DNA from: Acidihalobacter ferrooxydans
GTDB taxonomy: Bacteria; Pseudomonadota; Gammaproteobacteria; DSM-5130; Acidihalobacteraceae
Reading direction: 5' to 3'
Assembly: GCF_001975725.1 (NCBI RefSeq)
Contig: NZ_CP019434.1
Coordinates: forward strand, 2,067,486-2,131,485
DNA length: 64,000 nt
Positions 1-64,000 of the stretch are shown here, piece by piece. Position 1 is the first letter of the stretch; the number at the start of each line of letters is the position of its first letter. Below the pieces are notes generated by a model that saw nothing but the letters and a program-made list of their open reading frames with translations, was not told the origin of the DNA and searched no databases. The position numbers and the translations under genes are program-made.

Positions 1-1623
1 TCGGTCAGCCTGTGGCTTACGGTAATCAGCGCCGGGTTGATCATGGTTTCCCTCGGCATCGGTGATTTTTCAAAGGCTGGCTGGACCGGCTACCCGCCGC
101 TCAGTGGCCTCAACTTCAGCCCTGATTCAGGTGTCGATTACTGGATCTGGGCAATTCAGTTGAGCGGTCTGGGCACCCTGCTAACAGGTATCAATTTCAC
201 CACCACGATTCTGCGCATGCGTGCGCCCGGCATGAAACTGATGCGCATGCCGGTATTCACCTGGGCAATTTTGTGCACCAGCATTCTGATCATCCTCGCC
301 TTCCCGGTGTTGACCGTAACCCTGGCGCTGCTGTCGCTCGACCGTTACGCCGGCATGCACTTCTTCACCAGCGCCATGGGCGGCAACATGATGCTCTATG
401 CCAATCTGTTCTGGGTTTGGGGTCACCCCGAGGTGTACATCATCATACTTCCCGCCTTCGGCGTGTTCTCCGAAGTCGTCGCAACGATGTGCGGCAAACG
501 CCTGTTCGGCTACACCACAATGGTCTATGCGACCGCCGCGATCACTGTGCTCTCGTTCACTGTGTGGTTACATCACTTCTTCACCATGGGTTCGACCGCG
601 AGTGTGAACGCCGTATTCGGCATCGCGACCATGCTGATCGCTATTCCCACCGGCGTGAAGATATTCAACTGGCTGTTCACCATGTATCGCGGTCGTGTAC
701 GTTTCGAGACACCGATGCTGTGGACAATGTCATTCCTGACCACGTTTACCATCGGTGGCATGACCGGCGTCATGCTCGCCATTCCTGGTGCCGACTATGT
801 GCTGCACAACAGCGAATTCCTGGTTGCACATTTTCACAACGTGCTCATCCCCGGAACCCTGTTCGGTATGTTTGCCGGTTACTCCTACTGGTTCCCCAAG
901 GCTTTCGGTTTCGCGCTGAACGAAAAATGGGGCAAGCGCGCATTCTGGGCCTGGACGGTCGGATTCTACGTCGCCTTTATGCCGCTCTACGTACTGGGCT
1001 TTCTGGGCATGCCGCGTCGCCTTGATCATTACACCAACCCGGCGTGGCACCCCTGGCTGGTGATCGCCGGAATCGGCGCGGTACTGATCCTGTTCGGCAT
1101 TATTTTTCAGGCAATCCAACTCTTCGTCAGCATCCGCGAGCGCGACAAGACCCGCGATCTGACCGGAGACTACTGGCAGAACGGTCGCACGTTGGAATGG
1201 GCCACAGCCTCACCGGCGCCTTTCTACAACTTCGCCCATACCCCCGTCGTGCATGATTTAGACGCGTTCATGGCGATGAAGGAGAAAGGCACAGCCTATG
1301 AGCGTCCGACCGAGTACGAGGACATCCATATGCCCAGGAACACGGCAGCCGGCTTCATCATTGGCGTGTTCGCCTTCACGCTGGGCTTCGGATTCATCTG
1401 GTACATCTGGTGGCTTGTCATTGCCAGTGCGCTAGGCATCCTCGGCACGCTCATCGCCCGCGCCATGAACGACGATGTTGACTACTACGTGCCCGCAGCA
1501 GAAGTGCGCAGCATCGAGGAAGCGCGTGCGCAACAACTCGCTGAAGCGCAGCGCCGTCAAAGCGGCAGCAGCGGCGACGACCGCCACTCTCCCATCATTC
1601 TCGTGCATCAGGTGCAATCATGA
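1..1623 (+). CDS. cyoB: Cytochrome bo3 ubiquinol oxidase subunit I (3' part)
   Basis: Haem-copper quinol oxidase catalytic subunit, which oxidises ubiquinol, reduces O2 and pumps protons in the inner membrane. The reading frame is open from base 1, so the N-terminal part lies outside the window; about 540 of some 660 residues are visible. Visible hallmarks, counted from base 1: GHPEVY at residues 141-146 (CuB histidine, its cross-linked tyrosine and the proton-channel glutamate), the CuB pair HH at 191-192, and HFH at 277-279 (haem ligands). Many hydrophobic segments follow, then a hydrophilic tail rich in Glu, Arg and Gln. The stop overlaps the cyoC start (ATGA), so translation is probably coupled. 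The quinol-oxidase type rather than a cytochrome c oxidase is inferred from overall similarity and from the small cyoC/cyoD partners. Confidence 0.95.
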
Positions 1624-2234
1624 CGACTGACGCAATGACCTACGAGGACGGCCAGACCCAGGCGCAGGGGCATGGCGAAGCCGTATCAACCACGATTTAC
1701 GGCTTCTGGCTGTACATCATGAGCGACTGCATCCTGTTCGGTGCAATCTTCGCCACCTTCGGCGTACTGAGCCACAGCTACGCCGGAGGCCCGACGGGCA
1801 AGGAACTGTTCGACCTGCCCTACGTGTTCGGCGAAACAATGTTTCTGCTGTTCAGCAGCGTGACCTACGGCTTTGCAGTGCTCGCCTTGAACCGAAAAAA
1901 CAGACCTCAGATTCTGGGCTGGCTTTTCGTGACCTTTCTGCTAGGGCTCGGCTTTATCAGCATGGAAATCAACGAATTCCATCACCTGATTCTCGAAGGC
2001 TATGGCCCCGATCGCAGCGGTTACCTTTCAGCCTTTTTCACCCTGGTCGGTACGCACGGCACACACGTCACGCTTGGCCTGGTCTGGATGGTCGTGATGA
2101 TGTTTCAGGTTATGCGCAAGGGGCTCACCACACCCGTGCAATCGCGCCTCGTGCGCCTGAGCATGTTCTGGCACTTTCTCGACATCGTCTGGATCGCGGT
2201 TTTTACGGTTGTCTACCTAATGGGGGTGATGTGA
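1620..2234 (+). CDS. cyoC: Cytochrome bo3 ubiquinol oxidase subunit III
   Basis: Subunit III of the bo3 quinol oxidase, 204 residues, the usual length for CyoC. It is an integral membrane protein with five predicted hydrophobic segments and the subunit III signature around the FISMEINEF and [10 protein letters not shown] stretches. It structurally supports the proton-pumping core. Its ATG overlaps the cyoB stop and its own stop overlaps the cyoD start, so the three genes form a tightly coupled operon. Confidence 0.95.
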
Positions 2235-2572
2235 TGTCACACGATGAAACGATCCATATTCCAGGTATCAGCCACGCCAATTTCCGCGCTTACGTGATCG
2301 GCTTCGCACTCTCGATCATACTGACGGCCATCCCATTCGGTTTAGTCATATACGGGCTCGACGCCGGCATGTCCCACGTCATCGTTCTGACAGGGATTGC
2401 ACTGGCAGCCACTGTGCAGGTACTCGTGCACCTGCACTACTTTCTGCATCTTGATCGATCATCCGAACAAAGCTGGAACGTGCAAGCGATCCTGTTCACC
2501 GCCCTGATCATTGTCATCATGATCCTCGGCACATTGTGGATCATGTTCGATTTACAGGGTCGCATGATGTGA
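2234..2572 (+). CDS. cyoD: Cytochrome bo3 ubiquinol oxidase subunit IV
   Basis: Small subunit of the quinol oxidase with three membrane-spanning segments, about 112 residues, as expected for CyoD. The motif VQVLVHLHYFLHL in the middle helix is typical of the family. An upstream GTG in the same frame at 2231 is possible, but the ATG at 2234 overlaps the cyoC stop (TGATG) and is preferred. No cyoE (haem O synthase) follows; the next gene downstream is unrelated, so cyoE must lie elsewhere. Confidence 0.93.
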   Translation: MSHDETIHIPGISHANFRAYVIGFALSIILTAIPFGLVIYGLDAGMSHVIVLTGIALAATVQVLVHLHYFLHLDRSSEQSWNVQAILFTALIIVIMILGTLWIMFDLQGRMM

Positions 2573-2600
2573 TTCCGCTGCCGACAACGTGTAGCTCCAG

Positions 2601-2633
2601 CGATGCCAGGCTACCGAAAGCTGCCTGGCGTCG
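2601..2633 (+). terminator. Hairpin after cyoD
   Basis: An 11-bp stem (one G-T pair) with left arm 2601-2611 and right arm 2623-2633 lies 28 bases after the cyoD stop. There is no clear T-run, so it may act as a 3'-end stabilising hairpin or a weak terminator of the cyo operon. Confidence 0.45.
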
Positions 2634-2677
2634 CTTCCCCGGCGTAGAACCCGATCAGAATTCAACTCAGATAATCG

Positions 2678-2806
2678 ATTAGGCGAAGTGATCATTGCGA
2701 AGAAACATGGATTCACAGAGAACTTATGAGTGAGCAACATCGTTGCGCCATGACCGAGCGAAGTTTTTTGCAGATTCAAAGATGAGGAACGGGCGCCTCG
2801 CCTAAT
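2678..2806. repeat. MITE-like inverted-repeat element, family C, copy 1
   Basis: Non-coding element of about 130 bp bounded by attaggcga at the left and its near-complement tcgcctaat at the right. A diverged copy lies at 57636-57771 with the same ends, and both share the internal blocks gattcacagag / gttcacagag and gattcaaagat. No reading frame is seen, so it could only be moved by a transposase supplied in trans. Confidence 0.6.
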
Positions 2807-2854
2807 GGATTAGGCTGGGTTTATCAGAGCCATCGCAAATGAAAGACACGTTAA

Positions 2855-2941
2855 TGGTGCCCGGAGCCGGAATCGAACCGGCATGACCTTTCGGTCGAGG
2901 GATTTTAAGTCCCTTGCGTCTACCAATTTCGCCATCCGGGC
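2855..2941 (-). tRNA. tRNA-Leu (anticodon UAA)
   Basis: An 87-nt class II tRNA with encoded CCA at 2855-2857. Acceptor stem gcccgga/tccgggc, D-loop ggcgaaattggtagac, anticodon loop ctTAAaa, a long variable arm and a GGTTCGATTCC T-arm are all visible on the minus strand. The long variable arm and UAA anticodon identify leucine. Confidence 0.97.
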
Positions 2942-3078
2942 TGTGCGCGCACGTCATTAGTCATCTGCTGGGCAGGCAGCAGGCGGGAGACAGTAGCCGA
3001 TCACCTCCGAATTGACAACCAACCGACAGCGGCCAAAGTCTGGCATATTTGCCGACTCAAGGCATCCTTGGACGCATC

Positions 3079-4368
3079 GTGACCAACACCAACGCACCGC
3101 TCATCGCTGGCCTGTGTCTCACCACCACGGTACTTCTTGCTGCGCTCTACGGGATAACCCCGGAATTCGTGCCCAAGTTGCTGGTCTCAGCCCCGGCGTG
3201 GGTCGCTGCAGTTCTATTATGGACACGCGCAACACACCGAACCCGCATTCAAGCCTACGTACTCAGTACCATTGGTGTTGCTGGGCTTGCCTGGGGTGCG
3301 ACCCATGCCGGGCGCATCGATCCGACCCTCATCTTCGCCAGCAATATCCTGCTCGTTGCCATGCTGGCGGCGGTCAGCTTCCTGCGCTTGACCGTCCGCC
3401 CTGGCTTTGTACCCGCTATGTTAGCTCCTCGAGGGCGCAATGCTCTTTGGAGCACACTGCTGGGCGTACATCTGTTCGGTGCGGTGATCAATCTATCGGC
3501 CGTTTTCATCATGGGTGACCGATTGTCGAGCACGCGTGAACTGACCCCCCGTCAAATCAGTGTGCTGACCCGTGGCTTCTCTGCAGCGGCCTTCTGGTCG
3601 CCCTTCTTTGCTGCCATGGCCGCCGCGCTAACCTATGCGCCCGGCGCTCAAGTGAGCCAACTTATGTTGCTTGGCATACCGCTCGCAACGCTGGCGCTGA
3701 TCGTCACCGCCACGCGCAAGTCCGCTGCCGATCGTGACTTCGAAGGCTATCCAATGCGATTCGCAACACTCTGGCTTCCCGCGACCCTCGCTGCACTCGT
3801 GCTGTTGCTGCACGAAGCCTTTCCACATTGGCCGATACTGACGATCATTTGTATGCTAGCGCCTCTGGTTTCAGTGGCCTATCTCACGGTCACCAAGCAC
3901 GAAACCTACGCCGCACTCGGCAGCCATCTTCGCCTCGGTTTGCCTTCAATGGCGAACGAACTGCTACTGTTTCTCGCTGCCGGCTTGATGGCCGCAGGTA
4001 TCGACAGCACCCTGAGCACGCTGCACAACTGGCTGCCGTTTAGTCACTTCGGCGGCATTGAAGCCGCCTTGACACTGTTTTTCATGTACCTCATTGCTCT
4101 CGTCGGCGTACACCCGGTCATCGCTATTGCCGTCATTGGCACAGTGTTCGCGCCCTTGCACCCGCAAGCCAATCTGCTAGCGATGACTTTTCTTTGCTCA
4201 TGGGCAATTGCTGTGGGTACCAGTCCATTTTCCGGCATGAATCTAGCCATTCAGGGGCGGTACCGCGTTGCGCCGCTGGATTTTCTGCGTTGGAATGGCC
4301 GCTACAGCATCGTCATGCTTGCCGCAAGCATGGTCACCTTATTCACTTACGGACATTGGTTTACTTAA
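3079..4368 (+). CDS. Polytopic membrane protein, possible ion/organic-anion transporter
   Basis: About 429 residues, almost entirely hydrophobic, with roughly eleven predicted membrane segments and short loops. Stretches such as LIALVGVHPVIAIAVIG and AVGTSPFSGMNLAIQGRY resemble the re-entrant, small-residue-rich regions of the ion-transporter superfamily (the wider grouping of DctM, CitM and ArsB). I cannot assign a substrate. The GTG at 3079 is preferred because the protein then starts next to the first hydrophobic segment; a TTG at 3049 would add ten residues. It stands alone, downstream of the minus-strand tRNA-Leu and converging with the SH3 gene. The membrane nature is sure, the transporter role is inference. 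Confidence 0.6.
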   Translation: MTNTNAPLIAGLCLTTTVLLAALYGITPEFVPKLLVSAPAWVAAVLLWTRATHRTRIQAYVLSTIGVAGLAWGATHAGRIDPTLIFASNILLVAMLAAVSFLRLTVRPGFVPAMLAPRGRNALWSTLLGVHLFGAVINLSAVFIMGDRLSSTRELTPRQISVLTRGFSAAAFWSPFFAAMAAALTYAPGAQVSQLMLLGIPLATLALIVTATRKSAADRDFEGYPMRFATLWLPATLAALVLLLHEAFPHWPILTIICMLAPLVSVAYLTVTKHETYAALGSHLRLGLPSMANELLLFLAAGLMAAGIDSTLSTLHNWLPFSHFGGIEAALTLFFMYLIALVGVHPVIAIAVIGTVFAPLHPQANLLAMTFLCSWAIAVGTSPFSGMNLAIQGRYRVAPLDFLRWNGRYSIVMLAASMVTLFTYGHWFT

Positions 4369-4406
4369 TCGATGAGCACACACAGTGCCCCAGCGACGCG
4401 TTCCTT

Positions 4407-5141
4407 TCAGTTGAACCAGTTATCCTTTCGCTTGCGAGTCAGCCGCGGCATCAACAAACCCAGAATCAAACCCACCAACAACACCCCGCCACCGGCCATG
4501 AACCAGCGCAGCAGCCCAGTATTGCGCAGTGTGGCATTCTCGCTGCTGACACTGGTTAACTGCCGCTCCAGAGTGGTCACCCGCACTTTCAGCTTATCGT
4601 TGGCATCAGCCATAGCGACAGCATTTTTCGCCGTCTTGCGCAAGGTCTGATATTCCTGCTGGAGACTATCAAAGCGGCTGCGTAAAGCCGCATCAGCCTG
4701 TACCTTTGCTGTCAATTCGTTTTTGGTCTTGGCCAGTGTTTGTTGAGCTGTCTTCAGCTTCGCATCCGCTGCCGCAACAGCTTGATGCGCCTGGGCAAGC
4801 TGCGCACGGGCAGCCGGTCGATCCATCAGAAAGCGGGTCAGAACCCATCCACTGACCCCACTGGATGTTTTGACTTCGCTATAACCGTTTTTCGCATTTT
4901 GTTGCAAAACCGTCACTCGATCACCACTGCTGAGCATGCTTAGAATCTGGTGTCCCAGCCCAGGGCCGGAGCGCAGCGTGATTTGAAATTGGTCGGTCAC
5001 ATAACGTGTAGGGTGTGTCACCGGAGCACTGGCCGTCGGCGCAGATGCATCGGTTGCGGCCGCAACCGCCGCCTGTGGCGCGCCGGTCAGGCACACCCCG
5101 CAGAGCAATACAGCCATGCCGGCCAAACGCGAACTATCCAT
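4407..5141 (-). CDS. SH3-domain membrane protein (YgiM/TIGR04211 type)
   Basis: A 244-residue protein of the bacterial SH3-domain family found beside envelope genes in gammaproteobacteria. An N-terminal signal segment (MAVLLCGVCLTGAPQAA) is followed by an SH3b domain (about residues 45-110: LRSGPGLGHQIL, then GWVLTRFL). Next come a long Ala/Lys/Gln/Leu-rich coiled coil and a C-terminal membrane anchor (WFMAGGGVLLVGLILGLLM) ending in a basic tail. The ATG at 5141 is chosen because it has a GGGGGA ribosome site 6-7 bases upstream and starts just before the signal segment. The open frame runs further upstream only because it passes through repeat elements. A role in peptidoglycan or envelope organisation is inferred from the domain only. 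Confidence 0.8.
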   Translation of the reverse strand: MDSSRLAGMAVLLCGVCLTGAPQAAVAAATDASAPTASAPVTHPTRYVTDQFQITLRSGPGLGHQILSMLSSGDRVTVLQQNAKNGYSEVKTSSGVSGWVLTRFLMDRPAARAQLAQAHQAVAAADAKLKTAQQTLAKTKNELTAKVQADAALRSRFDSLQQEYQTLRKTAKNAVAMADANDKLKVRVTTLERQLTSVSSENATLRNTGLLRWFMAGGGVLLVGLILGLLMPRLTRKRKDNWFN

Positions 5142-5179
5142 AAATCCCCCGCTCATTCGAGTGCTCGATACTAGCTCGA

Positions 5180-5328
5180 ATGTTTCATAACTACCACCGA
5201 TCTCGCGGGTCTCTTGGTGCCACAAAGGATATTTCCTCAGTTGGCCGTAGTCGCCGATACGCCGCTCCTTCGGAAATGCCCTTGTGTAAGCCATATCCAG
5301 CGCGATATCAGCACTAATTGTGAAGCAT
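5180..5328. repeat. MITE-like inverted-repeat element, family A, copy 1
   Basis: Non-coding element starting atgtttcataac and ending attgtgaagcat (imperfect inverted ends). A diverged copy lies at 51446-51624; both share the blocks atctcgcgggtc, ggatatttcctc and atccagcg. It sits about 40 bases upstream of the SH3 gene start, so it may supply or disturb its promoter. Confidence 0.65.
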
Positions 5329-5340
5329 CCGGGCGACGAA

Positions 5341-5501
5341 GCCTGGCGGACTTGGAAAGAATCGGCTGCGGCAATGGGATAATGAGCCCACAACCCGCGC
5401 TTTTTCGTCGAATAGAACCCCTATTGTCCTCAAAAGAGCGAGAAACTGTCTCCATTCCCCACTCGCCTCGCTAAGATGCTCTCAGTCCGACAGGCTTGTA
5501 G
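5341..5501. repeat. MITE-like inverted-repeat element, family B, copy 1
   Basis: About 160 bp, bounded by gcctggcggacttgg at the left and gtccgacaggc near the right end. The second copy at 51723-51889 has better preserved ends. The internal block aaagaatcggctgcgg and the following bases are nearly identical in the two copies. It lies only 12 bases from family A copy 1. Confidence 0.7.
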
Positions 5502-5947
5502 CACAGCGGACCACACCCAGCCGATGGCCACACAACGACCAAAATCGGCAAACAGCACGCTATGCTCCGATTCTATCTCAATGATCTTTCGCAACCTGAT
5601 TCCACCGTTTCTGACCCGCACTTCATGTGCCACAACATGTTACGACTGCGGTTTGATCACCAGGGCAGTTCCAACGAAATCGACCGGATACCTGCTGCAT
5701 AGCGGCGAATACCTCGAAGACGGAGTAGAGGTGATCGTGTGCAAGCGTAACCTGCTCAGGCATATCATCCAAACCGATAGTGGCGCTGTCGATCTCAAGA
5801 CGCCGAAGGCTCATATCTTCGAAGCACGATGCCTGCTCCAACAAAGACCTGATTCCGCCATGTCAGAATCGGCACAAAGCCGTGAGGCGCGGATATGATT
5901 CCGCGATCGCGTCCCAAGCGCTTTCTGTTAAACTTCGCGTGCAGCAA
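5502..5947. other. Stretch with no confident gene
   Basis: About 450 bases between the repeat pair and tRNA-Arg. Short open frames exist on both strands; one on the minus strand (5623-5844) has a protein-like composition, but none has a ribosome site, a recognisable domain or a consistent frame over the whole stretch. It may hold the remains of a decayed minus-strand gene. Confidence 0.4.
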
Positions 5948-6024
5948 GCCCCGGTGGCACAGTAGGATAGCGCGGCCCCCTCCTAAGGGGCAGGTCGGGG
6001 GTTCGAATCCCTCCCGGGGCACCA
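5948..6024 (+). tRNA. tRNA-Arg (anticodon CCU), island attachment site
   Basis: A 77-nt tRNA with encoded CCA. The acceptor stem gccccgg pairs with ccggggc, the anticodon loop is ctCCTaa, and the T-arm reads GGTTCGAATCC. It lies 177 bases upstream of a tyrosine integrase in the same orientation, the classic arrangement in which the 3' half of the tRNA gene serves as the left attachment site of an integrated element. A second copy of the 3' half was not seen elsewhere in the window. Confidence 0.96.
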
Positions 6025-6201
6025 TCAACGAAGAATCAACAAGTTACAACATTTTCCAGCATTTTCATTTTTATTGTTAATCAGCATCTTAAGGCCAGTA
6101 TAGCGGCCTCACCGCCCCACTTTCCATCGCTCAGCGCCGCTTCTTTTATTATCTTGTTGTGCCGTATTTACGCGCATGGCGTAGTCTCGCGATTAAAACA
6201 G

Positions 6202-7212
6202 ATGGCAACCTTCCGCAAACGGGGCACCCGCTGGCGAGCCGAATTGTTCGTGAAGGGTCAGCGTCGCTCGGCAACCTTCACCACCAAACGAGAGGCCCAG
6301 GCCTGGGCGGCGCAGACCGAAGCGAAGCTTTACACGCAGAGCACGGCGGATATCCCTGACAAATCTTTCGAGGAACTGATGCATCGGTACGCCGATGAGG
6401 TCTCGGTTCACAAACGCGGAGCCCGGCGGGAACGCATGATGATCCAGGTCAGTTTGCGTGACACCGAGATTTCCATAATCCCACTTCGGGATTTACGCCC
6501 TTCCGACCTGTCCGCCTGGCGGGAACGACGACTTGAACAAGTGTGCGCAAGCAGCGGCATGCGAGAGAGGACCATTCTCTCCCACGCCTGCTCGATTGCC
6601 CGGCGGGAATGGGGATGGCTCAACACCAACCCGATGGCCGACGTGCGCCGGCCCGCGTCGCCCCAGGCCCGCACACGGCGCCCGACTGAGGAAGAAATCG
6701 AGGCGTTGCTGTTCACGATGGGGTACGCGCCCGACCGGGCTCCGGAGACCGCCATGGCGCGTGTCGGCGCCGCCTTCCTGTTCGCCTGCGAAACCGCGAT
6801 GCGCGCCGGGGAGATTTGCGCCTTGCAATGGGATGGTGTGCATGAGCGCCACGTGCATTTGCCGCTGACGAAAAACGGTCATCCTCGCGATGTGCCGCTC
6901 TCGACGCAAGCCCGGCGCATCATCGAACAACTGCGGCCTGTCACAGGCGAACACGCGCATGTATTCGACCTGACCAGCGCCTTGCTCGATGCCCTGTTCA
7001 GAAAGGCCCGGGATCGCCTGGCCGTCGACGGCCCTCTTAAGGACATCCGCAGCTTGCATTTCCACGACACGCGGCGTGAAGCGCTCACCCGGCTTTCGAA
7101 GGTCTTCAGCGTCATGGAGCTGGCGCGTATCAGTGGACACCGCGACCTGCGTATCCTGCAGAACGTCTACTACGCGCCCAAGGTAGAGGATCTGGCCGAT
7201 AAATTGGCATAA
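6202..7212 (+). CDS. Tyrosine-recombinase integrase
   Basis: A 336-residue phage/island-type site-specific recombinase. The N-terminal part (MATFRKRGTRWRAELFVKG) resembles the Arm-DNA-binding region and is followed by a core-binding domain. The catalytic domain shows the first arginine in AMRAGEICALQW, the box II HDTRREALTRL (His-x-x-Arg), the second histidine in ISGHRDL, and the nucleophile tyrosine in QNVYYAP near the C-terminus. All key residues are present, so it could be active. The ATG at 6202 is chosen because upstream starts lack homology. It directly follows tRNA-Arg(CCU), its likely integration site. Confidence 0.9.
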   Translation: MATFRKRGTRWRAELFVKGQRRSATFTTKREAQAWAAQTEAKLYTQSTADIPDKSFEELMHRYADEVSVHKRGARRERMMIQVSLRDTEISIIPLRDLRPSDLSAWRERRLEQVCASSGMRERTILSHACSIARREWGWLNTNPMADVRRPASPQARTRRPTEEEIEALLFTMGYAPDRAPETAMARVGAAFLFACETAMRAGEICALQWDGVHERHVHLPLTKNGHPRDVPLSTQARRIIEQLRPVTGEHAHVFDLTSALLDALFRKARDRLAVDGPLKDIRSLHFHDTRREALTRLSKVFSVMELARISGHRDLRILQNVYYAPKVEDLADKLA

Positions 7213-7349
7213 AAACGAGTCGGTGCCAGAACAAAACCTCTCTCAGGTTCCACCTGTTTGTCAGCGTGCGCACAGAAAATCGCCGACCGCTGCGCAACGC
7301 AGTGCGGATTCACCCAGCCCGACGATCTAAATAAATCGCCTTTGGATGA

Positions 7350-7640
7350 ATCCAGGCCGACAAACTCCGCGATGGGCCAGGTTCCTGGATTGAAAACCCA
7401 TCGGCTTCGACCACACCTCCAGAACAACTAGAGTCCGCGGGTGCTGCCCCGCCCAGTGACGAGCCACCCCTGGCCGTGGCTGATTTATTTGCCGCCGAGC
7501 CAACGCGGCCCAAACCAACCCGGCAGCGACCGCGCAAACAGCAAAAAGCCGCGGAGAAAACAGCCGGCTCGCGTACGTGGGAGGCCTATTGCCAGGCCTA
7601 TCGAGAAAAATACGGCATTGACCCTGTGCGAAACGTCTGA
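7350..7640 (+). pseudogene. Truncated phage/plasmid-type protein remnant
   Basis: An open frame without a start codon runs from 7350 to a TGA at 7638. Its end reads TWEAYCQAYREKYGIDPVRN, which resembles the conserved region of small phage/island proteins lying next to replication-type genes. The frame stops straight after this motif, where relatives as I recall them continue for a further 60-90 residues. The missing start and the early stop indicate a remnant. Family assignment is from memory of the motif and is tentative. Confidence 0.4.
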
Positions 7641-7706
7641 CGACGAACGAATCCGCTTCTTGTTCGGCTGAGCTTGCATTGTTGACGATGCCGGTATTCT
7701 GATTCC

Positions 7707-8276
7707 ATGGACATTCAAAAAGACACCAAACCGTTCTTCGCCATGTGGGTTGCCGTGCATGAAAGCTACGGGCGCACCCTTTCTCCGATGGCCGTGAAAC
7801 TCGCCTTCAGGGCGCTGTCGTCGTGGCCCATCAATGACATTGCCCGCGCGGTCGAGGCGCATCTGTCCGACCCGGATGCCGGGCGCTTTGTACCGAAACC
7901 GGCCGATATTGTCAGGCACCTGTTGGATGATGGCACACAAGACCTGGCCGAACGGGCCTGGTCGCGGGTAACGCGCGGCATTGCTCAGGTCGGCCCCTGG
8001 CAATCCATTCGGTGCGATGACCCCTTGATTTTGCCCGTCATACGGGACATGGGAGGCTGGATCAAGCTCTGCGCTATGGAGTCGGAACGTGACTTGAGCT
8101 TTGCCGGCAAGGAATTTATGCGTCGCTACGCGGCTTATGTTGGGCGTGGCCGCGCCGGTGAGCCCGTGGATAAACTCGCGGGCATCGCCGAACGCGACCT
8201 GATTGCCAGTGGCTATCCTGAAAACGTTCCGGACCCTATCCCGCTACCCGGACAGGCCGATCCGCCGCTTCACTGA
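7707..8276 (+). CDS. Phage-type conserved protein (DUF6475-like)
   Basis: A 189-residue soluble protein starting at an ATG with the frame MDIQKDTKPFFAMWVAVHES. The central region (FRALSSWPINDIARAVEAHL, then GRFVPKPADIVRHL) resembles small phage proteins of replicative loci that bind or present DNA. No catalytic motif is visible. It lies downstream of the truncated remnant and upstream of a perfect hairpin that overlaps its stop codon. Probably cargo of the tRNA-Arg island. Confidence 0.55.
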   Translation: MDIQKDTKPFFAMWVAVHESYGRTLSPMAVKLAFRALSSWPINDIARAVEAHLSDPDAGRFVPKPADIVRHLLDDGTQDLAERAWSRVTRGIAQVGPWQSIRCDDPLILPVIRDMGGWIKLCAMESERDLSFAGKEFMRRYAAYVGRGRAGEPVDKLAGIAERDLIASGYPENVPDPIPLPGQADPPLH

Positions 8277-8303
8277 TTGGGATTCGAGGAAATCCCAATC
8301 AGT
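8272..8303. terminator. Perfect 13-bp hairpin at the end of the phage-type gene
   Basis: Left arm 8272-8284 (actgattgggatt) and right arm 8291-8303 are perfectly complementary with a six-base loop, and the arm includes the stop codon of the gene at 7707-8276. There is no T-run on either side, so it could be a terminator-like hairpin or a protein-binding palindrome. Confidence 0.45.
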
Positions 8304-8889
8304 ACCGCCGTCGCGGCTTGGGATTGTTCCGTCGAGCGCGTAAACCAGGGCTACCGTTGCAGTGGCACCGACGCAAGTTACACGAAAGGCCGTGTGTTTG
8401 CTGTTGCCGACACACGGCGCAGTGTAACAGTCTGGTCAAAAACCGGTCAGCTGCAGTAAACCACTGACGCTTCGATCAGAAATCGCGCTGTTCAAGACTT
8501 ATTCACGCACTTATCCACAGTTTTTGTGGATCGTTCAGCGCAGCAGGTCGATGCTGGCCCTCCGCTGGGCCGCGAATTGAGTGGGCTCGCGAGTGTTTGG
8601 AAATGCTGTCCTGAGCAAAGCTGATGCGCTACTCCATGCTCAGCCTGCGCCAGCACCTGTGGCGTACGAGGAAGATCGAGGGGCGCTGGGGCTGGCTCGG
8701 TCGCACGCGCAGTAGTCAGCGGGTCGAGACGTTCGCCGCCGATGGCGACAATCCTGCTCGCGCAGGCGCGGCTATGCGCCGGTCGCGGATGCGTGAGGCG
8801 ATGACGCGAGCAAGGATTTCGCCATTGCACAGGCTGGGGTATCGAGCCGTGATCGGGAGGACAGCCAAAGCGCATCCACGGACACTCCT
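8304..8889. other. Stretch with DnaA-box-like sites but no confident gene
   Basis: About 590 bases. A perfect DnaA box (TTATCCACA) lies at 8511-8519, a degenerate one (ttattcacg) at 8499-8507 and an inverted one (tgtggatcg) at 8526-8534. This could be a fragment of a plasmid-like replication origin. Open frames here (for example 8624-8980 plus) overlap the next gene in a different frame and look like chance. Confidence 0.4.
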
Positions 8890-9234
8890 GTGGCACAAAG
8901 ACACAGAATCCTCGCCAGAGTGCTATCAATTACTTCTGACGAAAAAGGGCGGCCTGCCGTGGATACCTCAGAATTGCTGAGGGTCTTCGGCATGATTTAC
9001 AACGATACATTCCAAGAATCTGTAAACGATTCACAAGTGCTAACACCAAAAGATAGAGAGGAAACGGGCCTGCTTACAGCAGAAATCGCCCGCTTAACAG
9101 CCATCGTGGAGCGGCAGGAGCGGGAGCTGGGATCTGTAAAGGATGAGATTTCGTGGCTGTGCGCCAGGGTCGAAGCCGCCGAACAACGAATGCTTGCCGG
9201 GCCAGGAACCAAGAAAAAATGGTGGTGGCGCTGA
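8890..9234 (+). CDS. Plasmid-type DNA-binding protein, probably N-truncated
   Basis: About 114 residues from a GTG. The part KGRPAVDTSELLRVFG is the end of a helix-turn-helix motif typical of small plasmid/island accessory proteins. It is followed by a long coiled coil (LTAEIARLTAIVERQERELG) and an aromatic basic C-terminus (KKKWWWR). The frame is open upstream to a stop at 8794 and contains AIAQAGVS, which looks like the first helix of the same motif. An upstream frameshift or loss of the real start is therefore likely. Function unknown; a plasmid-replication or maintenance role is inference. Confidence 0.45.
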   Translation: MAQRHRILARVLSITSDEKGRPAVDTSELLRVFGMIYNDTFQESVNDSQVLTPKDREETGLLTAEIARLTAIVERQERELGSVKDEISWLCARVEAAEQRMLAGPGTKKKWWWR

Positions 9235-9291
9235 TGACGAGGACATGCCCGCCATTCCAATGGGCGCAGCAGGCCATGCCCCTAGAACCTA

Positions 9292-9310
9292 TATACGCTA
9301 ATGGCGTATA
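9292..9310. promoter_or_regulatory. Palindromic operator of the toxin-antitoxin pair
   Basis: A perfect inverted repeat, TATACGC-5 bases-GCGTATA, lies immediately upstream of the toxin ATG at 9319. Such palindromes are the usual binding sites of XRE-type antitoxins that repress their own operon. It covers the alternative upstream ATG at 9301, which argues for the start at 9319. Confidence 0.6.
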
Positions 9311-9318
9311 GTTCGGGC

Positions 9319-9630
9319 ATGGAGTTTATAGAAACCCCGACCTTCACCAGATTGATCCTGGAGCTACTCACCGATGACGAGTATCGGGAACTCCAGAATC
9401 TGCTGATCGAAGACCCCGAGCGCGGGGAAATCATCAAAGGTGGCGGGGGCATCAGGAAGGTACGCTACGCCCTACCGGGCAGGGGAAAGAGCGGTGGAAT
9501 CCGGGTGATCTACTACTTGGTGGCAAAGGAAAGCCAGATACTCATGCTTCTGGCCTATCCAAAATCAAGGAAGGACAACCTCACGGACCGGGAAACCGCG
9601 ATTCTCCGAAGCATAGTCAAGGAGCTGTAA
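9319..9630 (+). CDS. higB: HigB/RelE-family toxin
   Basis: A 103-residue toxin of the RelE superfamily (HigB-2 type), whose relatives cleave mRNA at the ribosome. Visible signatures are TDDEYRELQNLLIEDPERG near the N-terminus, GGIRKVRYALPGRGKSGG in the middle, and a strand pair IRVIYYLVAKESQILMLLAY followed by KSRKDNLT. The start at 9319 is chosen over 9301 because a perfect operator palindrome covers the latter. Its partner antitoxin follows 4 bases after the stop. Toxin-first gene order is typical of higBA. Confidence 0.85.
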   Translation: MEFIETPTFTRLILELLTDDEYRELQNLLIEDPERGEIIKGGGGIRKVRYALPGRGKSGGIRVIYYLVAKESQILMLLAYPKSRKDNLTDRETAILRSIVKEL

Positions 9631-9634
9631 CACC

Positions 9635-9931
9635 ATGGACAAGAGCTTGTTTACGGATCTGCTTCAGAGCCTGGAAGAGGCCAAGGCTATTCGCCGTGGA
9701 GAGACCAAGCCGTCCCGTCGCTTCACGGTTTCTCCACCAGATGCCAAGTCCCTGCGGGAACGGGTCGGCCTCTCCCAAAGCGAGTTCGCGCAGATGATCG
9801 GGGTCAGCATCGATACCTTGCAGAACTGGGAACAGCACCGACGCAACCCCAGCGGACCGGCTGCGGCTTTGCTGCGTCTGGTATCTGCCAATCCAGAACT
9901 AGCACTACGCGCCCTCAACCACCCAAGATGA
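9635..9931 (+). CDS. higA: HigA/NadS-type XRE antitoxin
   Basis: A 98-residue antitoxin with a C-terminal helix-turn-helix of the XRE family (LRERVGLSQSEFAQMIGVS, then DTLQNWEQHRRNPSGP). It should bind the upstream toxin and the operator at 9292-9310 to repress the operon. It is transcribed directly behind the toxin with a gap of four bases. Its position inside an island of remnants suggests the module helps retain the element. Confidence 0.85.
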   Translation: MDKSLFTDLLQSLEEAKAIRRGETKPSRRFTVSPPDAKSLRERVGLSQSEFAQMIGVSIDTLQNWEQHRRNPSGPAAALLRLVSANPELALRALNHPR

Positions 9932-10157
9932 ATAGAATCGCCGTAATGTCTGATAATAGCACCCCGGCCGCGTTGCCTGCCCATCGGGGATTCAGTACAT
10001 TACGAGCAGGGAGTATTAGAACCACCAGACACAATGATCCCATATGTCCTACAGGAAGGAAGGGAATTGGCTAAGTTACCCCATGTAGCACAGCGGCCTT
10101 GTTGCTAATGCCAGGAAAATCACCGATCATTGGAATCTACAAGATATTCAGTGGGTT

Positions 10158-10559
10158 ACAATCAAGTTACGCAATGCATTTCTCGCGGTTTCCTTCTTCG
10201 TCATCAGCGGATTTTTCAGCACGGTAATCGCTGCTTCCTGTGGCCACGCACCGGAGGCGGTCCAGGGGCGCTTCAACGATATGATGCAAGCCCTGGTCAA
10301 AGATTCCTATTCCTCCTTCGTTTCCGACTCTTCCGAGACTTTTCGCCAAGCCCTCACACCTGCAGCCTTCGCACAGATGTAGAAAATGCTGCAGGAAAAA
10401 CTCGATCTACGGGCGGGCTACCGCAGCGAATATGCTACGGATCTGCAGCAAGGCGCCATCACCAGCTATGTCTGGCGTCTCACCCTGCATGATGGAAATC
10501 AGCTGCTTATGCAGCTGAGTATGCGCGACAAGAAAGTCGTGGGGCTGCATCTGATCTGA
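10158..10559 (+). pseudogene. Secreted small protein interrupted by an in-frame TAG
   Basis: One frame encodes a plausible exported protein: an N-terminal hydrophobic segment (LRNAFLAVSFFVISGFFSTV), then an acidic/amphipathic domain (EAVQGRFNDMMQALVKDSY). It is interrupted by a single TAG at 10380-10382 and continues in the same frame with KMLQEKLDLRAGYRSEY to a TGA at 10557-10559. The start codon is unclear. The pattern fits a TGG-to-TAG or CAG-to-TAG nonsense mutation in a protein of about 130 residues. It resembles small secreted proteins that precede membrane methyltransferase genes, but I do not recognise a named family. Confidence 0.5.
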
Positions 10560-10587
10560 GCCCCGCGCATACCGAGAGGAGGGAACT

Positions 10588-11166
10588 ATGATTCCAGCAG
10601 CAAATTGGGCAGGCATATTTATTGTGTTGACCGAGAATATCATCGCTCTCCGCTTTCGCAGCTTTGATCCCGATCGTGCCCACAGCCGAGCGTTTTTTGA
10701 TCGGTATATCGGCTTCGGCTGGCTGCTTGGTTTGGGTGTCTTTTTCAGTTTCTTCTTTGGTATTTTGCTCAGCAAGGTGTTTCAGTTGCCCGGTCTGATG
10801 CCCGGGTACGCTATGGGGATTGGGATCTTCCTCATTGTGCTGGGTTATAGCTTGCGCTTTGCTGCCATCGCTGCTTTGCGTGGCGGTTTTTCCGTGGTGC
10901 TGCGGGTAGAAAGTGGACAACGGGTAGTCACGTCTGGACCTTATCGGTATGTTCGTCACCCATCGTACACCGGGGCATTGCTGGCCATGCAGGGTTTGGG
11001 AGTGCTCTCCGCTTATCCAGCGGTTCTGCTTCTGCTGTTTCTAACTAGCTTTACCTTGTTTTGGATTCGCATCCAACGAGAGGAGTCCCTCCTTGTCGCC
11101 CACCTGCCGGGTTACGCCGAATATTGCGTGCAGACGACCTATCGCCTCATCCCCGGACTTTTGTAG
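10588..11166 (+). CDS. Isoprenylcysteine carboxyl methyltransferase-like membrane protein
   Basis: A 192-residue integral membrane protein of the ICMT/PEMT-like family, with about five membrane segments. The conserved C-terminal SAM-binding signature is visible: GPYRYVRHPSYTGALLAMQG followed by RIQREESLLVAHLPGYAEYC near the end. Bacterial members methylate small lipids or unknown acceptors, and the substrate cannot be told from sequence. The ribosome site gagaggaggg lies just before the ATG. It is complete, ending 8 bases before the left end of the IS3 element. Confidence 0.75.
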   Translation: MIPAANWAGIFIVLTENIIALRFRSFDPDRAHSRAFFDRYIGFGWLLGLGVFFSFFFGILLSKVFQLPGLMPGYAMGIGIFLIVLGYSLRFAAIAALRGGFSVVLRVESGQRVVTSGPYRYVRHPSYTGALLAMQGLGVLSAYPAVLLLLFLTSFTLFWIRIQREESLLVAHLPGYAEYCVQTTYRLIPGLL

Positions 11167-11224
11167 AGGCCATATGAACCGCCCCGGGTTTTGCGGAGGC
11201 TCCAACACTTGAGAGAATGGAGCC

Positions 11225-11548
11225 ATGAACAAAGCCAAGAAGTATTCCCCTGAGGTCCGTGAGCGTGCGGTGCGTTTGGTGCAGGAGCGCCGTGGCGAGT
11301 ATCCCTCGTTGTGGTCGGCGGTGGAGTCGATTGCGCCGAAGATCGGCTGTTCGGCCAACACCCTGCATGAATGGGTCAAGCGGGCCGAGGTCGATGGCGG
11401 GACGCGCCCGGGTACGACGAGCGCCGAAGCCCAGCGCATCAAGGAGCTGGAGCGCGAGAACAAGGAGTTGCGCCGGGCCAATGAGATCCTGCGCACGGCC
11501 AGCGCTTTTTTCGCCCAGGCGGAGCTCGACCGCAAGCTCAAGTCGTAA
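11225..11548 (+). CDS. IS3 transposase subunit OrfA
   Basis: A 107-residue OrfA with an N-terminal helix-turn-helix ([20 protein letters not shown]) and a C-terminal leucine-zipper region ([19 protein letters not shown]). It binds the ends of the element. A T6 run followed by C at 11506-11512, before its stop, allows a -1 shift into the orfB frame. This would produce the OrfAB transposase, as is normal for the family. Confidence 0.9.
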
Positions 11549-12492
11549 GCCGCTACGCGTACATCGATCAACATCGCGACGCCTTTGGGGTCGAGCCGAT
11601 CTGCCGTGTGTTGCAGATCGCCCCGTCGGCGTATCGACGTCATGCCGCAAGGCGGCGCAGCCCTGCGTTGCGCAGCGCCCGGGATCGACGTGATGAGACA
11701 CTGCTGCCCGAGATCGAGCGCGTGTGGCAGGCCAACCAGCAGGTCTACGGTGCCGTGAAGGTCTGGAAGCAGCTCCGGCGCGAAGGCATTGCTGTGGCCC
11801 GCTGCACGGTCGAGCGGCTGATGCGCCGCCAGGGCCTGCGCGGCGTCATTCGCGGCAAGGCGGTGCGCACCACGATCAGCAACCCCGCGGCTCCGTGTCC
11901 CCTGGATCGGGTCAACCGCCAGTTCACGGCCGAGCGGCCCAACCCGCTGTGGGTCTCCGACTTCACCTACGTCTCGACTTGGCAGGGCTGGGTGTATGTC
12001 GCCTTCGTCATCGACGTGTTTGCCCGTTATATCGTCGGCTGGCGCGTGAGCCGCACGATGACCACGGACTTCGTGCTCGATGCGCTGGAGCAGGCCCTCT
12101 ACGCCCGTCAGCCCGAACGCGACGCCTTGATCCACCACAGCGACAAAGGGTCTCAATATGTCAGCATCCGTTACGCCGAACGACTCCAGGAGGCCGGTAT
12201 CGAACCCTCCGTCGGCAGCACGGGCGACAGTTACGACAATGCTCTGGCCGAAACGATCAACGGCCTGTACAAGGCCGAAATCATCCATCGGCGTGGCCCC
12301 TGGAAATCCGCCGATGCCGTCGAGTGGGCCACCTTGGAATGGGTGTCCTGGTTCAACAACCAACGCCTGATGGAACCCCTGGGCTATATCCCGCCCGCAG
12401 AAGCTGAGGCACTGTATGGTCCGTCCTCCCAAAGCAAGCGCTTTGACCGTGTAGAGATAAGTGGGTCTGCATCAATGTATTCGGCTTCGTGA
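11509..12492 (+). pseudogene. IS3 transposase OrfB, C-terminus displaced by IS110
   Basis: DDE integrase domain in the -1 frame relative to orfA, open from the T-run at 11506. Catalytic residues are seen in WVSDFTYVSTWQGW (first Asp), LIHHSDKGSQY (second Asp) and SYDNALAETINGLYKAE (Glu). After PAEAEALY at about 12417 the frame enters the IS110 end and closes at 12492 with about 25 foreign residues. The native tail lies at 13838-13888. All catalytic residues lie upstream of the break, so some activity cannot be excluded. Confidence 0.85.
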
Positions 12493-12721
12493 TGAAGACC
12501 TCCTCGGTCTTCGAGCCCTGATGGGAATACGCGCCTGGGTGTCCTTTAAACTACACGGCGTCTATAACGCAACGCCCTTTTGCCTCAGCGGGTTTTCACC
12601 CAGGCCGATGGGCCGTTATCGCCATCACGTGCTAGCGCTTGCAAACCGGGTGGGTTAACCGATAGTAATCTCCTCTGAGCGTTCGCGACTTGGCACTGAC
12701 GCTCATTTCTGCAGAAGCGAC
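12416..12721 (-). ncRNA. Probable IS110 bridge (seeker) RNA region
   Basis: Non-coding 305-bp end of the IS110 element, downstream of its transposase. Elements of the IS1111 group are known to transcribe a structured guide RNA from this side, with loops matching target and donor DNA. I see several short hairpin-capable stretches (for example around 12505-12525 and 12595-12620) but did not derive a fold. Assigned by position only. Confidence 0.4.
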
Positions 12722-13756
12722 TCAGGCGACCTCGAGCAGGCTCAGACGAGGCCGATAGTCCTCACCATGCGCCAGTACCGCCCAGGCGATGCGGGCGAGC
12801 TTGTTGGCCAGCGCTACCGCAGTGACATTGCTCGGGCGTCGCGCCTTGAGTTCGCGCAACCACGGCCCCAGACGGTCACTGCGTTTGTCGCCACCTCGCA
12901 GCACGGCTCGAGCACCATGAATGAGCAGCATACGTAGGTACGTGTTGGCGCGCTTGGAAATGCCAAGCAGACGTGGCTTGCCGCCGGTAGAGTGCTGGCG
13001 CGGTACCAGTCCCAGGAAAGCGGCCATCTCGCGGCCACAATGAAACTGCTTGCCGTCGCCGATGGTGGCCACCATCGCGGTAGCGGTCAGCACCCCAATA
13101 CCCGGAATGCTGAGCAGGTGCGGGCAAGCCGTATCGGTTGCTGCGATGACCTCGATCTCGGCGTTGAGTGTGGCGATGCGCGCCTCCAGCCCGCTGATCT
13201 GCTGCCAGATCTGGTCGATCAGAGCTCGCAGCCGATCCGAGAGTTCGTTGTCGGCGTCCTCCAGCACCTCGGGCAGTCGGCGGCGTAGTGCCGCCACTCC
13301 CTTGGGAACGGTCATGCCCCGCTCGAGCAGGAACGCACGCAGCTGATTGATCAGCGCGGTGCGCTGGCCCATAAGCAGCGAGCGGGCGCGGTGCAGCGCC
13401 TGCAGATCCTGCTGCTCGACCGTCTTGAGGGTGACGAAGCGCATGGTCGGGCGCATCACCGCCTCGGCGATGGCCTCGGCATCGTTGAAATCGGATTTGT
13501 TGGATTTGACGTAAGGTTTGACGAACTGGGCTGCCATCAAGCGCACAGTGTGGCCGAAGCGTTCAAAGCGCCGCCCCAGGTGCTGGGAGCCACCACATGC
13601 TTCCATGCCGACCTTGCAGTGGGCGAGCTTGCCCATGAAGCGCATCAGCGCGCTTCGCGTAAACTGGCGCCTCAGCACGACCTCGCCGATTGCGTTCAGT
13701 CCCACGGCGTGAAAGACGTTCTTGCCAATATCGATGCCCAGCGTTTCAATGTTCAT
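12722..13756 (-). CDS. IS110-family transposase
   Basis: A 344-residue DEDD-type recombinase. The N-terminal RuvC-like domain shows TLGIDIGKNVFHAVG (first Asp), KVGMEACGG (Glu) and KSNKSDFNDAEAIAEA (Asp pair). The C-terminal Tnp_20 domain has LLSIPGIGVLTATAMVATIG and GREMAAFLGLVPRQHSTGGK, with a serine typical of the family. The ATG at 13756 is preceded by ggaggcagactatc. It appears intact. It acts with a guide RNA from its own non-coding end. Confidence 0.93.
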   Translation of the reverse strand: MNIETLGIDIGKNVFHAVGLNAIGEVVLRRQFTRSALMRFMGKLAHCKVGMEACGGSQHLGRRFERFGHTVRLMAAQFVKPYVKSNKSDFNDAEAIAEAVMRPTMRFVTLKTVEQQDLQALHRARSLLMGQRTALINQLRAFLLERGMTVPKGVAALRRRLPEVLEDADNELSDRLRALIDQIWQQISGLEARIATLNAEIEVIAATDTACPHLLSIPGIGVLTATAMVATIGDGKQFHCGREMAAFLGLVPRQHSTGGKPRLLGISKRANTYLRMLLIHGARAVLRGGDKRSDRLGPWLRELKARRPSNVTAVALANKLARIAWAVLAHGEDYRPRLSLLEVA

Positions 13757-14028
13757 GATAGTCTGCCTCCTTGTCGTCAGGGGTACCACTGCGCCCCCTC
13801 TGTCTCATTGAAGCCGAAAAAAGAGAGGGCGGACCATCCCATTAACTACTACCGGCAACTCAGGCAGCCAGCCTCCGTTGCCGCTTAACTTCAACCAAAC
13901 AGCCTCCGCGTTTCCCGGGGCGGTTCAGGGTGCCACAAACCACCCCATGCGGGATAGGGAAAAGGCCCCCAGGGGTGATTCCAGCCCATGCACCGAGCCC
14001 AACCCGGCCTGCGCTGGAGTTATTGTCA

Positions 14029-15392
14029 AATCTGGTGTTTGGCCAGTTGAATCAAGCGGCGACCTAGTCATCTGTTGTTACCTCAACACCATCTTTGAAT
14101 TGGATTCCGGTTACCACCTTGGCCAGGTAATCGAAACCGCGTAATCGTCTCCATTTCTTCTCGGCACACAGGCCGAGCTTGAACATCATATGCAGCATGC
14201 CGTCACGCGACAGGCACCCCTTGGATCGTTTGGTCCGATGGCGAATTGTCCCGAAGGTCGATTCGATCGGATTGCTGGTTCGGATGCTCTGCCAATGCGG
14301 GGCCGGAAAATCGTAGAAGGCCAGCAACGCCTCACGGTCCTTGTGCAGACAGACGGCGGCCTTTGGATACTTCGGCTCATAGGTCTTGAGGAACAGGTCG
14401 AAGGCCTTTTCCGCATCGGCCCGTGTCTGTGCCTGCCAGATCTCGTGTAGCGCCTGTTTCGCTTTTGGCTGGACCGATTTTGGCAAACCGTTCAGCACGT
14501 TCATCGTCTTGTGCATCCAGCAGCGCTGTTGGCGTGTCTTGGGATACGCTTCCTCCAGTGCCGCCCAGAAGCCCATGGCACCATCACCAATGGCCAGTTC
14601 CGGTACGTTCATGCCACGGGCCTTCAGCTTCAGCAACACCTCTCGCCAGCTCTGCGTGGACTCTCTCACCCCGTCCTCGATGGCCAGAAAACGCTTCTGG
14701 CCGCGCGCGTTCACGCCGATCACCACCAGAGCACACAGCTTGGCTTGCTCGGCGCGAAGGCCGCTGTACACACCGTCGGTCCACACATAGACTCAGCGGT
14801 CCCTGTCCAGGCGATCTTCGCACCAGGGGCCCGGTACTCCTGGCCCCAGACCTGCTTCAACCGCGATACTGTGCTGGCCGATAGACCCTCGGTGTCCGGA
14901 CCGACAAGAACCTTCAGCGCTTCTGTCATCTCGCCGCTGGATACGCCCTTCAGATACAGCCAGGGCAATGCCGCTTCCAGCGACCGTGTCTTGCGCACAT
15001 ACGGCGGCACCAGCGCTGAACGAAACGTCACCGGCTCGCCGGTCTTCGCCCGAACCTTGGGGATCCGGACGGTCACCGGCCCCAAGGCGGTCTGCAGCTT
15101 GCGAGCAGGCAGGTGACCGCTGCGCACCACACCCGCCTTGCCGTCCTCTGTACGTCGATCCGCATGCTCTGCCAGCAAGGTCTCTAACTCGGCCTCCACG
15201 GCTTGATAAATCAGGCGTTCCGCGCCTGCTCTCAGCAGTTCGGTCAGCGGATCATTTCCCGCCTCTCGACCCGCCAGCCCAATCACGTTATTCTCGCTCA
15301 TAGTGGCGTATCTCCTCAGGTTGGCTTAGTTGTCTCGCAACAACAAATCAACCAGATGCGCCGCTTTTCTTCAACACCTCAAACACCAGATT
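14029..15392 (-). mobile_element. IS256-family element with broken transposase
   Basis: Inverted ends are visible: aatctggtgtttg at 14029-14041 and its complement caaacaccagatt at 15380-15392. They enclose an IS256-type transposase gene on the minus strand. No 8-bp target duplication is seen (tattgtca against cggttata). The right end abuts, and seems to have truncated, an IS4-type transposase. Confidence 0.75.
14064..15301 (-). pseudogene. IS256-family transposase, frameshifted
   Basis: Mutator-like transposase split into two frames. The N-terminal part (15301 down to about 14795) shows ERLIYQAVEAELETLL and LYLKGVSSGEMTEALKVLVG. The C-terminal part (about 14786 to 14064) begins MWTDGVYSGLRAEQAKLC, the first catalytic Asp region, and continues with ELAIGDGAMGFWAALEEAYP, then QQRCWMHKTMNVLNGLPKS and SNPIESTFGTIRHRTKRSKG. 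The break lies at about 14790-14800, just before the first catalytic block, and looks like a one-base change in frame. Not expected to make active protein. Confidence 0.9.
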
Positions 15393-16137
15393 CGGTTATA
15401 ACTCATAACAGTCTGCCAGCGGGCCTTGTAGATTTGCGCGATGGTGATGGCAGCGACTGAGAAATTGTTGGTCAGAAAGACAGAGTGCTTGCCCGTTTCG
15501 CCGTCGCGGTAGCCGATAGGGCGAAGCCGTATCGGGCATCGTTTCGCCTTGAGTCCGGTCAGTTCAATGGTTTGCTCGCAGGTCACACCCTTGGCCTTGA
15601 TGACCGGATGATGTTCAATGACCTTGTATGCGGTATTCTTGCGCTGTCGGGTCACGAAAAATAGGCCGTTCTTATTCAACTGGTTATACTAGGCGTAATC
15701 GGTATAGCCGTGATCGATGGCGAAAATACGGAATTTGACCCAGGGAAAAACGCCCAGACACAGATCGACGGTGGATGCGTCGAGTGAATAGAGCGTGTTT
15801 TTGAAACGAAAGCCGTGGCGCGGCGCACGCGCTTGACACTGGACAAGCAGTTTCCCGACCAGCTGCAAGGTATAGGGTGGCTGTTCATTGACCCTGGCCA
15901 GTGACGATCAAATCACCACAACTGCGCCCAAATGGTACAGCTTGGCAACTTGTGCAGAGATGTTGGAGACCACGTCGCGCAAACTGGAATGACCCGTAAG
16001 GTGTGCTGTCGCCATAGCGACGAACTGCGACCAACGGGTGATCTTGCAAAGTTTCCGGCCTTCATGGTGCCGATTTGCCAAGGCTCGAATTCATATCTCG
16101 GAACCCGCTTGAGTCATTGTGAGAACACGGCACCATG
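15371..16137 (-). pseudogene. IS4-family (DUF4372-type) transposase remnant
   Basis: Pieces of one transposase can be followed on the minus strand in shifting frames. They are the N-terminal HGAVFSQ then LKRVPRYEFE (16137 downward), SQFVAMATAHLTG and SLRDVVSNISAQVAKLYHLG, then NTLYSLDASTVDLCLGVFPW, IDHGYTDYA, a TAG at 15689-15691, and YNQLNKNGLFFVTRQRKN up to KARWQ. Between FPWVKFR and IDHGYTDY a segment with catalytic residues is missing, and the C-terminal glutamate region is lost at the IS256 junction. Clearly dead. Confidence 0.8.
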
Positions 16138-16257
16138 ATGAGCCAATATCTTAACTCTTTCTTGTTTATCAATTCATTGTCTCGATTGCATCGTATCAAA
16201 ACAAGTCGGTTTTCAGGCCTTTTTCATGCCTCGTTTATGGGACAGGAGTGATCCGGG

Positions 16258-17034
16258 CTAGAAATACGGCAGCGACAACTGCTGCGGCAACGCGAACCGC
16301 TCATCGTACTCGACATGCACAAAATACAAACCGTCCGGCGGCGCAGTCACCCCGCCCCGCGTACGGTCACGAAGCGCCAGCACCTCACGCGGCCAATCGG
16401 TGCTTCGTTCACCCTTGCCTACAGCAATCAGCACACCGGCGATGTTTCGCACCATATGATGGAGGAAAGCATTCGCATGCACGTCGATGTAGACATAGTC
16501 TCCATTGCGCGTGATGTCCAGCGAGTATACGCGACGAACCGGGCTCTTCGCCTGGCAGGCCAATGCCCGATAGCTGGAGAAATCATGTTCGCCAATGAGG
16601 TGGCGGGCGCCTGCCTGCATCGCATCAACATCCAATGGCGCATGCACCCATGTCACGCGTCCGCGTTGCAAACCGGGGCGCACCCATCGATTCAGAATAA
16701 CGTAACGATAACGACGTGAGCGCGCCGCAAATCGCGCATGAAATCCGGCTTCGACCTCAACCGCCCACAGCAGACAGATGTCTTGCGGCAAGTTCGAATT
16801 CCCGCCGAGCACCCATGAGCGCATGGCTCGCCGTGCGCCGACCTCAAAATGAATAACCTGACCGAGTCCATGCACACCCGCATCCGTACGGCCTGCGCAA
16901 ATGACCCGCACGGCTTCATTCGCGACCTTGGAAAGCGCCCGTTCAACACAGCCCTGCACCGTTCGCACGCCGTCCTGCAACTGCCAACCCCTGAACGCGG
17001 AGCCATCGTATTCGATACCGACCGCAATACGCAT
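16258..17034 (-). CDS. truA: tRNA pseudouridine synthase A
   Basis: A 258-residue TruA, which makes pseudouridine at positions 38-40 of the tRNA anticodon arm. The catalytic aspartate is D51 in CAGRTDAGVHGLGQVIHFE. Other family motifs are IEYDGSAFRGWQ at the N-terminus, SRRYRYVILNR, and NAFLHHMVRNIAGVLIAVG. Length matches the family (about 260-270). It lies downstream of fimV in the same direction, the common gammaproteobacterial order, but a probable terminator separates them. Downstream, where trp genes often follow, the island begins instead. Confidence 0.96.
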   Translation of the reverse strand: MRIAVGIEYDGSAFRGWQLQDGVRTVQGCVERALSKVANEAVRVICAGRTDAGVHGLGQVIHFEVGARRAMRSWVLGGNSNLPQDICLLWAVEVEAGFHARFAARSRRYRYVILNRWVRPGLQRGRVTWVHAPLDVDAMQAGARHLIGEHDFSSYRALACQAKSPVRRVYSLDITRNGDYVYIDVHANAFLHHMVRNIAGVLIAVGKGERSTDWPREVLALRDRTRGGVTAPPDGLYFVHVEYDERFALPQQLSLPYF

Positions 17035-17124
17035 CGCCTACCCCATCCGGACACATCAACAAATGAACCGCATACGATCACCAAACCATGTATGACATGC
17101 AAACTTGCGACGGTCATAAACGAA

Positions 17125-17157
17125 CAGAGGCCGGACAGCAACGCCGCCCGGCCTCTG
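17125..17157 (-). terminator. Hairpin between fimV and truA
   Basis: Perfect 10-bp arms, cagaggccgg at 17125-17134 and its complement at 17148-17157, separated by 13 bases, 19 bases after the fimV stop. There is no strong T-run, so termination may be partial and truA could still be read from upstream. Confidence 0.5.
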
Positions 17158-17175
17158 ACAACCCTCCGTGTCACA

Positions 17176-20091
17176 TCAGCTCAATTGATTGAGCAATCGT
17201 TCAGCCTCTTTTTTCTGCTCGGGATTGCCTTCCGCAATCACCTCTTCCAGCGCGCTGCGGGCACCTTCATCATCGCCCATATCGATATAAGCCTTGGCAA
17301 GATCGAGATTGGTTGCGGCAGTATCCGAACCCAGCGTCGTTGCATCGTCAGTGCGCACAGCTTCCTGGACCGTCTCGTCGCCTTGCCCCTCATCCTCCGC
17401 CTCATCGATCAGGAAGGCATGCTCATCCGTCTCTACAGCCGTCTTCGTCGGCTCGTTCGCATCCGACAATTCGGTATCCAGATCGGACATATCGACATCA
17501 AGATCCAGAACATCGAGATCGTCAGTTTCGCCATCTTCGGCCTCAGCATCAGCCAGCTCACCAAGATCGAAGTCCACAGCGCCATCATCGGGCTGCTCCG
17601 CAGCCGTGTCGGTTTTCTCATCCGCCTCAAAATCGCCCAAATCGAAATCCAGGGCACTCAGAGTTTCCGCATCCGATTCATCGGCCGCGCCCGATGCCTT
17701 ATCCGCCGTATCCGAACTCAACCCGTCGATTGACAGCATGTCATCCAGATCGCCCAGATCAAGCATGTCGTCGGACTCGTCCACCACATGTTCATCGACT
17801 GACTCTTGCTCCTTCTCCGGAGCAAGATTGTCCATATCAAAATCGAGATCATCGTCTGCAACCGGCTCATCGGTCTTGAAGTCGGTCTCGGGCAGGTTCA
17901 ACTCTTCCCCGGCCGGCTCCGCTGCAATGACGTCGGCAGGTGTCAAGTCGCCTGTATCAGTACCCGTGAACAAGGGGTTATCCGGCACGAGTTCCTTGCC
18001 CAGAGTCGCAACACGAATCCACAGTGGATCGACCTCCGGATGCGGCATATCGTCGTGCAGTGCATTGGCGCCGGACACGAATGCATCCACGTTCTTCGTG
18101 CCGTAATGACATTCAAGCAATTTCGCCTGATAGTCGTGGCGCGTCGGCTCTGCGCTGAGCGCCTTCTGAAGCACGTCCTCAGCCTGCTGATAGAGGCCAT
18201 AAGCAATATAGACATCCGCCTCAGCCAGGACGTCATCGGACGACTCAACTTCTCTCGCACGCTCGACTGCCTGCTGCTGGTTATCAGCGCCAGGCTGGGT
18301 TTCAGCCTCAGATTGCATATCGAACGCGGCGATACCCTGCAACTCAGTCGTCGCGTCCGGTTCGATTTCATCAGCCGCGGCAGCAGGTGACTCAGCCACT
18401 GCGCCGGCATCTATAGTCTCGCTCTTGTCCCGCTCCGCTTCATCGGCCAGATCGAATGCCGGATCTTCGGTCGGAGGCAGGCTACCTGGCGTCGCATCGG
18501 CATTTTGGTCGGCGCGCGCTTTGGATGAACGCCTGGCCACCAGCCAGAGCAATGCCAGCAACAGCAGGATGCCACCGCCTGCGGCCATCAGCAGGTTGGG
18601 GCTACTCATCAGATCATCGATGAAACTCGGCTGGGAGACCGGTGGCTGCGTGACAACAGGCTTGGGCACAACTGGCGGTTTGGGCTCGGTCGGCTTGGCT
18701 GTTGTAGCAGCAGATTGCGGCTGAGGCTTGACCACAGCGGGCACGGCTGCGCTGGCCGCTGGCGCAACACTGTTAGCGGATGCAAGGCTAGTCGCAGCCG
18801 CTGGCGCCACAGACGTTGGTGCAACCGGCACCGTCGAGGCCGCAGCCGCACTCACTGAAGTAGCATTGGAGGCGGCAGCAATCGACGCCCGAGTCACTGG
18901 TGGCGCAAGCGGTGCTGGCTTGTTAGACGGCTTGTTCGCAGCATTTGCCTGCTGTTGCAGGCTGGCCAATTCCTGGCTCTTCATCGCAAGCAAGGCCTGC
19001 TGCTTCTTGACGATAGCCTGCAAGGCGTTGACGCGAGACTGAAGATCATTGATCTCCTGCTTGTGGGATGCCGCGCTCTCCTGCGCCAGCGCCAGTTGAT
19101 GCTTCAGATCCGCCACATTCGAACTGCCGGCTGCAGACTTCGTGCTCGTCCCTTGCGTACTCGGCTCGGTGCCCATGATTTTCAGGTGCCCGGCAGATGA
19201 TGACGCACTGCCCGATGTCGTCTGCACTGCGGGCTTGGCCGACGGTACGCCCGCGGGCGCGGTTCCTGTCGCTTTCAGTTGTGTTTGCGCAACCGTTTTA
19301 CCCGCAAGACGTGCGGCATAGGCACGCCAGAGCGCGTTCTGCTTGCTGACCTGTGCGGCTGCCGTTGCCGCGTTCAGCGCAGTCAAGGATTGAGATGAGG
19401 GTGCGCGAAGGACATAACCACTTTTAAGTCCGTTTACGTTGCCGTTGATGAAGGCTCGCGGATTCGTTTTAACCAGCGCGAGCATCATCTGATCGAGGGT
19501 CGCAGTCCGTCCCTGCCCCATGACACCCGCCACTTGACTCAGCGTATCACCGCGCTTGACACGATACTGACCAGGCGCGGTCGAAGACGCCGCCGTCTGT
19601 GCAGAACTGGCGCTGGTTGTCAGTATCGGTGCCGCCGGGGCGGGGCGAGTGGCCTGTAGCGGCGCGCTGATCGACGTCTCGGGCTTGCCGTGCATGTAAT
19701 TCGGCGGGTTGAGTAGCACAGTGTACTCACGCAACAACTGCCCACCTGGCCATGTCACTTCCACCAGGAAGTCGAGGAAGGGCTGCATAACCGCCTTGGG
19801 GGTGGTGATGCGTATATAGGGCACACCGCCGCTGCCCGATATCACCTCGAAATGCAGATTATCGAGATAACCAGGGCGCGGGATTCCCACCTGCTTGAAC
19901 AGGCGCGGCGATGCCAGCTTGACACTGAGCCCCTGCAAGTCGGACGCACTGGCCCCAACCAGTTTGATATCTGCTCGCAGCGGCTGGTTCAGCGTGGTGC
20001 CAACCTCGATGGAACCGAGGCCAAGAGCCAGTGAGGTGGCGGGTGCCAGGAGGCAACCCATGAGGGACAAGCCCAAGGCCAGTCTACGCAC
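17176..20091 (-). CDS. fimV: FimV/HubP-like polar hub protein
   Basis: A 971-residue inner-membrane protein of the FimV family, which binds peptidoglycan at the cell pole and supports type IV pili and chemotaxis polarity. In order: a signal peptide (1-22); the FimV N-terminal domain (GSIEVGTTLNQPLRADIKLVG, to about 130); a LysM domain (about 173-225, YRVKRGDTLSQVAGVMGQG); a coiled coil (KHQLALAQESAASHKQE); and a Pro/Ala/Ser/Thr-rich linker. A transmembrane helix (about 497-517) is followed by a very acidic cytoplasmic region with a TPR-like motif (about 625-665). The conserved C-terminal FimV domain comes last (about 920-971, NLDLAKAYIDMGDDEGARSA). Position after asd is the usual one. Confidence 0.93.
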   Translation of the reverse strand: MRRLALGLSLMGCLLAPATSLALGLGSIEVGTTLNQPLRADIKLVGASASDLQGLSVKLASPRLFKQVGIPRPGYLDNLHFEVISGSGGVPYIRITTPKAVMQPFLDFLVEVTWPGGQLLREYTVLLNPPNYMHGKPETSISAPLQATRPAPAAPILTTSASSAQTAASSTAPGQYRVKRGDTLSQVAGVMGQGRTATLDQMMLALVKTNPRAFINGNVNGLKSGYVLRAPSSQSLTALNAATAAAQVSKQNALWRAYAARLAGKTVAQTQLKATGTAPAGVPSAKPAVQTTSGSASSSAGHLKIMGTEPSTQGTSTKSAAGSSNVADLKHQLALAQESAASHKQEINDLQSRVNALQAIVKKQQALLAMKSQELASLQQQANAANKPSNKPAPLAPPVTRASIAAASNATSVSAAAASTVPVAPTSVAPAAATSLASANSVAPAASAAVPAVVKPQPQSAATTAKPTEPKPPVVPKPVVTQPPVSQPSFIDDLMSSPNLLMAAGGGILLLLALLWLVARRSSKARADQNADATPGSLPPTEDPAFDLADEAERDKSETIDAGAVAESPAAAADEIEPDATTELQGIAAFDMQSEAETQPGADNQQQAVERAREVESSDDVLAEADVYIAYGLYQQAEDVLQKALSAEPTRHDYQAKLLECHYGTKNVDAFVSGANALHDDMPHPEVDPLWIRVATLGKELVPDNPLFTGTDTGDLTPADVIAAEPAGEELNLPETDFKTDEPVADDDLDFDMDNLAPEKEQESVDEHVVDESDDMLDLGDLDDMLSIDGLSSDTADKASGAADESDAETLSALDFDLGDFEADEKTDTAAEQPDDGAVDFDLGELADAEAEDGETDDLDVLDLDVDMSDLDTELSDANEPTKTAVETDEHAFLIDEAEDEGQGDETVQEAVRTDDATTLGSDTAATNLDLAKAYIDMGDDEGARSALEEVIAEGNPEQKKEAERLLNQLS

Positions 20092-20316
20092 GTTCAGATC
20101 CCCTCAGAGTTAGTATGTTTCTTGGGAGTACATTCCCGATTTCCAGTTATATCGCGCGCCAACCGAACCTAAGGCCGAGAGGCTCGTAATACATGATCGA
20201 GATTTCAGCGGTAACTTTAGAAGATATGTGACGTTTTATCAAAATCTTCACGCTTTGAACACCACTCGAGCAAACTCTTCACAACAGCACGCCGCATTTA
20301 TAACGCGCTTCTCACC

Positions 20317-21429
20317 TCAATCGCCCGCTTCCAGAACAATCCGCAACATGCGCCGCAAAGGCTCCGCTGCGCCCCACAACAGCTGATCGCCACACGTAAA
20401 CGCGCCGAGATATTCCGGCCCCATATTGAGTTTGCGCACGCGCCCGACGGGCACTTCGAGCTTGCCATTGACCGCCGCCGGACTCAATTCGCGCATCGAC
20501 ACATCCCGCTCGTTCGGTATCAGCCTCACCCAATCGTTGGCCTCGCGAATCAACGTTTCAACCTCGGCGATAGACACATCTTGCGCGAGCTTGATGGTCA
20601 GCGCCTGAGAATGACAGCGCATGCTGCCCACGCGCACGCACATGCCATCGACAGGCAAAGGACTCGACTCGCTGCCAAGAATTTTGTTCGTCTCCGCCTG
20701 CGCCTTCCACTCCTCACGGCTCTGACCGTTATCGAGCTGCTTGTCGATCCATGGAATCAGACTCCCGGCCAGCGGCACGCCGAACTGCGCGACCGGAAAG
20801 TCGGACGACCGCAACTCAGCGCTCACCTTCGCATCGATATCAAGAATCGCCGAAGCAGGATCAGCCAGTTCAGCGGCCACACAGGCGTGCAGCGCGCCCA
20901 TCTGATTGAGCAGTTCGCGCATGTTCTGCGCACCCGCTCCGCTTGCGGCCTGATACGTCATCACGCTCATCCATTCAACCAGACCTGCGCGGAACAGCCC
21001 ACCGAGTCCCATCAGCATCAGGCTGACCGTGCAGTTACCGCCGATCCAGGTCTTGCCGCCGGCAGCCAGCCTGGCGTCGATAATGTCGCGGTTGACCGGA
21101 TCGAGAATGATCACCGACTCATCGCTCATGCGCAGTGTCGAGGCGGCGTCGATCCAGTGACCGGCCCAGCCCGCAGCCCGCAGCTTCGGGTAGACCTCGG
21201 CAGTGTAGTCGCCCCCCTGGCAGGTGATGATCACATCCATCTCACCGAGGCGGGCAATATCAAAGGCATCGGCCAGCGTGCCGCCGCCATAGGCCGGAGC
21301 GTCGCCACCAGCGTTCGACGTGCTGAAAAATTGCGGTCCGATCAGTGCGAAATCATTTTCTTCCTGCATACGCTGCATCAGCACGGAACCGACCATGCCG
21401 CGCCATCCGACCAATCCGACTCGTTTCAT
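20317..21429 (-). CDS. asd: Aspartate-semialdehyde dehydrogenase
   Basis: A 370-residue enzyme reducing aspartyl phosphate to aspartate semialdehyde, the branch point to lysine/diaminopimelate, threonine and methionine. The N-terminal NADP motif is [18 protein letters not shown]. The catalytic cysteine is C133 in [18 protein letters not shown], and the substrate-binding histidine lies in [17 protein letters not shown]. It is the long gammaproteobacterial type. It follows leuB by 21 bases, so it is likely co-transcribed with the leu genes. Confidence 0.97.
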
Positions 21430-21450
21430 CGTTTCAACCTCAACAAATCC

Positions 21451-22524
21451 TTAAAGCGCTGCCACGACCGCGTCGCCCATCGCCGCCGTACCCACGACCG
21501 CCTCGCCGCCGCGTGCCAGATCCGCTGTGCGCAGCCCTTGCCGCAACACCGTGCCGACCGCCGCATCCACGCGGTCCGCCAGTGCGGCCTCGCGCAGCGA
21601 ATGGCGCAGCAGCATCGACACGGAGAGGATCGTCGCCAGCGAATTTGCCATGCCCTGCCCGGCGATGTCCGGCGCCGATCCGTGGATCGGTTCGTACATA
21701 CCCTGACCATCGGCGTTCAGCGAGGCCGAGGGCAGCATGCCGATCGAACCGGTCAGCATGGACGCGGCATCGGACAGAATGTCACCAAACAAATTGGTGG
21801 TGACCATCACGTCGAACTGCTTCGGTGCACGAATCAACTGCATCGCCGCGTTGTCCACATACATGTGCGACAGCTCGACCCCGGGGTAGTCGCGGCCCAC
21901 GCGCTCGACCACCTCGCGCCACAACTCGGATACTTCCAGCACGTTGGCCTTGTCTACCGAGCACAGGCGCTTGCCGCGCTTCATCGCCGTCTCAAAGGCC
22001 ACACGGGCGATACGCTCGACCTCGTGTTCGCGGTAGACCAGCGTATTGAAACCCTCGCGCTCGCCGTCCTCGCGGGTACGCACGCCGCGCGGTTCGCCGA
22101 AATAGATGCCGCCGGTCAGTTCGCGAACGATCATGATATCCAATCCCTCGACCACCTCGCGCTTGAGCGTCGAAGCCTCGGCCAGCTCGGGGTACAGCAA
22201 CGCCGGGCGCAGGTTGGCGAACAGACCCAACTCCTTGCGAATGCCCAACAGCCCGCGCTCCGGGCGCAGCTCGCGCGGCAGCGCGTCGTACTGTGGCCCG
22301 CCGACCGCGCCGAGCAGCACGGCGTCGGCCGCACGCGCCTTGGTCAGCGTTTCCTCTGGCAGCGGATGGCCCGCCGCGTCGTATCCGGCTCCGCCGATGG
22401 TTGCCTCGTCGAGTTCGACATCCAACCCGTGCCTGGACTTCAGCGCATCGATGAGCTTTACCGCCTCGGCGATGATTTCCGGACCGATCCCATCGCCCGG
22501 CAGCACCAGAATTGTACGACTCAT
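21451..22524 (-). CDS. leuB: 3-Isopropylmalate dehydrogenase
   Basis: A 357-residue NAD-dependent enzyme of leucine biosynthesis, oxidising and decarboxylating 3-isopropylmalate. Visible motifs are [19 protein letters not shown], the substrate arginines in [10 protein letters not shown] and [16 protein letters not shown], the metal/NAD region [20 protein letters not shown] and [20 protein letters not shown]. Length is normal. It lies between an EamA exporter gene upstream and asd downstream. Confidence 0.97.
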
Positions 22525-22567
22525 GACTCTCGACTCCTTAAGTTATTCAGATAGATATACGACTAAT

Positions 22568-23488
22568 TTAATGTATCTCTGAAACCGCAATCATCACCAC
22601 ACCGAGCGTGACCAGCACCAAGGCCAGAGCCTCGCCGACCCACACCCGCTCGCGCAGATAAAAATGCCCGACCAGAAAAGTGAACAGAATCTCGATCTGT
22701 CCCAGACCCCGCACCAGCGCGACATGCGTCAGCGCGAAGCCGGTGAACCAGGCCGCCGAGCCGAGGGCTGACAGCGCGCCCACCGGTGCCGCGCGGCGCC
22801 AGGACTGCAAGCAGGCGGCGAGCTGCGGACGCTGGCGCCAGGCCATGTAGGCACCCTGCATCGCGGTCTGCAGCAGATTGGTCACCAGCAGCATCAGCAA
22901 GGCCTTGAACAGCGCGGGCAGCGCTTCCGGCAACGTGAGGCTTGCCTGTCGCAGTGCCAGTGCGGTGATCGCGAAACACAGTCCCGCGCCCAGGCCGTAC
23001 AGCGCCGCCGGCTGCAGCGAAGCGCGCAGCAACTCGCCCGGACTCATGCGCCGTCCGACGAAGGACAGCAGCAGCACGCCGATCACCGCCAGCAGGATAC
23101 CCGCCGTCGCCAGCGGCGGCAGGCTGACGCCGAACACCACCACCGAGATCACCACCAGTTGCGCGGCTTCCGTCTTGGCGTAGGCCGTGCCGACCACGAA
23201 GTTGCGCAGACCGAAGGCACTGATCAGCAAGACCGTAGCGACGATCTGCGCCAGCCCGGCAACCACGCACAAGAGCAGAAATGCCGGCGACAACGACGGC
23301 ATCTCGACCCGCAGCCACACCCAGGCGATCAGCAGCATCGCCGCGTCCAGCGGCAGCGCGTACAGGTAGCGGACGAAGCCCGCGCCACTGGCCGACAGTG
23401 ACTCGCGCAACTTCGCCTGCAACGCGGTACGCCAGACCTGGAAAATCGCGGCAGCTAGGGTGACCGGAATCCATGCGGGGACGCTCAC
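22568..23488 (-). CDS. EamA/DMT-family membrane transporter
   Basis: A 306-residue protein with ten predicted membrane segments in two EamA-type halves (drug/metabolite transporter superfamily). The first half includes VVAGLAQIVATVLLISAFGL, the second ALSALGSAAWFTGFALTHVA and IEILFTFLVGHFYLRERVWV, the typical glutamate-ending EamA helix. It is inserted between leuD (14 bases upstream) and leuB (43 bases downstream) in one transcription unit. Export of a metabolite linked to branched-chain amino acids is a reasonable guess, not a demonstrated function. A direction-switched frame at 22563-23474 is a shadow. Confidence 0.8.
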   Translation of the reverse strand: MSVPAWIPVTLAAAIFQVWRTALQAKLRESLSASGAGFVRYLYALPLDAAMLLIAWVWLRVEMPSLSPAFLLLCVVAGLAQIVATVLLISAFGLRNFVVGTAYAKTEAAQLVVISVVVFGVSLPPLATAGILLAVIGVLLLSFVGRRMSPGELLRASLQPAALYGLGAGLCFAITALALRQASLTLPEALPALFKALLMLLVTNLLQTAMQGAYMAWRQRPQLAACLQSWRRAAPVGALSALGSAAWFTGFALTHVALVRGLGQIEILFTFLVGHFYLRERVWVGEALALVLVTLGVVMIAVSEIH

Positions 23489-23501
23489 ATCCTCGGCGCC
23501 A

Positions 23502-24149
23502 TTACTCGCCCGCAGCGAACAGCCACGGCGCGGACTCGCGCCGCTTCGCCTCGTAGGCGCGGATGGCGTCGGCGTGCTGCAGGGTCAGACCAATGTCGTC
23601 CAGCCCTTTGAGCAGACAATGCTTGCGGAACGGATCGATCTCGAAGCCATAGGACTGCCCGTCCGGCGTATTGACGGTTTGCGCCTGCAGATCGACGGTC
23701 AGCGCATAACCAGAAGTCGCCGTCACCGCGGCAAACAGCGCATCGACTTCCGCCTCGTCGAGCACGATGGGCAGCAGCCCGCTCTTGAAGCTGTTGTTGA
23801 AGAAGATATCGGCGAAACTCGGCGCGATCACCGCGCGAATGCCATAGTCGTCCAGCGCCCAGACCGCGTGCTCGCGTGAGGAACCGCAACCGAAATTCTT
23901 GCGCGCCAGCAGGACCGTGCCGCCCGCGTAGCGCGGGTCGTTGAGCACGAAATCCGGATTCGGCCGGCGCGTGGCGTTGTCCACACCCGGTTCGCCCGGA
24001 TCGAGATAACGCCAGTCGTCGAACAAATTCGAACCGAAGCCGGATCGCTTGATCGACTTCAGATACTGCTTGGGGATGATCGCGTCGGTGTCGACATTGG
24101 CCCGGTCAAGGGGGATCACCTTACCGGTGTGTGTGGTAAATGCCTGCAT
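23502..24149 (-). CDS. leuD: 3-Isopropylmalate dehydratase small subunit
   Basis: A 215-residue swivel-domain subunit of isopropylmalate isomerase, which works with LeuC in leucine synthesis. Family motifs: [40 protein letters not shown] and [18 protein letters not shown]. Length is typical of the proteobacterial form. It starts 16 bases after the leuC stop and is followed closely by the EamA gene. Confidence 0.97.
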
Positions 24150-24164
24150 GATGACTCCTCCCGA

Positions 24165-25568
24165 TTACAACGAACGCACGTCGACGAAATGACCGGCCAC
24201 CGCGGCGGCCGCCGCCATCGCCGGGCTGACCAGATGGGTACGCCCGCCCTGACCCTGGCGGCCCTCGAAGTTGCGGTTCGAAGTCGAGGCACAGCGCTCG
24301 CCCGGCTCCAGGCGGTCGGCGTTCATCGCCAGACACATGGAGCAGCCCGGTTCGCGCCACTCGAAACCGGCCTCGACGAACACCTGATCCAGCCCTTCTT
24401 CCTCGGCCTGCCGCTTCACCAGCCCGGAGCCCGGCACCACCATCGCCAGCTTCACGTTGCCGGCCACCTTGCGGCCCTTGGCGACGGCGGCGGCGGCGCG
24501 CAGGTCCTCGATGCGCGAGTTGGTGCAGGAGCCGATGAACACCTTGTCCACCGGAATCCGGTCGAGCGGCGTGCCGGCTTCCAGACCCATGTAGGCCAGC
24601 GCGCGGCGCATGCCCTCGGCCTTCACCGCGTCCGCCTCGGCGGCCGGATCGGGCACGGCGGCATCCACCGGCAGCACCATCTCCGGCGAGGTGCCCCAGG
24701 TCACCTGCGGGCGAATCTGCGCCGCGTCGAGCACGACCTCGTGATCGAAGACCGCATCGGCGTCGCTGTGCAGATCGGCCCAGGCGGCGACGGCAGCGTC
24801 CCACTGCGCGCCCTTGGGCGCGTAGGGGCGACCCTTCACATAGTCGATGGTGGTCTGATCGACGGCCACCATGCCGGCGCGCGCACCGGCCTCGATGGCC
24901 ATATTGCACAAGGTCATGCGCCCTTCCATCGACAGCGCACGAATCGCCGCGCCGCCGAACTCAATCGCGTAGCCGGTGCCGCCCGCGGTGCCGATTTCGC
25001 CGATGATCGCGAGCGCGATGTCCTTGGCGGTCACGCCGGGGCCGACCTCGCCCTCGACGCGCACGCGCATGTTGCGCGATTTTTTCTGGATCAGGCACTG
25101 CGTGGCCAGCACGTGCTCGACCTCGGAGGTGCCGATGCCGTGCGCCAGCGTGCCGAAGGCGCCGTGCGTGGAGGTATGCGAGTCACCGCACACCACGGTC
25201 ATACCCGGCAAGGTCGCACCCTGCTCGGGCCCGATCACATGCACGATACCCTGGCGCGGATCGTCCATGCGGAATTCGGTGATGCGGTAGATGCGACAGT
25301 TCTCGTCCAGCGTATCGACTTGCTGGCGCGCCACCGGATCGGTGATGCCGTGCGCCCGGTCAGTGGTCGGCACATTGTGGTCCGCCACCGCCAGCACGCT
25401 GTCGGTACGCCATGGCTGGCGCTCCGCCAGACGCAAGCCTTCGAAAGCCTGCGGACTGGTGACCTCATGCACCAGATGCCGGTCGATATACAGCAGCGCG
25501 GTACCGTCGTCTTCGGTGCGCACCACATGCGCATCCCACAATTTGTCGTAGAGCGTCTTGCCTGTCAT
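24165..25568 (-). CDS. leuC: 3-Isopropylmalate dehydratase large subunit
   Basis: A 467-residue aconitase-family enzyme with a [4Fe-4S] cluster. The cluster cysteines are seen in [17 protein letters not shown] and in [12 protein letters not shown] (the CxxC pair). Other motifs are [21 protein letters not shown] and [17 protein letters not shown] good ribosome site (gaggaggcg) precedes the ATG. It is the first gene of the leuCD-eamA-leuB-asd unit and faces a divergent LysR gene. Confidence 0.98.
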
Positions 25569-25682
25569 GTTTTGCGCCTCCTCAGGGACTGTCTGGTTGC
25601 AAGCCTAGTGTGCGACCCGATATAACTCAAATGGCAATTTTTCATAAACTGGATTCCACCCAGGAATACGAAGGCCGAATCA
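25569..25682. promoter_or_regulatory. leuC / LysR-gene divergent control region
   Basis: 114 bases between the divergent leuC and LysR-type gene. It contains AT-rich stretches (ataactcaaatgg, aatttttcataaac) that could hold both promoters and the regulator's binding site. No perfect LysR T-N11-A palindrome was singled out. Confidence 0.4.
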
Positions 25683-26552
25683 ATGGACATCAATGCTCTG
25701 CAAGCCTTTACCGCAGTCGCCGAACGCCGCTCTTTCTCAGACGCCGCCGCGCAGCTCCACCTCACTCAACCCGCGGTGAGCAAGCGCATCCGACAACTGG
25801 AAAGCGAGCTTGACACGAGCCTGTTCGACCGCGTGGCGCGCCGCGTCCAGCTGACCGAGGCCGGTCGCGCCCTGCTGCCTGGTGCGCAACGCATCCTGCT
25901 CGAAGTCAGCGAGAGTCGGCGCCGACTCGCCAACCTGTCGGGCCGCGTCGCCGGCACGCTGAGCATTGGCACTTCGCATCATATCGGTCTGCACCGTCTG
26001 CCCGCGCTCTTGCGTCGCTACACCCGGCGCTACCCGGACGTAGACCTCGATCTGCGTTTCCTCGATTCCGAAGAAGGCTGCAATCGGGTCGAACATGGCG
26101 AACTCGAACTCGCGCTCGTGACTCTGCCGCAGCGCACCCCCGCCACACTCCTGACCACGCCGGTCTGGGATGACCCGCTGTGCGTCGTCGTCGCCGCCGA
26201 CCACCCACTCACCCGGTCAACCACCCACGGCCTGGATGCACTGGCGAGTACGCCCGCCATTTTGCCATCCGTCGACACCTTCACCCGCGCCGTGATCGAG
26301 CGTGCGCTGAACGCGCGCGGTCTGCACCCGACGGTGCGGCTGGAAACCAACTATCTGGAGACCATCCGCAGCATGGTCTCCATCGGTCTGGGCTGGAGCG
26401 CGCTCCCGCGCACCATGCTCGACGCCGGGCTCTGCGCGCTGGATGTGCCGGAATTCCAGCTCACCCGCACGCTCGGCTTTGTGCAGCACCATGCGCGTAC
26501 GCTGTCCAATGCCGCCGAGGCCCTGACCCGCGAAGCCCGCAGCCGCCCCTGA
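25683..26552 (+). CDS. LysR-family transcriptional regulator
   Basis: A 289-residue regulator. The N-terminal helix-turn-helix is clear (ALQAFTAVAERRSFSDAAAQ, then HLTQPAVSKRIRQLESEL), followed by the substrate-binding domain (LSIGTSHHIGLHRLPALL). It is divergently transcribed from leuC, which suggests it controls the leu operon, perhaps in response to a pathway intermediate as known LeuO/LysR-type regulators do. The ligand is not known. Confidence 0.88.
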   Translation: MDINALQAFTAVAERRSFSDAAAQLHLTQPAVSKRIRQLESELDTSLFDRVARRVQLTEAGRALLPGAQRILLEVSESRRRLANLSGRVAGTLSIGTSHHIGLHRLPALLRRYTRRYPDVDLDLRFLDSEEGCNRVEHGELELALVTLPQRTPATLLTTPVWDDPLCVVVAADHPLTRSTTHGLDALASTPAILPSVDTFTRAVIERALNARGLHPTVRLETNYLETIRSMVSIGLGWSALPRTMLDAGLCALDVPEFQLTRTLGFVQHHARTLSNAAEALTREARSRP

Positions 26553-26602
26553 AACCGCATCAGCATTGCCCTTCGCGCCCAATTGCGCCAAAGTCTCCGA
26601 CT

Positions 26603-27718
26603 ATGAGCCACGGCACACCCACACTGCGAACCGAAGGCGCGGTCGTCCATCTAGGCGGCAGCTGGATTGCAGCGCAACTGCGCAACCTTGACGGCAAGAC
26701 GCTGCAACGCGCTATGCCACACGACAGCGCACTGACGCTCGATCTCGGCGCCGTCGACACGCTTGATACCAGCGGCGCATGGCTGATCCAGCGGCTGCTG
26801 CTCGACTTGCGCGCCGCAGGCCGCGACGTCACCACGCAACACGCCAACCCGAACATCGCCGCCCTGCTCGAACTGATCGGCGCACAAAACGACCCGCGCG
26901 CGCACAGCGGGGCGCGCCGGCCACCCGGCCTGCTCGAAACCGTCGGCCGCGCCAGCCTGGGCACCCTGCGCACCGCCTATGAATTTCTCAGTTTTCTGGG
27001 CGAAGGCGCGCTCACCACGCTGCGTGCAACCGCCATGCCACGCCACCTGCGTCCGCGCATGTTGCTCAAGACCATCGAACAGGCCGGCGTCAACGCCCTG
27101 CCGATCATCGGCCTGCTGTCGTTCCTGATCGGCGTGGTCATTGCCTATCAAAGCGCCCTATTCCTGCGCCAGTATGGCGCCAACATCTATCTCGCCGACC
27201 TGGTCGGCATCAGCATGGTGCGCGAACTGGCCCCGCTGATGACCGCCATCATCGTCGCCGGGCGCACCGGCTCGGCCTTTACCGCGCAAATCGGCACCAT
27301 GATGGTCACCGAAGAGGTCGACGCCCTGCGCGCCATGGGCATCCGTCCGCTGGAAATACTGTTCATACCCAAAGTGCTCGGTCTGATGATCGCGCTGCCG
27401 TTACTCACCCTGTTTGCCGATGTGATGGGCGTACTCGGCGGCGCCGTGATCGGCCAGACCGTGCTCGGCATCAGTCCGCACGCCTATTTCGACGAACTGA
27501 TACAGGCGGTCAGCGTCTCCAGCTATCTCGTCGGCCTGTCCAAAACGCCAGTGTTCGCCGTGGTGATCGCCACGGTCGGTTGCTATCAGGGCTTCAAGGT
27601 CCGCGGCAGCGCAGAGAGCGTCGGTCAGCGCACCACCCTGAGCGTGGTGCAAGCGATCTTCCTGGTCATCGTGATCGACGCTGCCTTCTCCATCATCTTC
27701 AATGGACTCGGCCTGTGA
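26603..27718 (+). CDS. mlaE: MlaE-like permease with N-terminal STAS domain
   Basis: A 371-residue fusion. Residues 1-100 form a STAS-like domain (LTLDLGAVDTLDTSGAWLIQ); the rest is an MlaE/YrbE-type ABC permease (EQAGVNALPIIGLLSFLIG, then VRELAPLMTAIIVAGRTGS and EEVDALRAMGI). Relatives move phospholipids between the inner and outer membranes. The ATG at 26603 starts the STAS domain; the frame is open further upstream only as a shadow of the LysR gene. It overlaps the ATPase gene (GTGA), so the two are translationally coupled. Confidence 0.85.
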   Translation: MSHGTPTLRTEGAVVHLGGSWIAAQLRNLDGKTLQRAMPHDSALTLDLGAVDTLDTSGAWLIQRLLLDLRAAGRDVTTQHANPNIAALLELIGAQNDPRAHSGARRPPGLLETVGRASLGTLRTAYEFLSFLGEGALTTLRATAMPRHLRPRMLLKTIEQAGVNALPIIGLLSFLIGVVIAYQSALFLRQYGANIYLADLVGISMVRELAPLMTAIIVAGRTGSAFTAQIGTMMVTEEVDALRAMGIRPLEILFIPKVLGLMIALPLLTLFADVMGVLGGAVIGQTVLGISPHAYFDELIQAVSVSSYLVGLSKTPVFAVVIATVGCYQGFKVRGSAESVGQRTTLSVVQAIFLVIVIDAAFSIIFNGLGL

Positions 27719-28488
27719 ACGCGGACGCCGTGCTGCGCCTGAGCGGCATCGAAACGCGCTATGGCGCGCGCGTCATCCACGCCGGCATCGATCTCAGCGT
27801 CACCCGCGGCGAAATTCTCGCCATCGTCGGCGGCTCCGGTTCCGGCAAGACCACCCTGCTGCGCGAAATGCTGTTGCTGCGAACGCCCGAAGCCGGCCAT
27901 GTCGAAATCCTCGGCCAGCGTAATGTGCGCCGTGGCTCGCGCGCGGAAATCGCCTTGCGCAGGCGCATGGGCGTGCTCTTCCAGTCCGGCGCACTGTTCG
28001 GCGGGCTGACCGTGCTGGAAAACGTCTGTCTGCCGTTGCAGGAGCACACCGGTCTGCGCGCCGCTACTATCGGCCAGATCGCCACGCTCAAAATCGCGCT
28101 TACCGGCCTGCCGCCGGAGAGTGCGGCGCTCTATCCAAGCGAGTTGAGCGGCGGCATGCGCAAACGCGCCGCGCTCGCCCGCGCGCTGGCGCTTGACCCT
28201 GAACTGCTGTTTCTGGACGAACCCGGCTCAGGGCTCGATCCGGTCAGTGCACGCGCCATTGACGAGCTGGTCGTCACACTGCGCGACGCACTCGATCTGA
28301 CCGTCGTCATGGTCACGCACGATCTGGCCACCGTGCAACGCATCGCGGACCGCGTGATTCTGCTCGGCGAGCGCGTCATACTGGCATCGGGTACGCCAGC
28401 CGAGATGGCTGCCAACCCCGACCCGCGCGTACGCCGGTTCTTTGCCGCCCAGGACACCGGCCGCGCCCGCTTAAGTAACGAGGCATAA
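27715..28488 (+). CDS. mlaF: MlaF-like ABC transporter ATPase
   Basis: A 257-residue ATPase of the Mla/Mkl type. The Walker A motif is GGSGSGKTTLL, the signature LSGGMRKRAALARALALDP, Walker B ELLFLDEP, and the switch histidine lies in VMVTHDLATVQRIADR. The GTG at 27715 overlaps the permease stop. It should power lipid movement by the permease and the MCE protein that follows. Confidence 0.9.
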   Translation: MNADAVLRLSGIETRYGARVIHAGIDLSVTRGEILAIVGGSGSGKTTLLREMLLLRTPEAGHVEILGQRNVRRGSRAEIALRRRMGVLFQSGALFGGLTVLENVCLPLQEHTGLRAATIGQIATLKIALTGLPPESAALYPSELSGGMRKRAALARALALDPELLFLDEPGSGLDPVSARAIDELVVTLRDALDLTVVMVTHDLATVQRIADRVILLGERVILASGTPAEMAANPDPRVRRFFAAQDTGRARLSNEA

Positions 28489-28491
28489 GCT

Positions 28492-29412
28492 ATGGAATCC
28501 CGCGTCAACTATGCCCTGGTCGGCGCTTTCGTGCTGCTGCTAGGCAGCGCCGCCATCGCCATCCTGCTCTGGCTCGTCGCCGGCGGCCCACGCGTCAGCT
28601 ACACGCATTACCTGGTCTACACCACCGACTCGGTGGCCGGCCTGCCCGCAGATGCCCCCGTCCGCTACCACGGTGTCAAGGTCGGCTACGTGAGCACCAT
28701 CGGTCTCGATCCAGACAATCCCCAGCGCGTGCGTTTGCTGCTGAACATCGCGCAAGGCACCCCGATCAAGCAGGACACACGCGCAACGCTTCAGATGCAG
28801 GGCATTACCGGCATTAATTACATCAGTCTCAGCGGCGGCGCCAACAGCTCGCCCCCTTTGACCGCCACCCCGGGCAAGCCCTACCCCGTCATCAAAAGCG
28901 GCACGTCGCTGCTGCAACGGGCCGACGTGATCCTGACCCAGGTTGGCGAGAATGTCAGCAGCCTCAGCAAACGGATCAACGCCGTGCTCAGCACGGACAA
29001 TCTGCGGCACTTGTCCGCAACCCTGGCCCACCTCGATACCATAACAGGCGCGCTCGCCGCCAACAGCAGCCGAATCAACCAGTCACTGCAGGAATTCGAT
29101 TTCACGCTGCGCGATCTGCGCGACAGCACCGCAAAGCTGCCTATTCTGCTCGACAACGCCAACCGCAGTGCGGTGTTGCTGCCCACGCTCATCCACAATC
29201 TCAATCGCAGCTCGAAAAATTTCAACAGCGCCGCCGCGCAGGTCAATGCCGCAGCCATCTCGGTCCAACGCGCATTACCGCAACTCGACCTCACAATGCA
29301 GGAATTGAGTAACACCGCAACCACGTATCGCCACCTCGGTGAGCAACTGCAACGCAATCCCGGCGCTCTTCTCTATGGACCAACGCCGGTGAAACCAGGC
29401 CCCGGAGAATGA
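28492..29412 (+). CDS. mlaD: MCE/MlaD-family lipid-binding protein
   Basis: A 306-residue protein with one N-terminal membrane anchor (ALVGAFVLLLGSAAIAILLW) and a single MCE domain (about residues 35-125: TDSVAGLPADAPVRYHGVKV, then QGITGINYISLSGG). A long helical C-terminal region follows. MCE proteins form hexameric rings that shuttle lipids across the periplasm. It starts three bases after the ATPase gene and overlaps the lipoprotein gene. Confidence 0.9.
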   Translation: MESRVNYALVGAFVLLLGSAAIAILLWLVAGGPRVSYTHYLVYTTDSVAGLPADAPVRYHGVKVGYVSTIGLDPDNPQRVRLLLNIAQGTPIKQDTRATLQMQGITGINYISLSGGANSSPPLTATPGKPYPVIKSGTSLLQRADVILTQVGENVSSLSKRINAVLSTDNLRHLSATLAHLDTITGALAANSSRINQSLQEFDFTLRDLRDSTAKLPILLDNANRSAVLLPTLIHNLNRSSKNFNSAAAQVNAAAISVQRALPQLDLTMQELSNTATTYRHLGEQLQRNPGALLYGPTPVKPGPGE

Positions 29413-30080
29413 TGCAGATGAACCGCCCGAACCAGCAATACCGCCATAAGCTTCGCTGGGCCACGCGTATCGGCGTACTGGCGCTCGCCAGCAGTCTGAG
29501 CGCCTGCACAGTCCTGCCGGAACGTGCGCCACCGCATCCGATCACCACCTATCGCCTCACACTCCCTACAACGACACAGCCCACCGGCGGCGCGGCCAAC
29601 TGCGCCAGCGTGCGTATCAACGCCATGACCACAGCTGCTGGCTTCTCCGGTACCGCCATGCGTTACAGCGAAGCAGCAGGCACCATCGCGGACTTTGCCT
29701 TCAACCGATGGGCCGCGCCACCGGCGAGAATGCTCGACCCGCTACTGGTTCAGAGCATGAGCAACAGCGGCCTGTTTCGCTCCGTGCTCGGCCCGGGTTC
29801 GCCGGCCACCGCCACGCTGCAACTGGACACCGAACTGATCAGCCTCGTACAACGCGTGACGGGCTCACACAGCACCGCACATCTCGTCATGCGTGTCAGC
29901 GTGAATAATCTGACGACCGAGCATCAGATCGCTGCGCGACAATTCGTCATCGATCAGACCGCATCGGCGGCCACACCCGAAGCCGGCGTGACTGCCACAG
30001 ATGCCGCTGTCGCACGCTGGAATACGGAACTGATCGATTGGCTGCGCCAACTGGGCCGATCCGGTTTGTGCCCGTCGTAA
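29409..30080 (+). CDS. ABC-type transport auxiliary lipoprotein
   Basis: A 223-residue lipoprotein with a clear lipobox (LALASSLSAC) after a basic N-terminus, and the PqiC/DUF330-type domain (ITTYRLTLP, RINAMTTAAGFSGTAMRY, FAFNRWAAPPARMLDPLL). Such proteins accompany MCE systems and probably link them to the outer membrane. It overlaps the MCE gene by four bases and closes the operon. Confidence 0.85.
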   Translation: MMQMNRPNQQYRHKLRWATRIGVLALASSLSACTVLPERAPPHPITTYRLTLPTTTQPTGGAANCASVRINAMTTAAGFSGTAMRYSEAAGTIADFAFNRWAAPPARMLDPLLVQSMSNSGLFRSVLGPGSPATATLQLDTELISLVQRVTGSHSTAHLVMRVSVNNLTTEHQIAARQFVIDQTASAATPEAGVTATDAAVARWNTELIDWLRQLGRSGLCPS

Positions 30081-30302
30081 ACATAGCGCCCCCGGGCCGG
30101 AGGAGCGTCGCAGCGATCTCTGCGCCTGTGTTCCTTCAGGTCTTCTGCTCACGGAACCGCCCGAAACCAAACGAACGGTAAGGTCACCGGACTGAACTTT
30201 TACCCGCCTGCAGCGGTCGCACTGATATAGCGCATTACTCATCGGCTTCTCGCCAAATTGAGCGACGCTATACCGAACTCCATCACCATCAGGAGACAAC
30301 AG

Positions 30303-30614
30303 ATGAAACGCAACCCTCAAGCGAAACGTCTTGCTCTTGCCGTTGCCGCCACAGGTGCACTCGGCTTTGCCATGTATACGCCCACCGCGTTCGCCGCCAC
30401 GAACGCCAGCCCATGCTCGGCCAAACAGAGCCCATCGACCGCAACACAGTGCAAGAAGAACAATCCATGCAGTATGCAATACAAGAAAAACCCGTGTTGC
30501 GCAAAACAGAACGCCAAGTCCAACATGAAAAACCCGTGCGCCAGTAAAAATCCCTGCGCGATGAAGACGCAACACAATAAGGCCGGTATGAAAAATCCGT
30601 GCGCAATGAATTGA
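30303..30614 (+). CDS. Exported Cys-rich protein with repeated NPC motifs
   Basis: A 103-residue protein. An N-terminal signal peptide (KRLALAVAATGALGFAMY, cleavage near AFAA) is followed by a short basic mature part of about 70 residues with eight cysteines. Five of these occur in repeated NPC motifs (NNPCSM, KNPCCAK, KNPCASK, KNPCAMK, KNPCAMN). The ribosome site aggagacaacag precedes the ATG at 30303. Cys/Met/Lys spacing suggests soft-metal (copper) or thiol binding in the periplasm, but I do not know a characterised homologue. It stands alone between the Mla-like operon and a DUF6969-like gene. Confidence 0.75.
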   Translation: MKRNPQAKRLALAVAATGALGFAMYTPTAFAATNASPCSAKQSPSTATQCKKNNPCSMQYKKNPCCAKQNAKSNMKNPCASKNPCAMKTQHNKAGMKNPCAMN

Positions 30615-30832
30615 TGTGCTGAGTCACTCGTGACTGCAACTTTCTGCGCCTTCCCTGACACAGCGTGATAAGACGCGGCGCGCAGACAATAGCTTTACCC
30701 TTGCCAAGAAGCGTCACGACGCCGTTTCGCTTTCGGGCGCCCTTCAACCGCGGAACGGGCAAGACACGTGAAATGACTGCGGCTGCCGCGTGACTCGATC
30801 GCCCTGAGCAGAGATCAACCACTCGCGAACCT

Positions 30833-31564
30833 ATGCCCCACTCACCGTCTCCACCGGGAACGCCGCGTGTGCCGCTCGCTCGAACGTTTACGCCACAGAT
30901 GCGCGAAAGCCTGCTCGTTGCGGGGCAGGAGGTTCACGAATGCATGCGCGTGCTCGAAAAGGCCGAACTCAACCTCGTGGGAGAAATCCTGCGTGGCCAG
31001 GGTGAGTTTGTCGAATTCGAACACTATCCGCATGACGATGTCAGCGACCACGAAACGCACAGCCAGTACTACTACCATAGCCACGGCGACAACCGCCGGC
31101 CTGAACACGGACACTTCCACACGTTTATCCGCACAGGCGAACTGGTACCGACACCGAAGACAGCCCAGCCGAGGCCAGACGCCGACGAATGGCCCAGCGG
31201 CGATGCGGCACTGGCGCACATCATCAGCATTGCCATGGACGACTGGGGTTATCCACTCGGCCTCTTCGCCACCAATCGCTGGGTGACAGGAGAGACGTGG
31301 TATCCAGCGCCCACCCTGATTCAGTTGTTACCGCGCTTTGAGATTGATCACGCATACCCATCCTGGCCCACCAATCGCTGGATAACCGCGCTATTGCGCC
31401 TGTTCCGCCCGCATATCGAAGAACTGCTGCTTCATCGGGACGCAGTTATCCAGGCATGGCAACAAAATCACCCTGAGCAAGATGCACTGGAGGATCGTGC
31501 GCTTGAAATAACGGGCTACATCCCCATCTCGGTCGAGCAATGGATGCACGAACTGACCTCATGA
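30833..31564 (+). CDS. Conserved protein of unknown function (DUF6969-like)
   Basis: A 243-residue soluble protein. The centre is His-rich: SQYYYHSHGDNRRPEHGHFH, followed by HTFIRTGELVP, which I associate with the DUF6969 family. This pattern might bind a metal. Further conserved-looking parts are HIISIAMDDWGYPLGLFATN and WVTGETWYP. No catalytic assignment is possible. No operon partner is evident. Confidence 0.55.
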   Translation: MPHSPSPPGTPRVPLARTFTPQMRESLLVAGQEVHECMRVLEKAELNLVGEILRGQGEFVEFEHYPHDDVSDHETHSQYYYHSHGDNRRPEHGHFHTFIRTGELVPTPKTAQPRPDADEWPSGDAALAHIISIAMDDWGYPLGLFATNRWVTGETWYPAPTLIQLLPRFEIDHAYPSWPTNRWITALLRLFRPHIEELLLHRDAVIQAWQQNHPEQDALEDRALEITGYIPISVEQWMHELTS

Positions 31565-31727
31565 TGTCGATCCCCTCACATGTGGCGCCATCCTCACGAC
31601 ACGGGGCACTGTTCTAGAGATTTGCGCATGCGCGGCTCAAGACTGTGTGCACACTGAATAAAAAGTCGCGTAGCTGCACGAAAACTCTTAATATACCTGA
31701 CGCGTAACTAACAATAGGGGACGTTCC

Positions 31728-31901
31728 ATGGACATCGAAAAGAAGCCTGAGGGAAGAATTTCTAACCCGCTCTATACAGGCCCCGAACGCAGATCCGGGG
31801 AGCGCCGGATAGTTCGTGACAGGCGAGAGATGATACGCTTTGAACTTGAAAAAGAAGATCGCCGTTCGCACAAGGATCGTCGCCAACTCAATCGCATATA
31901 G
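31728..31901 (+). CDS. Small Arg/Glu-rich protein (57 residues)
   Basis: A short gene with a good ribosome site (taggggacg) before the ATG at 31728, ending with TAG. The product is highly charged with repeated ERR/DRR motifs: GPERRSGERRIVRDRREMIR followed by FELEKEDRRSHKDRRQ. Similar small proteins occur in many gammaproteobacteria, often without a known role. A nucleic-acid or acidic-protein partner is plausible from the charge. It is too short for most gene callers. Confidence 0.65.
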   Translation: MDIEKKPEGRISNPLYTGPERRSGERRIVRDRREMIRFELEKEDRRSHKDRRQLNRI

Positions 31902-32178
31902 GAGAGAGCCGCGATACCTGAACGTTCCCTATAACCCTTGTTAATATCTGGATAGCCATCGGTCTGTTGGCGTTCACTACGAGCCTTTCGGGCTTGGAGA
32001 ATCATGGCAAGGCGCATGGGCATAGAAGCCAGTCCCCCGATCATGTGAGGACAATAAACGAAACATGCCCCATCGCCGCAATCGGATTTTTCAAAGTCCG
32101 ACAGACTCTTGGAGTATCCAGCCAGTTCACAAGCCTCTGCGCGAGGCATTGGTTTTCTGTATCTGCCCGGAGTGCAAC

Positions 32179-32502
32179 ATGACGTTTGTCGTCACCGATA
32201 ACTGTATCAAATGCAAATATACCGATTGCGTAGAAGTCTGCCCCGTGGACTGTTTCCACGAAGGGCCCAATTTCCTGGTCATCGATCCAGACGAGTGCAT
32301 TGACTGCACGCTGTGCGAGCCGGAATGCCCGGCCGAGGCGATCTATCCTGAAGACGATTTGCCCGACGGGCAGGAAGTGTTTCTGGAACTGAACGCCGAC
32401 CTATCGCGTGACTGGCCGGTCATTACAGTGCGCAAACCTGCGCCAGAAGATGCTGAGGAATGGGACGGCAAACCGAACAAGCTCCAATACCTGGAACGAT
32501 AA
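32179..32502 (+). CDS. fdxA: Seven-iron ferredoxin (FdxA type)
   Basis: A 107-residue ferredoxin with one [3Fe-4S] and one [4Fe-4S] cluster. The motifs are [17 protein letters not shown] near the N-terminus (C-x7-C for the 3Fe site) and [12 protein letters not shown]. The acidic C-terminus [15 protein letters not shown]-like stretch is typical of FdxA. The ATG at 32179 has GGAG just upstream; the open frame upstream of it is not conserved. It converges on the lipoate genes across a shared terminator. It might supply electrons to the radical SAM enzymes next door, which is inference. Confidence 0.95.
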
Positions 32503-32550
32503 AGGCAACGCTACCACTACCAACGGCTCAGCTATCGGGCCGTGTACAAA

Positions 32551-32580
32551 CGAAAAGGCCCTGTTACCAGGGCCTTTTCG
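32551..32580. terminator. Bidirectional terminator between fdxA and lipS2
   Basis: A perfect hairpin: cgaaaaggccctg at 32551-32563 pairs with 32568-32580, loop of four bases. The A-run on one side and the T-run on the other make it work in both directions, fitting two convergent genes. Confidence 0.85.
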
Positions 32581-32619
32581 CTCGCAGTGTTAACGCCGCA
32601 CCATCAGGCACGTAGAAAA

Positions 32620-33771
32620 TCAGTCCAGCGCGTCATGGTCAACGGTGCCGACATCTTCGCCAGCCATCTGTCTGCGCACGAAACCAACGTCGTTCGCATT
32701 CAGCGCAAACGGAAATGAGCGGATATCGGTCGGGCTGGAGTCACCATAAGGGCGATTACATGCCGACACTTCCTCATCTGACTTCCCAGGGCAACCCGAA
32801 GTCTGGAATGGCTTGCCGGACGCGATAAGGTCTTCAACATCCTGCTCATCTATACCGAAATCGACAATCTGCCCCTGCTCGTTGAACCTCATGTCATCGA
32901 CGCGACCACCGGCATAGTCGATGATGAACCGCCCAAGCTGCACACGGCGCCACTGCTCCTTCGGCACAGGGGGCCAATCCTCCATCAGTGAACCCTGCTC
33001 CGGGAAAAATGCGAACATGTGGTTGTGTCCACCCATGTCACGCATCTTCTGGCAAATCTCCATCATCTCTTGCTCGGTTTCACCCATACCGGCAATCAGA
33101 TGCGCACCGAACTTCTCAGGCCCGAAGATTTCTGCAGCCCATTCGATGGCTTGCCAGTACTTGTCCCAGCGGTGAGGACTGTCAACCGTTTTGCCGCGTG
33201 TACGCTCGAAAATTTCCGGGGTCACAGCATCGAGTGCCACGGTAAAGATATCGGCGCCTTCGTCGCGCAGTGTCACCAGATCCTCGTATTTCATCGTGGT
33301 CGGATTCGACAAAATAGAAACCGGAATGTGCGGCGCCGCCTTCATCCATTTGCGCAGCAGCACCAAAGTGTCGTGATCTGAGTTCGGATGCGTGATCATC
33401 GAAATGCACATGCGCTCGAACTGACCCTTGTCCGCGTTTTGCTTGACGCGCTCAATGACCTCGTCATAACCGACAGTCGGCCAATCGACGCGTATAAAGT
33501 TGCGATCCGCATAGTCGCGTGATTCCTCCCGGTGGCGCGCCAACCCACAATAGCTACAGTTCGCACGGCAGCCCTCAGGATAAGTTACGAGCAGATTAAG
33601 GCAATGTGTGCATGACGTCCGGTGCATATTCCCCGGCACCAGACCGAGAGTAATTGCAGCTGCAGTGGACAACTGCACGTAGTTCGGAGAACGCATCTCC
33701 GGCGTTTTCACATGATAGTCCGGCCGGTAGAAACTGACCGGCATCACTACGTCATCGGGGCTGGCACTCAC
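32620..33771 (-). CDS. lipS2: Radical SAM lipoate-assembly protein (LipS2-type)
   Basis: A 383-residue radical SAM enzyme. The SAM-cluster motif is EGCRANCSYCGLARH (CxxxCxxC). Extra cysteines are seen at SCTHCLNLL before it and in TSGCPGKSDEEVSACNRPYG near the C-terminus, consistent with an auxiliary iron-sulfur cluster that donates sulfur. In sHdr organisms two such enzymes, LipS1 and LipS2, together insert two sulfurs into octanoyl chains on LbpA. Which of the two this is rests on gene order (last, after lipT) and is tentative. The GTG start at 33771 has aggagtg just upstream. It ends at the shared terminator with fdxA. Confidence 0.75.
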   Translation of the reverse strand: MSASPDDVVMPVSFYRPDYHVKTPEMRSPNYVQLSTAAAITLGLVPGNMHRTSCTHCLNLLVTYPEGCRANCSYCGLARHREESRDYADRNFIRVDWPTVGYDEVIERVKQNADKGQFERMCISMITHPNSDHDTLVLLRKWMKAAPHIPVSILSNPTTMKYEDLVTLRDEGADIFTVALDAVTPEIFERTRGKTVDSPHRWDKYWQAIEWAAEIFGPEKFGAHLIAGMGETEQEMMEICQKMRDMGGHNHMFAFFPEQGSLMEDWPPVPKEQWRRVQLGRFIIDYAGGRVDDMRFNEQGQIVDFGIDEQDVEDLIASGKPFQTSGCPGKSDEEVSACNRPYGDSSPTDIRSFPFALNANDVGFVRRQMAGEDVGTVDHDALD

Positions 33772-33864
33772 TGTTCACTCCTCCAAACTATCGGCGGTTT
33801 CGCCGTAGGTTATCGCAACTGTCTCCTGTCTGGTATCAGGCAGGCCAAATAAACGAACAATTCT

Positions 33865-34935
33865 TCAAGACACCAGGGGCTCGAAATACTCGTTGAATGC
33901 GATCCAACCGCGGCGCATCGTGCCGTCGTCGTTCGCTGCGACGGTACGCCAGTGCTGCTCAAGGTACAAGCGTCGCTCAACAGCACGCTTGATTGATGCC
34001 TCGAACTGGTCACGCACATCCTCTTCGTAATCGACGAATGCATCTTCATCGCCAGCCAGATACTCTGCGGCCGCCTGGCCGGCACGCTCACCTGAAACGA
34101 CTGCAGCCGAGATACCGCCGCCAGTGATCGGGTGCGTCAACCCTCCCGCATCGCCAACGAAAAGGCAGCGGCCGACTACCAGAAAGTCACGCAGTCCGCC
34201 CACGGGAATGGCCCCGCCAGTGCGGTACAGGATGGTTTCACCGACTAAACCATCACGGATCAACTGCACATGCAGTGCTTCGAGAGGCTCTTTCAGATTG
34301 TCCTCGAACCGCTTGTCGGCACCGAGCCCCAGGTTTGCCAGGTTTCCCTTGGGAAATAACCAGGCATAACCGCCCGGAAAATCATCGGACAACCAAATGT
34401 CCGTATCCGCATAGGGTCTAAGTAGTGGCACCGTGTACTGACGCGTCTGAACCACTTTCAGCGGCGGCAAGCGCAGATATCCCGCGACCGGTGAATGTGG
34501 ACCGTCCGCAGCGATCAAGATTTCATAACCAACTTCGATCGCACGGTCGTCACAACGCAGCGTGGCAACCCTTGCATCAGGATCAAGCTCGATCAGTCGG
34601 GTATGCGACCAGATGCTTGCACCCGCCTTTTCGGCTTGGTCCGCAATCGCCTGATCGAAACGCGCACGATCGATCATGTATCCGGGAAACTCAGATTCGT
34701 ATCGTTCGCCAGACGGCAAAATGCTCTTCATCCCAACAATTTTCTGGCGCAAAACGCCTTCTGGCTTTGCATACGCGCCCATCGGCATAGGGATGAACTC
34801 CGCACATTGCACGGGCTCACCGATGCGTCGGTTCCGGTCGACAGCCAGCACCTCAAGTCCGGCTTCAGCAGCGACGCGAGCTGCCGATGCACCGCCCGGC
34901 CCAATGCCAACCACCAACACCTGAACCGTCTTCAT
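33865..34935 (-). CDS. lipT: LipT-type FAD-dependent oxidoreductase
   Basis: A 356-residue flavoprotein of the geranylgeranyl-reductase-like group. The N-terminal dinucleotide fold is VLVVGIGPGGASAARVAAEA; downstream are LIAADGPHSPVAGYL and LFVGDAGGLTHPITGGGISA, the FAD-binding GD box. In sHdr organisms this family (LipT) is co-encoded with the lipoate-assembly genes and is thought to deliver electrons to the radical SAM steps. The ATG at 34935 overlaps the ligase stop (ATGA); the track start at 34950 is less likely. Confidence 0.8.
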   Translation of the reverse strand: MKTVQVLVVGIGPGGASAARVAAEAGLEVLAVDRNRRIGEPVQCAEFIPMPMGAYAKPEGVLRQKIVGMKSILPSGERYESEFPGYMIDRARFDQAIADQAEKAGASIWSHTRLIELDPDARVATLRCDDRAIEVGYEILIAADGPHSPVAGYLRLPPLKVVQTRQYTVPLLRPYADTDIWLSDDFPGGYAWLFPKGNLANLGLGADKRFEDNLKEPLEALHVQLIRDGLVGETILYRTGGAIPVGGLRDFLVVGRCLFVGDAGGLTHPITGGGISAAVVSGERAGQAAAEYLAGDEDAFVDYEEDVRDQFEASIKRAVERRLYLEQHWRTVAANDDGTMRRGWIAFNEYFEPLVS

Positions 34936-36029
34936 GACGATACCTCGCAAGCGGAATCAGCACTTGCAACGGCCTGGCGAATAGCGGTCGCAAAATCGCG
35001 TGGTTCCAGCAACAGCATTTCACTTTCTGTCTTGGCGAAAAACGCATCAACGTTGCTTTCCAGCTTAGCCAACGGTGTATCTTTCAGCGCGGCTTCCAGG
35101 TCCAACACGACACGACGCGGCTTCACGAAGAAGTCTCCCGTTAACCAGACCTGCTTGAGATGCTGACGCGGCTGATCGATCGCCACACACGCTCGAAGCA
35201 CACCACCCTTCGTACGTAGCACGCTTTCAAGCATTGGAGCATCCGCAAGCGGGCGATTGTGCTGATAGACCCACTCAGTAGTATCAATTTCGGCAAGTGC
35301 ATTGACATATGCGACCTGCTCGCTCGCATTCAATTCGCCAGCACGCTCGAATTTGATACCAAAAGACTCACCGATAGCGTCCATAATATGCCGCTGAACA
35401 CCTTTTATCGCCGGGGTCTCACCAAGCAATTCACGCAGACTGACGACACGTTCTCGCGCCGAACTAATTGCTTTATCGGATAATTTTTCAGCCGGGATGC
35501 GCAGGACGCGCAGCATCCGCTCGACATCGAAATCGAGCAGTAATGTCCCCTGATAAAGTATCGAGTCACCATCGAAAGCGCCGCCCGTACCGGACACCTT
35601 ACGCCCGGCGATTTCGATATCGTTGCGCGGACGAAAGCGTGCGTCTACACCAAGACGGGAAATACCATCGGCCACAGCCGTACAAATTCGCTCGGCGACC
35701 GCGCCCATTTGCGCTGTGCCGAAAATATGTTTATCAAGGTATAGCTCCCAACCCAATACGGTTTCATCAAAATACAAAGCACCACCGCCGGTCACACGGC
35801 GTTGTATCTCGATCCCGTGCTCGTGACAGTAATCAAGGCGCAGTTCCTGCTCGACATGCTGATGAAAGCCGATCAGCGCGGAAGGGCTAAATCGTAGAAA
35901 CCGCAATGTATGTGGAGACAGTCCCGACTGATGACAATCCAGCAAAGCCTGGTTCAGCGCAAAATTCTCAGCCGCACGTAATACGCCTGTGTCGATGACC
36001 CGCCAGGGGCATCCGGCCTGCGAATTCAT
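34932..36029 (-). CDS. sLpl(AB)-type lipoate/octanoate ligase
   Basis: A 365-residue lipoate-protein ligase with both the catalytic and the C-terminal accessory part, the form called sLpl(AB) in sulfur oxidisers. Motifs: FLRFSPSALIGFHQH, IQRRVTGGGALYFDETVLGW (the RRxTGGGxV/A loop) and NDIEIAGRKVSGTGGAF (catalytic lysine). It should adenylate octanoate or lipoate and transfer it to the lysine of LbpA, not to the usual dehydrogenase E2 proteins. The ATG at 36029 overlaps the preceding radical SAM stop (ATGA). Confidence 0.88.
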   Translation of the reverse strand: MNSQAGCPWRVIDTGVLRAAENFALNQALLDCHQSGLSPHTLRFLRFSPSALIGFHQHVEQELRLDYCHEHGIEIQRRVTGGGALYFDETVLGWELYLDKHIFGTAQMGAVAERICTAVADGISRLGVDARFRPRNDIEIAGRKVSGTGGAFDGDSILYQGTLLLDFDVERMLRVLRIPAEKLSDKAISSARERVVSLRELLGETPAIKGVQRHIMDAIGESFGIKFERAGELNASEQVAYVNALAEIDTTEWVYQHNRPLADAPMLESVLRTKGGVLRACVAIDQPRQHLKQVWLTGDFFVKPRRVVLDLEAALKDTPLAKLESNVDAFFAKTESEMLLLEPRDFATAIRQAVASADSACEVSS

Positions 36030-37213
36030 GCTGAGCAGCACCCTTCTGCGCCAGCAGTTTCCATACCTTCCGTAACGATTCGGATACCACCCAGACCACG
36101 CTCCGCAGAACGAGATAACGCACGGCGTTGTCGCTCTTGTTCGATAATTGACTCGAGATCGATGTCGAGGCCGGAATTTGCGTCATCCATTGCCATAACC
36201 TCATCGCCGACAGCGATAGAACAACAGGCTGGAGTGACTTTGACGCGTCGATCCAGACGCGCTGCCAGCTCGACCGAACCGTCGACGGGATGAGCGATAC
36301 CATTCAAGCCCGCCATAACGGCATAACTGTCGATTTGAGACTTGGCCATCCCGGCCGGTCGTGCACAGCCAAGCAGCAACGGCGTACCAGGCAAAGCTTG
36401 ACGCGCATCCATAAAGAATCGTCCAACAGCGTGACTATCTGGCGTTTCGAACGGTCGGCTTTCGGGCGCATAGAATGGCATTACCACCACCAATACCACG
36501 GCATCCGGCAAATGACGCTGAATGATCTCCAACGCATTCCACTCGCCAAGCAGTCGACCATAGTGCAGACCGATAACGATATGGGGAACGACTTTCATTT
36601 TGGTGGCAACAAGGCTCTCCAATGTCGCTTCGAAATCATCTACTGCGCGTCGCAGATGATATACCTGCGTGATCGTGTCCTGTGCGCCGATGACATCCAT
36701 CATTGCCGCATCGATACCGGATTGCTCCATGCTCAACGCGATATCGTCGTCAACGAGTGCCGTATGCATGGCGATCTTGAAGCCTGGAAAATTATCTTTG
36801 ATCCGACGAATCGTGGAATAGTACGCGTCGTATTCAACCTGGTTCCGGTGGTTCGACCCCCCTGTGAGCAGCATCCCCTGAGCGCCTTCTTCTATGATTC
36901 CATTGACGACGCGCCATAGATCTTCGGGGCTGCGTGCAGGCAGCATCGGCTCAAGTATCTTTGCCTTACAATGATCACATTGCAGTTTACAGTCGCCACC
37001 GGTTATCGACACAGCCGGCCACGTGCTTTTTCCGCAACCTTTGAGCTCAGAGGTCTGAAAAACTTTAAATGTTGGCGTATAAAAATTAATCGCTGGTGCT
37101 ACGGAAGCATCAGTAGCCACGAAGGTTCGCTCCATAGCCTTCACCAGTTCCGCATCAAGAACGACGTCCTCAAGCGGCTCGACGTGACCAAGACGTTCCA
37201 GCCAATCCGACAT
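36026..37213 (-). CDS. lipS1: Radical SAM lipoate-assembly protein (LipS1-type)
   Basis: A 395-residue radical SAM protein with the cluster motif GDCKLQCDHCKAKILEPML (CxxxCxxC). Downstream are GMLLTGGSNHRNQVEYDAYY and PGFKIAMHTALVDDDIALSM, typical of the radical SAM barrel. Further cysteines occur at LLGCARPAG, VTPACCSIAVG and GAEGCCSA at the very end. It is first of the four lipoate-assembly genes and lies 176 bases downstream of lbpA. The LipS1 label is by order and by contrast with the other radical SAM protein; it could be swapped. Confidence 0.72.
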   Translation of the reverse strand: MSDWLERLGHVEPLEDVVLDAELVKAMERTFVATDASVAPAINFYTPTFKVFQTSELKGCGKSTWPAVSITGGDCKLQCDHCKAKILEPMLPARSPEDLWRVVNGIIEEGAQGMLLTGGSNHRNQVEYDAYYSTIRRIKDNFPGFKIAMHTALVDDDIALSMEQSGIDAAMMDVIGAQDTITQVYHLRRAVDDFEATLESLVATKMKVVPHIVIGLHYGRLLGEWNALEIIQRHLPDAVVLVVVMPFYAPESRPFETPDSHAVGRFFMDARQALPGTPLLLGCARPAGMAKSQIDSYAVMAGLNGIAHPVDGSVELAARLDRRVKVTPACCSIAVGDEVMAMDDANSGLDIDLESIIEQERQRRALSRSAERGLGGIRIVTEGMETAGAEGCCSA

Positions 37214-37335
37214 TGCAGCACCTAGATTTAATTGAGCGGGAAGGCGCTTAGTAAGGATGACCTTACCGCATTCCTATAAAATGGCGCATGCACGACCGTG
37301 CCTACGCGCGTGACGATATCCACATACCAGCTTGG

Positions 37336-37341
37336 ATTATA
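37336..37341 (-). promoter_or_regulatory. Possible -10 box for the lipoate-assembly genes
   Basis: On the minus strand a perfect TATAAT lies about 120 bases before the lipS1-type gene, inside the 176-base gap after lbpA. No convincing -35 box was found, so this may be a weak or activator-dependent internal promoter. Confidence 0.3.
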
Positions 37342-37389
37342 TGAGCCACTCCGTACGTAACTCGCACAGAGCGGCTCTAACGGCACGAA

Positions 37390-37827
37390 TCAGCAGCCGC
37401 CGAATCCGTCGGCATCCATCTTGGCTTCAAAAGCAGCAAGCGCATCCGCGCCGGTCTTGAGATCGGAAGTATCGCCATCCCAATCATCCGCTTTAATCTT
37501 GACTAACCAACCTTCCCCGTAAGGATCTTCGTTGATCAGGCCAGGATTGGCAGCGACTGCCTCATTGGTCTCAGCCACTTCGCCAGCGACCGGAGTCTTC
37601 GCAGGGCCAACCCATTTGCCGGATTCGACAGTGGCACAGGACTTATCCTTTTTCACACTCTTGCCGACTTTCTTCGGCGTATAGGACACAATCTGCCCGG
37701 CCAGAGAACAGGCATAGGCAGTAAGGCCAATCGTGGCGCTACCATCAGCTTCCTGACGCACCCAAACATTGTTATCCACGCTATACAGCAAATCTTCAGG
37801 GATGTTACAACCGCGCACTGCGCCCAT
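37390..37827 (-). CDS. lbpA: Lipoate-binding protein LbpA
   Basis: A 145-residue GcvH-like protein. The lipoyl-lysine lies in VESGKWVGPAK. It begins with MGAVRGCNIPEDLLYSVDNN and has the typical end DGDTSDLKTGADAL. In sHdr organisms LbpA carries a lipoyl arm used by the Hdr-like complex rather than by glycine cleavage. This is supported by its place directly before the lipoate-assembly genes. The ATG at 37827 has a strong aaggaggaag upstream. An additional cysteine (GCNIPED, C7) is shared in type with the second copy. Confidence 0.92.
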   Translation of the reverse strand: MGAVRGCNIPEDLLYSVDNNVWVRQEADGSATIGLTAYACSLAGQIVSYTPKKVGKSVKKDKSCATVESGKWVGPAKTPVAGEVAETNEAVAANPGLINEDPYGEGWLVKIKADDWDGDTSDLKTGADALAAFEAKMDADGFGGC

Positions 37828-37893
37828 TTGGCTTCCTCCTTGGTAGAAACGGTTAAGGGATGTGCGTCTTCAGGGGAATCACATTCCCTTCGT

Positions 37894-38298
37894 TTAGAAA
37901 GTAATAACCTTGTCGCACCGCAAAACCAGATCAGCCAGTTCGCTAGCTCTGGCCACCCGATCAACTTCGTCAATCAGGTCGGACGCGGGTTCGATTCTAT
38001 ATCCTGGCAATGCAGGCTGGCAAACATGCAACGTGACACCGGCCCGTTTGGCGTCGCGGATAAACTCAATGATCCGTTTACCGCCTTCAATAGCAGCCAG
38101 TTCCTCCGCTACGCCTTTTTCCATCAATCTCACACCTTCCATGGTAAAGAAAATATGAACCTCAATATCCATCGAAGCCAGCACAGACCCTAAATAAAAA
38201 GGCGTTGCACATCGATTTGGAGCCGACGGACCACTTGTCATCACAATGACGACGGTCTGTTCTTCATTGTCCAAATATTGATCGATGTCGACCATCAT
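37894..38298 (-). CDS. DsrE-family sulfur-transfer protein
   Basis: A 134-residue protein of the DsrE superfamily. Two conserved-looking cysteines are visible, in SAPNRCATPFYLG and in GVTLHVCQPALPGY; the second sits where active-site sulfur-carrying cysteines of DsrE3-type proteins lie. It is encoded between two LbpA genes, suggesting direct sulfur transfer with LbpA or the Hdr complex. The exact subtype (DsrE3B or DsrE3C) cannot be fixed by eye. Start at 38298 or three bases later. Confidence 0.82.
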   Translation of the reverse strand: MMVDIDQYLDNEEQTVVIVMTSGPSAPNRCATPFYLGSVLASMDIEVHIFFTMEGVRLMEKGVAEELAAIEGGKRIIEFIRDAKRAGVTLHVCQPALPGYRIEPASDLIDEVDRVARASELADLVLRCDKVITF

Positions 38299-38313
38299 AA
38301 AGTTCCGTTAGTA

Positions 38314-38760
38314 TCAGCGCACCTTGCGTTGGCAATGTATATCTTCGTCACGAGCTCGTTTGCAATAGCCCTCATACGCAGCATCACCCGTCAAGAATTG
38401 CTCAAGCGCATGATCAGCGCTATGGGCCGCCTCAACACGAGCAATCCACGCATTATAGGGGTCACTGTTGAGAAGAACCGGGTTCTCGAGAACTTCAGGA
38501 TTACCTTCAAGAATAGTGCAATGCATAAAATTTGGGATAGGCCCGGCCCATTTGCCGCTTTCGATCGTAGCGACTGGCTTTCCAGGTGTTCGTATAGTTC
38601 CTGGCCTGCGGACCCGAACGTGTAATATTTTCCCAGCGATGGTTTGCGAAATATCCGTCATCCCAACTGTAAGCGAATCGTCATGCTCGCGCCTGAGCCA
38701 AATTTGATACTCGGCGTCGTAATACAGTTCAGGGTTAAATTCGCAGCCGTTACATTCCAT
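38314..38760 (-). CDS. Second LbpA-type lipoate-binding protein
   Basis: A 148-residue paralogue of LbpA. It retains the lysine motif ATIESGKWAGPIPN and starts MECNGCEFNPELYYDAEYQI. The C-terminus (GYCKRARDEDIHCQRKVR) is basic and Cys-containing, unlike the acidic first copy. The middle shows ILHVRVRRPGTIRTPGKPV. It lies 110 bases downstream of hdrB2, separated by a strong terminator hairpin. Two LbpA proteins in one cluster suggest different partners (Hdr complex versus DsrE) or redox stages. Confidence 0.85.
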   Translation of the reverse strand: MECNGCEFNPELYYDAEYQIWLRREHDDSLTVGMTDISQTIAGKILHVRVRRPGTIRTPGKPVATIESGKWAGPIPNFMHCTILEGNPEVLENPVLLNSDPYNAWIARVEAAHSADHALEQFLTGDAAYEGYCKRARDEDIHCQRKVR

Positions 38761-38830
38761 GCATCGTATTTAAAGTTGTGTTGCGCCATTATGGTCATCG
38801 CCTGCGAGGACATACAGGCAACATTAAAAG

Positions 38831-38853
38831 GGGCAGCGGTGAAACCGCTGCCC
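38831..38853 (-). terminator. Rho-independent-type terminator after hdrB2
   Basis: Perfect 10-bp arms (gggcagcggt at 38831-38840, complement at 38844-38853) with a three-base loop. On the minus strand the hairpin is followed by cttttaat, so it should end or reduce transcription between hdrB2 and the LbpA-like gene. Confidence 0.75.
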
Positions 38854-38870
38854 GACAGAATCAGCCTGAT

Positions 38871-39782
38871 TCAGACAATACCCTTCTCTTTCAGAAGGCC
38901 GATGGAGTCGCTGATGTTCTCGTGCACGCCCAACTTGCGCGGCGACAAACCGAGTGCCAAACCTAGCAGCTGTGTGAAATAGATCACCTTGACACTACTC
39001 TTAATACCGAATTCCGTTTCAGCACGGATCTGATGCATCTCCAACCCCGAGTGGCAGGTCGGACACTCGGTGGCAATAACTTCAGCGCCAGCGTCCTCAG
39101 CAGCCTGAATAATATTCAGCACCAACTGCGTCGATGTATCCGAATCCGACAAGGTATGCGCACCACCACAGCAAGCCGTTTTCAATGGGAAATCGATATT
39201 CACTGCCCCTGCTGCGCCGAGCAGATCGTCCATAAAGTGCGGCTTGTAGGAAGACTCGGAACCTTCGCCCTGGTCTTTTTCGGGGAAAATCTGGCGCGGC
39301 CGCGTATACATGCAACCGTAGTAATTGGCGATCTTGATCCCGTTAAGGCTCTTTTTCATCTTCTGCTTGATGCCTTCGATACCGAGATCCTCCATCAGCC
39401 ACTCAAGCAGGTGCAAAGTGCGGACATCACCCTGGTAGACCGGATCGTCAGCCTTGCGGGCGAGATCCTGCACAGTTTGCATCGCTTTTTCCGAAGTCGC
39501 CGTTTCGTACTCGGCTTTCTTCAGATTATGGTAGCAACCATTACATGGTGCCATAACGGCATCGTAACCCATTTCCTGCGAAGCTAAAGCCATGACCCGC
39601 GACGACAAATAGGTTTGCAGCATGGGATGGATATTTTTGACCTCCATCGCGCCACAACAGTTGTAGTCGCTGATGGTCTCCATATCCAGGCCAAGCGCCT
39701 TTACCAGCACACGAGTGGACTTATCGTATGGACCACCCGACCCTTCCAAGGCACAACCCGGATAGTACGCAACCTTACCCAT
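38871..39782 (-). CDS. hdrB2: sHdr subunit HdrB2
   Basis: A 303-residue heterodisulfide-reductase B-type subunit. Two complete CCG domains are visible. The first has VAYYPGCALEGSGG, then YNCCGAMEV and MAPCNGCYHNL. The second has YGCMYTRPR, then TACCGGAHTLS and ATECPTCHSGLE. Such domains bind non-cubane iron-sulfur clusters that handle disulfides. It overlaps hdrC2 by eight bases. In sHdr systems it is part of the complex oxidising sulfane sulfur. Confidence 0.93.
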   Translation of the reverse strand: MGKVAYYPGCALEGSGGPYDKSTRVLVKALGLDMETISDYNCCGAMEVKNIHPMLQTYLSSRVMALASQEMGYDAVMAPCNGCYHNLKKAEYETATSEKAMQTVQDLARKADDPVYQGDVRTLHLLEWLMEDLGIEGIKQKMKKSLNGIKIANYYGCMYTRPRQIFPEKDQGEGSESSYKPHFMDDLLGAAGAVNIDFPLKTACCGGAHTLSDSDTSTQLVLNIIQAAEDAGAEVIATECPTCHSGLEMHQIRAETEFGIKSSVKVIYFTQLLGLALGLSPRKLGVHENISDSIGLLKEKGIV

Positions 39783-40491
39783 GAGCGACCTCCTTCTGTT
39801 CTTCCACGTACGCCTTCAAGACCTCACCTGTTTTTCCCCATGATTTGGTTCGGGGGGTAATGGCATAGTTGAGGCCCATTTTGATCATTTGCGCAACCGG
39901 CATATATTTCATCATGCGCTGACCGAATACCATCAGCCATTCCTGTACCAGGGGCTGATTGGTCCTCTTGAAGAAACCCATCATTACGCTGGCGTCTTCG
40001 ATTCGGCCTGTATGATAAATCTCCTCCCAGAAGACCTCATCAAAATGTGTAGACGGGCTCTTCTCGGTAATTTCCTGATCCTGCATCCAGTGGGCCAACG
40101 CTTTCATAACGCCTTCTGGACGCACATCTTTTGGACAGATATTCGTGCACTTATTGCACGAGACACACTGCCAGATGATGTCTTTGTCTTTGAGAATTTC
40201 ATCCTTGAGGCCAAGCCGCGTCAAGTAGATCCAGTACCGCGGATTGAACTGTACGTTCTGCGCGTACATGGTGCAGGAGTTCGTACAGGAACCACACTGC
40301 CAGCATCGGTGAACATTCTCGCCACCACCGTATTTCTGGATGATTTCCTCGAAATCATCATCGTAATCACGCAACGTGCGCGGCGTGATCATCGTATTCC
40401 AGCTACCGGAAACATCAACGCCATCAACCACTAGAGTCTCATGGTTGAGCAGCCGTTCCGGCTCGATCAGTGATTTTTCATGAATCGCCAT
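39775..40491 (-). CDS. hdrC2: sHdr subunit HdrC2
   Basis: A 238-residue iron-sulfur subunit with two [4Fe-4S] motifs: CWQCGSCTNSCTMYAQ and CVSCNKCTNICPKDVRPEG. It should relay electrons between HdrA and HdrB2. The ATG at 40491 is chosen: a ggagag ribosome site lies upstream and the longer frame overlaps the previous gene. Note the second motif ends CP and the first CT. Confidence 0.92.
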   Translation of the reverse strand: MAIHEKSLIEPERLLNHETLVVDGVDVSGSWNTMITPRTLRDYDDDFEEIIQKYGGGENVHRCWQCGSCTNSCTMYAQNVQFNPRYWIYLTRLGLKDEILKDKDIIWQCVSCNKCTNICPKDVRPEGVMKALAHWMQDQEITEKSPSTHFDEVFWEEIYHTGRIEDASVMMGFFKRTNQPLVQEWLMVFGQRMMKYMPVAQMIKMGLNYAITPRTKSWGKTGEVLKAYVEEQKEVAHG

Positions 40492-40516
40492 TCCGCTCTC
40501 CGTAAATTCCCAAGCA

Positions 40517-41380
40517 TTAATGCAAGATATGGCCCGCACCTGCGTCTGCAATGGGCACCAGACCTCCAGCGACGCCGACGCCGAGCAACCTCAGTACAAA
40601 TTCCAGGGGGTCCTGACTACTACCAAATTTGGCCTGCACCATACCTAAACCGTTAGACATCGCCTTCACATAATCCGCATAAGCCTGCGCCAGCAGCAGA
40701 TCAATAAGAAACGGCAGGTCACGATAGAAACCCGCTTCAGTCAATGTGTCGGCAAACCAACTGCGCGCGCCCTCATAAGTCTCGGGACTATTATCCAATG
40801 GAATCGAGGGAAGCCCGTCGTTTCCACGAATAAACTCGCGAAGCGCACCACTCACCGTTTCCTCATCCCAAACCCAACGCGTCATCAATGGTATCGCTTC
40901 AGGGTCACGAAAGTGCAAAATTTCGGCCGCCAAATCCCATATCGCACGACGTTCTTTTTTCCGATCAACCGGCACGATTTCGCTGAATGTACGCATACGC
41001 TCAACGATTGAATCATGCCCATACACCAAGTTTTGTAAATGACCGGCAATCACCAGCTCATCCATTTCGGAAAAGAACTCAGCGAGCTTTCGACGCGCAG
41101 GAAAAACCGCACTCAACACAATCATGAAAGCTTGACGAGACAGACTCCATCCGGCAACTGGATCGATAGGAAAAGCCTTTACCATCAACTCCTGTTTGGT
41201 ATGCAGAGCTCCCAGCAAACTATTCAGGTCACCTTCAAATTCGTCGAGCTCATCCAATAGTGACTTGAGTTTAGTACTTGCGATCGAGCTATCGAACTCG
41301 ACCGCAAGCTTGGCAGGACGGATGACCGATGGGTCATCCGCAAGCTGCTCCGATTTAGCTTGCTTCCCGAACCAGAGCAT
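40517..41380 (-). CDS. sHdr-linked protein of unknown function (Hyp)
   Basis: A 287-residue soluble, mainly helical protein. It has no cysteine-rich cluster and no recognisable catalytic motif; stretches include LLDELDEFEGDLNSLLGAL and WDLAAEILHFRDPEAIPLMT. It is the conserved 'hyp' gene between hdrA and hdrC2 in sHdr operons (order C1-B1-A-hyp-C2-B2) and presumably stabilises or regulates the complex. The ATG at 41380 overlaps the end of hdrA by 26 bases and is preferred to the track start at 41464, which overlaps hdrA by 110. Confidence 0.85.
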   Translation of the reverse strand: MLWFGKQAKSEQLADDPSVIRPAKLAVEFDSSIASTKLKSLLDELDEFEGDLNSLLGALHTKQELMVKAFPIDPVAGWSLSRQAFMIVLSAVFPARRKLAEFFSEMDELVIAGHLQNLVYGHDSIVERMRTFSEIVPVDRKKERRAIWDLAAEILHFRDPEAIPLMTRWVWDEETVSGALREFIRGNDGLPSIPLDNSPETYEGARSWFADTLTEAGFYRDLPFLIDLLLAQAYADYVKAMSNGLGMVQAKFGSSQDPLEFVLRLLGVGVAGGLVPIADAGAGHILH

Positions 41381-42404
41381 TGATATCTGCCACCGCACGT
41401 CCGCCAGCTGCTGCACCCTGCGAGATCGAATCGTCGATCGTTTCAGGTCCGTAGGCAGCGCCACAAGAATAAATACCGCGGCGGGTCGTACCGCAGGTAT
41501 TTGTATAGTGCTCGGCGCGCTCGATAAATCCGTGCTTCTCTAAGCCAACGCCAAACACCTTCGATATTTCTGGATTTTCTTCATTCGGATCCATACCTAT
41601 CGCGTGTACGACGATATCGAACGGAATGACAATCGGGCGTTTGACCAGAGTATCTTCGCCCTTGACCAGCAGGCGACCGTCTGGTGATGTGGTGACCTCG
41701 GCGATACGCGCTTTGACAAATTTTGTCTTGAACTCCTCCTGCGACTTCCAATAGAACTTATCTTCATAGAGTCCAAAAGTACGGATATCCATGTAATAGA
41801 TAAAGACATCCGTTTCGGGCGAAATCTCTTTGATTTCCATGGCCAGATTTGCAGACACGGTGCAGCATATCTTGGAACACCATTCTCGACCAATCTGACG
41901 ATCACGCGAACCAACACACAGCAAAATTGCGACGCGCTCAGGCACCCGACCATCCGATGGGCACGCGATTTTACCGGTGGAAACCATCTGCTCCATCTGC
42001 GTGGTAGTAAGCACGTCCTCAAACGTGCCGAAGCCCCACTCAGGTTTGTTAATAGAGTCGAAATGGGTAAAGCCAGTCGCCAGTACAATAGAGCCGGCAC
42101 CGACTTTTTCACCGGTACTCAAAGTGGCCGTGAAATCACCGAGTTCCCCTTCAAGAGAAGTGACTTTGGCACCTTTGTGGATAGTCACGGCGCCGTCATC
42201 CTCAACTCGGGAAACCATACGCCCTATCGCATCCTTGGCCCACTCCCCAGAAGGCACCAGTTTCGCATAACCGGAAAGTATCGGCGCACCGCCCAGCACC
42301 TCCTCCTTCTCAACGACCACGACCTTATAGCCAGCGGCACTCACCGTTGCCGCAGCGGACAGGCCTGCCGGGCCTGCCCCTACGATTAGCACTGTGTCCT
42401 GCAT
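41355..42404 (-). CDS. hdrA: sHdr subunit HdrA
   Basis: A 349-residue FAD subunit. The N-terminal dinucleotide fold is VLIVGAGPAGLSAAATVSAA. The iron-sulfur motif characteristic of HdrA is seen in LLCVGSRDRQIGREWCSKIC followed by CTVSANLAMEIKE. The C-terminal GD-like end is YSCGAAYGPETIDDSISQGA. It lacks the extra ferredoxin domains of methanogen HdrA, as expected for the sulfur-oxidising type. Its ATG overlaps the hdrB1 stop (TAATG). Confidence 0.93.
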   Translation of the reverse strand: MQDTVLIVGAGPAGLSAAATVSAAGYKVVVVEKEEVLGGAPILSGYAKLVPSGEWAKDAIGRMVSRVEDDGAVTIHKGAKVTSLEGELGDFTATLSTGEKVGAGSIVLATGFTHFDSINKPEWGFGTFEDVLTTTQMEQMVSTGKIACPSDGRVPERVAILLCVGSRDRQIGREWCSKICCTVSANLAMEIKEISPETDVFIYYMDIRTFGLYEDKFYWKSQEEFKTKFVKARIAEVTTSPDGRLLVKGEDTLVKRPIVIPFDIVVHAIGMDPNEENPEISKVFGVGLEKHGFIERAEHYTNTCGTTRRGIYSCGAAYGPETIDDSISQGAAAGGRAVADINALVREAS

Positions 42405-43771
42405 TACGCCTGTCCTCCGTATGCCAACTCGGGGTTATAGAGATATTCGATGTTGCCACTTTCGACTTCCTTCAGATATTCCTGGAAGTTCTTTTTCGCT
42501 TCTGACCAAGAAATACCCATTTTCTCGACCAAATCTTCGCAGGGCGAAGCATGCCACTGCAACTGCACGATCTTGAACGGGTCTGCCCCACAGGCCAACG
42601 CCGCGAACTGGACATCTGCCACGATCGGAATCGAGAAATTCTGATCGTGTGCCTTACCGATCCATTGGTTTTTATCCATGGTCGTCACGCAACCGGTATC
42701 ATTGGCCAGCATCACATCAGCATTCGCTTCTTCACGCGCCACGCGAATCTTGCGATCCATGGTGAATGAACGAGTGAATTCGCGCTCGGAAATGATATGA
42801 CGGAAGCCAAAACCACAGCAGTCGTACCAGGTCGAATAATCGATCGTCTGCGCACCCAGCGCCTGCGCAATCGAGGTGATAATTGCCGTCCGATTACCGC
42901 CAAGCACATCGGGATCATACACAGCGTCTTCGTGCACCATCTTGTAATAGTGGCAGGCCACATGGGTGGTGGTGCGAATATTGGAAACGTCGATCTTCTG
43001 CAACTCGGAGGCGATGCGGTTTCGCATCACATGCACCCATTCCGAGTAGTGAATGATTTCTTCAGGGATTACCAGCTTGCCATCCACCAGCCGTCCGAGC
43101 TTGCCAAGTATTTTGGTGACTTTTTCACGCAACTCGGCTGACTCAATCAGATATTTACGAATTTCCTTGTAGTTACCGAAAGACGTGCCGCAGTGCACCA
43201 GCGGGAAAAAATGTCCCAGTTCAAAGCCATGCTGCTTGCCGGACACATAAGCCTGATGGAAATTTCGCAGGAACACGGCCGCCAGAGACTCGACGTTACC
43301 GATACCGGAACCATGATAATTCCACGCTGTGCACGAGGTTTGATCCGTCTCGTCCAGGTAGTCCTTACCCGGCACAAAACCGAACTCGTTCATGAACCAC
43401 ATCAGGGATGTCGGATACCCGGGGATATTGCCGCACTGGCCACAAGACTTGTGATGCCACAACTGCTTGGTCGGAACTTTCTTATCCCAGCCGAAAAGAG
43501 TCTTCACCATCATCGGCTCATGCTCGTCCGTGATGCGGTGAATAATAATTTCCCCTTCTTTTTCGAGCTCGTACATGTGCTCGCGGATATCATCCATGCG
43601 ATCACCGAGATCTACAGTACGGCGATCGACATGCTTGCGCACCCAATCAGTCGCCTGCACAGCCTCGTCACGCGAAAGATCCGTCTGCTGGAAGAACGAG
43701 CCATGGCCGGCAACACCCTGACCTTCGGTTTTTCCGTTCTGATTACCTGGATTCATGATGAACCTCCTCAA
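42404..43771 (-). CDS. hdrB1: sHdr subunit HdrB1
   Basis: A 455-residue HdrB-type subunit, longer than HdrB2. The C-terminal CCG-like domain reads VACHYYKMV, then WYDCCGFGFRH, then NDTGCVTTMDKNQ. The last block has CVTT where HdrB2 has CxxC. The N-terminal part shows SCGQCGNIPGYP and DQTSCTAWNYHGSG, also a reduced form of the motif. This suggests that HdrB1 and HdrB2 carry different cluster types. It starts 46 bases after the hdrC1 stop. Confidence 0.92.
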   Translation of the reverse strand: MRRFIMNPGNQNGKTEGQGVAGHGSFFQQTDLSRDEAVQATDWVRKHVDRRTVDLGDRMDDIREHMYELEKEGEIIIHRITDEHEPMMVKTLFGWDKKVPTKQLWHHKSCGQCGNIPGYPTSLMWFMNEFGFVPGKDYLDETDQTSCTAWNYHGSGIGNVESLAAVFLRNFHQAYVSGKQHGFELGHFFPLVHCGTSFGNYKEIRKYLIESAELREKVTKILGKLGRLVDGKLVIPEEIIHYSEWVHVMRNRIASELQKIDVSNIRTTTHVACHYYKMVHEDAVYDPDVLGGNRTAIITSIAQALGAQTIDYSTWYDCCGFGFRHIISEREFTRSFTMDRKIRVAREEANADVMLANDTGCVTTMDKNQWIGKAHDQNFSIPIVADVQFAALACGADPFKIVQLQWHASPCEDLVEKMGISWSEAKKNFQEYLKEVESGNIEYLYNPELAYGGQA

Positions 43772-43817
43772 ATAGTGGTTTGACCCTTACGCGTTTGACG
43801 CGTCATACAACGGGCCA

Positions 43818-44504
43818 TCAATCGTCATCTTCCTGCTCCTCGAGCCACTCTTCGTATTCTTCGCGTTTTTCGTCAATAAAATCCTCAATGACGTCGAAGA
43901 GATTCTCATCCATAAGCTCAAGCGACTTCAAAACACCCGTCATCTCCCAAATGGTGTACATCTCGACGGAAGTCTTCAGCGACACCTCCCAAGCAGTCTC
44001 AACTGTTTGAAGCGTCTTAACTGGAATCGCCTTACGCAAAACCGAAAGATCGCCTTCGACCTTTTGAATGTTAGGACCCCAGTCCGGGAAGTGATCGGGC
44101 TGTATCATGTCTGGCGAGAGCTGATTACCCGTAGTGATAAGCTTCAGCATGACGCGCCCAAAGGGTCGCAAAACATCTTTTGCCGACTGCATCTCATGCT
44201 TAATGGCAACCTCGCGCATGATTGCAACGAGTCCGCCAGGTGAATTTTTGAAGGGACAGCGCGCCGCGCACGTCATGCACTGTGCACAGGCCCAGATTTT
44301 TTCCTGCATCGCATCATAGATTTGCTCGACGTTTTCCGTCCAAAGCAACTGGACGATTTCACGCGGGCTATAATCGTAGAACTGGGCTGACGGGCAGGTC
44401 GCCGTACAAATTCCGCAGTTGAGACAACCGTTCAATTCGCTGTCATAGCGGAAATCGCCACGAATATCATCGTAAATTTGCTGCATCTCGGCATATGTAG
44501 CCAT
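43818..44504 (-). CDS. hdrC1: sHdr subunit HdrC1
   Basis: A 228-residue subunit with two [4Fe-4S] motifs, CLNCGICTATCPSAQFYDY and CAQCMTCAARCPFKNSPGG. The C-terminus is strongly acidic (FIDEKREEYEEWLEEQEDDD). It is the first sHdr subunit gene and lies 92 bases downstream of the rhodanese gene. It should pass electrons between HdrA and HdrB1. The ATG at 44504 has gaggtgcttgt upstream. Confidence 0.93.
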   Translation of the reverse strand: MATYAEMQQIYDDIRGDFRYDSELNGCLNCGICTATCPSAQFYDYSPREIVQLLWTENVEQIYDAMQEKIWACAQCMTCAARCPFKNSPGGLVAIMREVAIKHEMQSAKDVLRPFGRVMLKLITTGNQLSPDMIQPDHFPDWGPNIQKVEGDLSVLRKAIPVKTLQTVETAWEVSLKTSVEMYTIWEMTGVLKSLELMDENLFDVIEDFIDEKREEYEEWLEEQEDDD

Positions 44505-44596
44505 ACAAGCACCTCATTTTCCAAGTTTTCGCCTGTGCATACATTCACACAGATCGTAAAGTTCTGGGAACTCCCGAAACCCTCCGCAGTCTCTCC

Positions 44597-44941
44597 TCAA
44601 CCAATCAAGGACTCTCTCGACGGCGTAGCAAGCCGGGAACCCGAAGCGACCCACCCCATGACACCGCCCCGCAGGTTGTATACGTCTTCCATGCCCTGCT
44701 GCGCCATAAAAGCACATGCCTGGGCTGACCTTGCGCCACTTTGACAGTAAAACACAACACGTCCGCCGGATGTTAACTCTGCCGCCCGCAGCGGCACCAG
44801 ATGCAAAGGCATCAACTCGGCACCGTCAATCACGCCACGAGACATTTCAGCAGGCGTGCGCACATCCACTAACCGGAACTTTACTCCGGTGTCGAACCAC
44901 TGCTTTAGCGTCGCAGCATCGACTTCATGGAATCCGTACAC
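44597..44941 (-). CDS. Single-domain rhodanese sulfurtransferase
   Basis: A 114-residue rhodanese. The active-site loop is VVFYCQSGARSAQACAF, with the catalytic cysteine followed by QSGARS. Entry motif RLVDVRTPAEMSRGVIDGA is also visible. The GTG start at 44941 has a strong aaggaggttttg site; the track ATG further upstream lacks one. As first gene of the sHdr transcription unit it probably feeds sulfane sulfur into the pathway. Confidence 0.9.
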   Translation of the reverse strand: MYGFHEVDAATLKQWFDTGVKFRLVDVRTPAEMSRGVIDGAELMPLHLVPLRAAELTSGGRVVFYCQSGARSAQACAFMAQQGMEDVYNLRGGVMGWVASGSRLATPSRESLIG

Positions 44942-45199
44942 CCAAAACCTCCTTATGGCAGACCTGAAAAAACTTATGCAGGTTAAGCATATTAACACAT
45001 ACTGCTATTCCTTCGACTTGATCGTCAACCCTATATTGTTCAGGGATACTGACCGCCCGGATTGCAGTTGATGAACATACCTCCAATGCTGTTCTCAATA
45101 AGACAACAATGATATTCTAGAAGTTCAATAGATGCGTTCTGCGTGTGCACTGCTACGCAGATTGCTTATGTCGAAACCATACGGCAGGAGATCGGCACC
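44942..45199. promoter_or_regulatory. Divergent control region of the sHdr cluster
   Basis: 258 bases between the rhodanese gene (minus) and the gene at 45200 (plus). It is AT-rich with stretches such as ttaagcatattaacacat and attctagaag. It must hold the main sHdr promoter. No gene for an ArsR-type sHdr repressor is in the window. Confidence 0.5.
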
Positions 45200-45505
45200 T
45201 TGAACAAGAGCAGCTTCAAAGAAAACACTCGTTACTCCATCACTCTCAAGGACGAAAGCGGCAAGTTGCGTCCCGCCAATATCTATGTCTATAAGCTCCA
45301 TGACGAATTCATGATAGCGCGCTTCACGGACAAAAGCGGCATGCTCAACAAGATTGCCTATGGAGACATCATCAAGATCGTCAAGACTGTGGCTGTCGAT
45401 CCTGAAGCACGTTTCATGCTGCCCGCCGATATGCTCAGCGCCAAAACCTGGCAGAATCGCAGCAGCATGCAGACATACAGTTCAAGTCCGGGGATCGGAA
45501 AGTAG
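45200..45505 (+). CDS. Small protein of unknown function, divergent from sHdr
   Basis: A 101-residue protein. The TTG at 45200 is chosen because caggagatcggcacc upstream contains a good ribosome site; an in-frame GTG at 45143 would add nineteen residues. Sequence features: SSFKENTRYSITLKDESGKL, then NIYVYKLHDEFMIARFTDKS and GDIIKIVKTV, which look like a small beta-rich fold. I recognise no family. Its position opposite the sHdr operon, sharing its control region, makes a sulfur-related role possible but unproven. Confidence 0.6.
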   Translation: MNKSSFKENTRYSITLKDESGKLRPANIYVYKLHDEFMIARFTDKSGMLNKIAYGDIIKIVKTVAVDPEARFMLPADMLSAKTWQNRSSMQTYSSSPGIGK

Positions 45506-45751
45506 CCGGATTGCGACCCACACGTCCCATACAGCCAAGCGCACTGAGGTTGCCGGCTGTATGGGAGCCACCTTCCTTAGTCAGCGCGTCGGCAGCAAAC
45601 AATCTTTCAGGCTTTTGCAGTTACTTGACGTTTGTTAATGACGTCAACGAACTGACAAATCAAAGGGGATACAGGCACCCTCTCCGATCAAAAGCCGAGG
45701 CTTGCATCCACGGCTTCCGCAGTTCATCAGAAGCCAGTCGCATCGAAAAAC

Positions 45752-45844
45752 TCATACATATAGGCACAAACACACAAGCATCCCAACGACGGAGATGATC
45801 ACGGCCGTCGTCACAAGGCCTTTTTTCTTATTGATGTCCTGCAT
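45752..45844 (-). CDS. 30-residue single-pass membrane peptide
   Basis: A very short gene: basic start MQDINKKKG followed by one hydrophobic helix (LVTTAVIISVVGMLVCLCLY). A ribosome site (gtggaggtgccc) directly precedes the ATG at 45844. It lies 30 bases downstream of maeB on the same strand, so it may be co-transcribed. Composition and the ribosome site argue that it is real; no homologue is known to me. Confidence 0.5.
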   Translation of the reverse strand: MQDINKKKGLVTTAVIISVVGMLVCLCLYV

Positions 45845-45874
45845 GGGCACCTCCACTTTCACATATGCATCCGC

Positions 45875-48196
45875 TTAGATGGGTTTAACCTCACACACGC
45901 CATCCTGCCGGGTCGAAGCGTACGCTTCCACCGCCGTCAGTGCAGCCATATTCACGATGCGACGTACCGTAGCTGACGGCGTCAGAATATGCGCCGGAGC
46001 AGCGCATCCCAGCAGTATCGGCCCAACCGCCACATTATTCCCGGCCGTCACTTTCAACAAGTTGTAGGCGATGTTTGCGGCATCGATATTGGGCATAACC
46101 AGTAGATTCGCCGCTCCGTTCAGCGCACCATCATCGAGAAAGCTCTTCCGCACTCGCTCATCCAACGCACTGTCACCGTGCATCTCACCGTCAACCTCCA
46201 GCTCCGGTTCACGCTCGCGCAGTAGAGCCAGCGCTTCGCGCATCTTGCGCGCCGTTGAATGCTCACTGCTGCCGAAATTCGAATGCGACAGCAGCGCGAC
46301 TTTAGGCTCTATACCGAAACGGCGCACGGCATGAGCTCCCATCGCGGCAATTTCTGCGATCTGCTCTGCAGTTGGATCGGCATTCACATGCGTATCAACT
46401 ATGAACAACTGATGCATCGGTAAAATCAGCGCATTCAACGCCGCATAAACACCGCACGCGGTACAGCGTCCGAGCACTTGATCAATGTAACGCAAGTGAT
46501 CATGCGTCGTACCCACTGTCCCGCAGATCAGGCCGTCCGCCTCACCCTTATGGAGAAGCATCGCGCCGATCAGCGTGTGGCTACGGCGCATTTCCAGCTG
46601 TGCGATTTCCTTTGTTACACCGTGCCGAGCCATCAAGGCATGGTAGCTTCCCCAATACTCCCGGTAGCGCTCATCACTTTCCGGATTAACCACAGCAAAA
46701 TCACGTTCCTGCTGCAACCGTAGACCATAACGCTTGATCCGACTTTCGATCACAGCCGGACGCCCTACCAGAATCGGCCACACCAAACCCTCATCCGCCA
46801 AAGTCTGCACCGCATGCAGCACGCGCTCCTGCTCACCCTCAGCGAACACAACCCGTTTCCGCTCCAAGGGAACCTGCCGGGCCGATTCGTACACCGTCTT
46901 CATCAGCGTGCCACTGTGGTAAACGAAAGATTGCAGCCGCTGGCGATAGGCCTGCAGATCATCCAGCGGACGAGTTGCCACACCATCGTCCATAGCCGCC
47001 TTCGCCACCGCAGGAGCGAGTTGCACAATCAAGCGCGGATCGAACGGTCTGGGAATGAGGTACTCAGGCCCGAACGCGAGATCACTCATGCCGTATGCTT
47101 CGGCCACCACGTCGCTCTGCTCTTGACGGGCCAGATCCGCCAGCGCTCGCACACAGGCAATTTCCATGTTGCGCGTTATCGTTGTTGCTCCAACATCGAG
47201 CGCACCTCTAAAAATGAACGGGAAGCACAAAACGTTGTTGACTTGATTAGGATAATCCGCACGCCCCGTAGCGATCGCCGCATCCGGGCGCACTTCGCGC
47301 ACCTCTTCCGGCAAAATTTCAGGCGTCGGATTCGCCAGCGCGAAAATCAGCGGACGCGGCGCCATGCGTTCGACCATCTCACGCTTTAACACCCCACCCG
47401 CCGACAACCCAAGGAACAGATCGGCGTCTGCGATCACATCGCCGAGAGTACGCGCATCCGTTACCTGGGCATAACGGGCCTTAAATTCGTCCATCAGAAC
47501 CGTACGGCCTGAAAAGACCACACCCTCGATGTCCGTCAGCCACACATTATCAAGGGCCAACCCCATATGAACCAGTAGATCGAGACACGCCAGTGCCGCT
47601 GCACCGGCTCCACTGACCACAACCTTGATATTTGCGATGTCTTTTTCGACTACTTGCAGGCCATTCAATACAGCCGCGGCCACAATGATAGCCGTACCAT
47701 GCTGATCGTCGTGGAAAACGGGAATGCGCATACGCTCGCGCAGTTTTCGCTCGACCAGAAAACATTCAGGCGCCTTGATATCTTCCAGATTTATTGCGCC
47801 AAACGTCGGCTCAAGCGCAGCGATGACATCAATCAATTTCTCAGGGTCGCGCTGCTCGATTTCTATATCGAAGACATCGATATCGGCAAATTTTTTGAAT
47901 AAGACCGCCTTGCCTTCCATCACCGGCTTGGATGCTTCGGCGCCAATCGCCCCCAGCCCCAACACCGCCGTGCCATTGCTGATAACCCCCACCAAATTGC
48001 CGCGCGACGTGTAGCGATAGGCATTCATCGGATCGGCAACGATCTCTTCACACGCTGCCGCCACGCCGGGCGAATACGCCAGGGAGAGATCCCGCTGATT
48101 GGTCATCTGCTTGGTCGCAGAAATAGATAGTTTCCCCGGTTTCGGGTATTCGTGATAGTTCAATGCTGCCTGCCGCAGCAACTCGTGAGACGACAT
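45875..48196 (-). CDS. maeB: NADP-dependent malic enzyme with PTA-like domain
   Basis: A 773-residue two-domain enzyme. Residues 1-430 form the malic enzyme ([59 protein letters not shown]), converting malate to pyruvate with NADPH. The rest is a phosphotransacetylase-like regulatory domain ([38 protein letters not shown]). The ATG at 48196 has a gaggagtttcg site; the track start is 25 codons further up. Length and order match MaeB. Confidence 0.96.
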
Positions 48197-48434
48197 CGAA
48201 ACTCCTCGGCCGCACATCCAAAACGGCGGCGCAAATTGCAAGCACAAAAGGTGCGAGCCAGTCGCTAGCATAGACCCGGCACCGCGGCTGGGCCAGCCCG
48301 TAGCGCATTGTCGTTCAATCTAAAAATAATCGGGGGTGGCGTATCGTCACAGCTTGTCTGGACAACAGCGCTTTTGAAGTGAAGTCCACAAAGATTTACG
48401 GCGCCCGCAAGGCGCCGTAATGTATTGATTCTAT

Positions 48435-48510
48435 TGGTGGGCCGTGTTGGGCTCGAACCAACGACCATCGGATTAAAAGTCCGGTGCTCTACCAACTGAG
48501 CTAACGGCCC
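48435..48510 (-). tRNA. tRNA-Lys (anticodon UUU)
   Basis: A 76-nt tRNA with encoded CCA. Acceptor stem gggccgt/acggccc, D-arm TAGCTCAGTTGGTAGAGC, anticodon loop ctTTTaa and T-arm GGTTCGAGCC are all present on the minus strand. It lies beside the amber-interrupted IS element that begins at 48565. Confidence 0.97.
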
Positions 48511-48564
48511 GAAAGGGGGGAATATCATAACGGGTTCCGCCCAATCCGGAAACCCTCAGCCTTG

Positions 48565-49964
48565 TCCAATATGAAATGAGTCTGAAAGGAGGATCCTGTT
48601 TCTAACATGAAATGAGTCTGGAGCGGGCTGAAGTGGCGTCGGGTTCCGTTCATGATGAGAGGATGAAAGCCATCATGAAACTCGAAGACCTAAAGACCAT
48701 TGATCAACTTGAAGATTTCCTCTCAGGCACCCAGGCGGTAGCCTTTTCCGTACTCAGCGACAAGGATGCCTGCTACCGCTGGATTCAGGGCGAACTGGTC
48801 AAATTCCGCTATCTGCAGCTCTCTCGCTCGGGCAAAGGGGTGGTCATCCGTTACCTGATGAAGGTCAGTGGCTATTCCCGCCCGCAATTGACCCGACTGA
48901 TTGCTCAGTACCGCAAGACGGGCCAAGTCAAACGTCGGTAGCGCACGATGTCTGGTTTCGAACGAAGGTACACCGAGAAGGATATTCGCTTGTTGGCCGC
49001 CATGGACGAGCGCCACGACACGCCCTGCGGCCCGGCGGTCAAGAAGCTCTGTGAGCGAGCCTGTGAGGTTTTTGGCCAAGCAGAGTACATCGCGTTGGCA
49101 TCGATCTCCGTGAGCCACGTGTACAATCTGAGAAAGTCCACGACTTACACCCGGCAACGACGGCACTTCGAAAAGACGCGGCCCAAGCCTTCAAAGATCG
49201 GCGAGCGGCGCAAACCCCAGCCCGAAGGCCGCCCAGGCTATATCCGCATTGATACGGTACACCAAGGGGATCTGGATCAACAAAAGGGCGTTTACCACAT
49301 CAACGCCGTCGATGAAGTCACCCAGTTCGAGGTCGTGTGTAGCGTTGAAAAAATCTCCGAGCGCTACCTCATCCCCGCCCTAGAGCAGATGCTGGAAGCC
49401 TTCCCTTTTGTGATCCTCGGTTTCCACTCCGACAACGGCTCAGAATACATCAACAAGCGCGTCGCCGCGCTGCTGGAGAAGCTGCGCATCGAGTTCACCA
49501 AGTCACGTTCCCGGCAGAGTAACGACAACGCGCTGGCGGAAAGCAAAAACGGGGCGGTGGTGAGAAAATACTATGGCTACAGCCATATCCCGCAACGGTG
49601 GGCGCCGCTGATCAACGACTTCAATCAGCAGTATTTAAACCCGTATATCAACTTCCACCGCCCCTGCTTTTTCCCGATAACACGCACCGATGGCAAGGGA
49701 AAACAGCGCAAAATCTACCGCTACGAGAACCTGATGACGCCCTATGACAAGCTCAAATCATTGCCGTGCGCCCAGGACTCTTTGAAACCCGGCATCAACT
49801 TTGAAATACTCGACAAGCACGCTTACCAGATCAGCGACAACCAGGCAGCGGACCGACTCCAGAAGGCTCGCCAGATACTCTTCAAAACCATTCATGGACG
49901 GACGATGAAAACCGGCTGACAGAACACGCTCTCACCCGCCCTTCAGACTCATTTATGGATTGGA
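48565..49964 (+). mobile_element. IS element with IS481/ISNCY-like integrase, amber-interrupted
   Basis: About 1.4 kb bounded by imperfect inverted ends, tccaatatgaaatgagtctg at the left and cagactcatttatggattgga-like bases at the right. Inside is one long transposase frame interrupted by TAG. No clear target duplication is seen. A second tatgaaatgagtctg-like stretch lies just inside the left end at 48605-48619. Confidence 0.75.
48664..49919 (+). pseudogene. DDE integrase-type transposase with in-frame TAG
   Basis: One frame runs from an ATG at 48664 (MKAIMKLEDLKTIDQLEDF) to a TAG at 48939-48941, then continues in the same frame from RTMSGFERRYTEKDIRLLAA to 49919. The catalytic domain is intact: YIRIDTVHQGD (Asp), ILGFHSDNGSEY (Asp) and RQSNDNALAESKNGAVVRKY (Glu). 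Close relatives as I recall them are one uninterrupted protein with Gln at the TAG, so a CAG-to-TAG change is likely. A shorter protein could start at the ATG at 48948. Confidence 0.8.
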
Positions 49965-50058
49965 AAATACTCCCTCTGCGACGCTCTCTGCGGCAATATT
50001 ATCCAGACTTGCCCAAGCGATTCGGCTCAAAGCGTCGCAATACGCTGGCAAGACCTCT

Positions 50059-50739
50059 TCATCCAGCGAGCCCCTGATAAGGCGTCGGATCGTTCACGCC
50101 AGCTTCCGCAAAGCCTTGAGCACGCAGGCGGCAAGCATCACAACGTCCGCAAGCACGCCCGTCGCTGTCCGCCTGATAGCAACTCACGGTCTGTGCATAA
50201 TCAACACCCAATGCGAGACCCGTTTGAATAATCTGCGCCTTGCTCAATGCAATGAGCGGTGCCTGTATGGTCATTCGCCCACCCTGAACGCCCACTTTGG
50301 TTGCCAGATTGGCGAGCTGCTCGAAAGCCTCGATAAAGGCAGGCCGACAATCCGGATACCCCGAATAATCGACGGCGTTAACGCCGATAAATATATCCCG
50401 TGCGCCGAGCACTTCGGCCCAACCCAGGGCCACGGACAGAAATACGGTATTTCGTGCAGGCACGTAAGTCACCGGAATGCCTTCTTCTGCCGTCTCCGGC
50501 ACCGCAATCGTCACATCGGTCAGCGCAGAACCGCCAATTGCACTCAAATCAAGCCGAACAAGACGATGTTCAGTCGCATGGCCTGCTGTGGCAACACGTT
50601 GTGCGGCTCTCAACTCTGCATTATGACGTTGCCCGTAATCGAAACTCAGAGCATAACAGGCATAGCCTTGTGCGCGCGCCATCGCGAGCACCGTAGCCGA
50701 ATCCAACCCACCCGATAGCAATATGACGGCTTTTTTCAT
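50059..50739 (-). CDS. queC: 7-Cyano-7-deazaguanine synthase
   Basis: A 226-residue ATP-dependent enzyme of the queuosine/preQ1 pathway, converting 7-carboxy-7-deazaguanine to preQ0. The PP-loop is [13 protein letters not shown], and zinc-binding cysteines occur in [20 protein letters not shown]. Other motifs: [20 protein letters not shown] and [18 protein letters not shown]. It overlaps queE by four bases. Confidence 0.96.
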
Positions 50740-51410
50740 CGCCCCGGTTCGTCTCCCCAGAGGTATTTGTGCAATTGGACTTGCATCCGGACATGCAAGC
50801 GATCATTCAGTATCCATTCGGCGAGCTCGCGCGGTGACAGGCGCCCATGTACAGGCGACATCAACACCTCGACACGATCCATTAACCCGTGCTCGCCGAG
50901 TCGTTCGCGCGCCCATTCGTAATCAGATCGATCAGCGATCACCAGCTTGATCTGATCCAGAGCACTCAAATAGTTGAGATTATCCCAAAGATTACGCTCG
51001 GACTCACCCGATCCAGGTGTTTTCAGGTCAATCACCTTACTTACCCTCGGATCGACTCCGGCCACATCGAGCGCACCGCTTGTCTCAAGCGAAAGCACAT
51101 ACCCCTGATCACAGAGCAACGTCATGAACCTATGTACGTTACGTTGCGCCAAGGGTTCGCCGCCAGTGACCGTCACATGACGGACGCCAAATGCTTCCAC
51201 CTTGGAGCATATATCCGGTATATCCATCCACTCGCCGCCACTGAATGCGTACGCTGTGTCGCAATAACTGCACCGTAGCGGACACCCTGTCAGTCGGACG
51301 AATACGGTGGGCCAACCGACGCTGCGCGCCTCACCTTGCAGGGACAAAAAAATTTCGGTAATCCGCAGACGCAATGATTCAGCGGACCCAATAGGAATAG
51401 TCGTGCTCAT
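50736..51410 (-). CDS. queE: 7-Carboxy-7-deazaguanine synthase
   Basis: A 224-residue radical SAM enzyme of the queuosine pathway. The cluster motif is [16 protein letters not shown] (CxxxCxxC). [20 protein letters not shown] at the N-terminus and [11 protein letters not shown] are typical. It is the first gene of the queE-queC pair. Its upstream region is occupied by a repeat element starting at 51446, which must contain or adjoin its promoter. Confidence 0.95.
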
Positions 51411-51445
51411 ATCAAGAAACTGACGCTGATTAAGACATGGCCCCT

Positions 51446-51624
51446 ATGTTTCACAACGACCGCCAATCTCGCGGGTCCATTGATTCCACGAGGGATATTT
51501 CCTCTGTCGGTCGTAATCACGGATACGCCGATCCTTCGCTGTCCCGATCTTTCGCTGTCCCGATCTTTCGCTGTCCTTTGTGAAACCCCTATCCAGCGTG
51601 ATACCAGCACTCGTTATGAAACAT
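51446..51624. repeat. MITE-like inverted-repeat element, family A, copy 2
   Basis: Ends atgtttcacaac and gttatgaaacat are inverted repeats. Compared with copy 1 at 5180-5328 it is about 30 bases longer, mainly because it holds three tandem copies of a 16-base unit (cgatctttcgctgtcc, about 51529-51577). It lies 35 bases upstream of queE. Confidence 0.7.
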
Positions 51625-51722
51625 TCGGTAAAGAACAATCGGGTAATCGTTACGCGTGGACATTTCAATGCGACGCGCCGATCTATCATTGAGAACCCGT
51701 GTGAAATAGCGCGCCATCAAAC

Positions 51723-51889
51723 CTAGGAGCCTGTCAGACTTGGAAAGAATCGGCTGCGGCGATGGGATAATGAGCCCATTTCCCCGCGCTTTTTAGTCGA
51801 ATAGAACCACTCGTCCTCAAAAGAGCGAGAAACTGGTCTCCATTCCCCACTCACCTCGCTTCGATCCTCCAAGTCCGACAGGCTCCTAG
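51723..51889. repeat. MITE-like inverted-repeat element, family B, copy 2
   Basis: Bounded by ctaggagcctgtcagactt and its complement ending ctcctag at 51889, one mismatch in 22 bases. The outer ctag is palindromic and could be the target site or its duplication. The interior matches copy 1 at 5341-5501 closely. It ends 36 bases before the cpoB stop. Confidence 0.8.
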
Positions 51890-51925
51890 CGCACGCGGAT
51901 CAGCCTTAAAGGTTGCGGAGTAAAA

Positions 51926-52771
51926 TCAGTGTCCTTCACTCTTCATGCGACTAAGACGGTCCGCTGCCAAGCGCGCTGATGTCGTACCTGGATACTGACT
52001 GACTACGGTCTCCAGGGTTTTACGCGCCGCAGCCCACTGCTTGAGCTCATATTGGCAATAACCCACCTTGAGCAAGGACGCCGATACCTTGTTGCTTTGC
52101 GGGTAATTGTTTACCACTTTCTGAAACTGTGCCAAAGCCTGAGAATATTGCGTTTCGACGTACAGGGCTTCGCCGGTCCAGTACTCCGCATTCGCAACAT
52201 AAGGGCTCTGCGGATATTTTTTTTCAAAAGTTTTAAATGCGCTGATCGCAGACTGGTAATGACTGTTCTTCAATAAGTCGAACGCCTGCTGATAGGCCGT
52301 CAAATCCTTCCCGTTGTAGGCAGCGGAGACAGTTGCGGATTGGTTTGAAGCCGTTGTCGACGGCGCAACGCTGGCCGCTCCATTCCCTGTCGTGCCGGAA
52401 GCCGGTATGGCGACACCGGGCACGCCGCCGCTATTGCTCGTATTGCTCATCGGCATGACGACACTGTTGCCAGAACCACCTGCGGCAGCTTCAAGAGCCT
52501 GCAAGCGTTGATCGGTACTCATGTAAAGCTGACGTTGACGGTTCCGCAGAGTGTCAATCTCGTGTTGCAGGACCTGGTTTTTCCCTCGCAATTCTCGAAT
52601 TTGCTGTTGCAAATTACTGAGTTGCAGAGAGAACTGCACGAGCGCCTGCGAGTTACCAGCGCTTTGCGCCGAACTCGATTGCGAGGGATCAGCAGCCCAG
52701 CCCGGAGGCACTGCAGCCACCAGCATCGCAGCTGAAATCGCCGCACCAAGCGTTAGTCGAAATGCACGCAT
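51926..52771 (-). CDS. cpoB: CpoB (YbgF)-type cell-division coordinator
   Basis: A 281-residue periplasmic protein: signal peptide (MRAFRLTLGAAISAAMLVA), a trimerising coiled coil (LSNLQQQIRELRGKNQVLQH), a Ser/Thr/Gly linker, and a C-terminal TPR domain (AYQQAFDLLKNSHYQSAISA, then EYWTGEALYVETQYSQALAQ). In E. coli it links Tol-Pal and PBP1B to coordinate outer membrane constriction with peptidoglycan synthesis. It is last in the tol-pal run. Confidence 0.93.
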   Translation of the reverse strand: MRAFRLTLGAAISAAMLVAAVPPGWAADPSQSSSAQSAGNSQALVQFSLQLSNLQQQIRELRGKNQVLQHEIDTLRNRQRQLYMSTDQRLQALEAAAGGSGNSVVMPMSNTSNSGGVPGVAIPASGTTGNGAASVAPSTTASNQSATVSAAYNGKDLTAYQQAFDLLKNSHYQSAISAFKTFEKKYPQSPYVANAEYWTGEALYVETQYSQALAQFQKVVNNYPQSNKVSASLLKVGYCQYELKQWAAARKTLETVVSQYPGTTSARLAADRLSRMKSEGH

Positions 52772-52862
52772 ATGCTACCTGTCCATCTTGGTCTAAATTC
52801 TCGTTGATCAACTACCCGGGTGCCTGGCCGGCATACCGAACGCAGACACCCTGAACGCAGTA

Positions 52863-53426
52863 TCACGGCTGCGAATTGAGTGGATAAACAATATTCACCC
52901 GGCGATTCAGGCTCCAGCAAGCATTATCCTGTTGCGTACAAACCGGGTTGTCTTCGCCATAGCTGATAATATCGAGTTGCTGAGGATTCACGCCTTGCAA
53001 TTCGAGTAGTTTTGCCACCGCCTGCGCCCGACGCTCTCCCAAAGCCATATTGTACGCATGTGAGCCACGATCATCGGTATTGCCTTCGAGCTTCACATGA
53101 AGTGCGGGATGCGCCGCCAGATATTGGGCATTCTTGCTGACCACATTGAGATATTTCGCCGTGATCTCACTGCTGTTGAACGCGAAATATATGGTACGGC
53201 TCGCGAGTGGGCTGGTGGCAGAATTGAACGCCTCGGCCGCCAAGGCACCCTGACCAGCCAACGCGCTGGCCTGGCCCTGTCCGTTCGCCTTAGAACCAGT
53301 CCCGCTAGTCGCGGCGGAGGAACCGGCTGCACCGGTCGTCGGCTGCAAGGTCTGGGAAGTCGGCGCGCAGGCCGCCAGCAGCGAAGCGAACAAGGCCGCG
53401 AACACCACTCGATAAATACGGATCAT
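52863..53426 (-). CDS. pal: Peptidoglycan-associated lipoprotein
   Basis: A 187-residue outer-membrane lipoprotein. The lipobox is LAACAPTS with the lipidated cysteine at residue 20, followed by a Ser/Gly/Ala linker. The OmpA-like peptidoglycan-binding domain shows IYFAFNSSEITAKYLNVV and LEGNTDDRGSHAYNMALGER with RRAQAVAKLL. The ATG at 53426 begins a normal lipoprotein signal; the track start at 53504 is too long. It works with TolB. Confidence 0.95.
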   Translation of the reverse strand: MIRIYRVVFAALFASLLAACAPTSQTLQPTTGAAGSSAATSGTGSKANGQGQASALAGQGALAAEAFNSATSPLASRTIYFAFNSSEITAKYLNVVSKNAQYLAAHPALHVKLEGNTDDRGSHAYNMALGERRAQAVAKLLELQGVNPQQLDIISYGEDNPVCTQQDNACWSLNRRVNIVYPLNSQP

Positions 53427-53482
53427 GCTGAGGTCTCCTAAGAGCAAGTCGCACAGACACCATGCCTGTGCGGCGGGTTTGG

Positions 53483-54790
53483 CTAATCGCCGAAAGGCGA
53501 CCATGCCGGTTGACTGACATTATTCGGGCCACTCAGCCGCTGGCGCACCCGGCCATCGGCGCTGACTTCGGCCAGAACGTTTTTGCCCTGATAAACGGTG
53601 CTATATAGCACCATGCTGCCGTTGGGCGCAAAGCTGGGCGACTCGTCCAACTGCCCATGAGTAAGATTCTGCATCTGCCCGGTATTGAGATTGAGCAGTC
53701 CGATGCTGAATCCCCCATGAGTATTGGCATGCACGAACGCGACTTTCCCGCCACTGGGTGAAACTGCTGCTCCCGCGTTATAGATACCGTCGAATGTCAG
53801 ACGTTGTGCAGCGCCGCCGTTGATGGATTTGACGTACAACTGAGGTGACCCGCCACGATCAGACGTAAACACGATGGACTGCCCATTCGGCATCCAGGCC
53901 GCCCCGGTGTTGATCGACGGATCGTGCGTGATCTGCGTCAAATGATGCGTAGCGAGATTCATCACGTAAATTTCCGCATGCCCATCGTGCGTCAACGTCA
54001 TCGCCAGTTTGCTGCCATCGGGCGAAAAAGCCGGGGCGCTGTTCAGACCCGGGCGGTCGGAAATCAACCGGCGTTTCGCCGTTGCCAGATTCTGGATATA
54101 GATCGCCGAATTACCGTTTTCGAAAGATACGTAAGCAAGGTATTTCCCGTTTGGAGACCAGGTCGGCGCGGACAGCGGCTGCTTGGAAGAATACACAACA
54201 TGCGCATCATGGCCGTCCGCGTCAGCAACCATGATGCGGTAGCGCACGATACGCCCGTTCTTGGCATCGGTACTGACGTAAGCGATATGGGTATTGAATG
54301 CGCCACGCTGGCCCGTCAGTTTCTGGTAAACCAGATCACTGATACGGTGCGCGGCCTGGCGCAGTTGCGCTTTCGAGGCGTGGATCGTATACCCCAGCAG
54401 TTGCTGACCCTGCAGTGTGTCAAAAAGCTGGAAGCGCACCGCGTACTGCCCCGGCGAGACCTCCTGTACGCCACCGATCACGATGTCACTCACGCCGATC
54501 TGCGTCCAGGCATTAAAATTAATTGCGCTCGGCTGCGTGGGTTGCTGCGGCAGTTTACCCGGCGCCAGGGGCGCGAACAGTCCGCTACGCAGCAAATCGT
54601 TCGAGACTATTGCCCCGATTTTCTGCGGCACCTTGCCCTTGCCGCTCCAGGCGAAAGGCACGATACCGATCGGTGTCGCGCCGACCGCGCCCTGCGTAAT
54701 CGTGATATTCAGGTCGGCTCGCGCGCTGCTCGCAAAAAGTGCGATCGCAAGCGAGAAAACGCAAAGACTGACAAGACGCTTTAGTTTCAT
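53483..54790 (-). CDS. tolB: Tol-Pal periplasmic beta-propeller protein TolB
   Basis: A 435-residue protein with a signal peptide (LVSLCVFSLAIALFASSARA), an N-terminal alpha/beta domain and a six-bladed propeller with repeated PxWSPNGK/FSPDGSK motifs (SAPTWSPNGKYLAYVSFENG, SAPAFSPDGSKLAMTLTHDG, AWMPNGQSIVFTSDRGGSPQ). It binds Pal and TolA. It follows tolA by three bases. Confidence 0.97.
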   Translation of the reverse strand: MKLKRLVSLCVFSLAIALFASSARADLNITITQGAVGATPIGIVPFAWSGKGKVPQKIGAIVSNDLLRSGLFAPLAPGKLPQQPTQPSAINFNAWTQIGVSDIVIGGVQEVSPGQYAVRFQLFDTLQGQQLLGYTIHASKAQLRQAAHRISDLVYQKLTGQRGAFNTHIAYVSTDAKNGRIVRYRIMVADADGHDAHVVYSSKQPLSAPTWSPNGKYLAYVSFENGNSAIYIQNLATAKRRLISDRPGLNSAPAFSPDGSKLAMTLTHDGHAEIYVMNLATHHLTQITHDPSINTGAAWMPNGQSIVFTSDRGGSPQLYVKSINGGAAQRLTFDGIYNAGAAVSPSGGKVAFVHANTHGGFSIGLLNLNTGQMQNLTHGQLDESPSFAPNGSMVLYSTVYQGKNVLAEVSADGRVRQRLSGPNNVSQPAWSPFGD

Positions 54791-54793
54791 CGT

Positions 54794-55960
54794 TTAGGAC
54801 TTCGGTTCAAATTTGAAATTCAGGGTAGCCTGAAACACCTTTGCATTGGGCGCAAGCGGTAACGGCGCGGAACGCCTCACGGCCGTCTCGACCGATCGGC
54901 GAAACAGATCATTACCGGTACACTGGCCAACGTGCAAACTCAGGATATACCCACCGCGATCTTGTTTCACAGTCACCTTGCAATACTGACCGGATTGGTA
55001 GCCGGGAGGGATCAACCAGTTACGTTGAATTTTTGCCACGAGTTGCCCGACCCAGTCGGCCTGCAACTGGCGATTGCGTCGTGCCTGAATCGCTTGCTCA
55101 CGCTTCTGTAACACAGCGGCTTCGGCGGCCACCTGTTGTTGGAGCAGTTTCTTTTCGGCGGCCGCCTGCTCGGCCTTGCGTTTAGCTGCCGCAGCGGCGG
55201 CCGCCTGCTCGGCCTTGCGTTTGGCTGCCGCAGCAGCGGCGGCCTGCTCGGCCTTGCGTTTGGCTGCCGCAGCAGCGGCGGCCTGCTCGGCCTTGCGCTT
55301 GGCTGCCGCAGCAGCGGCGGCCTGCTCGGCCTTGCGCTTGGCTGCCGCAGCAGCGGCGGCCTGCTCGGCCTTGCGCTTGGCTGCCGCGGCCTGCTCGGCC
55401 TTACGCTTGGCTGCCGCAGCGGCGGCCGCCTGCTCGGCCTTGCGTTTGGCTGCCGCGGCCTGCTCGGCCTTACGCTTGGCTGCCGCAGCAGCGGCTGCCT
55501 GCTCGGCCTTGCGCTTGGCTGCCGCGGCCTGCTCGGCCTTACGCTTGGCTGCCGCAGCAGCGGCTGCCTGTTCGGCCTTACGCTTGGCTGCCGCAGCAGC
55601 GGCTGCCTGTTCGGCCTTACGCTTGGCTGCCGCAGCAGCGGCTGCCTGTTCGGCCTTACGCTTGGCTGCCGCAGCAGCGGCTGCCTGTTCGGCCTTGCGT
55701 TTGGCTGCCGCGGCCTGCTCGGCCCTACGCTTGGCTGCCGCAGCAGCGGCCGCCTGTTCGGCCTTACGCTTGGCTGCCGCAGCGGCTGCCTGGCGCTGCG
55801 CGGTTTGGTCAATCAAATGTGCCTGAATGGGTTGTCCACCGGAAGCCGCCGGCGGCGTGTTATTCAAAGTCAAACCTACGCCGAACAATACCAATACGAG
55901 GAGATTGAGGACCAATGCCGCAGTCAGCGCCCACGGATGGCGTCGCAATTCACGCCACAT
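54794..55960 (-). CDS. tolA: TolA with a long Ala/Lys repeat domain
   Basis: A 388-residue inner-membrane protein. One N-terminal transmembrane helix (ALTAALVLNLLVLVLFGVGL) is followed by about 210 residues made of repeated KRKAEQAAAAAAA (13 residues) and KRKAEQAAA (9 residues) units. The C-terminal TolA domain comes last (LVAKIQRNWLIPPGYQSGQY). The repeats form the long helix spanning the periplasm. Their number and mixing of 39- and 27-base units give a slippery, variable stretch. Normal position between tolR and tolB. Confidence 0.95.
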   Translation of the reverse strand: MWRELRRHPWALTAALVLNLLVLVLFGVGLTLNNTPPAASGGQPIQAHLIDQTAQRQAAAAAAKRKAEQAAAAAAAKRRAEQAAAAKRKAEQAAAAAAAKRKAEQAAAAAAAKRKAEQAAAAAAAKRKAEQAAAAAAAKRKAEQAAAAKRKAEQAAAAAAAKRKAEQAAAAKRKAEQAAAAAAAKRKAEQAAAAKRKAEQAAAAAAAKRKAEQAAAAAAAKRKAEQAAAAAAAKRKAEQAAAAAAAKRKAEQAAAAAAAKRKAEQAAAEKKLLQQQVAAEAAVLQKREQAIQARRNRQLQADWVGQLVAKIQRNWLIPPGYQSGQYCKVTVKQDRGGYILSLHVGQCTGNDLFRRSVETAVRRSAPLPLAPNAKVFQATLNFKFEPKS

Positions 55961-55962
55961 CG

Positions 55963-56400
55963 TCAGGGTTTCTTCGGCGGGGGCGCGGTAATCAATCCAA
56001 CCTTGTTGGCCCCGGCATGTTGCAAAATCGTCATGGCAAGCACCACACGGCCATAGTTCACATGATTATCACCTTTGACATAGACCGGCATCTTCGGATC
56101 TTGCTGCAGTTGTTTACTCACAATTTGGCGCAAGGCCGCGGCGTCCAGAGGCTGCGTGGGTGGCGCGCCGCGACTGACAAAATAACTCCCCTGCGCATTG
56201 ATCGTGACTGTCAATGGACTTGGCGCATGCTGATTGCTCGGAATCGGTTTCGCCGCAGCTTTCGGCAGATCAACCTGCACGCCTTGCTTGAGTAAGGGCG
56301 CAGTCACGAGGAAAATCACCAGCAACACCAGCATGACGTCGATATACGGCACGACATTGATCTGTGCCATAGGGCGCCGACGGTGCGAACGGCGCGACAC
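55963..56400 (-). CDS. tolR: Tol-Pal proton-channel subunit TolR
   Basis: A 145-residue ExbD/TolR-type protein. The single membrane segment contains the essential proton-carrying aspartate: MAQINVVPYIDVMLVLLVIF. The C-terminal periplasmic domain reads VYVKGDNHVNYGRVVLAMTI. It works with TolQ to energise TolA. One base separates it from tolQ and two from tolA. Confidence 0.95.
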   Translation of the reverse strand: MSRRSHRRRPMAQINVVPYIDVMLVLLVIFLVTAPLLKQGVQVDLPKAAAKPIPSNQHAPSPLTVTINAQGSYFVSRGAPPTQPLDAAALRQIVSKQLQQDPKMPVYVKGDNHVNYGRVVLAMTILQHAGANKVGLITAPPPKKP

Positions 56401-56401
56401 C

Positions 56402-57091
56402 TCAGACCTCCGCCTTCACAGTTGCCAACTGCCGTTGCAGGAGCGCGAGGAACTCATCCTGGAAATTTTCGTAGCGGGTAATCAGGCGCTCAACTTCATC
56501 GGCGTAGCGGTTGTAAGCCACAACGGCGGGGATCGCCGCGAACAAGCCCATAGCGGTCGCTACCAACGCTTCTGCGATACCTGGAGCAACCATTGCCAAC
56601 GATGCCTGCTGTACGTTGCCGAGGGCCATGAAGGCATGCATGATGCCCCAAACCGTACCGAACAAGCCGATATAGGGGCTAACCGAACCGACTGTCGCCA
56701 AAAACGAAAGTGACCGCTCCAGTTTCTCTTCCTCGCGCGACAAGGCCACTCGCATCGAACGCTGGGCTGTATCGATCAGCGAACTCGACACAACATCCTG
56801 ACCTGGCTTATGCAAGCGCAAATATTCGCGAAAACCTGACGAAAAAATCGCCTCCAGCCCCGCACGCGAACTCTTCGCGCGTATGCCTTCGTAGATCTGA
56901 GATAAATTGCTGCCCGACCAGAAACGATCTTCGAATTGCGTCGCCGCTCTGCGAGCACGGCGCAGCATGCCCCATTTGATGAAAATGGCCGTCCAGGAAA
57001 GAATCGAAGCGAGCAGCAATATCAAAATTACCACCTGCACGACCAGACTGGCACCGATGACCAATTGAAAGAAAGAGGGTTCAACAGACAC
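56402..57091 (-). CDS. tolQ: Tol-Pal proton-channel subunit TolQ
   Basis: A 229-residue ExbB/TolQ-type protein with three membrane helices: VVQVVILILLLASILSWTAI, LATVGSVSPYIGLFGTVWGI and APGIAEALVATAMGLFAAIP. Together with TolR it forms the proton-driven motor of the Tol-Pal system. It overlaps ybgC by eleven bases. Confidence 0.96.
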   Translation of the reverse strand: MSVEPSFFQLVIGASLVVQVVILILLLASILSWTAIFIKWGMLRRARRAATQFEDRFWSGSNLSQIYEGIRAKSSRAGLEAIFSSGFREYLRLHKPGQDVVSSSLIDTAQRSMRVALSREEEKLERSLSFLATVGSVSPYIGLFGTVWGIMHAFMALGNVQQASLAMVAPGIAEALVATAMGLFAAIPAVVAYNRYADEVERLITRYENFQDEFLALLQRQLATVKAEV

Positions 57092-57497
57092 TTCTTATAA
57101 CCTCCAGAAGCGGATGGGGCATGGCTGCCGGCTTGAATGTATCGGAATCCAGGCAAGCGACCTTGACACGGCCGCGGGTCAAAAGCATGCGCCCGTCACT
57201 CCCGATGCACCAGATCTCCTGCACGAACACTATGCTCACATGGCCAACGCGGGTAATCCGCGTCTCGACGGCAAGCGCATCATCGAATCGTGCTGGCAGC
57301 AGAAATTCCATGTCTGCCGCAGACACGGCGAAAACCAGACCGTACTCATCCTTGAAATGGCTCTGATCGATGCCAAGACTGCGCAGCCACTCGGTTCGTG
57401 CGCGTTCCATAAACCTGAGATAGTTCGCATGGTATACGACTCCGGCGAGATCCGTGTCTTCATAGTAGACGCGAACCGGCCAGGCAAAGACATTCAT
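57081..57497 (-). CDS. ybgC: YbgC-type acyl-CoA thioesterase
   Basis: A 138-residue hot-dog-fold thioesterase, the usual first gene of tol-pal operons. The catalytic region is VRVYYEDTDLAGVVYHANYL (with the active Asp and the His-Ala-Asn-Tyr motif), followed by RFMERARTEWLRSLGID. Its role in the Tol-Pal locus is not fully clear even in model species. Confidence 0.95.
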   Translation of the reverse strand: MNVFAWPVRVYYEDTDLAGVVYHANYLRFMERARTEWLRSLGIDQSHFKDEYGLVFAVSAADMEFLLPARFDDALAVETRITRVGHVSIVFVQEIWCIGSDGRMLLTRGRVKVACLDSDTFKPAAMPHPLLEVIRSVC

Positions 57498-58219
57498 CGA
57501 TAATCCTTCGTTAGCGCGCGATCCCGGCGATGAGCCAGCCGGTCAACTCCGTTCCGGGAGGATATTCTGTCAAATTTTGCCCGCGAGCGCAGGCCCGTAG
57601 ACGCATTTTTACAAATCTTGAACTCCTGATTTTCCATTAGGCGAGGTGCTGATTGCACAGACACCTGAGTTCACAGAGGAAAGAGCCAAAGCGAGCGGTA
57701 TCGTTGATTGATATCCCAATAATGAAAATTTCATTTTGATTCAAAGATCAAGCAAAGGCGCCTCTCCTAATCGATTCGCCGGGTTGGAGCAACCACGCAT
57801 AACAAGCCGACCGTTGGCGCCGAACGACGCCAAGGCCGGAAGGGAGCGACTGATATGCCGCCATCTCGGCGACGCGTGCAGGATAGAGCCTGCCGGAGGT
57901 ATAGAGCCTTGTGCAACGATCGATCTGCGCACCCTGCACCCTGCAGACCGGACCCATCGGCTGCATGGACCCGATGAAGCAACGAAGCATGCGCGATATC
58001 CATCCACCGATCGATTCATAAACAAAATTCGAGCCAACTTTATATTTGCTTCTTAATCAATCCGTTATAAATAGCGGCATCGTGTACGCGGCGCAAAGTG
58101 TCGCCTGATAACGACGGCTTCCTTGCGGCTAAACGTTAGCGTAATGATTTAACGGTATTTTTCAGTGTCGCTTGCCGACTACAAAGCCGGACACACGCTC
58201 ACACCAGACACAACCCCGT
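57498..58219. other. Long intergenic stretch upstream of the tol operon
   Basis: About 720 bases between ybgC and glrR. It contains repeat family C copy 2 (57636-57771) and the tol promoter region. Open frames inside it (for example 57736-58056 plus) have no ribosome site or recognisable motif. Apart from the repeat I see no gene, and no RNA with a clear fold. Confidence 0.55.
57636..57771. repeat. MITE-like inverted-repeat element, family C, copy 2
   Basis: About 136 bp starting attaggcgagg and ending cctctcctaat. It shares the internal blocks gttcacagag and gattcaaagat with copy 1 at 2678-2806. Confidence 0.65.
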
Positions 58220-59584
58220 TCAACGCCGCTTCTTGAACAACGCAGGGTCAATATGGTGGCGATTGAGCAGCTTGTAGAACTCAGTTCGATTACGTTTTGC
58301 CAGTTTTGCGGCGGCGGTGACATTGCCTTCGGTCAGAGTGAGAATGCGAGAGATATATTCGCGTTCGGCCTGTTCGCGCGTTTCCACCAATGAGGGCAAC
58401 TCGGCGGGTGCTTCGTCAAGCGCACGTTCGACCTGACTTGCCGGGATAAGCGCCGTGGTCGCCAGCACGACGGTGCGTTCCACCACATTGAACAACTGAC
58501 GCACGTTGCCCGGCCAATCATAGGCGATCAGCCGCGCCATGGCGTCGGGCGAAAACCCTTTGACATCGTATGCCGTGTTTTGCGTGATGACGTCAAGGAA
58601 ATGGCGCGCCAGCAGCGGAATATCCTCCCGGCGTTCGCAGAGACTCGGCAACGCCAGCGTCACCACATTGAGACGGTAGTACAAATCTTCGCGGAACTGT
58701 CCTTGCGCGACCATCGCGTCGAGATCACGATGAGTGGCTGAGACGATGCGCACGTCAACGCCGACCGAATCAACACCACCGACCGGACGCACCTGGCGCT
58801 CCTGCAATACGCGCAGCAGCTTGGCCTGTGTCGCCAATGGCATATCGCCGATTTCATCGAGGAACAATATGCCTCCATCCGCCGCCTGAAACAGCCCTGG
58901 ATGATCGTGCGTAGCGCCGGTGAATGCACCCTTGCGATGCCCAAACAATTCCGATTCGATCAAAGCCTCGGGAATTGCGCTGCAATTGACCGCGACGAAT
59001 GCCTGTGAACTGCGCTGGCTGGCACGGTGAATAGCCTGCGCGAGCAGTTCCTTGCCGGTGCCGCTCTGCCCGCGAATCAGGATATTGGCATCCGAACGCG
59101 CCACCAGCCGCGCCTCGGCCAGCACCGCTTCCAAGGCCGGACTGCGTGTAATGATGGCGCGGCGCCAGGCACCGTTCGATTCCGCATCCGCAGGCACCCC
59201 ACCCCCGACTTTTAACGCGGCCTCGATTTGCGCCTGCATTTCCTTGTGATTGAAGGGCTTGGACAAATAACCGAACACGCCCCGGCGCGTCGCCTCGACC
59301 GCATCCGGAATCGTGCCGTGCGCGGTGAGAATAATGACCGGCAAGGTCGGCCAGTCGCGCGTGACCGCATCGAACAGAGCCAGCCCATCCATACCCTCCA
59401 TGCGCAAATCGCTGATCACGACATGGGGACGGAACACCGGGATTTTCGAGAGCGCCTCAGCTCCGCTCGACGCGGTTTCAACCTCGTAACCTGCCACGCT
59501 GAGGCGCAAGGAAACCACATGCAGCAGATCGTGCTCGTCATCAACGAGGAGAAGTTTTGCTTTGGCCGGGGTGTCGGAGTTCAA
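58220..59584 (-). CDS. glrR: Sigma-54-dependent response regulator (GlrR/QseF type)
   Basis: A 454-residue regulator. Receiver domain at 1-120 with the phospho-acceptor Asp in RPHVVISDLRMEGMDGLALF; central AAA+ domain with Walker A (RGQSGTGKELLAQAIHRAS), the sigma-54 contact GHRKGAFTGATHDHPG and Walker B GGILFLDEIGD; C-terminal Fis-type helix-turn-helix (GNVTAAAKLAKRNRTEFYKL). Clustered with a QseG-like lipoprotein and a histidine kinase, as in enteric glrK-qseG-glrR. Targets are unknown here. Confidence 0.92.
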   Translation of the reverse strand: MNSDTPAKAKLLLVDDEHDLLHVVSLRLSVAGYEVETASSGAEALSKIPVFRPHVVISDLRMEGMDGLALFDAVTRDWPTLPVIILTAHGTIPDAVEATRRGVFGYLSKPFNHKEMQAQIEAALKVGGGVPADAESNGAWRRAIITRSPALEAVLAEARLVARSDANILIRGQSGTGKELLAQAIHRASQRSSQAFVAVNCSAIPEALIESELFGHRKGAFTGATHDHPGLFQAADGGILFLDEIGDMPLATQAKLLRVLQERQVRPVGGVDSVGVDVRIVSATHRDLDAMVAQGQFREDLYYRLNVVTLALPSLCERREDIPLLARHFLDVITQNTAYDVKGFSPDAMARLIAYDWPGNVRQLFNVVERTVVLATTALIPASQVERALDEAPAELPSLVETREQAEREYISRILTLTEGNVTAAAKLAKRNRTEFYKLLNRHHIDPALFKKRR

Positions 59585-60041
59585 GATTGTTCACCTGATT
59601 GAGCTGCTGCTCTATGAGCGTCAACGCTTTGATTTTCGTCTGTAACGACGTGATTTTATCCTGTGCCTGCAACAATGCCTGTTCATCGTTTGCCTGGCGC
59701 GCCGCCAGCAGGCGCAGATATTCCACCAGGGCGGACTTCGGCAAACGCCGCAGCAGGCGCTGTATATCCGCTGGCGCGAGACAGGCCGGCACCGCGAGTC
59801 CGAGCGCCACCAGAGAGAGACCGTCACTGGCGGAAGGCGGCGGTGTGCTGCCAAGCTGTTTGCGCGCACTCGCGCATGCCGCTCGCTGCTGGCTCGCCGG
59901 CAACTGCATCACATGCGTCGCATTAGCCAGCGCGCTCTTGGCGGCCCCCGCATCACGACTGCCAGACAGCCCCGGATGCAAGGCTGCACAACCGCCCAGC
60001 CCCAATGAAAGCAGTGCAATGCCGATCCCCTTGCGCATCAT
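59541..60041 (-). CDS. QseG/YfhG-like outer-membrane lipoprotein
   Basis: A 166-residue lipoprotein with lipobox SLGLGGCAAL and a C-terminal helix (AQDKITSLQTKIKALTLIEQ). It overlaps both the kinase (4 bases) and the response regulator (about 44 bases). In enterics QseG modulates the kinase from the outer membrane. The assignment relies mostly on context. Confidence 0.7.
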   Translation of the reverse strand: MMRKGIGIALLSLGLGGCAALHPGLSGSRDAGAAKSALANATHVMQLPASQQRAACASARKQLGSTPPPSASDGLSLVALGLAVPACLAPADIQRLLRRLPKSALVEYLRLLAARQANDEQALLQAQDKITSLQTKIKALTLIEQQLNQVNNLELRHPGQSKTSPR

Positions 60042-61552
60042 CCGCCAGATCCCCGGATATCGGCGGGAAGTTTTACCTCGAACACCGCCCCTTCGCCTCC
60101 CTGCCCCTGCACCAGAAGTACCTCCCCACGATGTGCCTCTACATACTCTTTTACGATCGCCAGCCCGATGCCGGAGCCGATTTCTGAACCAACTCCCGAG
60201 CCACCGGAAGGCGGTGCCCCGCGGTAGAACGCATCAAAAATACGCGGCCGATCCGCCGCTGCCACGCCTGGGCCCTCGTCGGCCACTCGCAGGCAGGCAT
60301 TGTGCGCATCCCCATGCACGTCAAGCTTCAGCATCGAGCCGCGCGGCGCATACTTGATCGCATTGGACAGCAGGTTGTCCACCACCTGACGCAACTTGAC
60401 CTCATCGCCCCAAAGCGGCGTCGCATCGAGCCTGCTCACGACGCGCAGTTTGCGCCCTTCGAGAGAGGTGCGATGCTCTTCCAGGGAAGCGGCCACCAAC
60501 TGTGCCAGATCGAGCGCTTTCATATCCAGACTCGTCAGCTGACCCTGTAGCCGGTTGTACTGTATCAAGTGATCGATACGCTTCTGCAACTGGACTGAAC
60601 TGTCGTGCAGTATCCGCACCAGACTGGTCTGCTCAGCGTTGAGTGCGCCGACCACTTCGTCCCTCAGCAGGGCCACACTTTCCAGCATAGTGGTCAGCGG
60701 CGTCTTGAGATCGTGCGACACATCCCGCACAAAGCGCTGCTTCCCGGCCTCCAGTTCGAGCAGGCGCCGTCGCGTCCAATCCAGTCGTTCGCCCAGGTAC
60801 TCCAGATCGTGCGGTCCGCGCACGTCGACCGGCACGGCAAAGTCCCCATCGCCCAGCCGATTGATGACCCCGGCGATCTGCCCGACCGGGCGCAGAATCA
60901 AACGACTCAACCCGATCCCGAGCACGATACTGGTCGCGACCAGGCCCAGGGCGCCCCAAAGCAGGAACTGCTGTAACCGACGCGCATCCGTGCGCAATGT
61001 CTCCACGCGATGCGTCACCAATCGGCTGCTGTCGTTCCACAGCTGGTACGCCTGATTGCTCAAATTCGCGAACTGCTTATCCATGTTCGCCGGCAACTTC
61101 CCGCCCTTGCCCGCCGCTTCGATGCCATGCGCCAACACCTTTTCGTCCACGGCCAGACGGCGCACGCGCTTGGCCAGGGATGGCCCGACCGGCAACGCCT
61201 CCATACTGCGGACGGCCCGCTGAAACTGTACGCCGCTCGCCGTGAACACCTGTAGCAACCCGGAGTCTTTCACCACCTGATACTGACGCGCACTGCGCTC
61301 CATGGTCACCAGTTCTTCCATCAGAATGAGGCTGTTCTGGGTCAGTTGCACGGCCTCGTATACGGTTTGTTCGCTTTGTGTCGAGAGCCGGTGCACCGCA
61401 TAGGCCGAGGCCAGCGCGAGCACCAGCAGCGGCAACATGACCAGAGCGAAACTGAATCCGACCAGCCCGCCCAGCGAGCCTGGCGACCAGCGGCGTCGCG
61501 GGCGCGCGTTCGCCGCGTTGCCGGAGTTTGACTCGACCGTCGTCCGCGACAC
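60038..61552 (-). CDS. glrK: Sensor histidine kinase (GlrK/QseE type)
   Basis: A 504-residue kinase: first membrane helix (GLVGFSFALVMLPLLVLALA), a periplasmic helical sensor, a second membrane helix (LLWGALGLVATSIVLGIGLS), a HAMP region, and the phosphorylation motif RFVRDVSHDLKTPLTTMLES. The N, G1 and G2 boxes are VDNLLSNAIKYAPRGS, VADEGPGVAAADRPRIFDAF and GSGIGLAIVKEYVEAHRGEV. Pairs with GlrR downstream. Confidence 0.92.
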   Translation of the reverse strand: MSRTTVESNSGNAANARPRRRWSPGSLGGLVGFSFALVMLPLLVLALASAYAVHRLSTQSEQTVYEAVQLTQNSLILMEELVTMERSARQYQVVKDSGLLQVFTASGVQFQRAVRSMEALPVGPSLAKRVRRLAVDEKVLAHGIEAAGKGGKLPANMDKQFANLSNQAYQLWNDSSRLVTHRVETLRTDARRLQQFLLWGALGLVATSIVLGIGLSRLILRPVGQIAGVINRLGDGDFAVPVDVRGPHDLEYLGERLDWTRRRLLELEAGKQRFVRDVSHDLKTPLTTMLESVALLRDEVVGALNAEQTSLVRILHDSSVQLQKRIDHLIQYNRLQGQLTSLDMKALDLAQLVAASLEEHRTSLEGRKLRVVSRLDATPLWGDEVKLRQVVDNLLSNAIKYAPRGSMLKLDVHGDAHNACLRVADEGPGVAAADRPRIFDAFYRGAPPSGGSGVGSEIGSGIGLAIVKEYVEAHRGEVLLVQGQGGEGAVFEVKLPADIRGSGG

Positions 61553-61555
61553 GGC

Positions 61556-62590
61556 TCAGCCGCTATCGGAGGCGAACAGATCTGCGCCGCGCGCCGGGGC
61601 CTGCAGCCCGAAATGCTCCCAGGCGCGACGGCCGGCCATGCGCCCGCGCGCGGTGCGCGTCAGAAAGCCCTGCTGAATCAGGTACGGCTCGACTACGTCT
61701 TCGATGGTGCCGCGCTCCTCGCCAATGGCCGCGGCGAGACTGTCCACGCCGACCGGCCCGCCGTCGAAGTGCTGCATGATACTGAGCAGCAGACGCCGAT
61801 CCATACCGTCAAGGCCAAAGCGGTCAACGTTGAGTAGATCAAGTGCGCGGTCGGCGACATCGGTGGTGATATCCGACCGGGTCTTGACCTGCGCATAGTC
61901 GCGCACCCGACGCAGCAGGCGGTTGGCGATGCGCGGCGTACCGCGCGCGCGGCGAGCGATCTCCTCAGCGCCGCTCGCATCGATACCGATGCCGAGAATA
62001 CCGGCGGCGCGGGTGACGATGTGTGTCAGATCGGCGGTGCTGTAAAACTCCAGACGCTGCACGATGCCGAAGCGGTCGCGCAGCGGCGAGGTAAGCAGAC
62101 CGGCGCGAGTCGTCGCGCCGACCAGCGTGAACGGCGGCAGATCGAGCTTGATCGAGCGCGCCGCCGGCCCTTCGCCGATCATGATATCGAGCTGAAAGTC
62201 TTCCAGTGCCGGGTACAGCACCTCCTCGACCACCGGGCTGAGGCGATGAATTTCATCGACGAACAACACATCGCGTGCTTCCAGATTGGTCAGCAGTGCA
62301 GCCAGATCACCGGGGCGCTCCAACACCGGCCCGGAGGTGTGGCGCAGGTTGACGCCGAGTTCGTTGGCGATGATGTGCGACAAGGTGGTTTTGCCCAGAC
62401 CGGGCGGGCCGAAGATCAGCGTGTGATCCAGCGCCTCGCCGCGCGCCCGGGCGGCCTGGATGAAAATCTCCATCTGCTCGCGCACGGCCGGCTGACCGAC
62501 GTAATCGGCAAGCGTGCGCGGGCGAATACCGGCTTCCTGCACGACTTCGTCAGCACTGCCGGTGCCGGTCAGCAGCGAGCGCTCGCTCAT
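61556..62590 (-). CDS. ruvB: Holliday junction branch-migration ATPase RuvB
   Basis: A 344-residue AAA+ motor that drives branch migration of Holliday junctions with RuvA. Walker A is [20 protein letters not shown], Walker [13 protein letters not shown], sensor region [20 protein letters not shown]. The winged-helix end is [20 protein letters not shown]. It overlaps ruvA by four bases. Confidence 0.98.
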
Positions 62591-63189
62591 CGCACCGCCG
62601 CCTTGAGCGCCTGACGGATCAAGTCCTCAGTCGTCATCTCGTCGGACTTGACCGCCGCGATCATGCGGCTGGCTTCCTGCGGCTTGTAGCCAAGCGCGAT
62701 CAGCGCGTTGACGGCCTCATCCTCGGCCGATTCCTGCACGACGGATTTCGCCACGGAGGCAATGCTGACCGTGGCGCCACCGTCCAGCGCACCCGGCCGG
62801 TCGCGCAGTTCGATGATGAGCCGCTCGGCAGTCTTCTTGCCGATCCCCGGCAGACGGGTCAGCCGCGCGGTGTCGCCGGCCTGGACGCAGGCGGTAAAGC
62901 TCGCCGCATCCATGCCGGAGAGAATCGCCAGCGCCACGCGGGCGCCGACACCGTTGACCTTGAGCAGTTCGCGGAACAGCGCGCGCTCGGCTTCGGCGGC
63001 GAAACCGTACAGGTTGTGCGCATCCTCGCGCACCTGCAGATGGGTGTGCAGCACGACCTCAGCACCGGTCTCGGGCAGCGCGTAGAAGGTGGACATCGGC
63101 GCCTCGACCTCATAACCCACGCCACCCACTTCCAGCAACAGATGCGGTGGGCGCTTGTGCAGCAATGTGCCGCGCAGCCGACCGATCAT
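62587..63189 (-). CDS. ruvA: Holliday junction-binding protein RuvA
   Basis: A 200-residue tetramer-forming protein binding four-way junctions and recruiting RuvB. It starts [20 protein letters not shown] and has the tandem helix-hairpin-helix motifs ([19 protein letters not shown], then [20 protein letters not shown]) and the C-terminal RuvB-binding domain ([20 protein letters not shown]). The ATG at 63189 is chosen; the longer open frame runs through ruvC in another frame. Confidence 0.97.
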
Positions 63190-63680
63190 CGCGCGACTCT
63201 TGACACGGCGCTGCGCGTGCTGTGCGTATGCGCATGGCACAAAGCGACGGCAAGCGCGTCGGCCGCATCGGCGGCGGGCGCCCTGGTCAATCCGAGAAGC
63301 ATTCGCATCATATGCTGCACCTGTGCCTTGTCTGCCGCGCCGCTGCCGACCACGGCCAGCTTGACCGCGCGCGGCGCGTATTCGAATACCTCCAGCCCGG
63401 CCTGTACGCAAGCGGTCATCGCCGCACCGCGCGCGTGCCCCAGAACGAGTGCCGAAGCCGCATTTTTGGCCATGAAGACCTTCTCCACGGCCAGCGCCTG
63501 CGGCGCGTACTCCGCCACCAGATCGCCGACTTCGGTAAATATGCGGCCCAGGCGCGGCGGCAGTTCCCCCGCGCCGAGCCGGATGCAGCCGCTGGCGACA
63601 TGCCGACTGCTGCGCCCGTCGCTGTCGATCACGCCGTAGCCGGTGACGCGTGAGCCGGGGTCGATGCCGAGGATGCGCAA
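63186..63680 (-). CDS. ruvC: Holliday junction resolvase RuvC
   Basis: A 164-residue endonuclease. Catalytic acids are seen in MRILGIDPGSRVTGYGVI (Asp7), ALAVEKVFMAKNAASALVLG (Glu) and near the end AADAADALAVALCHAH (Asp). Overlaps ruvA by four bases and follows the yebC gene by five, the standard yebC-ruvCAB order. Confidence 0.98.
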   Translation of the reverse strand: MRILGIDPGSRVTGYGVIDSDGRSSRHVASGCIRLGAGELPPRLGRIFTEVGDLVAEYAPQALAVEKVFMAKNAASALVLGHARGAAMTACVQAGLEVFEYAPRAVKLAVVGSGAADKAQVQHMMRMLLGLTRAPAADAADALAVALCHAHTHSTRSAVSRVAR

Positions 63681-63685
63681 GGGGT

Positions 63686-64000
63686 TCAGTCGTCCGCCAA
63701 CTCGGCGAGCAGTTCGTCGGGGAACTCGGCGTTGGAGTAGACGTTCTGCACGTCGTCCAGGTCTTCGAGATTGTCGAGCATGCGCAGCAGCTTTTCGGCG
63801 GTTTCCACATCCAGCGGCGTGCCATTGCTGGCGCGCTGCGTGGTCTCCGCGGATTCGGGCTCCAGCCCCGCTTCTTTCATCGCCGCCGTCACCGCCTCGA
63901 AATCCTCCGGCGGCGTCAGCACTTCGATCGAGCCGTCGTCGGCAACCACCACGTCGTCCGCACCCGCCTCCAGCGCCGCTTCCATCACCGCATCCTCATC
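63686..64000 (-). CDS. yebC: YebC/PmpR-family protein (3' part)
   Basis: Only the C-terminal 104 residues are in the window; the gene continues beyond base 64000. Visible: [20 protein letters not shown] and [20 protein letters not shown], typical of the YebC family. Members bind DNA or ribosomes, the latter shown for relatives that help translate proline-rich stretches. Confidence 0.93.

Follow-up and report, generated by a model that had tools for sequence, protein, structure and literature searches.

Two independent MITE families of Acidihalobacter ferrooxydans with a probable shared CTAG target

Several described systems resemble the two repeat families analysed here, denoted A and B. The RUP element of pneumococcus is a MITE that is thought to be mobilised in trans by IS630-Spn1, which has matching ends, and it is often located within other mobile elements (PMC2229807). 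A and B are likewise MITEs with presumed trans mobilisation by an insertion sequence (IS) with matching ends, but RUP has a TA target and relies on an IS630 transposase. The ERIC (127 bp) and YPAL/RU-2 (168 bp) repeats of enterobacteria share with B a conserved length, an intergenic location, a full-length imperfect hairpin structure, a non-autonomous nature and occurrence across genera. They differ from B in sequence and ends, and B is specific for CTAG and is found in several classes and, by single elements, in other phyla. RU-2 begins with TTCAGACTGCTGACAAACCCC (PMC2759123); B was rejected as a YPAL/RU-2 element since both sequence and ends differ in a comparison by eye with RU-2 in that paper.

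Two IS families also come close. Family A has the first ~15 bp (CCCGGATNTTTCACAA) and the 4-bp target duplication of an intact IS1380 element of the same host, and thus resembles IS1380-derived MITEs, although its 153-bp interior is similar to the IS ends only at the terminal repeats and is itself quasi-palindromic. The 17-bp ends and CTAG flanks of B match those of 1.5-kb elements of Methylotetracoccus and Endozoicomonas, which points to the IS1182 family. This family includes IS1272, which replaces stem-loops without target duplication (PMC5678879), whereas B inserts canonically at CTAG and has no intact partner in the host.

The window (the whole stretch of 64,000 nucleotides of the A. ferrooxydans genome that was analysed) contains A followed by B, in the same order and orientation and with inverted ends present, at positions 5180-5501 and 51446-51889, as the preliminary description had stated (Table 1). 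The two A copies share 82% identity across a gap-free part of 93 bp, and the two B copies share 94% and 84% in two gap-free blocks. The extra length of the second A copy comes from a local tandem repeat, found in this copy alone among 30 aligned A copies; previously described as threefold, it was confirmed with a 16-bp unit. The spacing from A to B by model ends is 7 bp at the first site and 98 bp at the second, the spacers are unrelated, and the sites have no common flank. The junction of the first pair is decayed, reading CGACG and not CTAG, and the second pair is located within a 515-bp gap between the genes for the queE-like and cpoB/ybgF-like proteins. A third, decayed B copy occurs in the window without A. 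An ORF on the minus strand (4407-5393), named SH3-domain-like by eye, would span the first A copy into the first B copy if started at TTG; the true start of this gene is probably near position 5142. Elsewhere in the window, at 55077-55822, about 14 overlapping copies of a 39-bp direct repeat are found in register, perhaps encoding a repetitive protein.

Table 1. Copies of A and B in the window and their surroundings
Feature	Coordinates	Strand	Basis
MITE A copy 1, IS1380-type ends, left flank CTAG	5177..5335	+	profile match 5180-5332, 141 bits
MITE B copy 1, IS1182-type ends, adjoining A copy 1	5336..5503	+	profile match 5340-5500, 157 bits
MITE B, decayed, solitary (without A)	31978..32108	-	profile match 56 bits; inverted repeat
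queE-like (radical SAM) flanking gene, outside element	50736..51410	-	ORF; name by eye from sequence
MITE A copy 2, with 16-bp tandem repeat inside	51443..51632	+	profile match 51446-51628, 131 bits
16-bp tandem repeat TTCGCTGTCCCGATCT, ~2.6 units, inside A copy 2	51535..51577	+	read directly
MITE B copy 2, CTAG bordering both ends	51723..51893	+	profile match 51727-51889, 186 bits
cpoB/ybgF-like TPR protein gene, flanking, outside element	51926..52771	-	ORF; name by eye

Both families are non-autonomous DNA transposons (MITEs) that are independent of each other, high in copy number and mostly intergenic: A and B are short, lack a transposase gene, have terminal inverted repeats and target duplications, and occur in many copies. 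A is about 153 bp long, with inverted CCCGAATGTTTCA ends flanked by 4-bp direct repeats of the type YTAR (e.g. TTAA, TTAG, CTAG). B is about 164 bp long, with 17-bp inverted ends (GAGCCTGTCGGACTTGG) and CTAG on both sides; its flanks are mostly CTAG or the transition products CCAG, CTGG and CCGG, the first two of which account for most of the decay. Median identity, taken over the 30 best copies per family, is 93% for B, including one identical pair, and 84% for A. Across the host genome, a single contig of 3.45 Mb, at least 40 scored copies of each family were found, and the B-end pattern had 224 matches, whereas a reversed control had 19. Profile searches of 60 stretches of 20 kb, spaced evenly to give an unbiased sample (34.8% of the genome), identified 54 A and 82 B copies, counting fragments and short B forms, which extrapolates to about 155 A and 235 B in the genome. 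The mean noncoding fraction, which like the intergenic null used below rests on a simple home-made gene caller, reaches 0.95 in A and 0.88 in B, compared to 0.21 for the sample. The short B form, of about 95 bp, is recurrent (L062, L063, L102 and others) and keeps both ends but not the middle.

An IS with the ends of A, which the preliminary description had proposed to look for, exists in the host genome. This intact IS1380 element (L089, 9924-11493) carries the ends of A (CCCGGATATTTCA) with a CTAG duplication on each side, and its transposase of 453 residues scores 402.7 bits against the NCBIfam IS1380 model (cut-off 180). Family A thus has both the ends and the target of an IS1380 element, and we infer that the IS1380 transposase moves A. 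A second, frameshifted IS1380 copy in the host adjoins a B element, the right CTAG being common to both.

For B, matching elements were found only in other genomes. A total of 84,980 species genomes were scanned for the B end followed by a base that is absent from most B copies of the host, and at least 119 contigs, from many phyla, matched. An element of 1499 bp in Methylotetracoccus (L167, 1490-2988) has B ends, CTAG and an IS1182-type transposase, with a match (E 7.5e-70) of 236 bits that lies under the NCBIfam cut-off of 270 bits, in a frame that is only partly open. A 1554-bp element in Endozoicomonas (L171, 3871-5424) also has B ends and CTAG; its interior is masked, and its first codons, read by eye, look like those of an IS1182 transposase. 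B therefore has the ends of IS1182 elements of other genomes, and an IS1182 transposase may be its mover, a proposal drawn from the ends because the host genome holds no intact IS1182 with B ends; the weak, broken IS1182-like pieces detected there lack them. An origin of B as an IS5-type or IS630-type MITE was rejected, since the IS5-like and IS630 elements of the host bear other ends. The IS630-type element (L134-L137) is present in three near-identical copies, one truncated, with ends TGTAGTGCGTCA, and at least one copy is inserted at CTAG. The window also contains, at 11503-11625 on the plus strand, a match of 91.6 bits to the Rfam ALIL pseudoknot, a frameshift signal of IS3-family elements.

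The preliminary description had regarded the repeated order of A and B as a sign of joint origin, or of elements that travel together or target each other, with a random distribution of both as the alternative. Pair counts in the sample were compared with a null in which both families are placed uniformly at random within intergenic DNA. Five A-B pairs were seen within 10 bp against 0.35 expected (about 14-fold), seven within 25 bp against 0.91, and ten within 100 bp against 3.2; within 300 bp the count of 12 against 7.8 expected is not significant (P 0.10). The excess is therefore short-range and fades past about 100 bp. At this range the distribution is indeed non-random; at 300 bp it does not exceed the intergenic null, and most A and most B copies are solitary. 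A-A pairs are absent up to 100 bp in the sample, and B-B pairs are in slight excess at 10 bp or less, with 2 seen, both in one cluster, and 0.27 expected (P 0.03). When A is set forward, the 11 close pairs (the ten of the sample, which include the first window pair, plus the second window pair) split 4, 4, 2 and 1 over the classes of order and orientation. As orders are mixed among these pairs, the same order at the two window sites carries little weight. Close pairs are thus enriched in the sample, but order is not a general rule and spacing varies.

Nested and abutting copies indicate how such pairs may arise. In one case (L116/L046) B lies inside A at a subterminal CTAG of A, a clean insertion that repeats CTAG and leaves all of A in place; in another (L118) B is again inside A, with A kept on both sides, as a decayed version of the same arrangement. 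Conversely, A lies inside B at L049 and L043, with TTAA duplicated on both sides. A single CTAG or CCAG joins A, an A-like end or an IS1380 end to B at L028, L058/L101, L016 and the second IS1380 copy, and some close pairs (L119, L120, L063) do not meet at CTAG. This tetranucleotide is strongly depleted in the host sample (L061-L120), with 361 occurrences in 1.2 Mb compared to 916 expected from a Markov model, and of the roughly 189 intergenic ones 34 are held by B ends and 10 by A bodies or edges. By a rough estimate based on present-day sites, 82 B insertions at random CTAGs would strike an A-borne site some four times. This is of the same order as the pairs seen and fits them as a rough count.

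We propose that the closeness of A and B very probably results from the shared target CTAG and from mutual insertion, and not from movement as one unit. An IS1380-family transposase would move A, which duplicates a 4-bp YTAR target, and B, with its IS1182-family ends, inserts at CTAG, duplicating either CTAG or the inner TA, as the palindrome conceals the difference. The scarce CTAG of this host also fits the YTAR pattern; a fresh B is always bordered by it, some A copies carry it within their ends or target duplication, and B in turn carries targets for A. Each family would thus offer landing sites to the other, giving rise to abutting and nested pairs in either order, and we infer that target sharing by itself accounts for the enrichment. 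The first window site probably arose as an abutting pair whose junction has since decayed, and the second probably represents two independent insertions into one intergenic gap. Mutual targeting therefore stands in a limited sense, as the short-range enrichment and the nesting both ways at CTAG or TTAA, and does not extend to the 98-bp pair, which is within chance. Counted against the shared-target explanation are the weak B-B excess, the pairs that do not meet at CTAG, the decayed junction of the first pair, the presence of two identical B copies in a host that has no intact IS1182 bearing B ends, the home-made gene calls, and a null that assumes uniform intergenic insertion.

A composite unit of A and B, transposed or duplicated as a single block, would explain why order and orientation are alike at the two window sites and why the families co-occur across genomes (see below). 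However, the spacers differ in length and sequence, flanks are not shared, only four of the 11 close pairs have the order and orientation of the window against about one in four by chance, the copies are mostly solitary, and A and B each have their own target and ends. With neither order nor spacing fixed and the excess fading with distance, a composite transposon, and with it the idea of joint origin or joint travel, is largely refuted and most improbable. The pairing could also be a mere by-product of the confinement of both families to the same short intergenic gaps, as noncoding positions make up more than 88% of A and B sequence, compared with an intergenic share of 20–21%, and as the pair count at 300 bp does not rise above the intergenic null. 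This is probably right for the second window pair, but as a general account it is unlikely in view of the 8-14 fold excess at 10-25 bp over that very null, the lack of excess among A-A pairs, which are equally constrained, and the nested insertions at CTAG and TTAA.

Alternatively, B may be drawn to A by its structure, if IS1182-family transposases seek out inverted repeats, a behaviour reported for IS1272 (PMC5678879), which replaces stem-loops. A is quasi-palindromic and folds as a long imperfect hairpin, and two B copies sit inside A ends. Yet in both of these (L116, L118) A persists on either side of B and so does CTAG, intact or decayed, which makes them insertions rather than replacements; moreover, the flanks of B show no palindrome beyond CTAG, and A also inserts into B, which makes attraction by structure quite unlikely. 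Under the shared-target explanation, two unrelated MITE families can become mutual landing pads through one rare common target and so mimic a composite element.

Of greater importance than the pairing is the wider B family, a hairpin of 164 bp with conserved internal loops that is present in a quarter of the genomes sampled from the class and also in other classes. B elements were aligned from 24 genomes, MAGs or copies, representing several proteobacterial classes and single examples labelled Nitrospirales and Deltaproteobacteria. The aligned elements measure 163-165 bp inside CTAG, a range that was the selection rule for the alignment yet is by far the commonest length among all paired ends, and they fold end to end. 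Compensatory change is seen in 29 of 50 consensus pairs, and the covariation score of 0.41 exceeds the 0.14 of shuffles and the maximum of 0.12 among slid pairings. A second set of 32 elements, found with the model from the first set and aligned separately, gave 38 of 56 pairs. Outside the B ends, G-T cells are no commoner than A-C cells (41 versus 49, and 23 versus 25), while G-U would be favoured if an RNA hairpin were under selection. This argues for a palindrome at the DNA level, maintained either through selection for DNA structure or through inter-arm repair. Repair from arm to arm as the sole cause is disfavoured by conserved unpaired positions (a CTAC-type loop near each end, and TCGTT/CGCCTC near the centre). 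A structured RNA function was rejected for B on the basis of these mismatches and of the Rfam search, which gave no match at A or B elements. With its strand-symmetric covariation, B can serve to test whether palindromic repeats in bacteria are kept as DNA structures or as RNA.

Within the class, the B model has matches in 89 of 369 genomes (72 genera); in a phylum-wide draw it matches 52 of 398. The A model matches in 31 of the 369. B is also present in 27 of these 31 A genomes, with 7.5 expected (P ~1e-14, a statistic that ignores clade effects and the tendency of some genomes to be rich in MITEs), in 22 of 24 at the genus level and in 19 of 21 at the family level. Repeated pairing thus holds as co-occurrence in genomes, but not as a fixed pair. 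In a genome of another class (L305), A and B are separated by 16 bp. When one B was used to query plasmids, a single record matched. A tentative and rather doubtful reading is that B, and perhaps A, belongs to a cross-class family of fixed-length DNA hairpins, in which loops and arm pairing are under selection at the DNA level and a host condition needed by both families places them in the same genomes; such elements would be structure-dependent and mobilised in trans, not chance deletion derivatives of an IS, and a transposase or host factor might read the extruded hairpin.

A and B belong to known kinds of element, B apparently without a curated family. In the open-access literature (ISfinder not covered) no paper was found that describes an element with the B ends, and nothing on point was found on MITEs of the IS1182 or IS1380 families. 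The only 14-base match to a B end in this literature is the primer OmcE_fwd (GAGCCTGTCGGACTTGGAAAT) of Geobacter sulfurreducens, near omcE (PMC11077965).
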